Positions 1 through 64,000 of a stretch of DNA of 64,000 nucleotides are shown here, piece after piece. The stretch's first letter is position 1. Each line of letters starts with the position of its first letter. Position numbers and translations under genes: made by a program. The notes beneath the pieces were generated by a model, which did not search any database, was not told the DNA's origin, and was given only the letters and a program-made list of their open reading frames with translations. The stretch is from an uncultured Mucispirillum sp. Lineage in GTDB: Bacteria > Chrysiogenota > Deferribacteres > Deferribacterales > Mucispirillaceae. The DNA lies in assembly GCA_944325215.1 (NCBI GenBank), contig CALUZC010000015.1:1-64000 (forward strand). Direction: 5' to 3'.

Positions 1-65
1 GGTATTCATAGAGCAGGATATGTAAAAATATAATCATAGAAAACTGAATTTACAGACTTTTTTTC

Positions 66-91
66 ACAGGCTCAAATGGCTTGAGCCCTGT
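66..91. repeat. Stem-loop at left edge
   Basis: An inverted repeat with a 7-bp perfect core (GGCTCAA, 5-nt loop, TTGAGCC) extends to about 10 bp on each side with one bulge. It lies downstream of the NERD pseudogene on the minus strand. It is not followed by a T-run on either strand (the T-run precedes it on plus), so it is not a standard intrinsic terminator. It may belong to the same repeated DNA as the element at 126-151. Confidence 0.4.
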
Positions 92-125
92 AAAATACAG
101 AACTCAAACCGTATAATTTTAAATC

Positions 126-151
126 TGTCCAAAAATTTGGGTTCGCCTCAA
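126..151. repeat. Dispersed repeat, copy 1 (half element)
   Basis: A 26-bp stretch beginning TGTCCAA and ending GGGTTCGCCTCAA matches 23 of 26 positions with the loop plus right arm of the hairpin at 41167-41211. Only the right half is present here; the DNA to the left does not form the matching left arm. Both copies lie just beyond the 3' end of a damaged gene, which suggests a small dispersed repeat of the genome. Its nature (REP-like, MITE remnant) cannot be decided from two copies. Confidence 0.5.
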
Positions 152-161
152 TATCCCCTTT

Positions 162-944
162 TTATATAAATTCTTCTCTTTTGTAGTTAGCAGTATATTT
201 GCATTTTGGATAATTAGAACAGCCATAAAATTTACTATTATCTTTTTTGTTTATTCTTTCTACCAATAAGCCATTACAATAAGGGCATTTATCAATACTT
301 TCATATATATCTTGTATATGTTTATTTGCAGTATCAATTTTGTTATTTGTAGTTTTTAAACTTTCTATTATATTATTAATTATATCTATTTTTTTTCTGC
401 TGTATCCGCTGTCAAAAGCTGTTAAATTTCTTAATAAGTATTCTATATCACTATTATATATAATAAATATATTTTCATTATTTGATATTTTTATATTCTT
501 TAATTCACACTCATTACTAAACACAATAATAGAATAATAGGGTAAATTATTATATTTAGGTAATACATTTTTTAATGCTGCTATGTGAATATTATTTTGA
601 AATATAGGATTATAAAATTCATATTTATCCCCAGTTTTGAAAGTTTAATACCATTTATGAGAGTTTTCTCTGCCAAAAATCCAGCCAGAATAATTTTTGC
701 ATTCAAAAACATATATCCCACTTTTATCAACTGCAACAATATCTATTTCTGTTAATCTATTATTTTTTCTTTTAATATAAATATTTTGAAAAACATATGT
801 ATGTGGAATATATTTGATAATATTATGATAAATACTATTTTCAAAATAAGTACCTTTTTCATAGGGCTGGTTCGTTGTTACTTTTATATTAAAAATAAAT
901 ATAATAAATATAACAAATAATATTAAAACAATAATAAAATTCAT
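162..944 (-). pseudogene. NERD-domain / topoisomerase-type zinc-finger protein, broken by one nonsense codon
   Basis: Read from 944 down to 162 this is one frame of 260 codons interrupted only by a TAA at 647-645 (codon 100). The first 99 residues hold an N-terminal membrane segment (about 2-19) and the first part of a NERD nuclease-related domain (EIDIVAVDKSGIYVFECKNYSGWIFG). After the stop the same frame continues as TFKTGDKYEFYNPIFQN, the normal continuation of NERD domains, and ends in a C4 topoisomerase-type zinc finger (CPYC near 215, CSNYPKC near 242). A CAA or CAG to TAA change is the simplest explanation. A second start (GTG at 524) would give only the zinc-finger half. The gene sits divergently from the methyltransferase at 1156. 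Frame continuity is seen directly; loss of function is inferred. Confidence 0.8.
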
Positions 945-1155
945 AATCTCCTCTTAAAATATGAGCTTATAAAATAACAGCATCTATGTAAAGGGGAAAA
1001 TAGAGATTGAATTGAAAAAATAAGTATTATAATCATATTGATATATGTTTATAAATAGATATATATTTTTGCAATTTTCTATGTAAAATTTGATTTACTT
1101 TTAATATATGTTAATATATATTTATATAAAGAATGAAAATACATAGAGTATAGAG

Positions 1156-2019
1156 ATGAAGAAAACATATACACCATTACGATATCCTGGTGGTAAAAGT
1201 AAGCTTGCAAAACAATTTGAAATAATATGTAAATCAAATAATATAAACATGTATATAGAGCCTTACGCAGGTGGTTTTGGTATAGGGCTTTATTTGCTCT
1301 TAAATAATGTTGTTAAAAATGTTATTATAAATGATATTGACCCACTTATACATTCATTTTGGTACTCTATCTTAAAACATAAAAATGAATTTATTGATAT
1401 GATATATCATACTGATATTACAATGGATAACTGGTATAAGTATAAAGAAGTAATAACCAATTATAATAATTATGATAAACTTACAGTTGGTTTTGCAACA
1501 TTTTTTATGAATAGAACAAACCGTTCTGGTATAATAAAAGCAGGTGTTATTGGTGGTAAAAGCCAAAACGGTAATTATAAATTAGATGCAAGATTTAAAA
1601 AAGATGAATTAATAGAAAAAATAGAGCGTATAAGTAAATATAAAAAGTATATTAAGCTTTATAATAAAGATGCATTAAAATTAATAAGCAACATAAAAAA
1701 TAAACTTGATAGTCATTCTCTAATATATTTTGACCCACCATATTATTTTAATGCAAATACACTATATAATAATTTTTATAAACCAGAAGACCATAAAAAA
1801 ATAGGTAAATTTATACAAAAACTAGAATATCCTTGGATAGTTACTTATGATGATGTAAAAGAAATATCAGATATATACAGTAGTTCTAAGCAATTTAGTT
1901 ATACATTAAATTACAGTATATCTAAATATAATAATAAAGGCAGCGAACTGCTGATATATAATGATATTGATATTGATAAAGCAATTTTTAATAATTTGTT
2001 GGAGTTATCATGTATATAA
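1156..2019 (+). CDS. D12-class DNA adenine (N6) methyltransferase, Dam-like
   Basis: This 287-residue protein begins with PLRYPGGKSKL, the N-terminal signature of Dam/D12-class adenine methyltransferases. It has the AdoMet-binding motif EPYAGGFGIG at 35-44 and the catalytic DPPYY at 193-197. FFMNRTNRSGI near 117-126 is also typical of the class. Such enzymes methylate adenine in short targets; GATC is common but the site here cannot be read from sequence. Its stop codon overlaps the start of the ATPase/TOPRIM gene at 2010, so the two are probably translated together. It is not part of the hsd operon, which runs on the other strand. It could be a solitary regulatory methylase, but the coupling to a nuclease-like partner favours a defence or modification role. 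Confidence 0.88.
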   Translation: MKKTYTPLRYPGGKSKLAKQFEIICKSNNINMYIEPYAGGFGIGLYLLLNNVVKNVIINDIDPLIHSFWYSILKHKNEFIDMIYHTDITMDNWYKYKEVITNYNNYDKLTVGFATFFMNRTNRSGIIKAGVIGGKSQNGNYKLDARFKKDELIEKIERISKYKKYIKLYNKDALKLISNIKNKLDSHSLIYFDPPYYFNANTLYNNFYKPEDHKKIGKFIQKLEYPWIVTYDDVKEISDIYSSSKQFSYTLNYSISKYNNKGSELLIYNDIDIDKAIFNNLLELSCI

Positions 2020-3671
2020 ACCAATTAGAAATTTATAATTTCAGAGCATTTTCAGGTAAAAAGCAAGAGCAAGATGAAAATGGTAATATAGTTGAGAAAG
2101 ATATTCGTTATAAATTTAATTTTGTTAAAGGCTTAAATTGTATAGCAGGGCATAATGGTATAGGAAAATCGACAATATTAGCTATGCTAGGCAACTGTGG
2201 AGAACTTAAAAAAGGTATTGCAACTCATTTAAATGGTAGCCAGTTTCGTGGAGATTATAAAGATATAATTAAAGGTAAACCTGCCCATGATCCAAAAGGA
2301 AAAGTATGTACTTTACATTTCTCTGAGTTACCTTCATATTATAATTATTCTGAAACATATGTTGAAAGACTTGAATTTAGAGCTACTTTTCAAGATAATA
2401 ATACTAGATATAGATTAATTCCAGTACAAAATGAACATAGGATAACAGAAGGTAAACTTAGATGGCCAGTTTATTATATGGGTTTATCAAGATTATATCC
2501 AATAGGTGAATCTTCAGCTGTTTCAGATACCATTTTGCCAAAAGATATAACAAATGAAATAAAAGATATATATAGTAAAATTATTCCATCTAAATATGAC
2601 TATAAAACTGTGTCCAAAGTTAATATTAGTGAAACAAATAAAAAACAGGGGGTTGGAGTTTCTACTGAAAAATACAGTTATGAAGCAAATTCTGCAGGGC
2701 AGGATAATATAGGGCAAATATTACTTTCTGTCTTATCTTTTAAAAAGTTAAAAGAAAAACTTGGTAATGAATATTTTGGTGGTTTATTATTAATTGATGA
2801 AATAGATGCATCTTTACATCCTGCTGCTCAACTAAAATTGTTAGACTATCTTTATAACCAATCTCAAGAATTATCTCTGCAAATTATTTTTACAAGCCAT
2901 AGTATAAATGTTATAGAGCACTTAATAATAATGAAAAATAATAAGTTAAATGTTGGTTTAGTATATATTGATACATTAAGGGGTAGTTTGAATATTAACT
3001 TTAATCCTACATTAAATTATGTTTATAATAATTTAACAGAAAGCTATAATAACCTAAATTTTTATGAAAAAATTTTATTATTATCAGAAGATGATGTTGG
3101 TCGTGATTTTTTACAGAAAATACTTGAATATAAACAATGTCCTAATATATCAAGATTGAATATTGCAGATATTCATTTTGGTTGGGAACAGTTAGTTTCC
3201 TTGGTAAAACAAGATTTTAGTTCTTTTAGTAAAGTAATTATAGTTTTAGATCCAGATTTAAATAATAATACTTTATATAGTAAACTTAAACAGATGTTGA
3301 CTGGATCTAAATATAAGATTAATGAAAAAAATAGCAGTATATTTATATTGCCAGGTAATGATTATATAGAAAAAATAGTATGGAAATGGTTTGAAAATGT
3401 AGAAGAAAATCATCCAATATTTTTCGATAGAAATTTTTCTGAAAATGGACTTGGAAAACAAAATATTATTAATAATGGACCATATTCAGGGCATTATAGT
3501 AGTTTTACTGATGATAAGAAAAAAATTAAAGAATGGTATAAGGATGTAAGGTATTATGCTAATATTGCCCTTAAACATATAATTCAAGAGTATGATGAAG
3601 CTGGTCAGTTAGATGAATTTTACAATAACTTTAACAATTTTTTAAATATGCTTATCCATAAAAGATTATAG
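2010..3671 (+). CDS. ABC-type ATPase with C-terminal TOPRIM-like domain (OLD/GajA-like)
   Basis: This 553-residue protein has an N-terminal LEIYNFRAF strand, Walker A GHNGIGKST at 47-55, Walker B LLLIDEIDASLHP near 257-269 and the switch histidine in TSHS near 293, as in SMC/OLD-type ATPases. The C-terminal part carries an acidic LLLSEDDVG near 356, then VIIVLDPD near 411-418, matching the spacing of a TOPRIM Glu and Asp-x-Asp metal site. Proteins with this order are OLD-family nucleases, including GajA of Gabija. The start has a good ribosome site (GGAG, 2001-2004) inside the methyltransferase gene, and the frames overlap by 10 bp. Its 3' end overlaps hsdS (opposite strand) by 6 bp. Nuclease activity is inferred; a regulatory ATPase without cleavage is possible. 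Confidence 0.8.
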   Translation: MYINQLEIYNFRAFSGKKQEQDENGNIVEKDIRYKFNFVKGLNCIAGHNGIGKSTILAMLGNCGELKKGIATHLNGSQFRGDYKDIIKGKPAHDPKGKVCTLHFSELPSYYNYSETYVERLEFRATFQDNNTRYRLIPVQNEHRITEGKLRWPVYYMGLSRLYPIGESSAVSDTILPKDITNEIKDIYSKIIPSKYDYKTVSKVNISETNKKQGVGVSTEKYSYEANSAGQDNIGQILLSVLSFKKLKEKLGNEYFGGLLLIDEIDASLHPAAQLKLLDYLYNQSQELSLQIIFTSHSINVIEHLIIMKNNKLNVGLVYIDTLRGSLNINFNPTLNYVYNNLTESYNNLNFYEKILLLSEDDVGRDFLQKILEYKQCPNISRLNIADIHFGWEQLVSLVKQDFSSFSKVIIVLDPDLNNNTLYSKLKQMLTGSKYKINEKNSSIFILPGNDYIEKIVWKWFENVEENHPIFFDRNFSENGLGKQNIINNGPYSGHYSSFTDDKKKIKEWYKDVRYYANIALKHIIQEYDEAGQLDEFYNNFNNFLNMLIHKRL

Positions 3672-5141
3672 AATATAGTCTTTTAATTTATTGCAATAGG
3701 TTAATAGTTCATCAACTTTTTTAATAATTCTTTCTTGTTCTTTAAGTGGTGGAAGTGGGATTGGAAAACATTTGATTGTGTCTAATGAAATATTATCATT
3801 AGTTGATAGTTTTGCTTTTTGAATAATATTTTGTATTAAATTTGATAATATGACATAATGTATATACTGTTCATTTATTGTCCTAATTTTTATTGTTGCA
3901 ACACGTTGATTTGTTACCATTGGCTCGGTTACATCTGCTATCAATAAGCTTTTACCAACAGTTCCACCAGTCATACATATAATTATATTGTATTTATTAA
4001 GCATATATTCATTAAGTTTATCAAAATATTCGTATCTAACTATATTTTTATTTATTAGTCCATTTTCATTGAAATCAGATATTCGTATAACTCTAATGCC
4101 ATGATTTTTGAATAATCCACTTTTAAAAGCATATCCACCATTTATTGTAGCAACTTCCCCTAGTCTAACCCATTTCCAGTTTTCAGGTATATTATATGGT
4201 ATATCATCATCAGTAATAGATGGCAGTGGTTTTTCTTTTTTTATTTTGCCTTGTTTTATTAAGTTTTCTTTTTCTGCTATTATTTTTTTATAAAGTATGC
4301 TTGCAGGTTCATCGTAAATATCTTGATTAACTAATTTACCTTCTACTGCATATTGCAAAATAGATTTTGGAAGATTTTCCATAAAATTTTTATCTAATGC
4401 TAATAATTTTTCTTCTTCCTGTTCTAATTTATCACATAAACCCATAAGTTCATCAATTTTTTTAACAATCCTTTCCTGCTCTTTAAGTGGTGGAAGTGGG
4501 AAAATAATATGTTTTAGTTTTTCAGAAGATACTTCAATAACTTTCATTCCCTTTGCAATCTTATTTTTTTGTAGTTGAAAACAATTTGAGTTAAATAAAT
4601 ATATTAAATATAATGGATTTATCCAATGTTTTATTATTGCAGTATGTCCACCAGTCACTATTTGATAATTACCTAACCATGCAATGCTTTTGCATACATC
4701 ATTAATATTTTCACTTGTAATTACCATGATAATATCAGTATAATCAACTGTTTTTAATTTATATGCAACTTGTTCTGATGTATATGATAAAGTAGTATGA
4801 GTTGAATATTTATAATATTTATGTATTTGTCCATAATGTATGCATGGAATACCACTATCAGTGAAATCGTTTTTGGTTAATCCATTTCCTCGTTTTATCT
4901 CGCACACTTCCCCCAGTCTGACCCATTTCCAGTTTTCAGGTATATTATATGGTATGTCATCATTAGTAATAGGTGGCAGTGGTTTTTCTTTTTTTATTTT
5001 GCCTTGTTTTATTAAGTTTTCTTTTTCTGCTATTATTTTTTCATAAAGTATGCTTGCAGGCTCATCCTGATTATCTTGCTGAACTAATTTTCCTTCTACT
5101 GCATACTGTAAAATTGCTTTTCTTAAATCTGCTGCTTTCAT
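3666..5141 (-). CDS. hsdS: Type I restriction-modification specificity subunit HsdS
   Basis: This 491-residue protein has two target-recognition halves, each opened by a nearly identical stretch that includes AVEGKL, NIPENWKWVRLGEV and a lysine-rich linker. Each half ends in PLPPLKEQERI, the usual start of the conserved helix. It selects the DNA target for the HsdM/HsdR complex. The two linkers are encoded by direct repeats of about 212 bp (4154-4365 and 4907-5118), about 92 % identical by eye and offset by 753 bp, a multiple of three. The ATG at 5141 follows the hsdM TAA with no gap. No invertase or spare hsdS fragment is seen nearby. Confidence 0.95.
   Translation of the reverse strand: MKAADLRKAILQYAVEGKLVQQDNQDEPASILYEKIIAEKENLIKQGKIKKEKPLPPITNDDIPYNIPENWKWVRLGEVCEIKRGNGLTKNDFTDSGIPCIHYGQIHKYYKYSTHTTLSYTSEQVAYKLKTVDYTDIIMVITSENINDVCKSIAWLGNYQIVTGGHTAIIKHWINPLYLIYLFNSNCFQLQKNKIAKGMKVIEVSSEKLKHIIFPLPPLKEQERIVKKIDELMGLCDKLEQEEEKLLALDKNFMENLPKSILQYAVEGKLVNQDIYDEPASILYKKIIAEKENLIKQGKIKKEKPLPSITDDDIPYNIPENWKWVRLGEVATINGGYAFKSGLFKNHGIRVIRISDFNENGLINKNIVRYEYFDKLNEYMLNKYNIIICMTGGTVGKSLLIADVTEPMVTNQRVATIKIRTINEQYIHYVILSNLIQNIIQKAKLSTNDNISLDTIKCFPIPLPPLKEQERIIKKVDELLTYCNKLKDYIL
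4154..5118 (-). repeat. Pair of ~212-bp direct repeats inside hsdS
   Basis: 4154-4365 and 4907-5118 align without gaps with about 17 differences, and include a core of over 100 bp with very few changes. They encode the conserved linkers in front of each target-recognition domain. Recombination between them would remove exactly 251 codons in frame and leave a half-length, single-domain HsdS. Confidence 0.9.
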
Positions 5142-6578
5142 TTATACATCTCTTTTCATAACTTCTTCTATTGTATTAAGCAGGTTATTAATATTTTCAG
5201 TTATTTCCTGCCTTTCTAATTTATAATTTTCCATAAATTCAAAAGGGTTTAAAATTTCTTCTTCCTCATGTGGAAAGCCGCAGAAATCAAGGTTATAACT
5301 ATTTGCAATTATTTCATCTATACTTATAAGGCTTGATACTTCGCTTATCTCTCTATTATTCCACCACTCACGCACAGGGTCAAAGTGAATATCAAGCATA
5401 GGGCGTGTTTTAGAAAAATGTTTATAGCCTTCTGGCATTTCAAGCCTGTAATACCATATATTTTCAGTTTTTTTGCCTTTTTCAAAAAATAAAAGGTTTG
5501 TATTAATATTAGTATATGGTGCAAATACATCATTAGGAAGTCTTATAATTGTATGCAGGTTACATTCTTCTAGTAGTTTCTTTTTAATATTTGTTTTTAC
5601 ATTACCACCGAATAAAAAGCCATCAGGCAACACTATTCCACATCTGCCATTCTCTTTTAACAAGTGCATAATATGCACCATAAATAAATCTGCTGTTTCT
5701 TTAGAACGCACATCACTAGGCACAGAGTTTGTTACAGCGTTTTCTTCTGCACCACCAAAAGGTGGATTTGTAACAATAATATCTACAAAATCATTTTCCC
5801 CATAGTCTGCTACTGGTTTTCTTAAAGTATTATCGTTTACTATATTTGGTACATCTATATTATGTAGTATTAAATTTGTAACGCATAATATATGAGGGTA
5901 GGGCTTTTTTTCTATACCTTTAATATTTGATTGTAAAAGCTTATAATCTTCCTGCGTATTAAGTGTATATCTATCAATTACACTTGTTAAAAAACCACCT
6001 GTACCACATGCAGGGTCTAATACTTTTTCATTGATTTGTGGGTTTATCATTTCCACAATAAATTTTGTAACAGGTCTTGGGGTATAAAACTCACCAGATT
6101 TACCTGCACTTTGTAAGTCTTTAAGCATGGTTTCATATATATCATTAAATAAATGAAAATCTGGCATGGAAGCAAAATCTAACTCTTGGTTTAATTTATT
6201 TATTACCTGCCTTAAAAGTGTGCCAGATTTCATGTAATTTATAACATCATTAATAGTTGTTTTTAAAAGCCATAATCTTTTTGTATTATCTGTTGAAATA
6301 TCAAGAGATTTAATATCATCAAACATTTGCTCTATAAACTTTAAAAGTGCATCGCCTGTAATACCTTCATCCTGAGCTGCCCAGTTACGCCATTGATACT
6401 TTTCTGGCATAACTGATTTATAATCATCTTCTAAAAGTTCCCATTCCTGCTCTTTATAATCAAAAGCTTTTAGAAATAAAAGCCATGCAATTTGCCCTAT
6501 ATATTGAGCATCACCGTTTATTCCTTCATCCATTCTCATTATATCTTTTAATGCTTTTGTTAAGCCTGATATTGCCAT
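5142..6578 (-). CDS. hsdM: Type I restriction-modification methyltransferase subunit HsdM
   Basis: This 478-residue protein has an N-terminal helical HsdM_N domain, the AdoMet motif DPACGTGGFL at 188-197 and the catalytic NPPF at 271-274, giving N6-adenine methylation. It works with HsdS for modification and with HsdR for restriction. It lies between hsdR (9-bp gap, ribosome site GGGGAAAG) and hsdS (no gap) in an R-M-S operon on the minus strand. Length and motif order are normal for the family and no lesion is visible. Confidence 0.96.
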   Translation of the reverse strand: MAISGLTKALKDIMRMDEGINGDAQYIGQIAWLLFLKAFDYKEQEWELLEDDYKSVMPEKYQWRNWAAQDEGITGDALLKFIEQMFDDIKSLDISTDNTKRLWLLKTTINDVINYMKSGTLLRQVINKLNQELDFASMPDFHLFNDIYETMLKDLQSAGKSGEFYTPRPVTKFIVEMINPQINEKVLDPACGTGGFLTSVIDRYTLNTQEDYKLLQSNIKGIEKKPYPHILCVTNLILHNIDVPNIVNDNTLRKPVADYGENDFVDIIVTNPPFGGAEENAVTNSVPSDVRSKETADLFMVHIMHLLKENGRCGIVLPDGFLFGGNVKTNIKKKLLEECNLHTIIRLPNDVFAPYTNINTNLLFFEKGKKTENIWYYRLEMPEGYKHFSKTRPMLDIHFDPVREWWNNREISEVSSLISIDEIIANSYNLDFCGFPHEEEEILNPFEFMENYKLERQEITENINNLLNTIEEVMKRDV

Positions 6579-6587
6579 TCTTTCCCC

Positions 6588-8942
6588 TTATGCTGCATAA
6601 ATTTCATTTTCTAATTCTTTTATTATATTTTCAAAATTTTTTCTACCCTTAAATATATTATTAATTATATACATTGGGTTGCCTAATTTATTTACAGGCT
6701 CTAATTTTAATATATCTATGGTTTCTATGTTTTGAATATCAGTTTCAGCATATTTTTCAAGCAGTGCATTTATTACTTCCTGCACCTTTACTCCATATTT
6801 TGCAAAATAATTGCGTTTTTTTACATTTTCTATCCGTTCTCTTTTTGTAAGCGGTGGCTTATCATAAGCTATGTGGCACAGCATATCAAATGGGTCTAAA
6901 TCTTTTTTAGTATTGGCTTTTAATTCTTCCATAAATATGCCTGCTTTTTCCATTTCTGCAATTATTGCAGATTTCTTTTCTGCACTGTTCCAAGCCTGCA
7001 AGAAATTATCAAGAGTAGCATATTTATTTTTAATGTTTTTTCTTGTATAATCCTTAAATGATTCTGTTATAAGCTTGCCGTTATAGTCTAAATACTGCAC
7101 TTTATCTTTTAATATAGAAACTTCCACATTATCAACATAGTATTTAGTCTGCTTTGTTTTAGGCTCATCTGGTGTAACAGTATCATCTTTATTATCTGAA
7201 ACTACATATATATTTTCATCATTCTCATTATTATTATTATCATTACTTCCTTTAGTAATATCATATTCATCACTTTGTAATGGTTCGCCGTCAAAATCTG
7301 GGTCTGCAAAATGCCTTGTTACATTTCTAAAATCTATTATTGTAAAATAAAGCTTGTTTTTTTCTTCCACAAGCCTTGTACCCCTGCCTATAATCTGTTT
7401 AAATTCAATAATACTTTCAATATTGCTATCTATTACTATAACTTCCACAGTTTTTGTATCAACCCCAGTTGATAAAAGTTTTGAAGTTGTTACTAAAACA
7501 GGATATGCAGAATTTTTATTACAAAAATTTTCTATTTGGCTTTTTCCTTCTTCGTTATCACTTGTTATCTGCATAACATATTTATCATTAATTTTAACCA
7601 TATCAGCATTTTCATTAACAAGGGCTTGCCTCATTCTGCCTGCATGGTCTTGGTCTATACAGAAAAATATTGTCTTTGCCATTTGCTTATTATTTCTTTT
7701 TAAATAGTCTGTTACATATTTTGCCACAAGCTCTGTTCGTTTTTCTAAAACTAAATTTCTATCAAAATCTCTTGTATTATACTCCCTATCTTCTATAATA
7801 TTACCATATTTATCAGTTTGGTTTATGGTAGGGCGAAAGCCTTCTACATCTTTATCTATTATTACACGCACTACTTTATATGGGGCTAAAAATCCGTCTT
7901 CTATTCCCTGCTTTAAAGAGTAGGTATATACAGGCTCACCAAAATAAGATATATTTGATACTTCTTTATTTTCTTTTGGGGTGGCAGTTAAGCCAATTTG
8001 TGTGGCATTATGAAAATATTCTAGCACTTCACGCCATAAACTTTCATCTTTTGCACTGCCCCTGTGGCACTCATCAACTATTATTAAATCAAAAAAATCT
8101 GGGCTAAATTGTGTAAATATATTTTTAGTTTCATCTTTACTTGTCATACTTTGGTATAATGCTAAATATATTTCATAAGATTTATCCACTTTTCTATTTT
8201 TAACCAAAGTCATTTTATCATTAAATGGAGAAAAATCACCTGTATATGTTTGGTCTCGCAGTGCTTCTCTATCTGCCAAAAATAGTATGCGTTTTTTAAT
8301 GCCCGCTTTCCAAAGCCGCCATGCAATTTGAAAGGCAACATAAGTTTTGCCAGTGCCTGTTGCCATTACTAAAAAAACACGGTTATTTCCATTGATTATA
8401 GCATTATATACACTATTAATTGCATTTAATTGGTAATATCTTGGAATTTTGCCATTATCTGTATAATATGAAGAACTTATTTGCTTTTCTTTATTATCAT
8501 CTATATTGTTATATCTTTTATATGTTTCCCACAGAGCAGCAGGGGAGGGAAAATCATCAAGGCTTATTTCTTTTTCTAATCTATCATTTTCATCATGGTA
8601 TTTATTATGGAAAATAAAGCCATCACCATTAGATGTGAATACAAATGGAATATTAAGCATATTTGCATAATTTAATGCCTGCTGCATACCGTCTAACATA
8701 TTATGTTTATTGTCTTTGGCTTCAATTACTGCTAGCGGAGTATGAAAATTATAAAATAATACATAATCTGCTCTTTTTATAGTGTTTGTATCACGTCTGC
8801 ATGAATTATGCCTTGCAATAACTCTACCATCAGTTAATTTGTATTCTTCTCTAATTTGGTGGTGCTGCCAGCCTGATTTTAAGAGAGCAGGTGTAATATA
8901 TCTTGTTCGAATTTCCTGTTCTGTAAGTGCTTTTTTATCCAT
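6588..8942 (-). CDS. hsdR: Type I restriction endonuclease/translocase subunit HsdR (EcoEI-like)
   Basis: This 784-residue protein begins with a PD-(D/E)xK nuclease domain (D59, E74-A-K76). A superfamily-2 helicase motor follows, with Walker A ATGTGKT at 194-200, DECH at 290-293, GLTATP at 317-322 and motif VI QIIGRGTRL near 530. The C-terminal region resembles the EcoEI-R_C domain of type IB-like HsdR. It translocates and cuts DNA lacking the host methyl mark. The ATG at 8942 is preceded by AAGGTG, and hsdM follows after 9 bp. The residues near 570-610 form an acidic, asparagine-rich linker. The gene appears intact. Confidence 0.95.
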   Translation of the reverse strand: MDKKALTEQEIRTRYITPALLKSGWQHHQIREEYKLTDGRVIARHNSCRRDTNTIKRADYVLFYNFHTPLAVIEAKDNKHNMLDGMQQALNYANMLNIPFVFTSNGDGFIFHNKYHDENDRLEKEISLDDFPSPAALWETYKRYNNIDDNKEKQISSSYYTDNGKIPRYYQLNAINSVYNAIINGNNRVFLVMATGTGKTYVAFQIAWRLWKAGIKKRILFLADREALRDQTYTGDFSPFNDKMTLVKNRKVDKSYEIYLALYQSMTSKDETKNIFTQFSPDFFDLIIVDECHRGSAKDESLWREVLEYFHNATQIGLTATPKENKEVSNISYFGEPVYTYSLKQGIEDGFLAPYKVVRVIIDKDVEGFRPTINQTDKYGNIIEDREYNTRDFDRNLVLEKRTELVAKYVTDYLKRNNKQMAKTIFFCIDQDHAGRMRQALVNENADMVKINDKYVMQITSDNEEGKSQIENFCNKNSAYPVLVTTSKLLSTGVDTKTVEVIVIDSNIESIIEFKQIIGRGTRLVEEKNKLYFTIIDFRNVTRHFADPDFDGEPLQSDEYDITKGSNDNNNNENDENIYVVSDNKDDTVTPDEPKTKQTKYYVDNVEVSILKDKVQYLDYNGKLITESFKDYTRKNIKNKYATLDNFLQAWNSAEKKSAIIAEMEKAGIFMEELKANTKKDLDPFDMLCHIAYDKPPLTKRERIENVKKRNYFAKYGVKVQEVINALLEKYAETDIQNIETIDILKLEPVNKLGNPMYIINNIFKGRKNFENIIKELENEIYAA

Positions 8943-9038
8943 AATTTCACCTTAACAGCAGTCTACAAAAAAATAGATTTTATGTAAAGGTAAAATGTAT
9001 CATCTAAAAATATTAGTTGTATGTAACTCTTATACTTG

Positions 9039-9155
9039 CACTTTTTACAAGGAAAAAATGTATAATACTACACTTTTTACAGTGAATAAGTATAAGATTT
9101 AACACTTTTTACAAGGAAAAAGTGTATATACATCACACTTTATGCAGTGAAAAAA
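9039..9155. repeat. Four tandem 32-33 bp direct repeats upstream of hsdR
   Basis: Units start at 9039, 9071, 9103 and 9136. Each opens with CACTTTTTAC or a close variant (CACTTTATGC in the last), continues with a GGAAAAA/GTGAATAA block and ends in an AT-rich TATA segment. Units 1 and 3 contain an imperfect dyad, CACTTTTT then AAAAAGTG (exact in unit 3). The 32-bp period is close to three helical turns, so all copies face the same side of the helix. The array lies 97-213 bp upstream of the hsdR start. No spacer-repeat alternation of a CRISPR is present. Operator sites for a regulator are a plausible reading. Confidence 0.75.
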
Positions 9156-9238
9156 TAAAGAAAAGTAAATTTTATTGTTTTAAATTTAAGCAGTGAGAAT
9201 ATGATTTATAATGTATTATTAAGAGGTTAAAAATACAG

Positions 9239-9802
9239 CTATCTATTTTCTTTTCTATATTCCCATGGGGCTTGTGGGTTATCTTCTGCCCAAAGACCAA
9301 TATGGTTATATTTTGCTTTAAGCTGAGCATATTCATTACGAATAGAGTTACTATATTGAAAATAGCTCCATGCACAGCCCTGTTTTATCATTTCATAATT
9401 GATATTTACATTATCTGCATATATGGTGGCAACAGTTCTACCGTATTTATCTGTATCTTCTACAGCATATGAAATATTTTTATTTTTTAATAAATCTACT
9501 AAACAATCCCTTGATTTTTTGCCATAAGCCTGTTTTATTTCTGGGGCATCAATACCATAAAGTCTTATTTTTACTTTTTTACCATCTTCATTAATAACAT
9601 TTATAGTATCACCATCATGAATGGAATTAATCTTTTTTACATCGTGCCAGGAAGATATAAACGATTTATACCCATCAACATTTAATCTAAGATAATCATT
9701 GATAATATCATTTAAAATAGTCTCTTTAAGTGCAACAATACACACAATAATTAAAAACAGTGTTCTTGCAGATTTTGGTAGTTTCCTGTATCTTCTTGCC
9801 AT
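9239..9802 (-). CDS. Membrane-anchored staphylococcal-nuclease-like protein
   Basis: This 187-residue protein has one hydrophobic segment at about 13-26 (signal anchor) and a full SNase domain. The catalytic set is visible: R80 in KIRLYGIDAPE, D85, E88, and R122 in DKYGRT. The domain ends with GLWAEDNPQAPWEYR, the usual C-terminal pattern of Ca2+-dependent thermonucleases. It probably degrades nucleic acid at the membrane or in the periplasm. It lies beyond the hsd operon in the same direction but separated by the repeat array, so is likely its own unit. Its start has no strong ribosome site, so the exact N-terminus is less certain. Confidence 0.9.
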   Translation of the reverse strand: MARRYRKLPKSARTLFLIIVCIVALKETILNDIINDYLRLNVDGYKSFISSWHDVKKINSIHDGDTINVINEDGKKVKIRLYGIDAPEIKQAYGKKSRDCLVDLLKNKNISYAVEDTDKYGRTVATIYADNVNINYEMIKQGCAWSYFQYSNSIRNEYAQLKAKYNHIGLWAEDNPQAPWEYRKENR

Positions 9803-9988
9803 ATTATACCTTTATAACTTAACACATTTTATGTATTTGTTTTAATATATTTAATATTATTTCTTGCAAAATATAATGAAAATGTTAATATCTTTAGACA
9901 AAATCATAACACCTCTTGCGATTATAATAGAACTTTATCATATTGTAAAGTGTCTATGTATGATAACAGCTATTTTAATTATGGCGAC

Positions 9989-10024
9989 ATAGTGTTAAAT
10001 TATTAATATTATTATTGACACTAT
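9989..10024. promoter_or_regulatory. Operator-like inverted repeat overlapping the tolC -35
   Basis: ATAGTGTTAA at 9989-9998 and TTGACACTAT at 10015-10024 are 10-bp arms with one mismatch and a 16-bp spacer. The right arm contains the -35 hexamer, so a bound dimer would be expected to block the promoter. The half-site core GTGTTA is shared with the NikR-like box at 35931, but the spacing is different. Confidence 0.5.
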
Positions 10025-10043
10025 TTTTTTAATTATGTATTTA
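10015..10043 (+). promoter_or_regulatory. Probable sigma-70 promoter of the TolC-family gene
   Basis: A perfect TTGACA (10015-10020) is followed after 17 bp by TATTTA (10038-10043). The ribosome site AGGAG and the start ATG at 10072 follow at normal distances. Confidence 0.6.
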
Positions 10044-10071
10044 TTTTTATTAGTTTTTATTAGGAGATAAT

Positions 10072-11412
10072 ATGTTTAAACCTGTTATTTTATTAGCAAT
10101 GGTAGTTTTGTTACCAGTATCAGCTTTTTCTCTTACGATTGATGAAACAGTTCAGTTAGCACTGTCTTCCAATAATAACCTAAAAAGTAAGGAATATACT
10201 TTAAAGTCTAAAAAACTGGTATCCAGTAATGCTATGCTTATATTTTTTCCATCTATTGGTGCTCAGTATGATTTTTCATATACTAAAAGAGATATGACAA
10301 CTGCATTACAAAGAAAGACAGAAAATAATGTTGCTTCTTTTAGTACGTATATTAATTTAAACCTTTTTAATGGTTTATCTGATATGTTTAATTTTCAAAT
10401 GGCAAAATTAAATAGTGATATGGCAGCATCTGATTTAGATGCAACAGGCTATGATACCATTTTAGATGCTCAAAATGCATATATAAATCTTTTAAAAGCT
10501 AAAAGTGATTTAGAAGTTGCAGAAAGTAATTTAAAACTTTTAGAGATGCAAAAAAGAGATGCACAGATTTCTGCTGATAATGGCTTAATTGCCCGTAATG
10601 ATTTACTTCAAACAGAAGCATATTTAGCATCTGCTCAACTTCAAAAAATTACTGCCCAAAGTGCTGTTACTCAGGCTGTTCAAAAATTAGAAAAAGTAAT
10701 AAATAGAAAATTAGACCCTAATGAAGAGCTTGTAGAGCCTGTATTATTAGATATTACTTTGGAAAGTGAAGAAGTTTTAAAAGAAAAAATGTTTAATAAT
10801 AGAAGTGATTTAAAATATCTTGAACAATCTTATGAAGTAGCTAAAAAGACAGAATTGTCATCATTAAGTGGTGTTTATCCAAAACTTGATGCATCTTTTA
10901 CATATACTACATACGGTCATGAAGGTAATCCATTTACAGGTGCTCCAACATCAGATGGAAGTATAAACAGCAATGTAAGCGGTGGTAATACAGTAGATAA
11001 TAATATGGTTGTAGGTGTTACTGCGTCATGGAATCTTTTAAGCGTTGCTTCATCTTCAATGCAGTCTATTGCAGATAAAAGAACTCGTCAAGCACTTGCA
11101 TATTCCATTGCTGATACAAAACAGAATATGGTTTTAGAGCTGCAAACATATATTGAAATGTATTATACTTCTAAAGCACAGCTTGCTCAAGCTTTAACAG
11201 GTATTAAACATGCTGAAGAAAACTATCGTGTTAGAAAGAATTTGTATGACCAGTCTGCTGCTACTATGACAGAGCTTTTAGATGCTTCTTCGCTTTTAAA
11301 TGAAGCAAAAGTGGCAGAATCAAATGCTAGATACAGCGTTATTTCATCTGTTTATCAGCTTGAAAGGACTATACAGGAAAAACTGCCAGTCCACACTACA
11401 CCAGCTGAATAG
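10072..11412 (+). CDS. TolC-family outer-membrane efflux channel
   Basis: This 446-residue protein has a Sec signal peptide (about 1-20, ending PVSAFS) and two consecutive outer-membrane-efflux repeats with long heptad-rich helices (about 25-215 and 240-440), the architecture of TolC/CusC-type channels. The start ATG follows TTAGGAGATAAT. TolC proteins join inner-membrane pumps or type I secretion ABC exporters to the outer membrane. No pump or adaptor gene is adjacent, so the partner is unknown. An operator-like inverted repeat over the promoter suggests repression by a dimeric regulator. Confidence 0.9.
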   Translation: MFKPVILLAMVVLLPVSAFSLTIDETVQLALSSNNNLKSKEYTLKSKKLVSSNAMLIFFPSIGAQYDFSYTKRDMTTALQRKTENNVASFSTYINLNLFNGLSDMFNFQMAKLNSDMAASDLDATGYDTILDAQNAYINLLKAKSDLEVAESNLKLLEMQKRDAQISADNGLIARNDLLQTEAYLASAQLQKITAQSAVTQAVQKLEKVINRKLDPNEELVEPVLLDITLESEEVLKEKMFNNRSDLKYLEQSYEVAKKTELSSLSGVYPKLDASFTYTTYGHEGNPFTGAPTSDGSINSNVSGGNTVDNNMVVGVTASWNLLSVASSSMQSIADKRTRQALAYSIADTKQNMVLELQTYIEMYYTSKAQLAQALTGIKHAEENYRVRKNLYDQSAATMTELLDASSLLNEAKVAESNARYSVISSVYQLERTIQEKLPVHTTPAE

Positions 11413-11857
11413 GTATTAAATAATAATCTGGCCTTTTTTAGCACAAATTACATAATTTAATTAAACTAAAATATTTTACTATAATCAATATACATGAGAG
11501 GATAACTTAGAGTGTCGTTATTCTCCATGTATATAAATTAGTGCTTTTAATTTAATTTATATAATGATAAGTTTTAAAATACTCCAATATGCAGTTAAAC
11601 AGCATATAAAATCAATAAAAATCTATATTTAACATATTTAATATATAATGGTTTTTACTTGTGGTAAAAGGGAAGAATGCTGTTAAAATTGTAAATAAAT
11701 ATGTTGTTTTCTACTGTTTTTTCAAATATCTGTATTTTAGTGGAGATATTTTTCATTTTTTATCAAAAAAAACACTTGATTTTATAATATATTTTATATA
11801 AAAAATATATTGTCTATATAAATTATACAAATGTCCACATATGGGAAAGGAGTATGT
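11413..11857 (+). other. Intergenic region with a strong stem-loop (11488-11534)
   Basis: This 445-bp AT-rich gap has no credible gene. It holds one marked structure: arms 11488-11506 and 11517-11534 pair over 18 positions with one bulged A and one G-U pair, around a 10-nt loop. No U-tract follows, so it is not a normal terminator. It may protect the tolC mRNA 3' end or be a small structured RNA. A shorter TTTTAC/GTAAAA hairpin lies near 11651. The last part is the leader of the cytochrome gene, with ribosome site AAAGGAG ahead of the ATG at 11858. Confidence 0.55.
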
Positions 11858-13195
11858 ATGAATTTTTTCGCGAAATTGAAAGAAAAGCTTGCTGAACGCT
11901 ATACCAACTTTAAAGCGTCTATGCAGGAAAGGGCAGACAGAAAACTTGCTCGCAAATCTAATGCTGAAGCAAAAGAACCTGGTAGGTTTAAAAAATGGCT
12001 TTTACGTGTTGGTGCTTTTGCTAAGAGAAGACCTTCTGCTTTTGCAGCTATTATTGTTGCTATCATTGTTGTATTTTTATTTGGAACATATGAAGCACTC
12101 CATTTAACAAGTACACCTCAATTTTGTGGTCAGTGCCACGTTGAAACTCAAACTGGTCCTGGTGCAGAATTTCATACTTGGCAAAAAAATGTCCACTCAT
12201 TTGCTGAAGTTGGTTGTATAGATTGTCATGGCAGACCAGGTTTCTTTGGCTATATGAGAGCAAAAATAGGTGGTATGTATGATTTATACGGGGAAATTTT
12301 CCATTCTAAAGAGCATAAAATGGAAATTTTAACAAAAGGTGCTACAGATTTAGAATATGCTAAAAAACTTGTCCCTAACGATTATTGCGTTATTTGCCAC
12401 TCTGATTCAGAAAACCAAAGAATTAGAGGTGAAACTATGATGAGTTTCTTTGGTGTTGAAATGCGTAAAGTAGATGGTGTTAAAAATCCAGAATTTAGAC
12501 AAGCAAATGGTTTACTTGATATATATAATGATGAAATGCCAAATATAAGCTTTAGCCATGATATGCATGTTAATAGTGTAGGTTTAAGCTGTCTTGACTG
12601 TCACAGTGGTGTTGCCCATGGTGGAGAATTTAAAAACAAACCAAAAATGGAAACTTGTTTTGCATGTCATGATGAGCGTCGAAAAGAAAACGCAGATATT
12701 ATAGCACCAGCTAATGAAGAATGTGCATCATGCCATAAATCAGTTGTAGCATTACATGATGGCACATTATTATTAGAAGAAGGTGAAGAACCAACTCCAC
12801 CATCAATGATGGTTGATATGGGTGTATATGGTGCTGAAAACTGCTCTTCATGCCATGCTGATGCTTTTGATAAACCAACTGCTGCAACTTGTGGTACAAA
12901 CTGCCATGGTGAAATGGATTACAGCTTTATGTTTGATGAAATTAGAGCTAATTTTGATGCTGTAAAAAAACCACTTGATATTTTAAATACTGAATTATAT
13001 AAAGCATCAAATAAAATGACAGCTGAACAAAAAGCAAAATTTAATGAGTTTAAAAAATATTATGATGTCCTTGTCAATGATAACTCAAAAGGTATTCATA
13101 ACGATATAATTTATACAAAAGCAGGTGAAAAAGCTATGGCTGTTGGAAGCGAGCTTGCTAATAGTCTAGGTATTCCTGTTCCTGCTGGTGAATAG
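11858..13195 (+). CDS. Membrane-anchored octahaem cytochrome c with NapC/NirT-like N-terminus
   Basis: This 445-residue protein has a basic N-terminal stretch, one membrane helix (about 56-75) and eight haem-binding motifs: CXXCH at residues 90, 120, 177, 245, 267, 289 and 329, and a CX3CH (CGTNCH) at 345. The first haem site directly after the anchor, followed by TWQKNVHSF, resembles NapC/NrfH quinol dehydrogenases. The C-terminal haems resemble cytochrome c3-type electron carriers. It probably passes electrons from menaquinol to a periplasmic acceptor; which one is unknown because no reductase gene is adjacent. The ATG at 11858, with AAAGGAG seven bases upstream, is preferred over an in-frame ATG at 11831. 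The last 80 residues are helical and haem-free. Confidence 0.85.
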   Translation: MNFFAKLKEKLAERYTNFKASMQERADRKLARKSNAEAKEPGRFKKWLLRVGAFAKRRPSAFAAIIVAIIVVFLFGTYEALHLTSTPQFCGQCHVETQTGPGAEFHTWQKNVHSFAEVGCIDCHGRPGFFGYMRAKIGGMYDLYGEIFHSKEHKMEILTKGATDLEYAKKLVPNDYCVICHSDSENQRIRGETMMSFFGVEMRKVDGVKNPEFRQANGLLDIYNDEMPNISFSHDMHVNSVGLSCLDCHSGVAHGGEFKNKPKMETCFACHDERRKENADIIAPANEECASCHKSVVALHDGTLLLEEGEEPTPPSMMVDMGVYGAENCSSCHADAFDKPTAATCGTNCHGEMDYSFMFDEIRANFDAVKKPLDILNTELYKASNKMTAEQKAKFNEFKKYYDVLVNDNSKGIHNDIIYTKAGEKAMAVGSELANSLGIPVPAGE

Positions 13196-13215
13196 TAAAA
13201 GCACAAATAATATAA

Positions 13216-13253
13216 ACATACAGCTCTATAATTATAGAGCTGTATGTATTTTC
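13216..13253 (+). terminator. Terminator of the cytochrome gene
   Basis: A perfect 32-bp palindrome (13216-13247) lies 20 bp after the stop codon and is followed by ATTTTC. The U-tract is short but the stem is very stable. Confidence 0.75.
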
Positions 13254-13678
13254 ATCATACATATTAATACAATATTTCAAAAACTTTATTCTTCAATTAT
13301 ATTTATATTGTTTTATAAAATACATAAAAATTATGTAGCTAGTCTTAATACTATTTATATACCAATATGATAAAGTATTATAAAGTATAGATAATGGTGA
13401 CTTTTAATAAAGTTTTTTCAATTTAAGAGTTTATAAAATATATTTTATTATAATACTTATATTATTAATATTTAAACATGTATAAATCATATATTAAAAA
13501 ATATAAAACAATACTATTATATAAAGGGTTATTTTATTATTGAAATAAGTAAAAATATATATTATATATCATAAAAGATTTTCACTTTTACAAATCATAA
13601 AAGGCTTAGGATATACCCAAGCCTTATTTTTATATAATCAAATTAAAGTGTAGAGATAACACTTTTACAGCTAGTTTA
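13254..13678. other. AT-rich intergenic region with a bidirectional terminator
   Basis: No gene is visible. Most of the stretch is A/T-only low complexity. At 13601-13625 an AAGGCTT/AAGCCTT stem with extra G-C pairs is followed by ATTTTTAT on plus and by TTTATG on minus. It can end the convergent hydrolase gene on the minus strand. Confidence 0.6.
13601..13632 (-). terminator. Stem-loop terminator downstream of the hydrolase gene
   Basis: The arms AAGGCTT (13601-13607) and AAGCCTT (13619-13625) enclose a loop with additional GG/CC pairing. T-rich sequence follows on both strands, so it could act in either direction; the nearest gene end is the minus-strand hydrolase at 13679. Confidence 0.65.
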
Positions 13679-14548
13679 TTACTTGTTTAGAAACTCTATT
13701 AAATCTTTATAAACTTTTTCTTTTTCCACTTCATTAAACACTTCATGAAGCATATTTTTATATATGATTGATGAAATATTATTATAACCAATGGATTTTA
13801 AAGTATTAATACTATCATTAATTCCTTTTTGTCCATTTGTAACAGGATCTTTTTCACCAGCTAAGCTTAAAATAGGCAAGTCAGGATTTTTGCATTTATA
13901 AGCACTATTATTATGCAGTTCTTTCATAGCATTAAATATAGTATAAATTGAGTTATTCATATATTTATATCCAGTGCAGAAATGGTCATTTCTATATTTT
14001 TCCATAGTTTCTTCATTGGAGCACACCCAGGAAATATCACCGTTATCAGCAGCTGCCTGCAGTAAAATACTGTAACCCATTTCACCTCTAATATTATTAA
14101 TCATTTTACCTAAAATCAGTGCTATTCCCACGAGATTATTATAGCCTACAGTTCCACTTAAAACCAATTTTGAAATTGTATCATCATATTCCTGCAAATA
14201 GCACCTTGCAAGCATTGAACCAAAAGAATGACCAATCATATATATTTTTTTATCTGGATACTGTTCTTTTATATACTTATTGATTTCATACTGGTCTAAA
14301 ATCATACGATTTAAATCTGTCATATACCCTAGTGGAAACTCATCATTAACAGAATACCCATGCCCTCTATTATCAGACATAAAAACAGAATAGCCATTAT
14401 TATTTAAAAATTCTGCTATATCATAATATCTTTTTTTATGTTCTTTTAAGCCGTGTATAATTTGTATTACAGCTTTTGGATTATTATTATCAATTCTGGC
14501 ACAGCTTGCAGCTAATCCATCGCTTAATGTTAAAGTGTATTCCTGCAT
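13679..14548 (-). CDS. Alpha/beta hydrolase, monoacylglycerol lipase / lysophospholipase-like
   Basis: This 289-residue protein has the alpha/beta-hydrolase fold with oxyanion HGLKEH near 32-37, SDNRGHG near 58-64 and nucleophile GHSFG (S108). The acid is D234 in GEKDPVTNG and the histidine H268 in NMLHEV. This is the pattern of the serine-aminopeptidase/PldB group that hydrolyses monoacylglycerols or lysophospholipids. No signal peptide is present, so it acts in the cytoplasm. It is a single gene with its own terminator. The substrate cannot be fixed from sequence. Confidence 0.87.
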   Translation of the reverse strand: MQEYTLTLSDGLAASCARIDNNNPKAVIQIIHGLKEHKKRYYDIAEFLNNNGYSVFMSDNRGHGYSVNDEFPLGYMTDLNRMILDQYEINKYIKEQYPDKKIYMIGHSFGSMLARCYLQEYDDTISKLVLSGTVGYNNLVGIALILGKMINNIRGEMGYSILLQAAADNGDISWVCSNEETMEKYRNDHFCTGYKYMNNSIYTIFNAMKELHNNSAYKCKNPDLPILSLAGEKDPVTNGQKGINDSINTLKSIGYNNISSIIYKNMLHEVFNEVEKEKVYKDLIEFLNK

Positions 14549-14891
14549 AATATCCCCTTAATGTTATATTAGATTATAATACTTTTATATAAACTAAAAA
14601 ATATATTTATACAAAGTGACTATATCATACCATATAATTGGTAATAAAATGTAATATACATGTAAAATATTAACTATAATAATAAATTTTAAGATTTATA
14701 CATAATTTATTCTAAATATATTATATTTAATTATGTTTTATCTACCAATAGGTAACATATTCAATAACAACATGCATATGTATTAATATATGGAATAATA
14801 TATTAATACATTATGAAGTATAGTATTCTATTGTATTACAACTTTATTATATGTTTAAAAAATATTTACTAATATATAGTTAAATTATAAT
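14549..14891. other. Intergenic region with an AT-only palindrome
   Basis: This is a 343-bp A/T-rich gap between two minus-strand genes, with no gene. It holds the promoter region of the hydrolase and an inverted repeat at 14781-14808 with perfect 11-bp arms (TATTAATATAT) and a 6-bp spacer. That repeat lies 84 bp past the end of the peptidase gene and may stabilise or end its transcript, though it lacks a U-tract. Confidence 0.4.
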
Positions 14892-16196
14892 TTATTTTTT
14901 TAATATATTATAAGCTGTAATGGCACACGCTAAAACAGCAGGTCTAAGACTTTCATTATTAAAATTAAATTTATCATTATGATGTGGAGCATATTTGTCT
15001 ATACCTGCCTGTATATATGAGCCTATACCTCCATTTTGCTGCACAGCATAAAGCATGCAAGTAAAATCTTCCCCAGCACCAAAACTTTTGTTTTCAATAA
15101 TGTTTGTATATTCATCAATATGTTTGACAGATTCTTTAATAATATCTACCATTTCTTTATTACTAAAACCACTCATGGAACTGCCGTGTTTTTCAATATT
15201 AAAAGTGCAGTCATGCATTAATGCAGAAGCTTCAACTATTCTTTTTACATGGCTTTCCATATATTCATTTAATTCAGTAGTAAGTCCTCTTGTTTCCAGT
15301 TCTAAATGTGCATTAGCAGGAATAATATTTCTTGCATCACCTGAGTTTAAAACTCCAACATTTATACGCGTAGGGCCTTTAGAATTACGAGATATAGCAT
15401 ACATATTTAAGCAGGCATTACATGCTGCAAGTAGAGCATTATTACCATCTTCTGGATATGCTCCTGCATGGCTGGGTTTTCCAGTAAATGATACATTTAA
15501 TTTTGTTGATGCAAGAAAACCATCTGTTCCACATACCAGTGTATTACTGTTTTCAGCTTGAAAGCCTATATGCAGCCCTAAAATATGAGTAATATTATTA
15601 CATGCTCCAGCATAAACCATAGGCAGTGCACCACAAGAGCCCTCTTCTGCAGGCTGGAAAATAAAACGGATACTTCCTTTTAAGTTATCTTTAATATTTG
15701 CAATTATTTCAGCAACTGTTAAACCTATTGATACATGACCATCATGACCACATGCATGCATTGCATTTTTATTACAAGATGAATAGCCTTCTTTAAAAGG
15801 AATATGGGCTTCATCACTGCTTTCTGTAACAATATTAGAATCCATATCAAAACGCAGAGCAAGAAAAATATTATCATCACTAAATTTCATATCTGCCCAA
15901 AAGGCAGTAAAACCACCAGTCATTTTATCTACTAATTCTTTATCAGCCCCATGATTAACTGCATTAATTTGAGCATTTTTTAATGTGCTTTCATCAGGCA
16001 CACTCATCATATATTCTTTAGATAAGGCATCACTTCCCATAGTAATAGTATAACCTAATTCCTGCATTTTTTTTATTGCAATAGAAGCTGTGCGAAACTC
16101 TCTCCATCTTGGTTCTGGAAATCTGTGTAAATCTTTACGGTAATTTATTGTTTTATTTTCTAAATCACTGGCAAGTTTTTTTATTTTTTCTATCAT
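14892..16196 (-). CDS. M20-family amidohydrolase (AbgA / aminobenzoyl-glutamate-hydrolase-like)
   Basis: This 434-residue protein has the M20 zinc site: MHACGHDGH near 147-155 and FQPAEEG near 181-187, with a dimerisation-domain motif GKPSHAGAYP near 237-246 and a late histidine in YAPHHNDKF. The DLHRFPEPRWREFRTAS start matches p-aminobenzoyl-glutamate hydrolase subunit A and related amidohydrolases that split N-acyl amino acids or dipeptides. It follows a DcuC-type carrier gene by 14 bp with ribosome site AAGGAG, so the pair probably imports and hydrolyses the same substrate. The substrate is not determined. Confidence 0.85.
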   Translation of the reverse strand: MIEKIKKLASDLENKTINYRKDLHRFPEPRWREFRTASIAIKKMQELGYTITMGSDALSKEYMMSVPDESTLKNAQINAVNHGADKELVDKMTGGFTAFWADMKFSDDNIFLALRFDMDSNIVTESSDEAHIPFKEGYSSCNKNAMHACGHDGHVSIGLTVAEIIANIKDNLKGSIRFIFQPAEEGSCGALPMVYAGACNNITHILGLHIGFQAENSNTLVCGTDGFLASTKLNVSFTGKPSHAGAYPEDGNNALLAACNACLNMYAISRNSKGPTRINVGVLNSGDARNIIPANAHLELETRGLTTELNEYMESHVKRIVEASALMHDCTFNIEKHGSSMSGFSNKEMVDIIKESVKHIDEYTNIIENKSFGAGEDFTCMLYAVQQNGGIGSYIQAGIDKYAPHHNDKFNFNNESLRPAVLACAITAYNILKK

Positions 16197-16210
16197 AAAA
16201 ATCTCCTTAA

Positions 16211-17494
16211 TTATATTAACATAATCATTGCAAAAATTGATGCAATAAATACTCCCGGACCTGTTCTTTTTGCTATTTCAAAGGGGCTTATATTTGCAAT
16301 ACCTGCAGCAATAATTGTAGCCCCTGCAATAGGGGAGGCAGCTCTGCCTAATGCACCAGCAAGTGCAGCTAATGAACCCATATTTACTATTTCATAACCA
16401 AAGCTTTCTGCATGGACTGTAACAGACTGGTTAAAAACAATGGCAGAAGAATCACCTGAACCAGTAATAACACCCAGTAAAAAAGGACCATATGTAGCAG
16501 CAAGTGGAACCAGGTGGGTTGATGTTTTAAGGGTATTAATAAAAAAGTCAAGCAATCCTAGAGCTTTCATACCCGAAACAAAAACTGCAGCAGATATTAT
16601 AATACCTATAATATCTGCATAACCTTTTCCCATGCCATTAAAAAATTCATTTGTAGCTTTTTGGATATTTGTTTTTGTTGCAAAAATACATAATATGCTG
16701 CCTATAAGCATAGCATGTGGCACGCCTATTCTTGAAGCCCACGATATATTTTTTTGGACACTTTCAATATTAAATATAATGAGCATAATTACAGGTAACA
16801 GTGGTAAAACAGCGTAAAATAAGTTTACCTTAAATTCTGTATCTTCTTTACTTTCAATATTTTCTATTTGGTATCCTTTATCTTCATTTAAAATTTTTGC
16901 CAAAATTGTAAGATAGGTAGCAGCAATAAGCATAGCTATAATATCTGTTTTTGCATGGACTTTAATAACATCTATTACTTCCACATTAGCAATTTGAGAA
17001 ATAACGGACTGATGGTCAAGCCCAGGGCTTAGCATTGAGCCCCAGGTGCCTAAAATAACAGCAGAAGCAGCCATAGCAGGTTTTACACCCATAGATATAA
17101 GCAGTGGTATAAATATGGTTCCAACTGCAGCAGTAACTCCTGAAGCACTGTTTAATGATATATTTACTATAAATGTTGATATAATAACACCAGGAATTAA
17201 TAATGGTCTTATTTTTACAAGTATTTTTGCTAAAGAATGAACAAGATGCTTATCTACTTGAGTAATTTTCATAACAAATGAAAAACCCATTACAGAGCAA
17301 ACACTAGTAATTAACCCTGTTTGAATCATATTATCTTTAAAAGCATCAAATGCATCTAATGGTTTTAGTGCAGCAATACACATAATAATACCAGCACCAA
17401 GAAGAACTGTTTTAGTATCTTTTTTTAGAATGAGTAAAGCAACAGCAAAAATAATACATAATACTCCAAATAATAACCCTAAAAGCCCACTCAT
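16211..17494 (-). CDS. DcuC-family anaerobic C4-dicarboxylate-type carrier
   Basis: This 427-residue integral membrane protein has about 12 hydrophobic segments. It carries the conserved ASGVTAAVGTIFIP, GTWGSMLSPGLDHQ and GSGDSSAIVFNQSV patterns of the DcuC family in the ion-transporter superfamily. DcuC moves C4-dicarboxylates in anaerobic fumarate respiration, but relatives carry other acids. The location next to an M20 amidohydrolase suggests the cargo may be an N-acyl amino acid or dipeptide. It is the first gene of a two-gene minus-strand operon. Family assignment is firm; substrate is inferred. Confidence 0.83.
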   Translation of the reverse strand: MSGLLGLLFGVLCIIFAVALLILKKDTKTVLLGAGIIMCIAALKPLDAFDAFKDNMIQTGLITSVCSVMGFSFVMKITQVDKHLVHSLAKILVKIRPLLIPGVIISTFIVNISLNSASGVTAAVGTIFIPLLISMGVKPAMAASAVILGTWGSMLSPGLDHQSVISQIANVEVIDVIKVHAKTDIIAMLIAATYLTILAKILNEDKGYQIENIESKEDTEFKVNLFYAVLPLLPVIMLIIFNIESVQKNISWASRIGVPHAMLIGSILCIFATKTNIQKATNEFFNGMGKGYADIIGIIISAAVFVSGMKALGLLDFFINTLKTSTHLVPLAATYGPFLLGVITGSGDSSAIVFNQSVTVHAESFGYEIVNMGSLAALAGALGRAASPIAGATIIAAGIANISPFEIAKRTGPGVFIASIFAMIMLI

Positions 17495-17635
17495 TATACC
17501 CCCATAATTATACTGTAATAGAAATAAGTTAATATTACCATTTATATAGAATATATGTCAATAAAACATAAAAAATACTTTTAATATTTTAAAAACATGA
17601 TACAATATGACTAGATTAATAAAGAAGGGACTAGT

Positions 17636-18097
17636 ATGATAATTACAAATGTAGACGAATACGATTTAGAAAATATTTTTCAGCTTCAAGGTGCTGTTTT
17701 TAAAGAAGAACCACTTTTAACACATCTTGATTATTTTAAAGAAGTTATTTCTCTTGATGATTTATCTAAATGCTTTAACAAGTATGATTTTCTAAAGGCA
17801 GTAGAAGATGATGGCTCTATTTCTGGTATTATATGTGGTTATGAGGAACATGATACAGTATCAATTTTGGCAGTTATAGTCAAAAAGGAAAAACGTAATA
17901 AAGGTATAGGCAGAAAGCTTGTATTTGCTATGGAGCATTTATATCCACATATTAGATGTGAAATACATACACCAAATTCTATGCCTAAAAATATTGCGTT
18001 TTATGAAAGTATGGGTTATGTAAAATGCAGACAGAGAGAAATAGAAGGTAAGGAAATAATATCTACATTTGAAAAATTAAGAGAGATACCATATTAG
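17636..18097 (+). CDS. GNAT-family N-acetyltransferase
   Basis: This 153-residue protein has the acetyl-CoA binding stretch VKKEKRNKGIGRKL (R/Q-x-x-G-x-G/A) near 82-95 and the C-terminal NIAFYESMGY pattern of GNAT enzymes. It transfers an acetyl group to an unknown amine. The ATG is preceded by GAAGGGACTAGT. It stands alone between a divergent transporter and a convergent anti-sigma-type gene, so context gives no clue to its target. Confidence 0.85.
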   Translation: MIITNVDEYDLENIFQLQGAVFKEEPLLTHLDYFKEVISLDDLSKCFNKYDFLKAVEDDGSISGIICGYEEHDTVSILAVIVKKEKRNKGIGRKLVFAMEHLYPHIRCEIHTPNSMPKNIAFYESMGYVKCRQREIEGKEIISTFEKLREIPY

Positions 18098-18118
18098 GTA
18101 ATCATGAAAATAATGTAA

Positions 18119-18925
18119 CTATGGAACTTCTTTTATTAAGGTAACCTGGTTACCTTTTTTATTGTATTCAATTTTAGAAAAATACATTTTAGTAATGAAA
18201 ATACCTCTGCCGTGAAGTCTAAGAATATGTTCTTCATCTGTTGGGTCTGGCAGTTTGCTGGTATCAAATCCATTGCCTTGGTCAGTAATTGTAACTGTTA
18301 AAACCTTATCTTTTAAATCAATATTAATATGTGTTGTTCGTTTTGAATACACAGGATCGCTTAATCTTGAATTAAGCAGTTCATAGTATGTGCCTGCTTC
18401 AGTAGCTTTAAATTTTTCCTCAGCTGTGATACCTAAATTACCGTGTTCTATGGAGTTTGTAATCATTTCTGAAATACCAACACGCAGCTTTTCTAGTTCA
18501 CAAAATTTGAAAAACAATACAAAATCAGCTGTCATAGCATAGACTATTCTATCTATATTAAAAAAGTCATTGGAAATTGTGTATTCTTTATGAAAATCAT
18601 ATGGCATAAGGGAAGGGTAGTAATTTGTAAGAAGTATGCCATGAAAAATAATATCAACCAACAGGCGTAAATGTGTATTTGTAAAGTTTTCCTTAAGACA
18701 ATATATATGATTAAGTGGTTTTTCATTGGTAATAATACATACCCTGCCTTTAACACTGTATGCATCTATCATATCTTTTTTATCTGTAACTATGACAATA
18801 AATGGTTCACTATCTACATCTTCAGGTGATGATATAGCTTTCAACACTATCTTTTCTTCGTTACAAAAAGATTCAAGTCGTTCAAAATAAATTTTGTTTT
18901 CTATGTTAACAAGTATACGTTTCAT
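18119..18925 (-). CDS. Anti-sigma-factor-type (RsbW-like) ATP-binding protein
   Basis: This 268-residue protein ends in a GHKL ATPase domain with N-box EMITNSIEHGN (E153, N157), G1 box DQGNGFD at 215-221 and G2 box HGRGIFI at 238-244. This is the single-domain kinase type of RsbW/SpoIIAB anti-sigma factors. The first 110 residues have alternating hydrophobic strands resembling a worn receiver-like fold but no phosphorylation pocket that can be recognised. It may regulate a sigma factor through a partner-switch, or control a diguanylate or phosphatase partner. No sigma factor or anti-anti-sigma gene lies beside it. Confidence 0.8.
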   Translation of the reverse strand: MKRILVNIENKIYFERLESFCNEEKIVLKAISSPEDVDSEPFIVIVTDKKDMIDAYSVKGRVCIITNEKPLNHIYCLKENFTNTHLRLLVDIIFHGILLTNYYPSLMPYDFHKEYTISNDFFNIDRIVYAMTADFVLFFKFCELEKLRVGISEMITNSIEHGNLGITAEEKFKATEAGTYYELLNSRLSDPVYSKRTTHINIDLKDKVLTVTITDQGNGFDTSKLPDPTDEEHILRLHGRGIFITKMYFSKIEYNKKGNQVTLIKEVP

Positions 18926-19050
18926 CTTAGCATTAGTCTAGCATACCTATTAAAAAAATCAATAAAAATTTTTAATATTCTTATAATTAAAAATATTTTA
19001 CATAATTTATTTTTTATATTATACTAAGTCCTATTAAATTAGGTGGAATT

Positions 19051-20022
19051 ATGAATATTTGTATTGAATGTAGAAGGTTAATGCGTGTATGGTTAATATA
19101 TGCAATAGTATTTTTTGTGATATCAAAGGGGTATAATATTACACCAGCATTATTTTTAATGCTTATTTCTTTTGCACTATTTTCATCTCTTGGGTTATGG
19201 GCTGCAATTATAGAAGTAATTGCAGTATTTTTACCTGTTTTAATTTTATATTTTTTAACTGATAATATTTTTATTATCTATCTTTTGCCTTTTGTAAATA
19301 TTTGTTTAATAATGGCATATAGAGCAGGTAGAAATATGGCATATATTTTATCTACCATATATATTATTTTTTGGATTTATTTATCATATACATATAAATT
19401 ATCTACCATTGATTATGTGATTATATGTATTTGTATTTTTAATATGCTTCTTCATTTTAAAGGATTATTTTTAAAACATAATGAATCTATAAACTGGGAT
19501 TTTATTTCAGAAAAAAATAATGAATTACTTAATAAAAATATAATGGATATATTAAAAGAAGGTCTTTATGATATTAAAGGAAGTGTGAGCAGTGTTCAGG
19601 AAATAAAAAATATCCAAAATAATCTTGTAATACATGTGTATGTAGAATATTTTACTTTAAATATAAAGTATTTAGCAGAGCTTTATAAAAATTTACCAAA
19701 GGGTGAAAATAAAAAGGCATTTATTATATATAGTTGCAATATATTTCCTGACATGGCATATATTCCACTATGGGTTATACTTTCTTTAAAAGGGTATAAA
19801 GTATGTGGCAGGGCATATTATATAAATTCTATTGCTGAAATAAAATTTGCAAATATCTATTTTGCAGCTAATAAAGAAATGCTGCAAATTATGAAAAAAG
19901 GTATATATGATATGGCTGATGGTTTTCGTTCTGCACTACCTTTTCATTTTTATTTACTGCCGTTTTCTATTATTGCTTATTTTATATCTTATATTAAATA
20001 TAAAGTAAGCAGGGTTAATTAA
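19051..20022 (+). CDS. Membrane protein of unknown function
   Basis: This 323-residue protein is not recognised. It has about five hydrophobic segments in residues 10-150, then a soluble region of about 120 residues (155-275) and a last membrane segment at about 300-315. An N-terminal CIEC could be a metal or disulphide site. The ribosome site AGGTGG precedes the ATG. Its last 8 bp overlap the convergent lipoprotein gene. The coding pattern and start are convincing, but no function can be given. Confidence 0.7.
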   Translation: MNICIECRRLMRVWLIYAIVFFVISKGYNITPALFLMLISFALFSSLGLWAAIIEVIAVFLPVLILYFLTDNIFIIYLLPFVNICLIMAYRAGRNMAYILSTIYIIFWIYLSYTYKLSTIDYVIICICIFNMLLHFKGLFLKHNESINWDFISEKNNELLNKNIMDILKEGLYDIKGSVSSVQEIKNIQNNLVIHVYVEYFTLNIKYLAELYKNLPKGENKKAFIIYSCNIFPDMAYIPLWVILSLKGYKVCGRAYYINSIAEIKFANIYFAANKEMLQIMKKGIYDMADGFRSALPFHFYLLPFSIIAYFISYIKYKVSRVN

Positions 20023-20959
20023 CAGGGTAGTCTTGATAATCGTCGCAGTTAAAATTAGTAGTGCCAAACTCATCAATTGAAAAGATACAGTCTTTATCTT
20101 GGAATTTCATAGTGATTTTTTGTCCACTAGTAATTTGTTCATTGTTTTCTAAAAACGATATATCTGCAGTAACATATCCATAATCTTTATGGTAGAAATT
20201 TATAGTTCTATTGTATAATTGTGTATTATTTCCTGTCTGGTCTTCTTCTTCGGCATAGAAATCAAATCGATAGCTGCTTTCATTATTAGGCATATCCATA
20301 CGTATGGTCAGATAGTTACTTACACAGTCTTGATTATATTGAGCATAACATTTATTATCTTTTAAAAAAAGTCCATTAACTGTCATATTATCCCAGTTTA
20401 GTGGAGAATCTTGAATTTTTAACTCAAGCCCTGTATCTGCTAGTAGTTCATAGTGGTAAATATTATACTGGATACCATCAAAATAAGCTGATTCTTCTAA
20501 ATAGGAAGTTTTATTTACTATTACTTTTTTTGCTAATGGGGCAAGAGTATCAAGAACACAGTAGTTATCATATGTAATATATGATGTCATAGTTCTGTTA
20601 TCAGAAGTGGAAGGGGATATGGTTGTATTATATCTTCTAAAACCATAGTTTTGAATACATGTTCCATTTTCTTGAATATATGTTGTTCCATTATCTAAAA
20701 ATAATTGTGGTATTATTGCATTTGTGGCATTTAAATATATTTTATTACTGGTGTTAATAGCATCAACAAGAGCCTTTGCTATAACTTCAGCATCTTCATA
20801 CCCTCTAAATGAAGCATGATGAGTATAGCCTTGATATTTCGAATTATATCCAAAGTAGCCGGTAACAGATTCTGTTCCATCACCAACACTTCCACAGGAA
20901 ATTAGAAATACAGTAGAAGAAAAAAGCAATGCTATAATTATGTTTCTAATATTTATCAT
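20015..20959 (-). CDS. Lipoprotein of unknown function, last gene of the Mla operon
   Basis: This 314-residue protein has a lipoprotein signal with lipobox LISC (Cys22), so it should be lipidated on the outer side of the inner or outer membrane. The rest is asparagine- and tyrosine-rich with strand-like alternation and several cysteines, and matches no family recognised here. Its start overlaps the preceding lipoprotein gene by 14 bp, tying it to the mla operon. A role in lipid traffic is suggested only by position. Confidence 0.75.
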   Translation of the reverse strand: MINIRNIIIALLFSSTVFLISCGSVGDGTESVTGYFGYNSKYQGYTHHASFRGYEDAEVIAKALVDAINTSNKIYLNATNAIIPQLFLDNGTTYIQENGTCIQNYGFRRYNTTISPSTSDNRTMTSYITYDNYCVLDTLAPLAKKVIVNKTSYLEESAYFDGIQYNIYHYELLADTGLELKIQDSPLNWDNMTVNGLFLKDNKCYAQYNQDCVSNYLTIRMDMPNNESSYRFDFYAEEEDQTGNNTQLYNRTINFYHKDYGYVTADISFLENNEQITSGQKITMKFQDKDCIFSIDEFGTTNFNCDDYQDYPVN

Positions 20960-21638
20960 TTAAAGACTGCTCCAGTATTTTAAGCCTCTGAGAAGATAAA
21001 TCATCAGGTAACCCCATTGCTCGCAATGCATTAAGGCGTATTTTTTCGTTTTTTATTAAGTTCAAAGTCCATGTATTTTTAGAGTCAATAATATCTGCTT
21101 TTTCTATTAAATCAATAGCATATTTAGGATCATTATCAACAATATGAGATGCTGCCTGCCTGTATGCATAACTTTTCAGTTTTTCGCTGCTAGAACCTTT
21201 TTTAGCAATACTTAATAAATACTTTATATTTCCAGTTTTATAAAATTTTGATATTGATTTATAAGGCTCGGGTAAAATTTTTTCATTATAATCATTATGG
21301 CTTAAAAAGTTTACAATATTAGTTTCTTCACTGCACCTGCCAAGAGCTGCAAACGCTCTTGCATCTTCTAAAAGAGAAAGGCTTGTTTCAGGGTCTACTG
21401 TAACCACAGCAATAGCAGTTCTACTCATATTACAGAAATCACCCATATCTCTAAATTTTGATACGGCACGGTTATAAGTATAAGAAGCCATTTTTTCTCT
21501 ACCCTGTAGTTGATAATCAACAGCTCTATTAACAAGCGTCATACCTAGATTTATATCTTTATCTTCCACTTTACCAGCACATGATGTTACCATAAAATAA
21601 ACTAGTAAAACAGATATTATTTTAAACCTTTTCATCAT
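20946..21638 (-). CDS. Helical (TPR-like) lipoprotein in the Mla operon
   Basis: This 230-residue protein has a lipoprotein signal with lipobox VTSC (Cys20) followed by helical pairs reminiscent of tetratricopeptide repeats (for example VNRAVDYQLQGREKMASYTYNRAV). It overlaps the mlaD stop by 4 bp and the next lipoprotein by 14 bp. Many MCE operons carry an accessory lipoprotein after mlaD, but those are usually PqiC/LptE-like beta proteins, so this helical one is different. Function is inferred from position only. Confidence 0.75.
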   Translation of the reverse strand: MMKRFKIISVLLVYFMVTSCAGKVEDKDINLGMTLVNRAVDYQLQGREKMASYTYNRAVSKFRDMGDFCNMSRTAIAVVTVDPETSLSLLEDARAFAALGRCSEETNIVNFLSHNDYNEKILPEPYKSISKFYKTGNIKYLLSIAKKGSSSEKLKSYAYRQAASHIVDNDPKYAIDLIEKADIIDSKNTWTLNLIKNEKIRLNALRAMGLPDDLSSQRLKILEQSLNDKY

Positions 21639-22651
21639 TGTAAAGGAACTTTCTCCGGTGTTTTTTCATTACCAATACTAATTGGCCATGTATTTTGTAT
21701 TTTAAGTATTAATTCGTTACCACTTTCTACAATAGATTGTATTTCACTTCTTAATTCGTCTAAGTTTTCTGTTCCATCTGCTGCATTTTGTGAAGCACGT
21801 TCTAAGTTTGCAGCCACTTGGTCAAGCCTTGCTACAATAGGGGCTAAAATACGCACCATATTTTGAACTTCATTAACTACTTCATTTGTTCCTATGGCAA
21901 TTGGTTCTGAGTGTTCATCAAATATTTCCAAGGAACGTTTTAATGTAACAGAGCCACTTTCTACATTATGAGCCATTCTAACAGCTGATTCGCTAAAACT
22001 TCTTAAATCTTCCAAAAATTTAGCAATTTCATTTTGCACCACATCAGACCGCAGGTAACCTAAAGAACCTTCTTTATTACTAATATCTGAACCAAGAGAA
22101 CCAAGCCCACGCATAAGTTTATTAAAATCACCCTCTTTATCAGCAAATCTAACTAAGATAGTATTAACGCTTCCTACAATCTCTCTTAAATCAGCAACAA
22201 CAGGCGTAACCTGTTCTATAATACCTTGTAAACCTTGGTCTCTTTTAAGGCTGAAAATAGAGCCTGTTTCTATATTTGGAGCTTCACTTTGTAAATTTGT
22301 TTTAATATCAATATAACTGCTGCCAATAATATTTTGCAGGCTTAATGAAAATACAGAATCCTGCCTAATCCATTTTACATATTTTGTAGGCACACCTATT
22401 TGCATAATAACCCTGCCGTCATCTTGAAGATATAAATCATTAACACGAGCTATTTGGAAACCTGCATACTTAACAGGCATACCCTTTGCTAAGTTTTCAC
22501 CAGTATCAGTAAATACATCTATATATACTTTTGTAGTAAAAATATCACGACTAATACCAATAGCAATAACTAAAGTAATGATAATAGCAATGGCAATAAC
22601 TACAAATAATCCTACTTTTATCTCAAGGTTTTTAAAACGAGGGTCTGCCAT
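21635..22651 (-). CDS. mlaD: MlaD-type MCE lipid-binding protein
   Basis: This 338-residue protein has one N-terminal membrane helix (about 11-29) and an MCE domain (about 38-120) with GMPVKYAGFQIARVNDL. A long helical C-terminal region (150-325) follows, expected to form a hexameric needle or barrel across the periplasm. MlaD binds phospholipid and joins the MlaE permease. It overlaps the upstream ATPase-like gene by 34 bp and the downstream lipoprotein by 4 bp, so the operon is tightly coupled. Confidence 0.9.
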   Translation of the reverse strand: MADPRFKNLEIKVGLFVVIAIAIIITLVIAIGISRDIFTTKVYIDVFTDTGENLAKGMPVKYAGFQIARVNDLYLQDDGRVIMQIGVPTKYVKWIRQDSVFSLSLQNIIGSSYIDIKTNLQSEAPNIETGSIFSLKRDQGLQGIIEQVTPVVADLREIVGSVNTILVRFADKEGDFNKLMRGLGSLGSDISNKEGSLGYLRSDVVQNEIAKFLEDLRSFSESAVRMAHNVESGSVTLKRSLEIFDEHSEPIAIGTNEVVNEVQNMVRILAPIVARLDQVAANLERASQNAADGTENLDELRSEIQSIVESGNELILKIQNTWPISIGNEKTPEKVPLQ

Positions 22652-23145
22652 GATTTATATGGTATCTCCTTAAATTCTAATTCTTGATATTCATTTAAAT
22701 ATCTATAATTTTCCACAACAGTAATTTGGCAGTTATCTGACTGTATGTCCCTAATAAATTTAATAAATGGACTATAATCATCAGTTAACAGCATTCTATG
22801 TGGAAGAAAAAAAAATATATGTTCAGGCATTCTAACAGAAGCCCTTAAGTATTTAACTATTAATAACTCAAACTCATTTAATTTCTTCGGTCTGTGGTAC
22901 ATTGTATGAGTCATATTATATCTTTTTAACATATTATACGCAATATTTTCAGCATCTTTATGTTTTGTATTTTCAAAATATTGTAAAGGTAAAGTAATAT
23001 TCTCACAAATAGTAAGTGTTGCTATAAGTGGTATATTATAAGATACAATACTAACAGTATTCCATATAGTTTTTTTCATTAAATCACTTTGCATTGTATC
23101 TGCCATATAATTAGCAGACAAGCTAACTATATTTTTGTTTATCAT
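22618..23145 (-). CDS. Degenerate, truncated MlaF-like ABC ATPase without catalytic motifs
   Basis: This 175-residue protein occupies the mlaF position between mlaE (4-bp overlap) and mlaD. From residue 5 it tracks the ABC ATPase fold from the strand before the Q-loop onward (NIPLIATLTICENITLPLQY corresponds to the normal Q-loop/helical region). However, the first 70-80 residues with Walker A are absent, the signature LSGGE reads LNEFE, Walker B plus catalytic Glu read IFFFLPHR, and the switch His region reads VENYR. ATP hydrolysis by this chain is therefore not expected. The frame is fully open and tightly coupled, so it looks maintained, perhaps as a structural partner. A functional ATPase may be encoded elsewhere. 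Confidence 0.7.
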   Translation of the reverse strand: MINKNIVSLSANYMADTMQSDLMKKTIWNTVSIVSYNIPLIATLTICENITLPLQYFENTKHKDAENIAYNMLKRYNMTHTMYHRPKKLNEFELLIVKYLRASVRMPEHIFFFLPHRMLLTDDYSPFIKFIRDIQSDNCQITVVENYRYLNEYQELEFKEIPYKSWQTLVLKTLR

Positions 23146-23924
23146 ATAAATACTTCACCTAAAATGATAATAATAATAAATGTAAAAAATATGCCTATCA
23201 TAGCACTTGTCATACCTTGAATAAGTGCAGTTCTAGAGTTTTGCATATTTTGTGCTATATACATAGGGATAGATGCTGCAATAAACCCAATAAGCACTGT
23301 TTTAAATGTAAATGTTGCCACATCGGAAAAAGTAATAGTGGAAACAATTTGACTTAAAACATAATCTAAAGAAGTATTTGACTGAAAGCTTAAAAGAGTA
23401 TATCCACCAATAATTGCAAGTGTTGAAAAATATATGGATAGCACAACCATAGATACAATGCTTGCTAAAATTCTTGGAAAATATACATAGACATAAGGGT
23501 CTATATTCATAGCTTCCAGTGCTTTAATTTCTCTATTAGATTTCATCATACCAACATCAACAAGTAATGTGGTAGATGTTCTAAGTATAATTAATATACC
23601 ACTAACAAGTGGCCCTGTAATACGTATAATTACAGTAGTAAGAATTGGCCCAATGTTAGGTGCAGCATCTAGAGCAAAAAGGACTTTTGTAATAATACCA
23701 ACAAGAGTCATACCTAGTATTAATGCAGTAATAGTCATAATAATTATTAATTCGATACCTGCATAATATATTTGTTTTAATACTGCCATTTGCACTGCAG
23801 GGGAGTATGAATATCTGCTAAAAATACCTTTAGAAGATACCTGTATGCAAAAAAGGCTGTGGCCTTTAAAAAAGTTCCCAACTGCAATAACCAAAGAGCC
23901 TATTCTATATAATAATTTATACAT
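23142..23924 (-). CDS. mlaE: MlaE-family ABC transporter permease
   Basis: This 260-residue protein has five to six membrane helices and MlaE/YrbE family patterns (AVLKQIYYAGIELI, GPLVSGILIILRTSTTLLVDVGMM, REIKALEAMNIDPYVYVYFPR). It is the inner-membrane permease of an MCE phospholipid transporter. It is the first gene of a five-gene minus-strand operon and overlaps the ATPase-like gene by ATGA. Length is normal. The substrate is probably glycerophospholipid, by family. Confidence 0.92.
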   Translation of the reverse strand: MYKLLYRIGSLVIAVGNFFKGHSLFCIQVSSKGIFSRYSYSPAVQMAVLKQIYYAGIELIIIMTITALILGMTLVGIITKVLFALDAAPNIGPILTTVIIRITGPLVSGILIILRTSTTLLVDVGMMKSNREIKALEAMNIDPYVYVYFPRILASIVSMVVLSIYFSTLAIIGGYTLLSFQSNTSLDYVLSQIVSTITFSDVATFTFKTVLIGFIAASIPMYIAQNMQNSRTALIQGMTSAMIGIFFTFIIIIILGEVFI

Positions 23925-24440
23925 ACTCCATACTACACTTTTTTTTCTTTAATATCAATAGAATTTACAAGAAGAATGTAAGATTTTACTAAATTTATTT
24001 ATTCAGCTTTATATAATCTTTTATACTTTGCTAATTTTTTAAAAAATTTGTTTATATACCATAGCTGAAAGATAAGCAGTATTTATTTCAAAGGCAGTAT
24101 ATGATATATGCTGGAACTCATACATTGCAGCAGGTATAAATTGGTATGTTCTTATTAATATATTTTATTTATCATTTATTTAAAAAATCCAGTTATTTTT
24201 TATATGCATAAATGCTTCCTTTTTACATGCCTTTATTTTTTATTAAGATATACAATATCACAATAAAAAAATCAATTATAATTACATAACTTGACTATTG
24301 GTTGTTTATAGGCTATTAATAAAAATCTATAAATAAAATTATGTATAAATATTCTTTTTTGTTTGACTTAAATATTAATAGTAAGTAAAATAAAACAAAT
24401 AAATTTTTTGTGCTAAAATTGCATAAAATGTGGAGGAACC
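23925..24440. other. Divergent intergenic region between mlaE and nifJ
   Basis: This 516-bp AT-rich region contains no credible gene. It holds a short imperfect hairpin at 24095-24113 (CAGTATAT/ATATGCTG, one mismatch) and, near the right end, the nifJ promoter. Promoter signals for the mla operon on the minus strand are not clear. Confidence 0.5.
24363..24391 (+). promoter_or_regulatory. Probable sigma-70 promoter of nifJ
   Basis: TTGACT (24363-24368) is followed after exactly 17 bp by TAAAAT (24386-24391). The start codon lies 50 bp downstream, with ribosome site GGAGGA. Confidence 0.65.
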
Positions 24441-27400
24441 ATGGCTCGTAAAAAAACTATTATGGACGGTAATATGGCAGCAGCTCATGTGGCTCATGCC
24501 GTTAATGAAGTGATAGCAATATATCCTATAACACCATCATCTGTTATGGGTGAAATTTCTGATGAAAAAAGTGCAAAAGGACAGGTTAATATTTGGGGGT
24601 CTGTGCCTCATGTCGTTGAACTTCAATCAGAAGGGGGTGCTGCAGGGACAGTTCATGGTTCTTTAACAGCAGGGGCGTTAACTACCACGTTTACAGCTTC
24701 TCAAGGTCTTTTATTAATGATACCTAACATGTATAAAATTGCAGGTGAGCTTACACCTACAGTATTTCATGTAAGTGCAAGAGCGTTAGCTGCTCAAGGT
24801 CTTTCAATTTTTGGAGACCATTCAGATGTTATGGCATGCCGTGCTTGTGGCTGGGCTATGCTTGCATCTAATAACCCACAGGAAGTTATGGATATGGCTC
24901 TTATTTCTCAAGCTGCTACATTAAAAAGCCGTGTTCCTTTCTTACATTTTTTTGATGGCTTTAGAACATCTCATGAACTTTCTGTTGTGGAAGAACTTAC
25001 ATTTGATGATATGCGTCATATGATTGATAACGAACTTGTTAGAAACCACAGGGCAAGAAGTTTAACACCTGATAACCCTACAATTAAAGGCACATCTCAA
25101 AACCCTGATGTTTACTTCCAAGGCAGAGAAACAGTTAATAAATATATGGAAGAGCTTCCAGAAGTATTACAGTCAGAAATGGATAAGTTTGCAGCCCTTA
25201 CAGGCAGGCAGTATCACTTAGTAGATTATTATGGTGCAAGTGATGCAACAAGTGTTATAGTTGCTATGGGTTCAGCTTGTGATGTGGTGGAAGAAACTAT
25301 AGATTATCTTAATGCCAATGGTGAAAAATTTGGTGTTGTAAAAGTTCATTTATTTCAGCCATTTCCAGTGCAGGCATTTGTTGATGCTATACCTTCTACT
25401 GTTGAAAATATAGCAGTGCTTGATAGAACTAAAGAACCGGGTGCTGTTGGTGAGCCACTTTACATGGCAGTTCGTACTGCAATTGGTGAAGCTATGGCGT
25501 CAAAAACTACTCATTTTAAAAAATATCCAAGAGTTATAGGTGGCAGGTTTGGTTTAGGTTCAAAAGATTTTACACCGGCTATGGTTAAATCTGTATTTGA
25601 GAATTTAAATGCAAGTGAACCAATATACAGCTTTACTACAGGTATAGAAGATGATGTTACTCATAAATCATTACCACTTAATAAATCATGGCTTATTCCA
25701 TCAAAAAGTTATAATGCAATGTTTTATGGTTTAGGTTCTGATGGAACTGTTGGTGCTAATAAAAATACAGCTAAAATTATTTTTACAGAAACAGGTAAAA
25801 ACTCTCAGGCTTATTTTGTATATGATTCTAAAAAAGCTGGTTCTATGACTACAAGCCATGTGCGTTTTGGAGAAGAACAAATTAAAAGTTCATACCTTAT
25901 CCAGCAGGCAGATTTTATTGGCTGCCATAACTTTAGCTTTTTAGAAAGGTATGATTTATTATCCCCTCTTAAAAAAGGCGGCGTATTTTTACTTAACAGC
26001 CAGTATTCTAAAGACGAGGTGTGGAGTAAACTGCCTGCACTTGTGCAAAAAGCAATTAGAGAAAAAGATGCAAAATTATACGTTGTTGATGCTGTAAAAA
26101 TAGCACAGGAATTAGGGCTTGGCTCTCGTATAAATGTTATATTACAGTCTGCATTTTTTGCAATATCTAATATTATACCAAAAGATAAAGCATTAGCAGC
26201 TATTAAAGGTGCAATAGCTAAAACATATGGTAAATATGGTGAAGAAACTGTTGCTAAAAATAATGCAGCAGCTGATGCTGGTTTTGATAAACTTTATGAA
26301 GTAGATTATAAATCATTAAAAGATGGCGATTATGCTTCATCATCATTAATAAATGGCTGCTTAACAGACAGCCGTGCATCTTCTTTTGTCAAAGAAGTTA
26401 CAAGTGTGCTTGTAGCAGGGGAAGGTGATAATATTAAAGTATCTCAAATGCCTGCAGATGGCACATGGCCAACAGGTACTGCAAGGTTTGAAAAACGTAA
26501 TATTGCTGTTCAAATACCAGTGTGGGACTCTGAAGTATGTATCCAGTGTGGTATATGCTCATTTGTTTGCCCTCACTCTGCTATTAGAATGAAATATTAT
26601 GAAAAAGATGCATTAAAAAATGCTCCAGCATCATTTAAATATACAGATGCAAAAGGTAAAGAGTTTGCAGGTTATGCAGCAACTATTCAAGTAGCACCGG
26701 AAGACTGCACAGGCTGTAATGCATGTGTTATTGACTGCCCAGCAATAAATAAGGCAAATCCAGAGAAAAAAGCAATTAATATGGAAGACCAAATACCTTT
26801 AAGGGAGCAGGAAGTTGAAAATTTTGCATTTTTTGAAACACTTCCAGAATTAAGTATTGAAAAATACAATAAAAACACAATTAAAGGCAGCCAGCTTGCC
26901 CCTCATATGTTTGAGTTTTCGGGTGCATGTGCAGGCTGTGGTGAAACACCGTATATAAAACTTTTAACTCAGCTTTTTGGTGACAGGCTTTTAATGGCAA
27001 ATGCTACTGGCTGTTCATCTATTTATGGTGGTAACCTGCCTACTACTCCATACTGCACAAGAGCAGACGGTAAAGGTCCTGCATGGAGTAACTCATTATT
27101 TGAAGATAATGCAGAGTTTGGTTATGGTATGCGTTTAGCTGTTGATTATTTCCAAGGCAAAGCAGTATCCTTTTTAGAATCAAATAAAGGTTCATTAGAT
27201 ACATCTTTAGTAGATGAAATACTTGCTAATAAAGATACTCACGACCAGTTAGAAGTGGAAAAACAAAGGGAAAGAGTTGAAAAAATAAAATCTCTCGTTA
27301 AGAATTCTGCTTTAGAAGCAAAAGATGATTTTGTAAATATTGCAGATTATTTAACTCCAAAATCTGTATGGATTTTAGGTGGTGACGGCTGGGCTTACGA

Positions 27401-28019
27401 TATAGGCTATGGTGGTTTAGACCATGTGCTTGCCAGTGGTGAAAATATAAATGTGCTAGTGCTTGATACAGAAGTTTATTCTAATACTGGTGGTCAGGCA
27501 TCTAAATCTACCCCACTTGGAGCAACAGCAAAATTTGCAACTAGTGGTAAAGTAAGAGAGAAAAAAGATTTAGCTATGATATCTATGACTTATGGTTCTA
27601 TTTATGTGGCAAAAGTATCTCTTTCTAACCCTGCTCAATGTATTAAAGCGTTTTTAGAAGCAGAGCGTTATAATGGACCTTCTATTATTATTGCTTATTC
27701 TCATTGTATTGCTCAAGGTATAGATATGATGAAAGGTTCTCAGGAACAGAAAAAAGCCATTAATGCTGGTTACTGGACATTAATGCGTTTTAACCCTGAT
27801 TTAATGGAAGAAGGTAAAAGCCCATTAATAATAGACAGTAAAGAGCCGGGTGGTGATTTAGCTGAATTTATGGCCGGAGAAAACAGGTTCCGTTTAACTA
27901 AGAAAACAGATGCTGCTAAATATGAACAACTTTTATCACTAGCTGGTGAAAAATTAGCTAGAAGAAATAGATTTATGCGTATTATGGCAGAGCATTTAGT
28001 AGAAAATAAACAATCATAA
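24441..28019 (+). CDS. nifJ: Pyruvate:ferredoxin (flavodoxin) oxidoreductase
   Basis: This 1192-residue single-chain enzyme has the pyruvate-binding N-terminal domain (YPITPSSVMGE near residue 30), two ferredoxin-type clusters (CIQCGICSFVCPHS near 701 and CTGCNACVIDCPA near 756) and a further CAGCGETPY near 830. The thiamine-diphosphate site GDGWAYDIGYGGLDHV lies near 982. It oxidises pyruvate to acetyl-CoA and CO2, reducing ferredoxin or flavodoxin, in the cytoplasm of anaerobes. Length and order match NifJ. The ATG follows GGAGGAACC. It has its own promoter and a clear terminator, so is monocistronic. Confidence 0.97.
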   Translation: MARKKTIMDGNMAAAHVAHAVNEVIAIYPITPSSVMGEISDEKSAKGQVNIWGSVPHVVELQSEGGAAGTVHGSLTAGALTTTFTASQGLLLMIPNMYKIAGELTPTVFHVSARALAAQGLSIFGDHSDVMACRACGWAMLASNNPQEVMDMALISQAATLKSRVPFLHFFDGFRTSHELSVVEELTFDDMRHMIDNELVRNHRARSLTPDNPTIKGTSQNPDVYFQGRETVNKYMEELPEVLQSEMDKFAALTGRQYHLVDYYGASDATSVIVAMGSACDVVEETIDYLNANGEKFGVVKVHLFQPFPVQAFVDAIPSTVENIAVLDRTKEPGAVGEPLYMAVRTAIGEAMASKTTHFKKYPRVIGGRFGLGSKDFTPAMVKSVFENLNASEPIYSFTTGIEDDVTHKSLPLNKSWLIPSKSYNAMFYGLGSDGTVGANKNTAKIIFTETGKNSQAYFVYDSKKAGSMTTSHVRFGEEQIKSSYLIQQADFIGCHNFSFLERYDLLSPLKKGGVFLLNSQYSKDEVWSKLPALVQKAIREKDAKLYVVDAVKIAQELGLGSRINVILQSAFFAISNIIPKDKALAAIKGAIAKTYGKYGEETVAKNNAAADAGFDKLYEVDYKSLKDGDYASSSLINGCLTDSRASSFVKEVTSVLVAGEGDNIKVSQMPADGTWPTGTARFEKRNIAVQIPVWDSEVCIQCGICSFVCPHSAIRMKYYEKDALKNAPASFKYTDAKGKEFAGYAATIQVAPEDCTGCNACVIDCPAINKANPEKKAINMEDQIPLREQEVENFAFFETLPELSIEKYNKNTIKGSQLAPHMFEFSGACAGCGETPYIKLLTQLFGDRLLMANATGCSSIYGGNLPTTPYCTRADGKGPAWSNSLFEDNAEFGYGMRLAVDYFQGKAVSFLESNKGSLDTSLVDEILANKDTHDQLEVEKQRERVEKIKSLVKNSALEAKDDFVNIADYLTPKSVWILGGDGWAYDIGYGGLDHVLASGENINVLVLDTEVYSNTGGQASKSTPLGATAKFATSGKVREKKDLAMISMTYGSIYVAKVSLSNPAQCIKAFLEAERYNGPSIIIAYSHCIAQGIDMMKGSQEQKKAINAGYWTLMRFNPDLMEEGKSPLIIDSKEPGGDLAEFMAGENRFRLTKKTDAAKYEQLLSLAGEKLARRNRFMRIMAEHLVENKQS

Positions 28020-28025
28020 TGATAA

Positions 28026-28056
28026 ATGGGGAGCAAAAGCTCCCCATGATTTTTTT
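28026..28056 (+). terminator. Intrinsic terminator of nifJ
   Basis: Arms ATGGGGAGC (28026-28034) and GCTCCCCAT (28039-28047) enclose an AAAA loop and are followed by GA and seven Ts. It begins 7 bp after the stop codon. Confidence 0.9.
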
Positions 28057-28173
28057 ACTTTATTTAAAAGTTCATATTGTTATTGTATTTTGTTATTCAC
28101 TTAAAAAGCTATAAATGTAGATGTGTATTGTAAATGAAGTTTATAAATCAATTTATAATGCATATTATTTTAA

Positions 28174-28470
28174 CTAATCATCTTTATTTATTTTCTTATA
28201 TAATTTTTCAAAAAAAGTAGGTTTATTTTTTTCTTTATTTTTTCTATCTGTAAGCCCGGGTATAAATATATTTTTTTCATGGTGTTCTTCCAGCATAAAA
28301 TCATCTATTTCAGAACGTTTTCTATAATATTCTTTTCTAACATATAAAGCAAAAAAAACTATACCTGTAACTATTGCTATAAATAGTATAATTCCGAATA
28401 TAATGTTGCCAGTGCTTAAATGGCTTTCAACGGCTGCTTGGATACTTGAAACAAATTCATCATAACTCAT
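28174..28470 (-). CDS. Small single-pass membrane protein of unknown function
   Basis: This 98-residue protein has one hydrophobic segment (about 23-45) followed by a highly charged tail rich in Lys, Glu and Asp. The ribosome site AAGGAG lies 6 bp before the ATG, which supports a real gene. Orientation (charged tail inside) follows from the RKEYYRKRS stretch after the helix. It is not recognised as any family and stands alone between nifJ and the histidine kinase. Confidence 0.65.
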   Translation of the reverse strand: MSYDEFVSSIQAAVESHLSTGNIIFGIILFIAIVTGIVFFALYVRKEYYRKRSEIDDFMLEEHHEKNIFIPGLTDRKNKEKNKPTFFEKLYKKINKDD

Positions 28471-28606
28471 AACAGGCTCCTTAAGGGTATTTATTTACAT
28501 ATCGGTATTTATTATAAAATATTAAATATAAAATAACAAAAAGTAATACTACACAGGTTAGTAGTATATGTTTATATACGGTTTGCCGAAAATAAGATAA
28601 TAAGCA

Positions 28607-28635
28607 TTGATTTAAAATTGTAAATATGATTTAAT
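28607..28635 (+). promoter_or_regulatory. Possible promoter of the histidine-kinase operon
   Basis: TTGATT (28607-28612), 17-bp spacer, TTTAAT (28630-28635), 33 bp before the start codon. The hexamers are not strong and the region is A/T-rich, so chance is possible. Confidence 0.4.
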
Positions 28636-28667
28636 CATTAATTAAAATATTATTGTTGAGGCTTTGA

Positions 28668-31600
28668 ATGCTGCAAAAAAATAGTATAGCAGGTAAGTTT
28701 TTTATTAGTTTTTTATTAGTAAGCACTTTAGTAGTATCAGCAATTATATTAGCAGTATATTTTAGTATAAAAACTAATATTATTAATGAAAAAACTGCAC
28801 AGCTAGAAATTATACATAATATTAAATATAAACAGCTTCAAAATGCCATACAAAATATTCAAAACCCTCTGCTTTCCTTTGTTCGTGATAATTATCAGCT
28901 TTATGGTTTTGATATTTTAGAAAATGAGTATAGGAAGCTTCCAGATTATTTTTCAGATCAAGAATCTAGAGTTTGCAGTGAAGAACTTTTACAATATTTT
29001 ACATCTCATTATAATAATGAACCAGTTATTAGTTATATGCATATAAACTCTAGTGATGGTATTCCTGTAAATAAAAGTGGTATATTAGCACAATGTATAC
29101 ATCTTCCATATAATGCCGGTATAACTGAAATAGAAGGTGTAAATTTAAATAAGTCAAACTTAAAAATATATAAAGAATTATACAATAAAACAACGAATGC
29201 ATTAAAATCATTAATTAATATTGATGGTTTTCAAAGTGTATTATTTATTTCAGATAATGATGAAATATTTTATAGTTCTGATAAAAGTTCTGTTTTAGGT
29301 CATAACGGTGTAACTTCCCATTGGATAAAAGGGCTTTCTCAAAGTCTTTCCAAGTTTCATAATATGAAGCAATTAGATAATCAGGAATATTTTTTTATAG
29401 ATATGCAGCCTTATACTGCAATAGAAGGGTATCCTGTTTTTTATATTGCAGCACCTATTTTTGAAAATAATAAATATAGGGGCAGCATTGTATTGGTATT
29501 AACTTCTAAATTTTTAGATAATATTTTATCAAATGGTAATAACTATCAGGCAGAAGGTTTAGGTAAAACTGGCGATGTATTTCTTACTTCCAATACTGGC
29601 ACTTATCGTTCTAATAAACGCCAGTTAATAGAGGACCCTGATAATTACATTATTACACTAAAAGCACTATATAAAGATAATACAGCATATGATATGCTGG
29701 AAAAATTTCAAACAACAGCATATTATTCATCACTGTTTGAGCCTATGCCCTTTAAGACTTATAAAGATAGTAAAGGCTACATTTTTTCAAAGACATATAA
29801 TAGTAAAGAAGTAGCAGCTTATTATGCACCAGTTTATATAGGCAGTCTTAAATGGATAATGTTTGTTAGTATGGAGATGCATGAAATTACAAGTGGATTA
29901 AATGGCTTGAACATATTACTAGTAAAGATAATTATTCCTTTATTTATAATTCTTATATTTACTGCTGCCATATTTTCATACGTTATTACAAAGCCTGTAA
30001 GGCAGTTAAATGATGTATGTGCTGCATTTGCTGATGGTAATACAGATTATGAACAAATCAAAGCACCATATAGAGAAGTAAGCAGTTTAATAAATTCGTT
30101 TAGTAAAATATCTTCTAATCTTGAAGAGAGTAATAATAAATTAGAAGTTTTAAAGAAGGAATTAGAAGAATCAGTATTAAGCCAGAGTATTACTGCTAGA
30201 GAATTAAAAGAAGAACGTAACTTTATATCAAAAGTTCTTGATGCACGTGGGTTTATAATATTAATAATTGATGAACAGGATAGAATAGTCAGGTATAACC
30301 AAGTTATGCCACGGTTATTTCCTAATAAGCAGATAGTAGGTGAGAAATACGATGTTTTTTTACCAGAAGAGTATCAAAAACGTGTAGCTTATATATTATC
30401 GTTAGTTAGAATGGGCAGTGATGATATACCACATTTCATATCATCAGACATAGTAGATGGTAAGAAGGTGTATGTGGAATGGAATTTCTCTACGTTTACA
30501 GGCAGAGAGTTAGAAGATGGTAATAAGGAAGTTTTTATTACAGCAATAGGTATGAATATTACAGAAAGGTATGAAGCTGTTGAGGCATCTAAAGAAAATG
30601 ATGCAATGTTTCATAAAATATTTTCCAATGCTTATGATGCAGTTGTAATAGCTGATGAAGATAATAATATTTTACTTGTTAATAAGTCATTTGAAATACT
30701 TTTTGATATATATTATGTAGATTTAATAGGAAAACCAGTTATTCCAAATATTTTTTCCCAAGAGTATGCAAATGTTATATCATCTGATAGTAAAGATGGG
30801 AAAAGCATAGAAATAGATGCATTACGTGCAGATAAAAGCCCGTTTCCAGTAGATTTATCTATTTCTAAAATTATATATAAGGGTAAAACTAGTATTTTAT
30901 ATATTTTAAGAGATGCATCATTAAAAAGACAGCGTGAGAGAGAGTTGCAGGCAGCACTTAATAGGGCAAGAGAAGCTGAAAGGACAAAAAGTGAATTTTT
31001 AGCAAATATGAGCCATGAAATAAGAACACCATTAAATGGTATTATAGGTTTTATTGACTTATTAAAAGATACGCAGCTTGATAGTTCTCAAAGGGAATAT
31101 ATTAAAATCATAAGTAATAGTTCAGACAGCTTATTTAATATAATTAATGATATTTTAGATTTTTCTAAAATTGAAAGTGGTAAAATGCACCTTGAACAAA
31201 TAGAGTTTAATATATGGAATGTATTTGAAGATTCTGTTGCCATATATGCAGCTAATGCAATGGATAAGAATATTATTCTTCTATGTCTTTTTAGCACAGA
31301 TATTCCAAAATATTTAATAGGTGACCCACTGCGTATTAAGCAGATTATTACAAACCTTATATCTAATGCTATTAAGTTTACTGATAACAATGGCAGGGTT
31401 ATTTTTAGGGTAAACTTACTTTTTTATGATAAAGATACTTGTAAAATGCGTATTTCTGTTAAAGATAATGGCATAGGTATATCTAAAGAACAGCAGAAAG
31501 TTATTATGGAGCCTTTTGCACAAGGGGACAGCTCTACAACACGTAAGTATGGTGGCAGTGGGCTTGGGCTTGCTATCTCAAAAAGCCTTACATCATCAAT

Positions 31601-32822
31601 GGGTTCTACATTAAATGTGTTTAGTGAATCTGGTAAAGGCAGTGAATTTTATTTTACATTAGAGTTAAAAGTAGCTTCTAAAAAAGTAAAACGCAGTAAG
31701 GTAGATTTTAGTAATATTAATATATTACTGCTTGGTTGTGACGAAAACTGCCCTGCAAAAGAGCTTTATGAAGAATATATTAGGAATATAAAAGCAAATG
31801 TCCGCTATACTACAAATGTGGAAGATTTAAATAATGAAGATGTTAAGGTTGTTGGTATAAGCTATGATAATAATGATATAGACTTTATAAAAGATATAGT
31901 AAGCAAACATGAAGATAAAAGTTTTATTATTTTTAGTTTAACACCATCTGATAATCAAATATTTGATATTGGTGGTAGAAATGTTTTTCCACTTATGCCG
32001 CCTTTTACTGTTACAAAATTAATAGATATTTTATCAGAGATTTTAGGCATTAATAAAGCATCACTTTTAAGCAGTAAAAAAGAAAAAAGTGCAGTATTTA
32101 AAGGCAATGTTTTACTTGTTGATGATAATGAAGTTAATCTAAAACTTTCAGAGATTTTATTAAAAAATCTAGGTCTTACAGTTGTAACATCTGATAATGG
32201 TTTTGATGCCCTTGAAAAATATAAGCAGAATAATTTTGATATTGTATTTATGGATATTTATATGCCTGAAATGGACGGGCTTGCAACAGCAGAAGCTATG
32301 ATAATGTATGAAAGGGAAGTAAATAAAACGCACACTCCAATAGTTGCTTTAACAGCAAATGTTATGGAAGAAGATATAGAATCCTACATATCTATGGGTA
32401 TGGACGATTTTGTAGCAAAACCTATTGTAAAATCAAAATTAGAAGCCATATTAAACAGGTATCTTTCCCAAGATATATCAGCATTAAATGATGAGCTTAC
32501 TTTAGGGGTTGTAGAGTATTTAAAAACTGATAATGAAGAAAAAATATATAATGCTATTAATGAATACTGCCATAACTGCTGGCATTATTCCCAAAGCCTT
32601 TTTCATGCAGTTACTGAATTTAATGAAGGTTCGTCACTTTATATTGTAGATAAAATGATAATGCTTTCAGAAAATTATAAATTTAATGATTCTATAGCAA
32701 TTTTAAATAAAATAAGGCAGAATATTGAAAACGGTATGAACGATAATATTTTTTCTTTTATTGATGAATTAAAAGATATAATTTATAAAATAAAACGTTC
32801 TATAAGGTATTTTAAACAATGA
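28668..32822 (+). CDS. Hybrid sensor histidine kinase (dCache-HAMP-PAS-PAS-HisKA-HATPase-receiver)
   Basis: This 1384-residue protein has a membrane helix (about 11-33), a large extracytoplasmic sensor of dCache type (to about 415), a second helix (about 420-442), HAMP, and two PAS domains (about 515-640 and 643-755). HisKA follows with the phospho-accepting His in MSHEIRTPLNG (about residue 783), then a HATPase with NLISNAIKF near 897, DNGIGIS near 931 and GGSGLGLAIS near 961. A worn receiver-like segment (about 1015-1130) is followed by a full receiver with phospho-Asp in FMDIYMPEMDG (about 1196). The last 120 residues are helical; no Hpt signature is seen. The HD-GYP regulator overlaps its stop by 4 bp. 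It senses an unknown external ligand. Confidence 0.93.
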   Translation: MLQKNSIAGKFFISFLLVSTLVVSAIILAVYFSIKTNIINEKTAQLEIIHNIKYKQLQNAIQNIQNPLLSFVRDNYQLYGFDILENEYRKLPDYFSDQESRVCSEELLQYFTSHYNNEPVISYMHINSSDGIPVNKSGILAQCIHLPYNAGITEIEGVNLNKSNLKIYKELYNKTTNALKSLINIDGFQSVLFISDNDEIFYSSDKSSVLGHNGVTSHWIKGLSQSLSKFHNMKQLDNQEYFFIDMQPYTAIEGYPVFYIAAPIFENNKYRGSIVLVLTSKFLDNILSNGNNYQAEGLGKTGDVFLTSNTGTYRSNKRQLIEDPDNYIITLKALYKDNTAYDMLEKFQTTAYYSSLFEPMPFKTYKDSKGYIFSKTYNSKEVAAYYAPVYIGSLKWIMFVSMEMHEITSGLNGLNILLVKIIIPLFIILIFTAAIFSYVITKPVRQLNDVCAAFADGNTDYEQIKAPYREVSSLINSFSKISSNLEESNNKLEVLKKELEESVLSQSITARELKEERNFISKVLDARGFIILIIDEQDRIVRYNQVMPRLFPNKQIVGEKYDVFLPEEYQKRVAYILSLVRMGSDDIPHFISSDIVDGKKVYVEWNFSTFTGRELEDGNKEVFITAIGMNITERYEAVEASKENDAMFHKIFSNAYDAVVIADEDNNILLVNKSFEILFDIYYVDLIGKPVIPNIFSQEYANVISSDSKDGKSIEIDALRADKSPFPVDLSISKIIYKGKTSILYILRDASLKRQRERELQAALNRAREAERTKSEFLANMSHEIRTPLNGIIGFIDLLKDTQLDSSQREYIKIISNSSDSLFNIINDILDFSKIESGKMHLEQIEFNIWNVFEDSVAIYAANAMDKNIILLCLFSTDIPKYLIGDPLRIKQIITNLISNAIKFTDNNGRVIFRVNLLFYDKDTCKMRISVKDNGIGISKEQQKVIMEPFAQGDSSTTRKYGGSGLGLAISKSLTSSMGSTLNVFSESGKGSEFYFTLELKVASKKVKRSKVDFSNINILLLGCDENCPAKELYEEYIRNIKANVRYTTNVEDLNNEDVKVVGISYDNNDIDFIKDIVSKHEDKSFIIFSLTPSDNQIFDIGGRNVFPLMPPFTVTKLIDILSEILGINKASLLSSKKEKSAVFKGNVLLVDDNEVNLKLSEILLKNLGLTVVTSDNGFDALEKYKQNNFDIVFMDIYMPEMDGLATAEAMIMYEREVNKTHTPIVALTANVMEEDIESYISMGMDDFVAKPIVKSKLEAILNRYLSQDISALNDELTLGVVEYLKTDNEEKIYNAINEYCHNCWHYSQSLFHAVTEFNEGSSLYIVDKMIMLSENYKFNDSIAILNKIRQNIENGMNDNIFSFIDELKDIIYKIKRSIRYFKQ

Positions 32823-33862
32823 ATATGAAAAAAATAACAATTTTATATTACAATACAAATAATAAAAGCAGAGATACTGTTTTAAATGCAGCTATCCCTA
32901 TTGATATTAATGTAACTTTTACTCATAGTTTTCAAGAACTATATGAAACAATAGTTTCTCTAGATGAGATAGATATTGTGTTTATTGATTATGAAGGGGA
33001 GGAAGAACTTTTAAAAATAATATCAGCTATTCATAAATATGATGAAGATTTAGTTATTTATGTGCTTTCAAGTATATTAGATGATGATGAGCAAATAAAA
33101 ATATATTCATCAGGTGCTACAGAATATTTAAATATCCCCATAAACTGCCATGTGCTGCAGGCACGTCTTAAAAATATGGCAGGGCTTAGGGATTCAAGGC
33201 GTCTTTTATACAGCAAAACAAATGTGCTTCAGGAAGAAGTGGATAAGGCAGTAAGTATTATTAAAGAAAGGGAGCTGGAATCACTGCTTTTACTTGGCAG
33301 AGCTTCAGAATATAAAGACAGGGATACAGGAAGCCATATTTTAAGAGTTGGCAGGTATTCTGCGCTTATTATGGAAAAACTTGGCGGCTCACAAGAAGAT
33401 CAGGAACTTATGCTTTATTCTGCCCCACTGCATGATGTAGGCAAAATTGGCATACCTGATAGTATTTTAAATAAAGAAAGCAAACTAACAGATGAAGAAT
33501 ATGTTATAATGAAAACCCACACTATAAAAGGTTATGAAATACTTTCAGGCACAAAAAGTAAGTATTTAGATGCTGGTGCAATTATTGCATTATCTCACCA
33601 TGAAAGGTATGACGGCACAGGCTACCCTAAAGGTTTAAAAGCATCAGAAATACCACTTTATGGCAGAATAGTAGCCATAGCCGATGTTTTTGATGCTTTA
33701 ATGTCTGAAAGAGTATATAAAAACTCATGGACTTTAGAGCAGACTATGGATTATATAAAAACTCAAGCAGGAATCCATTTTGATCCAAAATTAACTAATA
33801 TATTTTTAGATAATATCGATGAGGCATTAAATATAATAAAAACACTGCCACCAAAATTATAA
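32819..33862 (+). CDS. Response regulator with HD-GYP cyclic-di-GMP phosphodiesterase domain
   Basis: This 347-residue protein has an N-terminal receiver-like domain (1-130, with D55 in FIDYEG as likely phospho-site), a short coiled linker and an HD-GYP domain. The catalytic pattern is HDVGKIGIPD (about 204), a further His in MKTHT (about 232) and HHERYDGTGYP (about 261-271). HD-GYP proteins hydrolyse c-di-GMP. It overlaps the hybrid kinase by ATGA, so the pair is an obvious two-component unit linking an external signal to c-di-GMP. The receiver has degenerate acidic residues at its N-terminus (LYYNTNNK), so phosphorylation is uncertain. Confidence 0.92.
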   Translation: MNMKKITILYYNTNNKSRDTVLNAAIPIDINVTFTHSFQELYETIVSLDEIDIVFIDYEGEEELLKIISAIHKYDEDLVIYVLSSILDDDEQIKIYSSGATEYLNIPINCHVLQARLKNMAGLRDSRRLLYSKTNVLQEEVDKAVSIIKERELESLLLLGRASEYKDRDTGSHILRVGRYSALIMEKLGGSQEDQELMLYSAPLHDVGKIGIPDSILNKESKLTDEEYVIMKTHTIKGYEILSGTKSKYLDAGAIIALSHHERYDGTGYPKGLKASEIPLYGRIVAIADVFDALMSERVYKNSWTLEQTMDYIKTQAGIHFDPKLTNIFLDNIDEALNIIKTLPPKL

Positions 33863-33900
33863 TATTTTCCAGTATAAAATATTATATTCTAAATTTTTTT
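33861..33900 (+). terminator. Possible terminator after the HD-GYP gene
   Basis: AATATTTT (33861-33868) and AAAATATT (33876-33883) form an A/T-only 8-bp stem; a run of Ts ends at 33900, about 10 bp later. It is weak. Confidence 0.35.
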
Positions 33901-33980
33901 ATAATTTTCTATTTCCTTTTTTTAAAAAATATAATATCATACATATGTTCTACTTTTATCATAACATAATGGAGTATTTT

Positions 33981-35483
33981 GTGTCAGATAGAATATATAT
34001 GTGTATAGATTTAAAATCATTTTATGCTTCTGTTGAGTGTATTGATTTAGGGCTTGACCCTATGGTTACAAATCTTGTTGTAGCTGATAAATCAAGAAGC
34101 GAAAAGACCATATGTTTAGCAGTTACTCCAGCATTAAAAAAGTATGGTATTAGTGGCAGGCCGCGTCTTTTTGAAGTTATGCAGAAAGTAAAGGATATAA
34201 ATAACGCCCGCTTTTTAAAAATACCTAATAAAAGTTTTACAGGTAAATCATATAATATTTTAGAGCTTGAAAATAACCCGTCCTTATACTTTACATTTAT
34301 TGCAGCCCCACCACGTATGGCTCATTATATAGAGTGCAGCACAAAAATATATGAAATATATTTAAAATATATAGCCCCTGAAGATATACATGTTTATTCT
34401 ATTGATGAAGTTTTTATGGATATTACAAGCTATCTTTCAGTTTATAAAATTACTCCATATAATCTGGCAAAAACAATAATTATGGATATATATAAATCTA
34501 CTGGTATAACAGCCACAGCAGGTATAGGCACTAACCTTTATTTAGCAAAAGTTGCTATGGATATTGAAGCAAAGTTTGTAAGTCCAGATGAACATGGGGT
34601 GCGTATTGCTTATTTAGATGAAATGTTATACCGTCATAAATTATGGTGCCATACACCTATTACTGATTTTTGGCGAGTAGGCAAAGGTTATGCTGAAAAG
34701 TTATATAAAAATAACCTGTTTACTATGGGGGATATTGCAAGATGTTCCTTAGGTATAAATAATTCATACCACAATGAAGAACTGCTTTATAAACTTTTTG
34801 GTATAAATGCAGAGCTTTTAATAGACCATGCCTGGGGTTATGAGCCATGCACAATGGCAGATATTAAAAGCTATAAGCCTGATAATAAAAGCATTGGTTC
34901 TGCCCAGATGCTGCATTTTCCTTATACATATGATAAAGCATTAAACGCATTAAAAGAAATGGCAGATACATTAACTCTTGATTTAGTAGATAAAGGCTTT
35001 TTAACAAACCAAATAGTGCTTTTAGTTGGCTATGATATAGAAAATATGACGCGAGAAGATATAAACTATAATGGCAGAATTAAAGTAGATGCTTTTGGCA
35101 GGCAGAAACCAGTAAGTGCCCATGGAACAATTAATTTAAAAGATTATACATCATCATCTAAAGTGATTATAAATGCTGCCAGCTCACTTTTTCAAGATAT
35201 TGTTGATAGAAGGCTTTTAATTCGTAAATTAAGTATATCATTTAACCATATTATATTAGAGGGCAGCATTGTTTTTAAAAACTTAACTATTTTAGATTTT
35301 TTGCAGTCAGAAGAAGATTTAAAGGAAGATGACTATAATAACCAGCGTGAAAAACATATGCAAAAAGCACTACTTAATATAAAAAAACGTTACGGTAAAA
35401 ACGCAATATTAAGGGGTATGAATTTATTAGAAGATGCAACAGGAATAGACAGAAATAACCAAATAGGAGGTCATAAAGCGTAA
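33981..35483 (+). CDS. Y-family DNA polymerase (UmuC/YqjW-like)
   Basis: This protein of about 500 residues has the Y-polymerase catalytic sites: first Asp in CIDLKSFYASVE near the N-terminus and YSIDEVFMDIT near 140. A GIGTNLYLAKVAMD fingers/palm pattern and a little-finger domain follow. It performs error-prone translesion synthesis. The GTG at 33981 has GGAG seven bases upstream and gives the normal N-terminus; an ATG at 33945 would add 12 atypical residues. Its stop overlaps the YolD-like gene (TAATG). This YqjW-YolD pairing is typical of Firmicutes, so lateral origin is likely. No LexA box was identified. Confidence 0.87.
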   Translation: MSDRIYMCIDLKSFYASVECIDLGLDPMVTNLVVADKSRSEKTICLAVTPALKKYGISGRPRLFEVMQKVKDINNARFLKIPNKSFTGKSYNILELENNPSLYFTFIAAPPRMAHYIECSTKIYEIYLKYIAPEDIHVYSIDEVFMDITSYLSVYKITPYNLAKTIIMDIYKSTGITATAGIGTNLYLAKVAMDIEAKFVSPDEHGVRIAYLDEMLYRHKLWCHTPITDFWRVGKGYAEKLYKNNLFTMGDIARCSLGINNSYHNEELLYKLFGINAELLIDHAWGYEPCTMADIKSYKPDNKSIGSAQMLHFPYTYDKALNALKEMADTLTLDLVDKGFLTNQIVLLVGYDIENMTREDINYNGRIKVDAFGRQKPVSAHGTINLKDYTSSSKVIINAASSLFQDIVDRRLLIRKLSISFNHIILEGSIVFKNLTILDFLQSEEDLKEDDYNNQREKHMQKALLNIKKRYGKNAILRGMNLLEDATGIDRNNQIGGHKA

Positions 35484-35902
35484 TGGAAAGTTACAAATAT
35501 TATGGTGATATAATAGAGCTTCCACGCCATGTATCACATAACCATATACCTATGAATATACAAAATCGAGCTGCCCAGTTTGCACCATTTTCTGCCCTTA
35601 CAGGTCATAATGATGCAGTAATAGAAAAAGCAAGGCTTACAGAAGATTTTATATTATTAGATGAAAGCCAAATAGAAGCTATTAATAATGATTTAAATTA
35701 TATAATCAATAATTTTAACAGCATAGATACAATATATATAAAATATTTTATAAAAGATGAAAAAAAGCATGGTGGCAGGTATGAAAGTAAAAAACAGGGC
35801 GTGAAAAAAATAGATGCTTATAAAAATTTAATTATATTAAAAGATAACACAAAAATAAATTTTGAAAATATATTAGAAATAAAAGTGGAAGAAAATATAT
35901 AA
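35483..35902 (+). CDS. YolD-like protein
   Basis: This 139-residue protein contains RAAQFAPFSALTGHNDAV near 29-46, the hallmark of YolD-like proteins, then a charged helical stretch and a short C-terminal beta region. YolD-like proteins are encoded next to Y-family polymerases and are thought to help or restrain them. The start codon overlaps the polymerase stop (TAATG), so translation is coupled. Function is inferred from family and linkage. Confidence 0.85.
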   Translation: MESYKYYGDIIELPRHVSHNHIPMNIQNRAAQFAPFSALTGHNDAVIEKARLTEDFILLDESQIEAINNDLNYIINNFNSIDTIYIKYFIKDEKKHGGRYESKKQGVKKIDAYKNLIILKDNTKINFENILEIKVEENI

Positions 35903-35930
35903 AAAAACTTATTGCAATTATGCCTTAATA

Positions 35931-35958
35931 GTGTTATAAAAGCATTGATTCGTAACAC
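35931..35958. promoter_or_regulatory. NikR-like operator in front of nikA
   Basis: GTGTTAT (35931-35937) and GTAACAC (35952-35958) are inverted 7-bp arms with one mismatch and a 14-bp spacer, ending 12 bp before the nikA start. A GTGTTAC-type dyad with a 13-14 bp gap is the form I recall for nickel-repressor (NikR) sites outside the enterobacteria. A bound repressor here would stop nickel import when nickel is plentiful. No nikR gene is in the window. Confidence 0.6.
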
Positions 35959-35970
35959 AAAGAGGCATAA

Positions 35971-37524
35971 ATGAGGTTTTTATTAATTCTTTTATCAATG
36001 ATTTTAGTATGTTTTAATGGTTACGCTAAAGATGATGCAGTGTTAACAATAGCCTGGCCATTAAATGCAGGACCAATAAACCCACATTTATATAATCCAA
36101 ACCAAATGTATGCTCAAACTATGGTGTATGACAGCTTAGTAAGATATACGCCAGATAAAATAGAGCCTTCCTTAGCAGAAAGCTATGAAGTGCTTGATAA
36201 TGGTCTTACTTATAAATTTAAAATAAGAAATGCAAAATTTTCAGACGGCAGCCCTGTTACAGCAGAAGCTGTTGTTATGAATTTTAATGCTGTTATGAAA
36301 AATAAGGAACGACATGGCTGGATAGCTTTAGTTAGTATGATAGAAAGTTTTAAGGCAGAAGATTATAATACATTTATATTAAAACTTAAAAAACCATATA
36401 ATTTAACACTAAACGAATTAAGTGTGGCTCGTCCTTTTAGAATACTTTCACCTAGTGGTTTTTTAAGTGAAGATACAAGTAAGGGTATAAAAGCACCAAT
36501 AGGCAGTGGACCATGGAAATTAAAGGAAACAAAGCTTGGAGAATATGATATATTTGAAAGAAATGATTATTACTGGGGGCAAAAGCCAAAATATAAATAT
36601 GTAAAAGTGCTTGTGCTGCCTGATGCAAACAGTAGAATAATAGCTTTAGAAACTGGCAAGGTGGATATGCTTTTAGGGGAAGGCGTTTTTACACTGGAAA
36701 ATTATGTGCGTCTTTCTAAAGATAGAAATATAGCTGCCTATAAGTCTGAACCACGTATTACTAATATGATAGCCATGAATACATCAAAAGATATTATAAA
36801 TGATGAAAATGTAAGAAAAGCCATACTTTTAGCAGTTAATAAGGAACATATAGTTAAGTATATATTACTAAATGAAGAAACATATGCAGACCATATTTTT
36901 AATTCATCACTTAAATACTGCAATATAAATGAGAAACCATATAAATATAACCTTGCAAAAGCCAATGAAATATTAGATAAGGCAGGCTGGAAAAAACACG
37001 GGCTTTATAGAAAAAAAGATGGTAAGCTGTTATCTATAAATCTTCATTATATAGGAATAGACCCAAAACAAAAAGCAGTGGCAGAAGCAGTGCAGGCATA
37101 TCTTGTGCAGGCTGGTATAAAGCTTAATTTAATAGCAGAAGAAAGCACTATTTTTTACAGTATTCAAGCCAACGGTTTTTTTGATATGATATTTAATAAA
37201 ACTTGGGGGCCGCCTTTTGATTCAGGCACATTTTTAGGCAGTATGCGAAAGCCAGCCCATGCAGATTTTATGGCACAGTCTGGTTTAGCAGAAAAAAAAC
37301 AGATAGATAGTGCAATAGATGAACTTATTGTATCAGATAATGAAACTTTTATACAGGAAAAATATAATTATATATTAAGCACATTACACAAAAAGGCAGT
37401 ATATATGCCAATAAGCTATGAGCATGATTTTGCGTTAATTAGAAAAGACAGAGTGAAAAACTTTCAGTTTGGTAATATGGTAACAGAATTTATGTTACAT
37501 ACTTTGGAGCCATCTTATGACTAG
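35971..37524 (+). CDS. nikA: Nickel ABC transporter substrate-binding protein NikA
   Basis: This 517-residue protein has a signal peptide (about 1-19) and a family-5 peptide/nickel binding fold. Several stretches read like E. coli NikA: AWPLNAGPINPHLYNPNQM near 28-46, KAPIGSGPWKL near 170, FNKTWGPPFD near 409 and MRKPAHADF. It binds nickel chelate in the periplasm for the NikBCDE importer. It overlaps nikB by 8 bp and is first in a five-gene operon under a NikR-like box. No ribosome site beyond AGAGG is seen. Confidence 0.93.
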   Translation: MRFLLILLSMILVCFNGYAKDDAVLTIAWPLNAGPINPHLYNPNQMYAQTMVYDSLVRYTPDKIEPSLAESYEVLDNGLTYKFKIRNAKFSDGSPVTAEAVVMNFNAVMKNKERHGWIALVSMIESFKAEDYNTFILKLKKPYNLTLNELSVARPFRILSPSGFLSEDTSKGIKAPIGSGPWKLKETKLGEYDIFERNDYYWGQKPKYKYVKVLVLPDANSRIIALETGKVDMLLGEGVFTLENYVRLSKDRNIAAYKSEPRITNMIAMNTSKDIINDENVRKAILLAVNKEHIVKYILLNEETYADHIFNSSLKYCNINEKPYKYNLAKANEILDKAGWKKHGLYRKKDGKLLSINLHYIGIDPKQKAVAEAVQAYLVQAGIKLNLIAEESTIFYSIQANGFFDMIFNKTWGPPFDSGTFLGSMRKPAHADFMAQSGLAEKKQIDSAIDELIVSDNETFIQEKYNYILSTLHKKAVYMPISYEHDFALIRKDRVKNFQFGNMVTEFMLHTLEPSYD

Positions 37525-38455
37525 TTTTATTATAAAAAGAATATTATTAATTATTCCTATAATGTTTGTAGTATCATTTTTAGTGTTTAGTGTGCTGCGT
37601 TTAGGACCAGTGGACCCAGCCCAAGCATATCTTTTAAATTCACGTATTCCACCAACAGAAGAAGCATTAAAAGTAACAAGGGTAGAATTAGGGCTTGATA
37701 AACCATTTTTTACTCAATATGCCATATGGTTAAAAGGGGCAGTAACTTTAGATTTTGGTAAATCGTATATGACAAAGCGCGATGCTTTAGGCGATTTAAT
37801 TTATTATTTTCCAACCACATTAAAAATCACATTTTTAGCCATGATAATGGTAATAATCGTAAGTATTCCACTTGGTATATTAGGGGCTGTGAAAAAGGAC
37901 AGCATAGCAGATAAGTTAGTGAAACTTTTTTCATTTATAGGTGTTTCAACTCCCAGTTTTTGGTTTGGGTTTTTGCTTATATATCTTTTTGCATTAAAAT
38001 TAAATATCCTACCCCCTTTTGGTTTTGATGGAATCTCAAGCTATATTATGCCTATACTTACTTTAGGGTTAATGTCCAGTGCTATAAATATACGTATTAC
38101 AAGAACAAGTTTTTTAGAACATATTAACGGACGTTCTGCAAAATACTTAAAAATCCATGGTGTAAGTAATAATACTATTATGGGAAAATATGTGCTTAAA
38201 AACTCTATGATACCAGTAGTTACATCTCTTGGTATGCATTTTGGTGAGTTAATTGGTGGGGCTGTTGTGGTGGAAGTGCTTTTTGCTCTGCCTGGTGTAG
38301 GAAGGTATGTGGTATCTTCCATTACAAACCATGATTACCCTGTTATCCAGTGTTTTATGATATTAATGACGGCAGTATTTATTATAGTAAATTTAATTAT
38401 TGATATAATTTATGTATATCTTAATCCAAAAATAAAATATGGGAGCATAATATGA
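37517..38455 (+). CDS. nikB: Nickel ABC transporter permease NikB
   Basis: This 312-residue inner-membrane protein has six membrane helices and the binding-protein-dependent permease pattern (RLGPVDPAQAYL near the N-terminus, EAA-loop region GKYVLKNSMIPVVTSLG near 230, then GGAVVVEVLFALPGVGRY). It forms the nickel channel with NikC. It overlaps nikA by 8 bp and nikC by 4 bp. Confidence 0.93.
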   Translation: MTSFIIKRILLIIPIMFVVSFLVFSVLRLGPVDPAQAYLLNSRIPPTEEALKVTRVELGLDKPFFTQYAIWLKGAVTLDFGKSYMTKRDALGDLIYYFPTTLKITFLAMIMVIIVSIPLGILGAVKKDSIADKLVKLFSFIGVSTPSFWFGFLLIYLFALKLNILPPFGFDGISSYIMPILTLGLMSSAINIRITRTSFLEHINGRSAKYLKIHGVSNNTIMGKYVLKNSMIPVVTSLGMHFGELIGGAVVVEVLFALPGVGRYVVSSITNHDYPVIQCFMILMTAVFIIVNLIIDIIYVYLNPKIKYGSII

Positions 38456-39291
38456 AAGATAAAAAGTTAATATTTTTACTTATTATGCTTGCTGTTATTT
38501 TATTAAGTGCTATTTTTGCACCATTGATAGCACCGTATAGCCCATATGAAATTGATTTATCAAACAGGTTTGCACCAATTAGCCAAAGCCATATATTAGG
38601 GACAGACCATTTAGGAAGAGATGTTTTTTCAAGGCTTATATATGGCAGCCGTATGAGTTTAATAAGTGTGCTTGCTATTATGGTTATTATATTACTTGTA
38701 TCTTTAATAATAGGCAGTGCAGCAGGGTTTTTAGGTGGTAAAATAGATAATGTATTAATGAGAATAAGCGATGTTATGCTTACTTTTCCTACTTTTATAT
38801 TAGCATTATTTTTTATAGGTGTTTTAGGTGTTGGTTTAATAAATGTAATAATAGCCATAGCATTTACTCACCTTGCCTGGTATTCGCGAATTGTAAGAAG
38901 TATAGTTTTAGAAACAAAAGAGAAAAATTACGTGCTTGCTTCTAAATGTATGGGAACACCAACATTAAAAATTATTATAAAACACATAATACCGCAGGTG
39001 CTGTCTCAAGTGGGGATACTTGCTACATTAGATTTAGGGCATATGATGCTTCATGTGGCAGGGCTTAGCTTTCTAGGGCTTGGTGTTCAAGCACCTGTTG
39101 CAGAATGGGGTGTTATGATAAATGATGCTTCCCCATTTATAAGGCAGCATCCAGAACTTATGATATATCCTGGACTATGTATATTTATAACAGTTGCCAT
39201 ATTTAACAGTCTTGGAGAATATTTAAAAGATAAGTATAGGCTAAAAGAAGATTGTAATTATGAAGAAAGTGTAAGGGAGCCTGCTGTATGA
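38452..39291 (+). CDS. nikC: Nickel ABC transporter permease NikC
   Basis: This 279-residue membrane protein has the N-terminal APYSPYEIDLSNRFAPIS and LGTDHLGRDVFSRLIYGSR patterns of DppC/NikC permeases, and a membrane-spanning permease core with an EAA-type loop (KCMGTPTLKIIIKHIIPQ). It pairs with NikB in nickel uptake. Overlaps of 4 bp with both neighbours indicate coupled translation. Confidence 0.93.
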   Translation: MKDKKLIFLLIMLAVILLSAIFAPLIAPYSPYEIDLSNRFAPISQSHILGTDHLGRDVFSRLIYGSRMSLISVLAIMVIILLVSLIIGSAAGFLGGKIDNVLMRISDVMLTFPTFILALFFIGVLGVGLINVIIAIAFTHLAWYSRIVRSIVLETKEKNYVLASKCMGTPTLKIIIKHIIPQVLSQVGILATLDLGHMMLHVAGLSFLGLGVQAPVAEWGVMINDASPFIRQHPELMIYPGLCIFITVAIFNSLGEYLKDKYRLKEDCNYEESVREPAV

Positions 39292-40079
39292 AAGAAAAAT
39301 TAGTAAGTATCAAAAATTTATCAGCAGGGACAAAATATAAACAGATACTAAATAATATATCATTTGATATATATGCAGGTGAAATATTATGTTTACTTGG
39401 TCAGTCTGGCTCTGGCAAAACTATGACAGCTTCCGCCATATTAAATATACTGCCTGAAAATGTGGAAAAAACATCTGGACGTATATTATATGGTGAAAAA
39501 GAGTTTCATAGTGGTATATATGGCAGTTATATAAGCAGTATAATGCAAAATCCTGCTGCCTGTTTTGATAATGTATTTACAATGGAAGAACAAATTAAAG
39601 ATATATTAAAAGCAAATAATAAAGATTATTCTCAAGAAAAAATGTGTAATATATTAGAAAAAGTATCTCTTACAAATCAGCAGGATATATTAAATTCATA
39701 CCCATATCAGTTATCAGGCGGCATGCTGCAGCGTGTTATGATAGCAGTTGCATTATCTTTAGAAAGCAGAGTAATAATAGCAGATGAACCAACTTCTGAT
39801 TTAGATGTTTTAGGTCAAAGAGAAATACTTGATTTAATATTAAAACTAAAAAATGAAAATAGTGCAGTTTTAATGATAACCCATAATCTATCAGTTGTTA
39901 AACATATGGCAGATAGAATAATTGTTATGGAAAATGGCAGTATTGTAGATGATTTTAATAAAGATGAACTGCATAACAATAAACGCCACCCATATACACA
40001 AAAGCTTATAAAAGCCAATGAAAGCCAGTATATTAATAAATGGAATATTAGTTTTGGAGAATATAATGCTAAAATGTGA
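39288..40079 (+). CDS. nikD: Nickel ABC transporter ATP-binding protein NikD
   Basis: This 263-residue ABC ATPase has Walker A GQSGSGKT near 39-46, a NikD-like SIMQNPAACFDN Q-loop region, signature LSGGMLQRV near 144 and Walker B VIIADEPTSDLD near 164-175, with switch His in ITHN. It powers nickel import together with NikE. It overlaps nikC by 4 bp and nikE by 14 bp. Confidence 0.93.
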   Translation: MKEKLVSIKNLSAGTKYKQILNNISFDIYAGEILCLLGQSGSGKTMTASAILNILPENVEKTSGRILYGEKEFHSGIYGSYISSIMQNPAACFDNVFTMEEQIKDILKANNKDYSQEKMCNILEKVSLTNQQDILNSYPYQLSGGMLQRVMIAVALSLESRVIIADEPTSDLDVLGQREILDLILKLKNENSAVLMITHNLSVVKHMADRIIVMENGSIVDDFNKDELHNNKRHPYTQKLIKANESQYINKWNISFGEYNAKM

Positions 40080-40821
40080 AAATATTAGCAAAACATATAA
40101 AAGTGGCAGCTGGTTTTCTAAAAAGAAAGAAAAGCAGGTATTAAAAAATATTAGTTTTCATCTAAAAGAAAGCAGAAGTATGGGGTTTGTTGGTAGAAAT
40201 GGTGCTGGTAAATCTACATTGATGAAGATATTATTAGGGCTTGAAAGTGCAGATGATGGCTCTGTTATATTTATGGGGCAAAATATCCATAACTTAAAAT
40301 ACAGCCAAAGAAAAGAAGTATATAAAAATATGCAGATAGTTTTTCAAGACCCACAAAGCTCTATGAACCCTAATATGACAGTTTTTCAGATAATTTGTGA
40401 GCCTGTAAATAATTATTATAAATATAGTATAGATGAACTTCGTAATATTGTAAAAGATTTACTAAAATCTGTAGAGTTAGATACTAATATAATAGATAAA
40501 AATATAACTATGTTAAGTGGCGGCCAGCAGCAAAGGGTGGCAATAGCAAGAGCATTGGCTATTAATCCAAAAGTAATTATATTAGATGAGGCAGTAAGTA
40601 ATCTTGATATGGTTATCCAAAGCCAGATACTAAAACTTTTAGAAGATTTAAAAGAAAAATATAATATAAGCCTGCTTGTAATATCTCATGATATACGAGT
40701 GGTTTTTAAATTATGTGATGATATTATCTTTTTAGAAAATGGGGAAATAAAGGGCAACTTTAGTATTGAAAACGGGGTTGATATGGAACATGATGCATTT
40801 AAAAAAATGCTTGTATTTTAA
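40066..40821 (+). CDS. nikE: Nickel ABC transporter ATP-binding protein NikE
   Basis: This 251-residue ABC ATPase has Walker A GRNGAGKST, Q-loop QDPQSSMNP, signature LSGGQQQRVAIARAL and Walker B VIILDEAVSNLD, plus ISHD. It is the second ATPase of the nickel importer. The ATG at 40066 with GGAG at 40055-40058 is preferred over an in-frame ATG at 40018, which would add 16 residues of no family character inside nikD. It ends the nik operon. Confidence 0.92.
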   Translation: MLKCENISKTYKSGSWFSKKKEKQVLKNISFHLKESRSMGFVGRNGAGKSTLMKILLGLESADDGSVIFMGQNIHNLKYSQRKEVYKNMQIVFQDPQSSMNPNMTVFQIICEPVNNYYKYSIDELRNIVKDLLKSVELDTNIIDKNITMLSGGQQQRVAIARALAINPKVIILDEAVSNLDMVIQSQILKLLEDLKEKYNISLLVISHDIRVVFKLCDDIIFLENGEIKGNFSIENGVDMEHDAFKKMLVF

Positions 40822-40947
40822 ATATAACCATAAACTAATATATCTATATGGGGAATAGTGTATTGGTTATACAAAAAGTGGGAAATTTAGTAAAAGTATT
40901 AGTTATATTGGGGATAATTTAGTATAACTTGGTTTTAGGGGGAATTT

Positions 40948-41169
40948 TTGAAAAAAGTAGCAGTATTTTTATGTATTATACTTATACCAAAATTGATATA
41001 TGCTTTTTCTTATAATGAAAATAATGTATCTTTAAAAATATACGGCACAATATATGCAGATGTTTTTTACAGCCATGGCACTTCTTCCATGCTTAATAAT
41101 TTTTACGGCACAGGTATAAATAATAGGAATACCGTCACAACAAACGCTTCAAAAGGTTCTACAAAATGA
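40948..41169 (+). pseudogene. N-terminal fragment of an outer-membrane porin, cut by a hairpin repeat
   Basis: The 73-codon frame starts at a TTG (40948) with a good ribosome site (AGGGGGAAT). It encodes a signal peptide (to about IYA, residue 18) and the first beta strands of a porin (VSLKIYGTIYADVFYSH). It stops at 41167-41169 on a TGA that is the first three bases of the inverted repeat. The rest of the barrel is missing, so this is a remnant. Two 13-bp repeats (GTATTGGTTATAC at 40860 and a close copy at 40896) lie upstream. It may once have been a nickel-related porin, as it follows nikE. Confidence 0.65.
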
Positions 41170-41211
41170 GGCGAACCCCATTTATTTGTCCAATAAATGG
41201 GGTTCGCCTCA
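41167..41211. repeat. Hairpin repeat element, copy 2 (complete)
   Basis: Perfect 20-bp arms (41167-41186 and 41192-41211) flank a 5-nt loop, TGTCC. The outer end of each arm reads TGAGGCGAACCCC or its complement. Loop plus right arm match 126-151 at 23 of 26 positions. No T-run follows on either side, so it is not a normal terminator, although it lies between two convergent genes. It supplies the stop codon of the porin fragment, which suggests insertion or a deletion ending at the element. Confidence 0.75.
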
Positions 41212-41227
41212 AAAGTGGGGCATGTAT

Positions 41228-42079
41228 CTATTTTGATGTTACAAGTAACATTTCTCTTAACACTTTGCATGCACATGCTGTGGAAGCGCCGCTGCTATCC
41301 AGCATTGGGGCAAGCTCATTAATATCAAAAGCTACTATATTTTCTAATTTTTGAAACATCATAACAGCATTTATTAATTCTTTAAATGTAATGCCGCCAG
41401 CTTCAGGTGTGCCAGTGCCTGGAAAAACTGAACTGTCAAGCACATCTAAATCAATTGTAATATATACTGGCTTGTTTTTAAGTTTTTCAACTACTTCATC
41501 AAGAGTTTTCATATCAAACTTATTCATATAAGTATGGTCTTTTGCAAATAAAAACTCATTTTTCTCACCACTTCTTATACCAAACTGATATATTTTATTA
41601 TCGCCAACTATTTCCCACACTCTGCGAATAACTGTAGCATGGGATAGTTTTTCCCCTAAATAATCCTGCCTTAAATCTGCATGGGCATCAAAATGTATAA
41701 TATGTAAGTCATTATATTTTTCAAATACTGCCTGCACAGCACCAAGTGTAACTAAATGTTCACCGCCTATCATAGCAGGTATTTTATTATCTTTTAAAAT
41801 GGAAGCAGTATATTCTTTTATAATTTCAATATTTTTAGCAGGGTTGCCAAATACAAATTCTAAATCGCCACCATCAAAAATATTATAATCTTCCAAATCT
41901 TTATCAAGGTAAGGGCTGTAAGTTTCTATACCTATGCTTTCATTACGCATAGCAGCACTTGCAAAGCGAGTGCCTGGTCTGTAACTTGTAGTGCCGTCAA
42001 ATGGTGCACCAAAAATTACAATTTTACTTTCATTATATTCATTATCACAGCCTATAAAAGTATGTATATTTTTATTCAT
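41228..42079 (-). CDS. speB: Agmatinase
   Basis: This 283-residue ureohydrolase has the binuclear manganese ligands GGEH (H108), DAHAD (D131, H133, D135) and DLD (D210, D212). It converts agmatine to putrescine and urea. It is the last gene of the polyamine operon and overlaps speE by 8 bp. With the decarboxylase upstream it completes the arginine-to-putrescine route. Confidence 0.93.
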   Translation of the reverse strand: MNKNIHTFIGCDNEYNESKIVIFGAPFDGTTSYRPGTRFASAAMRNESIGIETYSPYLDKDLEDYNIFDGGDLEFVFGNPAKNIEIIKEYTASILKDNKIPAMIGGEHLVTLGAVQAVFEKYNDLHIIHFDAHADLRQDYLGEKLSHATVIRRVWEIVGDNKIYQFGIRSGEKNEFLFAKDHTYMNKFDMKTLDEVVEKLKNKPVYITIDLDVLDSSVFPGTGTPEAGGITFKELINAVMMFQKLENIVAFDINELAPMLDSSGASTACACKVLREMLLVTSK

Positions 42080-42926
42080 GGCTTGCCTTTAATAAATCTA
42101 TTACATAATTAGGTAAAGCAAAAGCACCAGTATGTAAATCAGTATTATAGTATTTTGTTTTAAGCCCTAGTTTATTCCAGTTTTCAGCATTTAAATCTTT
42201 TACAGGGTCATATTTTTTAGAAGCAAACCCAAAAAGCCAGTGCCCTGATGGGTATGTTGGAATATGAGCTTGGTAAACTTTGCAAACAGGGAAAAATTCA
42301 TTTATTCTTTTATGGGCTCTCTGCATAGATTTTGCATAGCTGTCATAATATGGTGTTTCATGCTGGTTCACAAGTATGCCGTCCTCTTTTAAAGCATTAA
42401 AACAGTTGCCGTAAAATTCTTTTGTGAAAAGCCCTTCACCAGGACCAAATGGGTCAGTAGAATCTACTATTATTAAATCATACTCATTAACTTTTGTTCT
42501 TACAAATTTTAAGCCGTCTTCAAATAAAAGATTAACTCTTTTATCATCTAATTTACATGCAGTTTGTGGCAGGTATTTAATACATACATCTACTACCATT
42601 TTATCAATTTCAACCATATCTATATGTTTTATGGTTTCATATCTTGTAAGCTCTCTAACTGTGCCGCCATCTCCTGCACCAATAACAAGCACTTTTTCTA
42701 TTTTTGGGTTTACTGCCATTGGCACATGAACTATCATATCATGGTATATAAACTCATCTTTTTCTGTAACCATCATAAGCCCATCAAGAGTGAAAAACTT
42801 ACCAAACTCTTTTGAACTAAAAACATCAATACGTTGAAAAGGGCTTTGGGCAGAGTATAACTGCTCGTCCACTTTTATAGAAAAACGCACATTTTCAGAA
42901 TGTTCTTCTGTATACCATAATTCCAT
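42072..42926 (-). CDS. speE: Spermidine synthase
   Basis: This 284-residue aminopropyltransferase has FTLDGLMMVTEKDEFIYHDMIVH near the N-terminus, nucleotide motif VLVIGAGDGGTVRELTRY near 82-99, and DLIIVDSTDPFGPGEGLF near 154-171. It transfers aminopropyl from decarboxylated AdoMet to putrescine. It sits 1 bp after the decarboxylase gene and overlaps speB by 8 bp. Confidence 0.95.
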   Translation of the reverse strand: MELWYTEEHSENVRFSIKVDEQLYSAQSPFQRIDVFSSKEFGKFFTLDGLMMVTEKDEFIYHDMIVHVPMAVNPKIEKVLVIGAGDGGTVRELTRYETIKHIDMVEIDKMVVDVCIKYLPQTACKLDDKRVNLLFEDGLKFVRTKVNEYDLIIVDSTDPFGPGEGLFTKEFYGNCFNALKEDGILVNQHETPYYDSYAKSMQRAHKRINEFFPVCKVYQAHIPTYPSGHWLFGFASKKYDPVKDLNAENWNKLGLKTKYYNTDLHTGAFALPNYVIDLLKASHE

Positions 42927-42927
42927 T

Positions 42928-44385
42928 TTATTTCTCCTTTAATACATTTATATATTCTGCTTTTTCATCTTCTGTTCCTGTTAAAGAGCAGCCTTTTTCT
43001 TTTGAATATATAATATAATCTATTATTTCTTTTGTAATACGTTCGCCTGGAGCAAGTATCGGAATACCTGGCGGATAACTCATAATAAATTCGCCGCATA
43101 TATAGTTTTCGCTTTTCTCCACAGGCACAGATTTTTTCTCACCATAAAACGCTTTTTGTGGAGTGATAACTACTTCAGGGTTAATATATTCGTGGTCAAA
43201 CATACCAGTTTTTTCTCTTGCAAACCGTCTTTTAATTTCTGAAAGGGCAGATATAAGCCTTTCTATTTCAAAGGCTCTATCGCCTGCACTGATAATTGCA
43301 AGCATATTTCCTAAATCACCAAACTCTATTTGTATTTCATATTCATCTCGCAAAATATCATATACTTCAATACCTGCAAGCCCAATATCTAAAGTATGAA
43401 TAGAAAGTTTAGTTTTATCAAAATCGCATATATATTTATTATCAATAAGCTCGCTACTAAAAGCATAATAGCCGCCTATTTTATTTATTTCACTTCTTGC
43501 ATATTCTGCTAATTCTATAGTTTTTTTAAATATTTCTTTACCATTTAAAGCCAGGTTCATTCTTGCAATATCAAGAGATGACATTAAAAGATATGAACCA
43601 CTTGTAGTTTGTGTTAGATTTATAATCTGCCTAACATATCCTTGGTTTACATTTTTACCAGTTAATAAAAAAGAGCTTTGAGTAAGAGAACCACCAGTTT
43701 TATGCATACTAACTGCTGCCATATCAGCCCCAGCTAAAATTGCAGCTTTTGGAAGATTATCTCCAAAATAAAAATGTGTGCCGTGGGCTTCATCAGCTAA
43801 TACTAGCATTGATGCATTATGTGCTATTTTGACAATTTCTTCAATATTTGAGCATATGCCATAATAAGTTGGATTATTTACAAGGACAGCTCTAGCTTCA
43901 GGGTGGTTTTTTATAGCAGTTTTTACATCTTCTATATCCATACCCAAAGGAATACCAAGCCTTTTATTAAGCCCAGGGTTTACATAAACTGGTTCAGCAC
44001 CACAAACTACTAATGCATTAATAACACTTCTATGAACATTCCTAGGCAGAATAATCTTATCACCTGCTTTACAAGATGACATAATCATAGCCTGCACAGC
44101 CGAAGTAGTGCCACCAACCATGAAAAATGCGTGTTCTGCTCCAAAAGCATCAGCTGCTATTTTTTCAGCTTCAGCTATAACTGATACTGGGTGGCACAAA
44201 TTATCAAGTGGCTTCATGGAGTTTACATCAACTTTTAAGCAGTCTGCACCTAAAAACTCAGTTAAAAGGGGAGTGCCCCTTCCACCTTTATGGCCTGGCA
44301 CATCAAAAGGCACTACACGTTTTTTCTTATGGTTAAGCAGTGCTTCATAAATTGGTGCTTTATTTTGTGATAGTTTATTTACCAT
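42928..44385 (-). CDS. speA: Orn/Lys/Arg decarboxylase, probably arginine decarboxylase
   Basis: This 485-residue fold-I PLP enzyme has [10 protein letters not shown] near 30-39, ADEAHGTH near 197-204 and the cofactor lysine K229 in [12 protein letters not shown] neighbouring agmatinase argues for arginine as substrate, giving agmatine; lysine or ornithine cannot be excluded from sequence. The ATG at 44385 lies inside the last codons of speD, so translation is probably coupled; a GTG at 44403 would add six residues. The enzyme is the short Bacillus SpeA-like type without a wing domain. Confidence 0.9.
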
Positions 44386-45187
44386 TATATATATTTGTCC
44401 CACTAAAAATTTCTATCATTTCTTTACGCAAGCTGTCTGTAATCTCCAAACGTTTTTTAGGTGGCAGTTCATAAACATCTGTTTTAAAAAGATAATTTTG
44501 CAGCTCAATTTCTTTTATAAGCATTTTAGTATGAAATATATTGGACTGGTAAACATTTACATCAATAGCATCATATTTTGTAAGTGTAGCATCATCAATA
44601 TAATCTTGTATTGAAGTAATGTTATGGTCAATATAGTATTTTTTACCTGTTAAATCGCGAGTAAAACCACGAACTCTGTAATCTATTGTAATAATATCAG
44701 AATCAAAACTGCCAATTAAGTAATCAAGGGCATTTAATGGAGATATTTCACCACAGGTAGAAACATCAATATCCACACGGAATGTGGAAATAGCATTATC
44801 TGGGTGGTATTCTGGATATGTATGCACTGTAACATGGCTTTTATCAAGATGAGCAAGAACAGTTTCCCTGTCTGCAAGTAAGTAAGTGCCTTTGTTGCAT
44901 GATTTATCAACTAAATGGTCATCTAGTTTTTCTTCTGTAATTAAAATAGTAACAGAAGCTCCCTGCGGGTCATAGTCCTGTTTTGATATATTTAAAACGT
45001 GTGCACCAATTATTTCTGTAACTTTTGTAAGTATGTTTGTAAGCCTTTCAGAATTATACTGCTCATCAATATAAGCAATATAATCTTTCTGCTCTCTTTC
45101 ACTTTTTGCATAACATACATCATAAATATTAAAACTTAATGTTTTAGTAAGATTATTAAAGCCGTAGAGTTTGAGTTTTTCGTCCAT
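44375..45187 (-). CDS. speD: S-adenosylmethionine decarboxylase proenzyme
   Basis: This 270-residue protein resembles E. coli-type SpeD. The self-cleavage site K116-S117 lies in [16 protein letters not shown], from which the pyruvoyl group forms. It makes the aminopropyl donor for SpeE. The ATG at 45187 follows GGGGGAT and is preferred over an ATG at 45214. It is first in the speD-speA-speE-speB operon, and overlaps speA by 11 bp. Confidence 0.93.
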
Positions 45188-45421
45188 TATAAATCCCCCA
45201 CAAAAGGCGTGCATACAACAAAGCAGGGAAAAGGATAAAAGGGTATAATATACGGCACAGCCATATACTATAAACTAGAGTCTATACAGCAAACACTTAC
45301 TCTTACTACTCTCACAAAAATTGACCGTTTCACAAGTTTGTGTTAAATACACGCATGGTTGTAAAGTAACCAACTCATAAAATTTGAGCTTTTAACTCAA
45401 TCAATAAATATTCGGCAGTTG

Positions 45422-45473
45422 ACCTGGCTGTCCGTATGGCCATAATCCTAATAACATATTAGAATGGTCAGGT
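45422..45473. ncRNA. Candidate structured RNA element (possible speD leader)
   Basis: Three nested helices stack: ACCTG/CAGGT (45422-45426 with 45469-45473), GCCAT/ATGGT (45439-45443 with 45464-45468) and CTAAT/ATTAG (45448-45452 with 45458-45462), closed by a 5-nt loop and with a 12-nt bulge on one side. On the minus strand this would lie in the leader of the polyamine operon. On the plus strand it is followed by GTTTTTCT, so could be a weak terminator. It matches no riboswitch class that I recognise. Confidence 0.35.
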
Positions 45474-45583
45474 AAGTTTTTCTGTATAATAATGATAATA
45501 CTAAAACTTGAGAATTCATTTACCATAATTATGCTTATATGTCAATATTATTTTTTAATTGTGTATAATTAGAGCAAAAAATA

Positions 45584-45610
45584 TTGACAAGGGTATGTAT
45601 AGCATATAAA
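45584..45610 (+). promoter_or_regulatory. Possible promoter of the transglutaminase-like lipoprotein gene
   Basis: A perfect TTGACA (45584-45589) is followed by TATAAA (45605-45610), with a short 15-bp spacer, 35 bp before the start codon. Confidence 0.4.
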
Positions 45611-45644
45611 TCTAGTATAATATAAAATATAGAGAGATAAAATT

Positions 45645-46769
45645 ATGAAGCATATTTTATTTATTATACCTTTTGTATTACTGCTTACTGCATGTGGTGA
45701 TTTAAAAACAGAAGGTTCTATTAGTATACCAAAAAAACCAGAAACAGGTGATTCAACTAATTCTGGTGGCACAACTAATCCAGATGGAAGTGGTGGCTCT
45801 ACAACAGAATCAGGTGATGGTGGAACAACAACTGAGCCAACATTTGATTATACAAAAGACCCATTTAAAGCAAATTTATATTATGGCAGGTCATTTCTTA
45901 CCACAGATGATGAAAGAAATGCTTATGATTTAATTATGAAAACATTGCTGGAATTTGAAGTTAATGAAAGCAATAAAAATAATGCTAGAATTGGAGTTAA
46001 TTTTATTGAAAATAATATTAATATTACATATAATCAGCTTTTAAATATAATGAAATATGTGCTTTATGATGAACATAGATTGACTTATCTTATAACATCA
46101 ACTGTTCCCCGTGGTACGGCTACAGGTGCACCAAACAGACCACAAGAAAGTAATGGTTTTGTGGTTGAAGCTTATTTTGATGTTATGGGCAATATGTTAT
46201 CAACAGCACGGCAGATATATGATACAAATACGCCAAAAATTGAAGATGGAGTTGTAAAAATATTGTCAAAATTATCAAATGATATGACAGAAGCACAAAA
46301 GTTTAGAGTGCTACACGATGCATTTTTAAATAATATAAGATATAGTCAAAATGGATTTGGTGTTAATAACATAATAGGTGGTTTTGTGAATTATGCAGCT
46401 TTATGTGAAGGATATGCCCGCTCTCTTGCTTATTTATGTCAAAGAGCTGGACTTGAAGTAATTTATATAGAAGGATATGCAACTTATTCAGGAACAGGAA
46501 GTGATGGAAGTGATGCATTTGACCATGCATGGATAAAAGTAAAAATAGATGGTCAGTGGTATAATGTAGATCCAACGAATAATAGTGGTGGAGCCTTAGT
46601 TGGTGCAAGTGGTGTTACTTACACAAATTTTTTAATGAGTGATGATGAATTTAATATAGACCATACAGCAGGGTTATTAAGTGATAAAAAAACTCCTACT
46701 TCTTTTGGTTCTTTTCCATCATCTGCTGAACATTCATATCCATTTGATATGACAGAATACAACAAATAG
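45645..46769 (+). CDS. Lipoprotein with transglutaminase-like domain
   Basis: This 374-residue protein has lipobox LLTAC (Cys17), then a Gly/Ser/Thr-rich linker (about 35-70) that projects the domain from the membrane. Its C-terminal half is a transglutaminase/protease-like domain with triad C254 in LCEGYA, H294 in DHAWIKV and D309 in VDPTN. Such bacterial proteins act as thiol peptidases or crosslinkers; the exact reaction is unknown. A DUF2141 protein follows after 7 bp, so they may work together in the envelope. Confidence 0.85.
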   Translation: MKHILFIIPFVLLLTACGDLKTEGSISIPKKPETGDSTNSGGTTNPDGSGGSTTESGDGGTTTEPTFDYTKDPFKANLYYGRSFLTTDDERNAYDLIMKTLLEFEVNESNKNNARIGVNFIENNINITYNQLLNIMKYVLYDEHRLTYLITSTVPRGTATGAPNRPQESNGFVVEAYFDVMGNMLSTARQIYDTNTPKIEDGVVKILSKLSNDMTEAQKFRVLHDAFLNNIRYSQNGFGVNNIIGGFVNYAALCEGYARSLAYLCQRAGLEVIYIEGYATYSGTGSDGSDAFDHAWIKVKIDGQWYNVDPTNNSGGALVGASGVTYTNFLMSDDEFNIDHTAGLLSDKKTPTSFGSFPSSAEHSYPFDMTEYNK

Positions 46770-46776
46770 GTGATAT

Positions 46777-47199
46777 ATGAAAAAGATAATATTTGCAGCG
46801 TTATTTATTTTTACAGCAATTAATGCATTTGCTCAGGAAGTGCCATTTACATTAGAGATAACAAATGTCCGTTCTGATAAAGGTAATATAATGGTGGGTA
46901 TATGCTCCACAGAAGACCAGTTTTTAGAAAAAGCTAAATGCACATATACACTTTCTGTGCCTGCATCAAAAGGCACTATTGTGCAAAATTTAAATATTGC
47001 AAAAGGCAAGTATGCTATTATTATTTATCATGATGAAAATAATAATAAAATATTAGATAGGGCCATGTTTGGTAAACCACAGGAATATTATGGTTTTTCT
47101 AACAATAAATATGGTGCATTTGGTTCAAAACCAGAGTTTAGTGAAGCATTAATAAATATTGATGGCAAAACAAATGCAACAGTAAAATTAAGAAAATAG
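46777..47199 (+). CDS. DUF2141 secreted protein
   Basis: This 140-residue protein has a signal peptide (ending AFA/QE, about 20) and the DUF2141 pattern: LEITNVRSDKGNIMVGI, then GKYAIIIYHDENNNKILDRAMFGKPQEYYGFSNN. Members are small periplasmic or surface proteins of unknown function with a beta-sandwich-like fold. It follows the transglutaminase-like lipoprotein by 7 bp and is followed by a strong terminator, so these two form an operon. Confidence 0.85.
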   Translation: MKKIIFAALFIFTAINAFAQEVPFTLEITNVRSDKGNIMVGICSTEDQFLEKAKCTYTLSVPASKGTIVQNLNIAKGKYAIIIYHDENNNKILDRAMFGKPQEYYGFSNNKYGAFGSKPEFSEALINIDGKTNATVKLRK

Positions 47200-47227
47200 T
47201 TACTATAATATTTACTATATTTACATG

Positions 47228-47257
47228 GGAAAGTATTATTTATACTTTCCTTTTTTT
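47228..47257 (+). terminator. Terminator after the DUF2141 gene
   Basis: GGAAAGTA and TACTTTCC arms around a 7-nt loop, followed by seven Ts. The whole 30-bp sequence recurs unchanged at 48455-48484. Confidence 0.9.
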
Positions 47258-47334
47258 ATTTACTTTATATATTTTTTTCATTATACTTTTAAAAGCTGTA
47301 AAAAGTAAACCATATACAAAGGGAGATAAAGTTT

Positions 47335-48246
47335 ATGAAAAAAATATTGTTTATATTATTTCTTCTAAATTTTACAATTAATTCTTATGCACAGGAAGAA
47401 AGTTTGTTTGGCAGCAAATGTGCTGTTAAAGGTGAAGATTTTTATCGAAGCGAACACAGCTATATATGGCTTTATGAAAAGGGCTCATTAACCTTAGAAA
47501 ACACTTCACTAAAAGATGCTTATGCAGAAGTTGTAAAAGACTTAAATGACTATATGTATTTATACCATTATAATTATCTTTATAAAATATACCCTGAAAT
47601 GCCTGCAGAAAGTGTAAGTCTTGAAGGGGATATAGATGATGATATGAGTGCTTCATATAAATGCAATATTGATATAAAAAATGATAATAATAAAAAAGTA
47701 GTGATAAATATATCAGCTTTTGGAAAAACTGGTTTCATATCATTAGAGCAGGCAGGCAATAATGTGCAGATAGTGAGAAAAACTGCTATATTAGATAAAC
47801 ATGCAGATGCAGCAAAGTATGATACAGAAAATAAACCAGGGGATATTATAAACGGCTGGCAAAAAGTGAACAGCTACTTTGATTCAATAGAGTTTTTATG
47901 CAGTGGTGAAAAGGCAGATAAAAATGAAGTTATGTCTGCATCATACTATGCATGTGATGACTGTGTTCGTGAAAAATATTTTAAAAATATGGATATAAAA
48001 GAAACATATAATGCATTATTTAAAGATATACCTGATACTTTTGAGTCATTTCCAAAAACTCTGCCTTTAAATAATAAAAAAATAGAAGCAGAATGGATTG
48101 AGCATGAATTTGCTTGGCATGGTAATAAGCTATATGTTAATGAATCTTCTAAAGAAACAGAAGAATATTATACTAATGTAGAATTTATACAGGAAAAAGA
48201 TGGCGTAAAAGTGCTCTTATCAGGCTATGGTGTGTATCCTGAATAA
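47335..48246 (+). CDS. Secreted protein of unknown function
   Basis: This 303-residue protein has a signal peptide (about 1-20, SYA/QE) and no further membrane segment, so should be periplasmic or secreted. It contains four cysteines, with a CDDC pair near 204-207 suggesting a disulphide or metal site. No family is recognised. The ribosome site GGGAG lies before the ATG. It lies between two identical terminators, so it is its own unit. Confidence 0.7.
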   Translation: MKKILFILFLLNFTINSYAQEESLFGSKCAVKGEDFYRSEHSYIWLYEKGSLTLENTSLKDAYAEVVKDLNDYMYLYHYNYLYKIYPEMPAESVSLEGDIDDDMSASYKCNIDIKNDNNKKVVINISAFGKTGFISLEQAGNNVQIVRKTAILDKHADAAKYDTENKPGDIINGWQKVNSYFDSIEFLCSGEKADKNEVMSASYYACDDCVREKYFKNMDIKETYNALFKDIPDTFESFPKTLPLNNKKIEAEWIEHEFAWHGNKLYVNESSKETEEYYTNVEFIQEKDGVKVLLSGYGVYPE

Positions 48247-48515
48247 AATATGTTAGATAGTATATTGTCGAAAAAATACATTTTTTCACTAGTTTTTTGA
48301 TGAGCCTAATAATGTTTAATGCATTTTATTAGGCTATTAAGAGTAACTAAACTTGGATACACGTTTCAAGTTTAGTTAAACAGATAATTTTTAATGTAGA
48401 TGATATTTCTTTTATAAGTTTAAAATAATCAATAACTTTTTTGACAGTCTGAAAGGAAAGTATTATTTATACTTTCCTTTTTTTGTATATATCTATAATA
48501 TCGTCTATTAAATAA
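48247..48515. other. Intergenic region with three successive strong hairpins
   Basis: In 269 bp there are three perfect inverted repeats: AGCCTAATAA/TTATTAGGCT (48303-48312, 48326-48335), a 12-bp TAACTAAACTTG pair (48344-48355, 48367-48378), and the terminator at 48455-48477. The first two lack U-tracts. They may form a structured 3' region or a small RNA. No gene is seen. Confidence 0.5.
48455..48484 (+). terminator. Terminator, identical copy of 47228-47257
   Basis: The same 23-bp stem-loop plus seven Ts as at 47228. It lies 209 bp after the stop of the secreted-protein gene. Flanking sequences of the two copies are not alike. Confidence 0.85.
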
Positions 48516-49493
48516 TTATTTACCTTCAATCATTTTTTTAAAATCACCTGTTGCAAAAGGCTTCATTTTTTCAAAAGGGATACTAAAATAATCCTGTGAC
48601 CTGCCTGCTTCACCTAATAAATATCTTATACTTATTCCGATTTCATTTAAAGTAACATACGCATGCTGTTCAAATATGGTGTAATTATAAATATCATATT
48701 CTCCACCGCCAAAAACATCTTCTTCATTATAAGAATATTCTTCTCTACCATCAAAATGTGCAGTTAATTCTCTTATAATCATTTTACGAGATGCAGGGCT
48801 GTCCACAATTAAATCTTGTAATTTAAAGCTTTTTATTGTTTTCCTATTTATATCTAAACATGAGCCATTAGAATAAAAGCTAGGGTGTACATTTCCTGCA
48901 TAATAATATGAAACATCACGCTTAAAGCATACAAAATTATTATCAAAGTATGATAACTCTGTATGGCTGGAATATTCTCCCTCCATTGCTTTGGCATCTT
49001 CTTGAAGAACACTGTATGTTTTTTCTTTCGACATTTTTTCTGGCAGTTTATAATCATATTGACTAAGTTCTATATCATATACCCCTAAGTCATCAAAATA
49101 AATTGCTTCATTATCATACCCCTCATTATTACTGTAAGAAATAACAGTATAAGAACAAAGTTTACCACTTAAACATTTACCATCTCGTAATGTAAAATCA
49201 TATTTTTTATTACCATTTTTCCATTTACCAGTTAGAGATGTTGCATCTTCTTTATTTATTATAAATTTACTTTTATCATATCCTGTTATTGTCTTTTTAT
49301 CTCTGCCAATATCTATAGGAAGTTTTGTTGAATGGTATTTATAATATCCTCTAATATTATCTTTTATATACATGGAAATATTATACTTATTAGCAATACT
49401 ACCAATATAGCTTTTTAAAGAGTGAGTAGTTTCTTTTGCATAAGAATTATAAGTAAATACAAATAACATTGTTATAAATATTACTTTTTTCAT
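48516..49493 (-). CDS. Secreted protein of unknown function
   Basis: This 325-residue protein has a signal peptide (about 1-19, SYAKE) and no other hydrophobic helix. The mature part is rich in Tyr, Ser and Lys with strand-like alternation; cysteines near 110-117 and 183-207 could form disulphides. No family is recognised. It is convergent with the gene at 47335 and shares only the signal peptide style with it. Coding evidence is length, signal peptide and lack of competing frame. Confidence 0.7.
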   Translation of the reverse strand: MKKVIFITMLFVFTYNSYAKETTHSLKSYIGSIANKYNISMYIKDNIRGYYKYHSTKLPIDIGRDKKTITGYDKSKFIINKEDATSLTGKWKNGNKKYDFTLRDGKCLSGKLCSYTVISYSNNEGYDNEAIYFDDLGVYDIELSQYDYKLPEKMSKEKTYSVLQEDAKAMEGEYSSHTELSYFDNNFVCFKRDVSYYYAGNVHPSFYSNGSCLDINRKTIKSFKLQDLIVDSPASRKMIIRELTAHFDGREEYSYNEEDVFGGGEYDIYNYTIFEQHAYVTLNEIGISIRYLLGEAGRSQDYFSIPFEKMKPFATGDFKKMIEGK

Positions 49494-49511
49494 ATATTAC
49501 TCTCCAGTAAA

Positions 49512-49547
49512 AAAGCCTGATATTATATAATATCAGGCTTTAATTAT
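49512..49547 (-). terminator. Terminator of the carboxylase operon
   Basis: A perfect 30-bp palindrome (AAAGCCTGATATTAT and its complement, 49512-49541) lies 25 bp past the carrier-protein stop. On the minus strand it runs into TTTTTT. Confidence 0.85.
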
Positions 49548-49565
49548 ATAGAATATTAGTTTAAA

Positions 49566-50096
49566 TTATTCTATTACAGCTAACTTATCGCCAATTGCAA
49601 CAGTCTGGTTAGCTTCCACATAGATATTTTGGACAATACCTGCTTTTGGTGCTTTTATTTGGTTTTCCATTTTCATGGCAACAAGTATGAGCAGTGCCTG
49701 GCCTTCTTCTACTTCCTGACCTTCTTCTACCATAACTTGTGTAACAATACCAGGCATTTGGGCTGCAATAACCTGCCTGCCTTGTAAACCTTTTGATACT
49801 CTGTCCCTTAAAACTTTTTTAAGTTCGTCTAAAATATCAATTTTAAAATAGTCACCATTTACAAGCACATCATATGATTCTCTTTCGCTGTGAATATCGA
49901 TTTCATATGATTTATTATCAATAATAATTGAGTATAAATTATGCCCTGTCCTTTGGAAATCAACTTCAATATCTTTTCCGTCAATACTTAAAATAAACGC
50001 ATTGGCACCAACGCATTTTATTTGCACTACAGATTCTTTATCGTATCCTTCTGGAATAGCATAATATTTAGTTGCTGCTACATTGCTACATTTCAT
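49566..50096 (-). CDS. Biotin carboxyl carrier protein of acyl-CoA carboxylase
   Basis: This 176-residue protein has an N-terminal domain of about 95 residues of beta character and a C-terminal biotinyl domain with biotin site AMKMEN near residue 142. It carries CO2 between the biotin carboxylase and the carboxyltransferase encoded upstream (15-bp gap). It is the last gene of the three-gene operon. Confidence 0.9.
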   Translation of the reverse strand: MKCSNVAATKYYAIPEGYDKESVVQIKCVGANAFILSIDGKDIEVDFQRTGHNLYSIIIDNKSYEIDIHSERESYDVLVNGDYFKIDILDELKKVLRDRVSKGLQGRQVIAAQMPGIVTQVMVEEGQEVEEGQALLILVAMKMENQIKAPKAGIVQNIYVEANQTVAIGDKLAVIE

Positions 50097-50111
50097 ATAA
50101 ACTTCCTCCCG

Positions 50112-51629
50112 TTAGAACCTGTTGGCAATTTTTTGCATTTTGCCATAGTGTTTCCATAAAGATTCGCCCACTTCTGGAACAGTAGTAGCTTTTGCTGCTG
50201 CTTCCTGCTCTGAAATATACTGCATTAAGGCAGCTGCTACTATTGCAACTGTTGGGTCTAATTCTTTACGACGTTTTAAGTCTTCCTTATCAAACTTAGT
50301 GTCTATAAAAGTAGTATCATAAACACCACTTAAGAACGTTTCGTTTTTCATAACACGCTGATGGAATGGTATTGTTGTTTTAATACCTAATATTTTATAT
50401 TCAAGCAGCGAACGTTCCATATTTTGTATAGCTCTCTCCCTCGTTCTACCCCATGTAGTAAGCTTTGCTATCATCGGGTCGTAAAAAAGTGGAACATTAT
50501 AGCCTTCATGTGCTGCATGGTCTACACGCACATTTCTACCAGATGGTGGTTCATGAACTGTAATCGTTCCAGGTGATGGAATAAATCCGTTTTCTGGGTC
50601 TTCTGCATATATACGGCATTCAATAGCATGGCCTTGCCTTAATATTTCATCTTGTTTATATGGCAGTACATCACCATTAGCAACAGATATCATATCACGA
50701 ACTAAGTCAACACCTGTAATCATTTCTGTAACAGGGTGTTCCACCTGCAACCTTGTATTCATTTCTAAAAAGTAAAAGTTTTGGTTTTTATCTACCATAT
50801 ATTCAAGTGTGCCGGCACTATAATAGCCTATTTTTTTGCAGGCATTAACACTTACTTCAAGCATTTTCTGCCTTGTTTCTGGGCTAATATATGGAGATGG
50901 TGCTTCCTCAATAACTTTTTGGTGTCTTCTTTGAATAGAACACTCCCTGTCATAAAGGTGGATAACATTACCATGTTTATCACCAATAACCTGTACTTCC
51001 ACGTGGTGTGGCTCTTCCACATATTTTTCAATATAAACATCGCCGTTACCAAAAGCACGTTCTGCTTCTGATACTGCCATGTTAAACATATCTTCTAATT
51101 CTTCTCTTTTATGAACAAGCCTCATACCTTTACCGCCACCACCGGCAACTGCTTTAAGCATAACTGGAAAGCCCACATTATCAGCAGTTTTATAAAGGTC
51201 ATCAACATTTTTAATAGGGTCTTTAGTGCCAGGAACAATAGGTACACCAGCATCAGACATGATTTTTCTAGCACCAGTTTTAGAGCCCATATCTATAATA
51301 TGTTGAGCAGAAGGGCCAATAAATATTACACCAGCTTCTTCACATGCCTTAACAAAGTCAGCATTTTCTGATAAAAACCCGTAACCTGGGTGAATTGCTG
51401 CACCTGTTTTTTTAGCAATTTCTAATATTTTTTCTGGTTTTAAGTATGAAGTATCATCATCACTGTCAGATATACAGTAAGCTTCATCAGCATATCTAAC
51501 ATGAGGTGCACCTCTATCTACATGAGTGTAAACTGCTACTGTTTCAAGTCGAAGCATTTTTGCAGCACGGAATACCCTGATTGCAATCTCTCCACGGTTA
51601 GCAGCTAATACTTTTTTAATTTTTCCCAT
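50112..51629 (-). CDS. Biotin carboxylase subunit of acyl-CoA carboxylase
   Basis: This 505-residue ATP-grasp enzyme has KVLAANRGEIAIRVFRAA at the N-terminus, AIHPGYGFLSENADF near 77-91, the glycine-rich KAVAGGGGKGMRLV near 160, and EMNTRLQVEHPVTE near 287-300. It carboxylates biotin with ATP and bicarbonate. The C-terminal extension after 450 is alanine-rich. Because this subunit is present, the operon encodes an ATP-dependent carboxylase (propionyl- or acetyl-CoA) rather than a sodium-pumping decarboxylase. Confidence 0.93.
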   Translation of the reverse strand: MGKIKKVLAANRGEIAIRVFRAAKMLRLETVAVYTHVDRGAPHVRYADEAYCISDSDDDTSYLKPEKILEIAKKTGAAIHPGYGFLSENADFVKACEEAGVIFIGPSAQHIIDMGSKTGARKIMSDAGVPIVPGTKDPIKNVDDLYKTADNVGFPVMLKAVAGGGGKGMRLVHKREELEDMFNMAVSEAERAFGNGDVYIEKYVEEPHHVEVQVIGDKHGNVIHLYDRECSIQRRHQKVIEEAPSPYISPETRQKMLEVSVNACKKIGYYSAGTLEYMVDKNQNFYFLEMNTRLQVEHPVTEMITGVDLVRDMISVANGDVLPYKQDEILRQGHAIECRIYAEDPENGFIPSPGTITVHEPPSGRNVRVDHAAHEGYNVPLFYDPMIAKLTTWGRTRERAIQNMERSLLEYKILGIKTTIPFHQRVMKNETFLSGVYDTTFIDTKFDKEDLKRRKELDPTVAIVAAALMQYISEQEAAAKATTVPEVGESLWKHYGKMQKIANRF

Positions 51630-51644
51630 AACTATCTCCTTAAC

Positions 51645-53189
51645 CTAGAGTGGTATATTACCGTGTTTACGTGGCAGGTTGCCCACACGTTTATTAGCAA
51701 GCATTTCAAAAGCACGGATAAGTTTTGGCCTTGTCACAGCTGGCTCAATGATTTCATCAATATAACCAAGCTCTGCTGCTCTATAAGGATTTGCAAAAGT
51801 ATCTCTATATTCTTGAACAAGTTCTTTTTCTTTTGCTGCTGGGTCACTTGCTTCTGCAATCTCTTTACGAGAAAGGATTTTAACAGCACCCTCTGGGCCC
51901 ATAACTGCAATTTCAGCAGTAGGGTATGCATAGTTAATATCGCCCCTTAAATGTTTAGAGCTCATAACGTCATATGCACCACCATAAGCTTTTCTTGTAA
52001 TCAATGTTACTTTTGGAACTGTAGCTTCGCAGTATGCATATAAAAGTTTTGCACCATGGCGAATAATACCGCCTTTTTCTTCACTAACACCTGGCATAAA
52101 CCCTGGAACGTCAACAAGTGTAAGAAGTGGAATATTAAAAGCATCGCAAAAACGGACAAATCTACCAGCTTTAACAGATGCATCAACATTTAATGCACCA
52201 GCTAATACTTGCGGCTGGTTAGCAACTATACCAACAGTTTTACCATTTAACCTTGCATAGCCTATAATAATATTTTTAGCAAAATCTTCCTGAACTTCAA
52301 AGAAGTGGCCCTCATCAACTACTTTTTTAATAACTTCTTTCATGTCATACGGCATGTTAGGGTTATCTGGAACGATAGTTTCAAGGTTTGGTTCAAGCCT
52401 GTTTGCATCATCAATTGTAGCTTTAAATGGAGCTTCCTCCATATTGTTTTGTGGTAAGTATGACATTAACTCTCTTACTTTCACTATACAGTCTGTATCA
52501 TTTTCTGTGGCAAAATGTGCAACACCACTTGTAGCATTATGCACAGAACAGCCACCTAAATCTTCTTTTGTAACTTCTTCATTTGTAACTGTTTTAATAA
52601 CATCTGGTCCAGTTAAAAACATGTAACTTGTATCTTTAACCATGAAGATAAAGTCTGTTAATGCAGGAGAATAAACTGCACCACCAGCACAAGGTCCCAT
52701 AATAGCACTAATTTGTGGGATAACACCTGAAGAAAGAGTGTTTCTTAAGAAAATATCAGCATAACCTGCCAGTGATTGAACACCCTCTTGAATACGAGCA
52801 CCGCCTGAGTCATTTAAACCAATAACTGGAGCACCCATATTTACTGCCATATCCATTATTTTACATATTTTTTCAGCTAATGTTTTAGAAAGTGAACCAC
52901 CAAATACTGTAAAATCTTGTGCAAATACAAATACAGTTCTACCGTTAACAAGCCCTGTTCCTGTAACTACACCATCACCAAGGTATTTTTGTTTTTCCAT
53001 ACCAAAGTTTGTACAACGGTGTGTAACAAACTTGTCAAACTCCATAAACGTACCTTTGTCTAATAGAAGGTCAATTCTTTCCCTAGCTGTAAGCTTACCA
53101 GTCTGGTGTTGTTTTTCAATTCTTTGGATACCACCACCAAGCTCTGCTTGAGAGGACAGCTCCCTAAGTTTTTCAATTTTATCCTGCAT
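51645..53189 (-). CDS. Acyl-CoA carboxyltransferase (propionyl-CoA carboxylase beta / MmdA-like)
   Basis: This 514-residue protein has the carboxyltransferase fold: [22 protein letters not shown] at the N-terminus, [12 protein letters not shown] near 122-133 and [16 protein letters not shown] near 166. The second half has [10 protein letters not shown] near 393 and [13 protein letters not shown]. It moves CO2 from biotin to acyl-CoA, most likely propionyl-CoA to methylmalonyl-CoA. It is the first gene of the operon, with ribosome site AAAGGAG. The acyl chain preference is inferred from the family. Confidence 0.92.
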
Positions 53190-53525
53190 AGACTTTTACT
53201 CCTTTCATGAGATTATTTCTATACTATATATTCAACACCATAAAAAATAATATGTCAACCATAAAATAAGATAAAAAAGGTAGTTTTAAAGATTATTTTT
53301 GACTTCAAATTTAAGGCGTATATATTATATAATAAAAATCTTAATATGTAAATATATTATTTTAGAAAAGCAGTATAAATAAAAATTTTATAAAATTATA
53401 TTATTTAAGTATAATATTTTTAGCTAATAAAATAATATTTTTCTATAAAGTTATAAAAGTTACTTGTAAAAAATAATATTATAATGTAGATTATATCAAA
53501 TTTATTAATTACATATGGTGTAAAA
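53190..53525. other. Divergent intergenic region before the carboxylase operon
   Basis: This 336-bp AT-rich region contains no gene. On the minus strand a perfect TTGACA at 53258-53253 is followed after 17 bp by a weak TTGAAT (53235-53230), a possible carboxylase promoter. Nothing clear is seen for the plus-strand gene. Confidence 0.4.
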
Positions 53526-54824
53526 TTGCAGGATAAAATACTTTTCACTAAAGATGAAATAATGGAAAAAATAGATATTCAGCCAGTAGAACTTATTCGC
53601 ACTTTTTATCCTTTATCACTTATTAGGCGTATTTATTTAACATTTAGTTTTTTTGGCAGTAAAAGTCTTATTAACCATGCGGCTTCAGGTGCATTTTATT
53701 TTCTTTTATCTGTAGTGCCCCTTGCATTATTTTTTGTGTTTGTGCTTGATACATGGCTTTCAGGTTATGGCAAAGTTTCAGACTATTTTTTTCAACTGCT
53801 TTCAAATATTAACCCTGCAATTAATAGAAAATTTTTTGAAAGTCTTGGGCTGTTAAAGGGCAGCAGCTCTTTTTATGGTATTGTGGGTGCTGTGGGTCTT
53901 TTATGGAGCTCACGTCTTGTTTTTACAAGTATTAGAAATGGGTTTGATATTATTTTCCCATCTAATAAAAAAAGGGGGCTTATAAAAAATAATCTGGTAT
54001 CATTAATTTTTTTACCTATTACATTTGTGGCTGTCTTATCACTTTTTATTACAAGTGCCGTTATAAAACAAATGAATAAAGCTGTGGAAATTTTTAATTT
54101 ACAAGAATTTATCGATTTATCTTTTTTAAATACTATTACAAAATATTACCCTGTAGTCCTTGCCTTGTTTATTATTTTTATTTTATATAAATTTGTGCCA
54201 AGAGTTAAAGTTAAAGGCACATATGCTTTAGCTGGTGCCATATTATTCATTATAAGTATATACTTTACTCAAAAAATACTTGGTGCATTTATTGGTGCAT
54301 CACAGTATAATATAATATATGGGGTAATTAGTGCTTTAATTATAGCTCTTATTTGGACATATATTTTATTTATACTCTTTTATTTTTATGCCACATTTAT
54401 ATATGTTATGAGCCATTATACAGAATTAGAAATTGTAAAATATTACGAAACAGTTCATTATAAATCATTCTTTTTAGATAAGTTAATGTATACATCAGCA
54501 CTATCTTCTGTAAAAAAATATGAATTAAAAATAAATAAAGATGATAAGATTTTTTCATGTGATGAAGCAGGTGGCTATATTTTTATGCTGCTTTCTGGTA
54601 TTGTATTTTTAGAGCGTGATAAAAAGTTTATTGCAGATATTGCAGTAAATACTTTCTTTGGAGAAACTGGTGTTCTTGGAGACTGTATGTATAATAGTGA
54701 TGCAGTATGCCAGGTGCCAGGTTATGTTTTAAAAATACCTAAAGAAATGTATGAAAAAATGATTGCTGTAAGCCCAAATTTATCTAATGAGATATTAAAT
54801 AATATTATTGAGAGAAAAAATTAA
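53526..54824 (+). CDS. YihY/BrkB-family membrane protein fused to a cNMP-binding-like domain
   Basis: This 432-residue protein has a YihY/UPF0761 membrane domain (about 30-305, six helices, with HAASGAFYFLLSVVPLALFF and the GxxGLLWSSRLVFTSIRNGFD pattern). It continues into a soluble domain (about 335-430) resembling the beta-roll of Crp-type cyclic-nucleotide-binding proteins (LSGIVFLERDKK, NTFFGETGVLGD). The arginine-serine phosphate-binding pair is not obvious, so ligand binding is uncertain. The proposed start is TTG at 53526; an ATG at 53562 is possible and neither has a strong ribosome site. Its end overlaps the convergent hydrolase by 20 bp. Confidence 0.75.
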   Translation: MQDKILFTKDEIMEKIDIQPVELIRTFYPLSLIRRIYLTFSFFGSKSLINHAASGAFYFLLSVVPLALFFVFVLDTWLSGYGKVSDYFFQLLSNINPAINRKFFESLGLLKGSSSFYGIVGAVGLLWSSRLVFTSIRNGFDIIFPSNKKRGLIKNNLVSLIFLPITFVAVLSLFITSAVIKQMNKAVEIFNLQEFIDLSFLNTITKYYPVVLALFIIFILYKFVPRVKVKGTYALAGAILFIISIYFTQKILGAFIGASQYNIIYGVISALIIALIWTYILFILFYFYATFIYVMSHYTELEIVKYYETVHYKSFFLDKLMYTSALSSVKKYELKINKDDKIFSCDEAGGYIFMLLSGIVFLERDKKFIADIAVNTFFGETGVLGDCMYNSDAVCQVPGYVLKIPKEMYEKMIAVSPNLSNEILNNIIERKN

Positions 54825-55458
54825 TAAATGTATCAACTGCATTTTTAAGATTTTTAGTGGCTTTTTTTATATCCCACTGTTGTTTTTCTAAAGATGATGA
54901 ATAGTTTGAAACGGCTCGTATTTGGTATGGCTTTATATTAAACTTATTGGCAGCTATTCCAAAAGATGCGCCCTCCATATTTTCAACCAGTGCTTTTGTT
55001 TTCTTCATATATAAATCTGCAATGCTTTTAATATGTGGAACTACTGATACTGTATTTGATGATACTTCCTTAAATTCATTAAAATATGAAAACTCAGCAC
55101 AATACTCCTGCTCTTTTAAAAAGCCTTTTTCATGAAGTGTTGTTATTTTATTACCATTATAGTTACATTCATCTACTAAATAATCTTTTGTAATGCATAC
55201 TACATCACCAATATTAAGTCCACTTTCTTCATAAGCACCACATATGCCTGTTAATAAAGGATATTTAACTTGATTATTTGCAAAAAAAAGTGATGATGCA
55301 ATAGCTGCATTAGTTTTACAAGCACCAGTAACTACCACAGGAAAACCTGCATACATACCAATGCTAAAATGTGAAAAATTTTGGAAATATGTAATATTAA
55401 AAATTTTCTCAGCTTCTAAAAAAGACGGTATAAAAATAACAATGTTTTTTTCAAACAT
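54805..55458 (-). CDS. mqnB: Futalosine hydrolase (menaquinone biosynthesis)
   Basis: This 217-residue nucleoside-phosphorylase-fold protein has GICGAYEESGLNIGDVV near 71-87, ENMEGASFGIAA near 158-169 and RAVSNYSSSLEKQQWDI near 180-196. The last stretch, with W near the end, distinguishes futalosine hydrolase from methylthioadenosine nucleosidase. It releases hypoxanthine from futalosine on the alternative menaquinone route. It follows a small membrane-protein gene by 3 bp. A nucleosidase of related specificity is the alternative. Confidence 0.82.
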   Translation of the reverse strand: MFEKNIVIFIPSFLEAEKIFNITYFQNFSHFSIGMYAGFPVVVTGACKTNAAIASSLFFANNQVKYPLLTGICGAYEESGLNIGDVVCITKDYLVDECNYNGNKITTLHEKGFLKEQEYCAEFSYFNEFKEVSSNTVSVVPHIKSIADLYMKKTKALVENMEGASFGIAANKFNIKPYQIRAVSNYSSSLEKQQWDIKKATKNLKNAVDTFINFFSQ

Positions 55459-55461
55459 ATA

Positions 55462-56034
55462 TTATTTTATACCTGCATGGTTTGTTTTATACATATTTGC
55501 AAGAGCATAAGCATGGTCATATACACTGTGAGCTAATACTTTCACATTATCAATCTTTTCACCTGTAACAAAGCGAATAATTACTTCTTCATCGCTCATA
55601 CCTTGAGATTTAAGTTTAGATATTGTTTCAGATGCTGCCATAATATTTTCTTCAAAATCATACGGGTTTGAAAAAGAACTGTTTAAGAAGTCATATACAG
55701 ATATTGATGTAAGCCCCATGCCACCAGTTAAAGTTATACCATACTGATGTGGTTTTGAAATAAGGGTAGTAAGCATATTTTTATCAACATCATATATATC
55801 AACTGCTTTATCTACCAATATATCAATATCTTCTTGAGTAACATCTTCAATATTAATACCAGTTTCTACAACAAAATTTTTAGCAAGAAAATATAAAGCC
55901 ATAACACGTTCATCATAAAATGATGGATTTGTAAGCTGTTTTGTATTAAACCCTACTAAAAATGTAATTACATTTATTAATAATAAAACACATACTGATG
56001 ATATAAGAATTTTAAAATAGATTTTCTGCAACAT
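55462..56034 (-). CDS. Membrane-anchored protein of unknown function, upstream of mqnB
   Basis: This protein of about 190 residues has one N-terminal hydrophobic helix (about 5-27) and a soluble, mostly helical domain on the outer side, with acidic stretches (VTQEDIDILVDKAVDIYDVDKN). No family is recognised. The ATG at 56034 is chosen; a TTG at 56043 would add three residues. It ends 3 bp before mqnB, so the two are one operon. A link to menaquinone is suggested only by that. Confidence 0.65.
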   Translation of the reverse strand: MLQKIYFKILISSVCVLLLINVITFLVGFNTKQLTNPSFYDERVMALYFLAKNFVVETGINIEDVTQEDIDILVDKAVDIYDVDKNMLTTLISKPHQYGITLTGGMGLTSISVYDFLNSSFSNPYDFEENIMAASETISKLKSQGMSDEEVIIRFVTGEKIDNVKVLAHSVYDHAYALANMYKTNHAGIK

Positions 56035-56154
56035 AATACCCAAAATAAAAATATAGTAATAAACTAGAGATATATTATAAAATATTTAATGTCAAGTAAA
56101 TATTGTAAAATTTTAATAAATTATAATAAATAATTTGAAAAAAATTTTTTTCAC

Positions 56155-56182
56155 TTGAGAAAAATAAAATATATAATATAAT
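56155..56182 (+). promoter_or_regulatory. Probable promoter of clpC
   Basis: TTGAGA (56155-56160), 16-bp spacer, perfect TATAAT (56177-56182), 37 bp before the start codon, which follows GTGGAG. No CtsR-like or CIRCE repeat was noticed. Confidence 0.6.
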
Positions 56183-56218
56183 AGTGCTAATGGTATTTTG
56201 TTTTAGTGGAGAAATTTT

Positions 56219-58624
56219 ATGTTTGAAAATTTAAGCAACAGAGCAAGGCAGGTTTTAGCTCATGCAAGGCAGGAAGCTGATAAATTAGCTCAACCTGTTA
56301 TAGATACGGAACATTTACTGCTTGGTCTTTTAATGGAAAAGACAGGCATTGCAGCAACTATTTTTACAAAACGCAATATATCAATATCTTCTATTGTTAT
56401 GAAAATACGCAGAAGTTCAGATATGAGCGAGATATTTGTTGTAAAAGGTAACCTAAACTACAGCCATCTTGTTACTAAAGTATTGGAATATGCAGCTGAA
56501 GAAGCTAAAGGTATGGATAGGGAAATTATTGATACAGAACATATTTTAATAGGTTTAGTAAGAGAGACAGAAGGTAAAGCAAGTGTTATTTTAAGCCGTA
56601 TGGGTTTTGATGTGGAATCCTTAAGGCGTGATATTCGCAGTATGTATAAAAAATCACCTAGTGAAAAAGAAAATTCATCAACACCTATTTTAGATGAGTT
56701 TGGAAGAGATTTAACTGCACTTGCTAGAGAAGGAAAACTTGACCCAGTTGTAGGCAGGCAGGACGAAATTGTTCGCCTTTTACAAATATTAGGCAGAAGG
56801 CAGAAAAATAATGCTGTCCTTTTAGGTGAGCCGGGTATTGGTAAAACGGCTATTGTAGAAGGGCTTGCAAGAAGAATGCTTGATGATGATATACCAGAAT
56901 TTTTACGGACAAAACGTATAATATCCCTTGAAATGGGTGCTTTAGTTGCTGGCACAAAGTATAGAGGTCAGTTTGAAGAACGTATGAAAAAGCTGTTAAA
57001 AGAAATAGAAACAGTGAAAAATGTAGTTCTTTTTATTGATGAAATCCATACATTAGTGGGGGCAGGAGCAGCTGAAGGCTCTATTGATGCAGCTAGTATG
57101 TTAAAACCAGCTCTTGCTCGTGGTGGAGTGCAGTGCATTGGGGCTACTACATTAGCAGAATATAGAAAATATTTTGAAAAAGATGGGGCACTTGTTCGCA
57201 GGTTTCAAACAATACTTGTGCAGCCGCCGACAGATAAACAAACTATCGCTATTATTAAAGGTATCAAAAAATATTATGAAGAATTTCATAAGGTATATAT
57301 ACCAGATGATGTGGCAGAAGAAGTTGTATCATTAACTGATAGATATATAACTGATAAATTTCAGCCAGATAAAAGTATAGATGTTATTGATGAGGCATGC
57401 TCAAAACGTAAAATAAGCAAAAATATGCTGCCTAAAAATATTGAAAAAATTAAGCATAAAATTAAATTTGCCAATGCTGAAAGGGAAAAATATATTCCTT
57501 TTAATGAGTATGATAAAATAGAGCATTACACAAAAGAAATTAATAAACTTGATGCTTTATATATGGCAAAAATAAACAGCTGGAATAAGGATATTAACGA
57601 AAACTACCAGTCTATTACAAAAGATGATGTGGCTGAAGTTGTATCTATTATGACAGGTATCCCTGCTAAAAAATTACAGTCAGATGATAAAGCAAGGGTG
57701 GCAGGTATTGCTGAAGAAATTAAAAAGTTTGTTATAGGTCAAGATGAAGCAGTTGATAACCTGGCAAAATCTATTAAAAGAAGTTTTGCAGGTATATCAA
57801 ACCCAGAACGCCCACTTGGCTCGTTTATCTTCCTTGGGCCTACTGGGGTTGGTAAAACTGAAGTTGCAAAAAGATTAGCAGAAATTGTATTTGGCTCAAA
57901 AGATGCTCTTATCCGCATAGATATGAGTGAGTATATGGAAAAATTTAATGTTTCAAGGCTTGTGGGTGCACCTCCGGGATATGTGGGCTATGAAGAAGGG
58001 GGCAAACTTACAGAGCAGGTGCGTAGAAGACCATACAGCGTTGTGCTTTTTGATGAAGTGGAAAAAGCTCACCCTGATGTTATGAATATATTACTGCAAA
58101 TCCTTGATGAAGGCTTTGTAACAGACAGTCTTGGGCATAAAGTAAACTTTAAAAATACTATTATAATATTAACATCAAATATTGGCACAAAAGAAGGTAC
58201 AGAAGATAAATCATTAGGCTTTGGTGGTAATAAAAATAGTAAAGTAATAGAATATTCTCGCTTTAAATCAGCAGCAGATAGAGAGCTGAAAATGCGATTT
58301 GCTCCAGAATTTTTAAACAGGCTTGATAATATAATTTACTTTAAACCACTTGGTGTGGAAGAATTAAAAGTTATATTTGACCTGCAGCTTGCAGATATTA
58401 ATAAAAGACTTGCAGCAAGTGGCAAAAAAATCACTATTGCAGATGATGTAAAAGAATATCTGCTTACAAAAGATTATCCATATATGTATGGTGCACGCCC
58501 TGTGAAAAGGATACTGCAAAACCATATTGAAGATAAACTGGCAGATATTTTAATAAACGATGTATCACCAAAACGAAAAGTGTATAAAGCAGTGGTGAAA
58601 AATAATGAAGTCCTTATTAAATAA
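56219..58624 (+). CDS. clpC: ClpC/ClpA-type AAA+ unfoldase
   Basis: This 801-residue protein has a Clp_N double repeat ([10 protein letters not shown] near 22 and [10 protein letters not shown] near 103). Two AAA+ modules follow, with Walker A GEPGIGKT near 203 and GPTGVGKT near 540, a short ClpC-like middle segment (about 410-460) and a LGFGG loop near 665 for ClpP docking. It unfolds proteins for the ClpP protease. MTGIPAKKL near 478 marks the second module start. The first gene of a co-directional run, it overlaps the fusion gene downstream by 20 bp. No zinc finger or UVR motif is seen. Confidence 0.93.
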
Positions 58625-59933
58625 AAAAATAGCAGTGCTTGGTGCTGGGGCGGTTGGCTCATATATTGGTTCAAAATTAGTAGAGCATGGCTTTACTAAT
58701 GTGGATTTTATAGCCCGCTCTGGCTATAATGCTTTAAAAGAAAAAGGGCTGCTTGTTAAAAACTATACAGATAAATCACCATATTACTTGAAAGTAAACC
58801 CCTTAAAAGAATTGCAGGGGGAATATGATGTAATATTAATCTGTGTAAAATCAAAAGATACAGTGCAGGCAGCCGAGCAGGCATCAAAACATTTAAAAGC
58901 TGACGGCTTTGTGGCTTCTATCCAAAACGGTGTGGAAAACCCTGATTTAATCTCAGCTTATATTAATAAAGATAAAGTTATTACAACAGTTATATATCTA
59001 ACTGCCATTATGCAGGAAAAAGGTGTCCTTGAGTATGACGCAGAGGGCAGGCTTTTATTTGGGCATATTGACGGCCATTTTTCAGAACACACAAAAACGT
59101 ATGAAGAAATATTAAACATAGCAGAACTTAATGCAAAACTAACTGATAATATAAAAAAATATCAGTGGACAAAGCTAATGCTTAATATTGTGCTAAATCC
59201 GCTTACTGCACTTTTTCGTAAAACATTTTTTAGAATGAGTAAATATGATGATGCAATGAGTTTATCAAAATCACTTTTTGATGAAGCACGGCAGGCAGCA
59301 GCTATGAGCGGCATAGATATTGCAGAAGAAGAGTATGATAAAATTAAAACAAGATGTATGGAGCATGTTAATTTTAAATCAAGTATGTATCAGGATATAG
59401 AAGCCAATAGAAATCCAGAAGTAGATGCAATATTAGGGGTAGTGGTGCGAACTCATGAAAAACATGGCTCTCACGCTCCATACTGCGACTGTCTTTTAAA
59501 AATTATGAATGTAAAATACGGTGCTTGGTTTCAAATATCTCCAACTTTAGCAGCAGATGTGCTTATTATAAACAGTAAAAAAGAAGTACTTTTAATCAAC
59601 AGGAAAAATGAACCGTTAGGCTGGGCAATCCCCGGCGGGCTTGTGGATTTATATGAAACTATGGAACATGCTGCCATACGTGAACTAGAAGAAGAAACAG
59701 GCATAAAAGCAGATGTTAAAAAGCTTGATTTATTAGGCATATATTCTGAACCAAAAAGAGATAAGAGAGGCCATACAGTTAGTGGAGTATATGTATATTT
59801 TTGTGATGATAAAGCACAAGCCTCAGATGATGCAAAAGATGCAAAATATTTCCATATTGATAACCTGCCAGAAAATATAGCCTTTGACCACAGGCAGATA
59901 TTACAGCAGGCAAAAGAAAAATATATAAAATAG
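58605..59933 (+). CDS. Ketopantoate reductase-like / Nudix hydrolase fusion protein
   Basis: This 442-residue protein has an N-terminal PanE/ApbA-like NAD(P)-binding domain (IAVLGAGAVGSYIGSKL near 9-25, CVKSKDT near 81, QNGVEN near 107) with the helical C-terminal dimer domain to about 305. A complete Nudix domain follows with the box GGLVDLYETMEHAAIRELEE and TGI after it (about 344-367). The first domain reduces a 2-keto acid such as ketopantoate; the second cleaves a nucleoside diphosphate derivative, perhaps NAD(P)H or a CoA precursor. It overlaps clpC by 20 bp, and an alpha/beta hydrolase follows after 14 bp. The substrates are not established. Confidence 0.85.
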   Translation: MKSLLNKKIAVLGAGAVGSYIGSKLVEHGFTNVDFIARSGYNALKEKGLLVKNYTDKSPYYLKVNPLKELQGEYDVILICVKSKDTVQAAEQASKHLKADGFVASIQNGVENPDLISAYINKDKVITTVIYLTAIMQEKGVLEYDAEGRLLFGHIDGHFSEHTKTYEEILNIAELNAKLTDNIKKYQWTKLMLNIVLNPLTALFRKTFFRMSKYDDAMSLSKSLFDEARQAAAMSGIDIAEEEYDKIKTRCMEHVNFKSSMYQDIEANRNPEVDAILGVVVRTHEKHGSHAPYCDCLLKIMNVKYGAWFQISPTLAADVLIINSKKEVLLINRKNEPLGWAIPGGLVDLYETMEHAAIRELEEETGIKADVKKLDLLGIYSEPKRDKRGHTVSGVYVYFCDDKAQASDDAKDAKYFHIDNLPENIAFDHRQILQQAKEKYIK

Positions 59934-59947
59934 ATTTGTGACTAAAT

Positions 59948-60718
59948 ATGCGTTTTAATACATATGGCAATATAGAAAATCCACATATTATGCTTATACA
60001 TGGTGCTGGTATGGGGTGGTGGAATTTTGTAAATTATATTGAAGAATTATCTAAGCTTTATTATGTAATTCTTCCAACACTTGACGGGCATAGCGAAGAA
60101 AGTGATACTAAATATATTTCAACAGAATATTGTACAAAGCAGATAATCAATTATATAGAAGAAAAATCTTGCAAAAAATTGCTGTTATTATATGGGTTAT
60201 CCCTTGGAGGTCAAGTAGTTTTGGAAATATTATCTACTAAAGATAATATTACACATTTTGCGGTGGTAGATGGAAGCATATGTTTTCCTCAACCATTTCT
60301 TGCTAAATATTCTATTGTAGTTATTAGGTTGTTTTATAAATTAATGTTTAGTAGAACATCTTGTAAAATTCAAATGTTTTTACTTGGTTTATCTCGTAAA
60401 AGAAGTTTTACTAATATACAAAAACAATTGTATATAAAATATTTACCAACTGTAAAAAAAGAAACATTGTATAGTATATATAAAACTTATATGATGTCAT
60501 ATACATTAAAATCAACAATTAAAAATACAACTGCAAAGATAATATATATGTATGGTTCAAAAGAAATGAAATGTGTGAAACAATCTGCTTTAATGGTGAA
60601 AAATTTTGTTTCAACAACAAGTATTATAGAGCATAAAGGTCTTAATCATGGGGAGCTGGCTTTATATTACCCAGATAAATTTTTATCAACTATTTATAGT
60701 TTGATTAGAGAAATATAA
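59948..60718 (+). CDS. Alpha/beta hydrolase
   Basis: This 256-residue protein has the oxyanion LIHGAGMGWWNF near 16-27, nucleophile motif GLSLGG (Ser near 89) and the late histidine in GLNHGEL near 238, with a candidate acid near 200 (YGSKEMKC). There is no signal peptide. Esterase or lipase-like activity is expected but the substrate is unknown. It follows the PanE-Nudix gene by 14 bp and precedes a small secreted gene by 8 bp. Confidence 0.82.
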   Translation: MRFNTYGNIENPHIMLIHGAGMGWWNFVNYIEELSKLYYVILPTLDGHSEESDTKYISTEYCTKQIINYIEEKSCKKLLLLYGLSLGGQVVLEILSTKDNITHFAVVDGSICFPQPFLAKYSIVVIRLFYKLMFSRTSCKIQMFLLGLSRKRSFTNIQKQLYIKYLPTVKKETLYSIYKTYMMSYTLKSTIKNTTAKIIYMYGSKEMKCVKQSALMVKNFVSTTSIIEHKGLNHGELALYYPDKFLSTIYSLIREI

Positions 60719-60726
60719 GGTGATGT

Positions 60727-61056
60727 ATGAAAAAAATATTAACACTACTTTTTATATTAACAGCATTTTCAAGTTATGCTCAAAGTATGAGTGTAAGTAA
60801 TGGTTCATCTTCTATGCAAAGCACTATAAGGAGCAATAATACTCAAGGCAGGATTACAGAAGGTAATTCACCATATGCAGATAGAAGAAGCTCAAGCAGA
60901 TATACATATGGCGGTGCAGGTGTAGAAGGAAGCTACAGTAGTGATTATGAGTATTTAAGCAACGGCGTAAAACAAACTATCCGTTCTTATGGCACAAGTG
61001 CTACACCAAATGGCACAATTGTAGAAGAAGTTATTATCTATAAAGGCAGTAATTAA
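60727..61056 (+). CDS. Small secreted protein, GspG-like paralogue (short form)
   Basis: This 109-residue protein has a signal peptide (about 1-18, SSYA/QS), then a Ser/Asn-rich region. Its last 70 residues align by eye with the end of the next gene's product (EGN-PY, DYEYLSNGVKQTIRSYG against DYEYISNGVKYSIRSHG, IIYK at the end). That region is GspG-like in the neighbour, but the pilin helix, the YPEN segment and the GxDGxxGG calcium-site pattern are missing here. It probably arose by tandem duplication and shortening. It has no assigned function. Confidence 0.7.
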   Translation: MKKILTLLFILTAFSSYAQSMSVSNGSSSMQSTIRSNNTQGRITEGNSPYADRRSSSRYTYGGAGVEGSYSSDYEYLSNGVKQTIRSYGTSATPNGTIVEEVIIYKGSN

Positions 61057-61106
61057 AAATCTTCATATCTAATTATAAATAAAATATTTAAAACCGGGGG
61101 CATATT

Positions 61107-61547
61107 ATGAGAAAATTATTTACATTACTTTTTGTATTAATAGTTTTTACAGCATACGCAGCAGAAAGTGATAATAAAAGCGATGAAAAAATTATGCAGA
61201 CAATGTATAATATGACAGTTATTGAAAAACAGCTGGAAGAATATAAAAAAGAAAACGGCAAATACCCAGAGAATAAAGTTGAGTTTAATAATATTAAAAA
61301 ATATAATGTTATAGTTGTGCCAGACCATACCATACAAAACAGATTTATGGAAGGCAACATACCATATACAGATAAGGGTAAATGGCGTGGCTATAAATTT
61401 GCAAGGCCAGATTTGGTGGACGGCTGGGGCAGAGATTATGAATATATTAGTAATGGTGTAAAATATTCTATTCGTTCTCATGGGGAGGACGGCAGGCAGG
61501 GCGGCACAGGTGCAGCAGCAGATATTATAATATATAAAAGCAATTAA
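61107..61547 (+). CDS. Secreted GspG-like (pseudopilin C-terminal domain) protein
   Basis: This 146-residue protein has a cleavable-type signal peptide (about 1-19, AYA/AES) and a helix with KQLEEYKKENGKYPEN. A GspG-like beta region follows with DGWGRDYEYIS near 109-119 and SHGEDGRQGGTGAAADI near 125-141, the calcium-binding end of type II major pseudopilins. The pilin N-terminal GFTLxE helix is absent, so it should be a free periplasmic domain. It follows its shorter paralogue by 50 bp and has ribosome site GGGGG. Confidence 0.75.
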   Translation: MRKLFTLLFVLIVFTAYAAESDNKSDEKIMQTMYNMTVIEKQLEEYKKENGKYPENKVEFNNIKKYNVIVVPDHTIQNRFMEGNIPYTDKGKWRGYKFARPDLVDGWGRDYEYISNGVKYSIRSHGEDGRQGGTGAAADIIIYKSN

Positions 61548-61588
61548 TATCAGCATAAATAATTTTTTAAAATTTAGTAAAAAAACTC

Positions 61589-61617
61589 TTGCATTATGCA
61601 AAAAAATAATATATAAA
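61589..61617 (+). promoter_or_regulatory. Promoter of tRNA-Ser
   Basis: TTGCAT (61589-61594), 17-bp spacer, TATAAA (61612-61617), 12 bp before the mature tRNA 5' end. Confidence 0.65.
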
Positions 61618-61628
61618 GAATTTCCCTT

Positions 61629-61716
61629 GGAGGAGTGGCCGAGTGGTTTAAGGCGGCGGTCTTGAAAACCGTTGTAGGTTAGTAGCCTACCGTGGGTTCG
61701 AATCCTACCTCCTCCG
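61629..61716 (+). tRNA. tRNA-Ser (anticodon UGA)
   Basis: 88 nt with a 7-bp acceptor stem (GGAGGAG with CTCCTCC), D-arm, anticodon loop CTTGAAA with anticodon TGA, a long variable arm (GTAGGTTAGTAGCCTAC) as in class II tRNAs, and the T-arm GGTTCGAATC. CCA is not encoded. A strong terminator follows. Confidence 0.95.
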
Positions 61717-61721
61717 TTTTG

Positions 61722-61753
61722 AAAGCCCTAGTGTAAAAGCTAGGGCTTTTTTT
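61722..61753 (+). terminator. Terminator of tRNA-Ser
   Basis: AAAGCCCTAG (61722-61731) and CTAGGGCTTT (61740-61749) form a 10-bp stem followed by a run of Ts. Confidence 0.9.
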
Positions 61754-61831
61754 GTGTATTTTATAAGGTTGTTTGGTTTTCCTAAAAATTAATATTATAT
61801 ATTTTAAATAATGAAATAGTAAGATAAGTTC

Positions 61832-61859
61832 TTGATAATTTCATTATATTGTATATAAT
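61832..61859 (+). promoter_or_regulatory. Promoter of the toxin-antitoxin pair
   Basis: TTGATA (61832-61837), 16-bp spacer, perfect TATAAT (61854-61859), 21 bp before the antitoxin start. An ATTATA-TTGTA-TATAAT dyad overlaps the -10 and could be the autoregulatory site. Confidence 0.6.
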
Positions 61860-61880
61860 ATATACTTATAGGAGATTATT

Positions 61881-62138
61881 ATGAATACAGTAAATGTAAA
61901 TTTTAAACTAGATGCAGATACTAAAAAGGAAATGGAGCAGGCGTGTGCTGCTATGGGGCTTACCATGAGTGCTGCTTTCACTATTTTTGCCAAAAAAGTT
62001 GCAAGGGAATATAGAATACCTTTTGAAATATCAGCAGACCCATTTTATTCAAAAGAAAATATGGCAAGATTAAGAAAATCTATAAATCAGATGGAAAAAA
62101 CAGGCGGCACTATCCATGAGGTAGAGGGTTATGATTAA
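61881..62138 (+). CDS. RelB/DinJ-family antitoxin
   Basis: This 85-residue protein begins VNFKLDADTKKEMEQACAAMGLTMSAAFTIFAKKV, the ribbon-helix-helix DNA-binding pattern of RelB/DinJ antitoxins, and ends in a toxin-wrapping tail. It should neutralise the toxin encoded next to it (8-bp overlap) and repress their promoter. Ribosome site AGGAG precedes the ATG. Confidence 0.92.
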   Translation: MNTVNVNFKLDADTKKEMEQACAAMGLTMSAAFTIFAKKVAREYRIPFEISADPFYSKENMARLRKSINQMEKTGGTIHEVEGYD

Positions 62139-62394
62139 AGCTTGGACAGATGAAGCATGGGAAGATTTTATATACTGGACTAAACAAGATAAAAAAACAC
62201 TAAAAAGAATTATACAGCTCATAAAGGATATAGAAAGAAACGGTTATGAAGGCATTGGCAAGCCTGAACCACTAAAAGGTGATTTATCAAAATATTGGAG
62301 CAGGCGTATAGATGACTGTAATAGGATAGTTTATTGTATAGAAAATGATATTATAAAAATTGTGCAGTGTGGTTCTCATTATAGAGATAGATAG
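62131..62394 (+). CDS. Txe/YoeB-family mRNA-endonuclease toxin
   Basis: This 87-residue protein matches YoeB: KAWTDEAWEDFIYWTKQDKKTLKRI, GKPEPLKG (catalytic Glu near 46), SRRIDDCNRIVY (Arg near 59-65) and SHYRDR at the end (His-Tyr). YoeB cuts mRNA in the ribosome. It overlaps the DinJ-type antitoxin by 8 bp. The pairing of a YoeB toxin with a RelB/DinJ rather than YefM antitoxin is a mixed arrangement. Confidence 0.92.
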   Translation: MIKAWTDEAWEDFIYWTKQDKKTLKRIIQLIKDIERNGYEGIGKPEPLKGDLSKYWSRRIDDCNRIVYCIENDIIKIVQCGSHYRDR

Positions 62395-62551
62395 AAAATA
62401 ATATATCCTTTTTCTCTTTATCCTCTTTTCCTATCTTGAATTTTTCATCAAAAAGTGATATAATGTATTGTAAATAAATTATGTGCGACAGTGAGTGTCG
62501 TAGTGGTGTATTATATTTATACTATTACATTAATATATATTTGGAGATAAC

Positions 62552-64000
62552 ATGATTACTGGTGAATTAAAGAATAAGATAGATGATATATGGAATGCTT
62601 TTTGGTCTGGTGGTATTACAAACCCGCTTACTGTTGTGGAGCAGATTACATATCTTATGTTTATACACGACCTTGGGGCAATGGACGATAGAAAACTTAA
62701 AGAATCTAAACTTTATGGCTATAAATACGACAGTATTTTTTCTGGTGAAGAAGAAAAAGATATAGACGGTAAAAAAATAACATTTAAAAAGTCAGATTAT
62801 AAATGGAGCAACCTTATACAGCAAAATGCAGAAAATCAGTATAACCTTATGGTATATGGTATATTTCCATTTATAAAAAATATGTATAAAGAAAGTGATA
62901 ACAACTATGCCAAATATATGAAAGATGCGGTATTTAAAATAGATACAGCATTAAAATTAAACTCCATACTTATAAAATGCCAGGAAATGTATAATCTTAT
63001 TTCTAATCTTCAGTCAACTGATAAAGATATAAAAGGCGATGTATACGAGTATATACTTTCTAAAATATCCACATCAGGCACAAACGGTCAGTTTAGAACA
63101 CCAAGGCATATTATAGATATGATGGTGGAGCTTATGAAACCAGAGATAAGCGATACAATATGCGACCCATCATGCGGTACAGCAGGCTTTTTAGTGGCAG
63201 CTGGTGAATATTTAAAGAAAAACTATGAAAAAGAAATATATCATAATGCAGCAAACCGTGATAAATTTAATAATAATACATTTACAGGCTATGATATGGA
63301 CAGCACCATGTTACGAATAGCTGCTATGAACTTAGTGGCTCACGGTATAGATAACCCTAATGTATTATATAAAGACAGTATATCCAAGCAGAATACAGAC
63401 AGAGATAAATATTCATTAATCCTTGCAAACCCACCATTTACTGGCTCTATTGATACATCTATTACTTCACCAGACTTACTGGCACTAACAGAAACTAAAA
63501 AAACAGAACTGCTTTTTATAGCATTATTTATAAAGTCATTAAAATTAGGTGGCAGGTGTGCTTCTATTGTGCCAGATGGGGTATTATTTGGCTCATCAAA
63601 TGCCCATAAAGCTGTTAGAAAAGAGCTTGTGGATAACCAAAAATTAGAAGCTGTAATATCTATGCCTTCTGGTGTATTTAAACCATATTCTGGAGTTTCC
63701 ACAGGTATATTAATATTTACTAAAACAAACCACCAAGATACAGATAATGTATGGTTTTATAATATGGAAAGTGACGGCTACTCACTTGATGATAAAAGGG
63801 AAAAGATAGAAAAAAGTGATATAGCAGATATTATAAACAGGTTTCATAAAAGGGAAAAAGATAAGGATAATAAACGGACAGATAAAAGCTTTTTTGTGCC
63901 AAGGCAGGAAATAGTAGATAACGGCTATGATTTATCTATAAATAAATATAAAGAAGTGGAATATACCCCAGTGGAATATCCACCTGTAAAAGATATTTTA
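62552..64000 (+). CDS. hsdM: Type I restriction-modification methyltransferase HsdM, second system (partial, runs off edge)
   Basis: The frame is open from the ATG at 62552 (ribosome site GGAG at 62543) for 483 codons to the window end with no stop. It has HsdM_N (KNKIDDIWNAFWSGGITNP), AdoMet motif DPSCGTAGFL near 209-218 and catalytic NPPFTG near 293. It is unlike the hsdM at 5142 and so belongs to a different type I system, whose hsdS and hsdR should lie to the right. A CGACA/TGTCG hairpin (62486-62500) lies in its leader. It follows the YoeB gene by 157 bp. Confidence 0.92.
   Translation, partial: MITGELKNKIDDIWNAFWSGGITNPLTVVEQITYLMFIHDLGAMDDRKLKESKLYGYKYDSIFSGEEEKDIDGKKITFKKSDYKWSNLIQQNAENQYNLMVYGIFPFIKNMYKESDNNYAKYMKDAVFKIDTALKLNSILIKCQEMYNLISNLQSTDKDIKGDVYEYILSKISTSGTNGQFRTPRHIIDMMVELMKPEISDTICDPSCGTAGFLVAAGEYLKKNYEKEIYHNAANRDKFNNNTFTGYDMDSTMLRIAAMNLVAHGIDNPNVLYKDSISKQNTDRDKYSLILANPPFTGSIDTSITSPDLLALTETKKTELLFIALFIKSLKLGGRCASIVPDGVLFGSSNAHKAVRKELVDNQKLEAVISMPSGVFKPYSGVSTGILIFTKTNHQDTDNVWFYNMESDGYSLDDKREKIEKSDIADIINRFHKREKDKDNKRTDKSFFVPRQEIVDNGYDLSINKYKEVEYTPVEYPPVKDIL

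Follow-up and report, generated by a model that had tools for sequence, protein, structure and literature searches.

An OLD-family ATPase encoded beside a PD-Lambda-5_B methyltransferase in Mucispirillum, a candidate restriction-modification-like defense unit

In a defense island of an uncultured Mucispirillum sp., a gene for a predicted N6-adenine DNA methyltransferase overlaps a gene for an OLD-family ABC-ATPase that ends in a TOPRIM-like domain. The pair is most likely a restriction-modification-like (R-M-like) defense: the methyltransferase would mark self, and the effector would be the OLD protein, which would attack unmarked DNA or abort the infection. We put the probability that this is an R-M-like anti-phage unit of the PD-Lambda-5 kind, with a methyl mark controlling the OLD effector, at roughly 50%. 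If the mark does control the OLD nuclease, then two large groups of defense systems would be joined (R-M, and OLD/Gabija/PARIS), and the self/non-self discrimination of OLD proteins, which is an open question, could be put to a direct genetic test in E. coli. The pair would also be easy to overlook. No model in PADLOC 2023 recognizes the OLD partner beyond partial matches, mostly to its ATPase half, and because of the lack of a fitting model, loci with the pair would read as a lone PD-Lambda-5_B or as a type II methylase. Here, "the window" is the whole 64,000-nucleotide stretch of DNA that we analyzed (GCA_944325215.1, contig CALUZC010000015.1, positions 1 to 64,000), and coordinates refer to it (Table 1).

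The two proteins and their neighbors

Table 1. Features of the pair and its surroundings, in window coordinates.
Feature	Position	Strand	Details
D12-class N6-adenine DNA methyltransferase, PD-Lambda-5_B family (predicted self-marking subunit)	1156..2019	+	287 aa; PF02086, PADLOC
OLD-family ABC-ATPase with C-terminal TOPRIM-like domain (putative effector)	2010..3671	+	553 aa; AAA_15/AAA_21, AlphaFold2, catalytic residues
ABC-ATPase half, residues 1-305	2010..2924	+	alignment invariants
C-terminal TOPRIM-like domain, residues 344-553	3039..3668	+	AlphaFold2, Foldseek, invariant residues
10-bp gene overlap	2010..2019	+	GGAG ribosome site at about 2000-2003, within the methyltransferase gene
EcoAI-type type I R-M	3666..8942	-	hsdS 3666-5141, hsdM 5142-6578, hsdR 6588-8942
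NERD + Zn-ribbon gene, two pieces (162-524, 645-944)	162..944	-	island neighbor

The preliminary description of this DNA had reported two overlapping genes, with the ribosome site of the second inside the first, between a broken NERD gene and a type I system. All of this was confirmed: the GGAG lies 6 nt upstream of the ATG of the OLD gene, the NERD/Zn-ribbon pieces are on the left, and hsdS-hsdM-hsdR is on the right. The hsd system is convergent with the pair, and hsdS overlaps the OLD gene by 6 bp. It is an island neighbor, and we do not claim it as a member of the unit. The NERD/Zn-ribbon gene is intact in a relative (G005), where it is a single ORF of 255 aa (L019:2905-3672). The block with the methyltransferase and OLD genes has a GC content of 24%, versus 31% across the remaining window. 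Base 1 of the window coincides with a contig end (G000:C15:1), and the sequence to its left is outside our view. A small thermonuclease-like gene (9239-9802, minus strand) adjoins hsdR, and similar ORFs are at the same place in four relatives (G001, G003, G004, and G006).

The methyltransferase belongs to the D12 family (Pfam PF02086, E = 1.2e-16) and matches PADLOC's model for PD-Lambda-5_B (PDLC04018) over residues 1-270 with E = 1.2e-110. The EPYAGGFGIG and DPPYY motifs are both present, as previously reported. Across 15 diverse members of the family, DPPY and a NRTNRSG...G..GG..Q signature are invariant. With its intact D12 motifs, the protein is a predicted site-specific methylase of a type II-like kind. 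No classical restriction endonuclease gene adjoins it, and the OLD-TOPRIM protein is the only candidate.

In the OLD protein, Pfam identifies an ABC-ATPase domain of the AAA_15/AAA_21 type and assigns no domain to the C-terminus. The ATPase half contains Walker A (GHNGIGKST, residues ~46-54), the signature motif (SAGQDN, 228-233), Walker B (LLLIDEID, 259-264), and an H-loop (SHS, 297). The TOPRIM-like domain has E360 and D361, D414-P-D416, LP at 447-448, and E454. An alignment of 45 homologues, whose identity to the window protein ranges from 21% to 66%, shows no variation at E360, D361, D414, or D416. Among 144 full-length homologues, D263, E264, H297, E360, D361, D414, and D416 are invariant (144/144), and K53 is kept in 142, the exceptions being two proteins that are cut short by a contig edge. 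Because they are invariant across 144 homologues, these motifs are not there by chance. More broadly, the TOPRIM motifs of the homologues read xxED, [LFVP]D[GAP]D or near, and LPx...[PILSV][ED]. The Walker A, the Walker B, and the C-terminal Glu followed by Asp-x-Asp that the preliminary description listed are thus all there.

That description saw in the C-terminal residues a fit to a TOPRIM nuclease. The full-length AlphaFold2 model (from 45 sequences) has a pLDDT of 89, and its best match in the PDB is the OLD nuclease of T. scotoductus (6p74, E = 1.2e-11); GajA and the OLD protein of retron Eco8 are also among the best matches. The global TM score is only ~0.3, which we attribute to a different placement of the domains. 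When the C-terminal domain was modeled alone (pLDDT 95), crystal structures of OLD C-terminal domains (6nk8 chains A and B, 6njw, 6njv, and 6njx) were within the top 12 Foldseek hits, with TM scores of 0.42-0.47 over ~230 columns and E values of 0.1-0.3. At the sequence level, neither Pfam nor the PDB sequences gave a match to the isolated domain. In comparisons with two OLD proteins by hhalign, the signal was confined to the ATPase half, and a search for further classical OLDs among the related loci found none. Overall, the C-terminal domain is probably a diverged OLD TOPRIM domain, with strong evidence from its residues and architecture and moderate evidence for its fold. The proposed TOPRIM assignment stands on the catalytic residues, the architecture, and the match to 6p74, and is weaker for the isolated domain, given its TM scores to the OLD crystals.

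Linkage and exchange of partners

To see if the two genes are associated in other genomes, we relied on two scans. Across GTDB, with one genome per species, we found 80 loci with the ATPase, and in 53 of these, a D12 methyltransferase of the PD-Lambda-5_B type is encoded on the same strand no more than 300 bp away (downstream in 35 loci and upstream in 18). The methyltransferase is farther off in another 9 loci, and at L030 it extends past the edge of the locus. This gives 63 linked loci out of 80, or 63 of 75 evaluable loci if five that are cut at contig ends are left out. In an independent scan of viral contigs, the methyltransferase was present at 64 of 69 non-redundant loci (64 of 66 without three that are cut at a contig end). 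The linkage that the preliminary description counted on is real, and on these counts we reject chance co-location in a defense island. The pair occurs in many phyla, in both orders and in any orientation, including convergent. On the ATPase tree, the label "methyltransferase downstream" changes 12 times, and at least 9 of the changes are forced by well-supported branches. Since gene order changed several times, the linkage is not merely inherited order.

The pair is carried by prophages, plasmids, and an integrative conjugative element (ICE). Of 5,426 complete E. coli genomes, 85 (1.6%) hold at least 80% of the version from a Citrobacter phage. We examined three E. coli loci; all have both ATPase and methyltransferase, two adjoin a phage-type integrase, and one is in an ICE. 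In one lineage (L062:3743-5596 and L138:3569-5590), the motifs of the OLD gene are intact but no PD-Lambda-5_B methyltransferase is nearby. The L062 genome's one D12 match is elsewhere in the genome and is perhaps the host's Dam. A broken ATPase accompanies an intact methyltransferase in about four loci (L004, L040, L099, and L180), versus one or two of the reverse (L082; L062/L138), but these are too few, in a sample biased by the use of ATPases as bait, to count as evidence for self-protection.

PD-Lambda-5 is a prophage-borne defense of E. coli that came out of a functional selection (Vassallo et al. 2022, PMC9519451). Its protection is broad: it affected plaquing of 9 of the 10 phages tested, in an mrr-deleted host, and its authors call it a compact system that resembles both R-M and abortive infection (PMC9519451). 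Our pair is like PD-Lambda-5 in its methyltransferase family, in being a two-gene unit, and in its carriage by prophages, and the methyltransferases of the two are interleaved on one tree. It differs in that PD-Lambda-5_A, a protein of ~450 aa with no Pfam match, is absent and the OLD ATPase-TOPRIM protein is in its place. No PD-Lambda-5_A model is among the ATPase's best 25 PADLOC matches (for genuine PD-Lambda-5_A proteins, the best models give 144-630 bits), and the methyltransferase's neighbors are the OLD ATPase, the NERD pieces, and hsdS.

The pairing of PD-Lambda-5_A with the methyltransferase can be seen in records from Kosakonia, Vibrio maritimus, Paracoccus, Pseudomonas, and Marinobacter. 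When we started from the methyltransferase instead, 41 unique viral loci included 25 with PD-Lambda-5_A, 11 with OLD, one with both, and four with another neighbor or an edge. On the methyltransferase tree, five rows paired with PD-Lambda-5_A lie among the OLD-paired ones, which needs five changes of partner, at least three of them forced. Vibrio phage ValB1MD-2, with an OLD partner, and V. maritimus, with PD-Lambda-5_A, have methyltransferases that are 86% identical. A three-gene form (OLD, a PD-Lambda-5_A-like gene, and the methyltransferase) is present at about eight loci, where the middle gene was assigned by its position and shared sequence features. Because the partner types interleave and co-occur, the methyltransferase is a module with exchangeable effectors, so a methyltransferase from a validated defense family is found with at least two unrelated effectors. 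The distances between ATPases and between methyltransferases agree weakly but non-randomly (Mantel rho = 0.19; 2 of 2000 permutations were as high).

Two other arrangements involve the same families. In PADLOC's PDLC04607 (PDC-M38A, 715 positions), the N-terminal part matches PD-Lambda-5_A and the C-terminal part matches OLD ATPases, which suggests natural fusions of the two alternative partners. At L030:5575-9401, L064:5704-9218, and L006:4001-8443, a PD-Lambda-5_B methyltransferase or an OLD ATPase is accompanied by genes for HerA-type helicases and for a ~460-aa protein with no Pfam match. These HerA-associated loci are a further, multi-gene version.

The pair had been put forward as an undescribed unit and as a restriction-like system of a new kind. 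The first idea holds in part: the OLD partner fits no PADLOC 2023 model, but the methyltransferase belongs to PD-Lambda-5_B, which makes the pair a relative of PD-Lambda-5 with an exchanged partner. The second needs toning down, as the methyltransferase is half of a defense system that has been shown experimentally, and the pair is thus not entirely new in kind. We found no paper on the exact pair of D12 methyltransferase and OLD-TOPRIM protein, in a search that did not cover the 2020 survey of ABC-ATPases (10.1093/nar/gkaa726). The idea of OLD-ABC/TOPRIM effectors in R-M-like loci is already published; the pair looks like a PD-Lambda-5 variant whose second protein has been replaced.

The pair also resembles other systems with OLD proteins. 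Like GajA of Gabija and the class 1 OLDs (T. scotoductus OLD, 6p74, and P2 Old), the window protein has an ABC-ATPase followed by a TOPRIM domain in one chain, with E...DxD. The differences are a DNA methyltransferase for a partner and a C-terminal domain that is not recognizable by sequence. That the pair is not Gabija, as first stated, was borne out: no UvrD/PcrA-like GajB helicase is among the neighbors, and matches to GajA models are partial (at most 62 bits). PARIS likewise combines an OLD-ABC ATPase with a TOPRIM nuclease, and there is a conceptual tie to guarding against anti-restriction. Here, there is no AriB gene, a methyltransferase is present, and the matches to AriA or AriAB models are weak and partial (34.7-54 bits); for AriAB (34.7 bits), the best stretch is residues 1-63 only. 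The ATPase's best PADLOC model is for type I-B retrons (such as Eco8, with its ATPase-Toprim effector; E = 3.9e-20, residues 177-467). A Pfam scan of seven ORFs at the locus revealed no reverse transcriptase, and Rfam had no match in 1-9500. With partners missing and model matches only partial, we rejected membership in Gabija, PARIS, and the type I-B retrons. Finally, OLD-ABC proteins in R-M-like loci, as far as the 2020 survey is summarized in PMC12839542, illustrate the same general concept, namely that OLD-ABC nucleases are recruited to modification systems.

Variation at the Mucispirillum site and in other R-M loci

At the site next to hsdS, four Mucispirillum species have the same methyltransferase (86-92% amino acid identity). 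The ATPases vary far more: identity to the window protein is 66% in G003, which has the same gene order, 31% in G004, and 28% in G005. In G004 and G005, the different ATPase is convergent to the methyltransferase, and in G004 it is demonstrably between the methyltransferase and hsdS. G006 has other AAA-type genes at the hsd-adjacent site. G001 (L190) seems to be without the block; with 72 bp at two contig ends as its basis, the reading of an empty site there is only suggestive. The hsd-adjacent site is a defense hotspot in Mucispirillum (same site in L017, L018, L019, and L192).

The TOPRIM half varies the most. Between the ATPases of the window genome (G000) and G003, residues 201-305 are 91% identical and the rest, to the end, is ~45% identical; their methyltransferases and HsdM proteins are 91-92% identical. 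At the ATPase/TOPRIM junction, identity falls from 83% to 45% between the window's 2010-3671 and L020:4001-5659, and from 75% to 37% between L018:2619-4295 and L019:157-1863. These two drops are the most extreme of ~10,700 pairs of homologues. The TOPRIM half might have been swapped by recombination or might be diverging very fast; either would fit a part that faces the phage.

Twelve evaluable relatives of the OLD protein are without a PD-Lambda-5_B-type methyltransferase, and 5 of the 12 sit in other R-M loci. Three are beside a C5 methyltransferase (identified by Pfam in L036 and L056 and by sequence similarity in L060), and two are within type I hsd operons (L053 and L059). L056 also has an NgoPII-type restriction endonuclease, which makes it an R-M system to which an OLD-TOPRIM protein is added. 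Because OLD homologues are found in C5 and hsd loci, this OLD clade is tied to DNA modification more broadly. OLD-ABC/TOPRIM proteins in R-M-like loci have been discussed in general terms before, in the account that PMC12839542 gives with citation of the 2020 survey.

How the pair might work

In the mechanism that we favor, the D12 methyltransferase would write N6-methyladenine at a short motif on the host's DNA, as expected from its family and intact motifs. The OLD protein would fill PD-Lambda-5_A's place as the effector: with ATP, its ABC-ATPase heads would dimerize, and they would control a metal-dependent TOPRIM nuclease. It would be inactive on marked DNA. If phage DNA is unmarked, or if the phage blocks the methyltransferase, then the OLD protein would cut nucleic acid and the infection would stop. 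For both types of partner, the controlling signal might be the methyl mark or the working state of the methyltransferase. Control by the mark accounts for the alternation with PD-Lambda-5_A and for the fact that the methyltransferase is hardly ever found alone. Also in its favor are the PD-Lambda-5_B assignment, the linkage that persists through changes of gene order, the OLD architecture, fold, and invariant residues, the homologues in other R-M loci, and the carriage by prophages, plasmids, and an ICE. Evidence against it includes the lineage with an OLD gene and no methyltransferase (L062/L138) as well as the weak Foldseek E values and lack of sequence matches for the domain. Also, ATPases that are only ~25-30% identical beside a near-identical methyltransferase are not what one would expect if the ATPase strictly read a single motif. 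A bolder proposal, which we hold tentatively, is a class of R-M whose only restriction effector is an OLD-type ABC-ATPase/TOPRIM protein. The methyl mark of an interchangeable PD-Lambda-5_B methyltransferase would license this effector, and the effector and its TOPRIM half would be swapped under a constant mark.

Alternatively, the OLD protein might be a guard that reads no DNA marks and instead senses phage anti-restriction activity or failure of the methyltransferase; its TOPRIM domain would then cleave tRNA or another host target, in the manner of AriB. We consider this somewhat unlikely, although it ranks next, and much of the data would fit an abortive role like that of PARIS. In PARIS, AriA senses the anti-restriction protein Ocr and AriB cuts tRNA, and OLD-ABC proteins have been proposed as backup suicidal effectors around BREX and R-M-like systems (PMC12839542, PMC12409363). 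Another OLD-ABC pair, WonAB, works by abortive infection (PMC12137116). A guard explains two observations better than control by the mark does: the homologues inside complete type I and C5/NgoPII R-M loci, where a restriction enzyme is already present and would make an OLD protein superfluous as the main nuclease, and the quick turnover of the ATPase and TOPRIM next to a constant methyltransferase, which suits a phage-facing sensor. However, most pairs have just the methyltransferase and no restriction enzyme to guard, and the methyltransferase alternates with PD-Lambda-5_A in the same position.

It is less plausible that the methyltransferase restrains a toxic OLD nuclease by direct protein contact, with methylation being secondary. 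The tight translational coupling in the window and the weak agreement of the ATPase and methyltransferase distances would fit, but the methyltransferase motifs are strictly conserved, gene orientation is free, and a conserved interface would hardly allow such divergent ATPases beside methyltransferases that are 86-92% identical. We strongly doubt the reading in which the C-terminal domain has no nuclease function and the OLD protein is a DNA-scanning ATPase which assists the methyltransferase. Although the domain lacks a sequence-level TOPRIM match and has a Foldseek E value of ~0.1 on its own, E360, D361, D414, and D416 never vary, the full-length model matches TsOLD and GajA, and PADLOC's model for the retron ATPase-Toprim protein aligns through residue 467. 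The least probable explanation is that two independent genes share an island and have no joint function. The Mucispirillum island does mix several defense genes, but that does not account for linkage over many phyla and in both orders (63/75 and 64/66 evaluable loci), which inherited gene order does not explain either.
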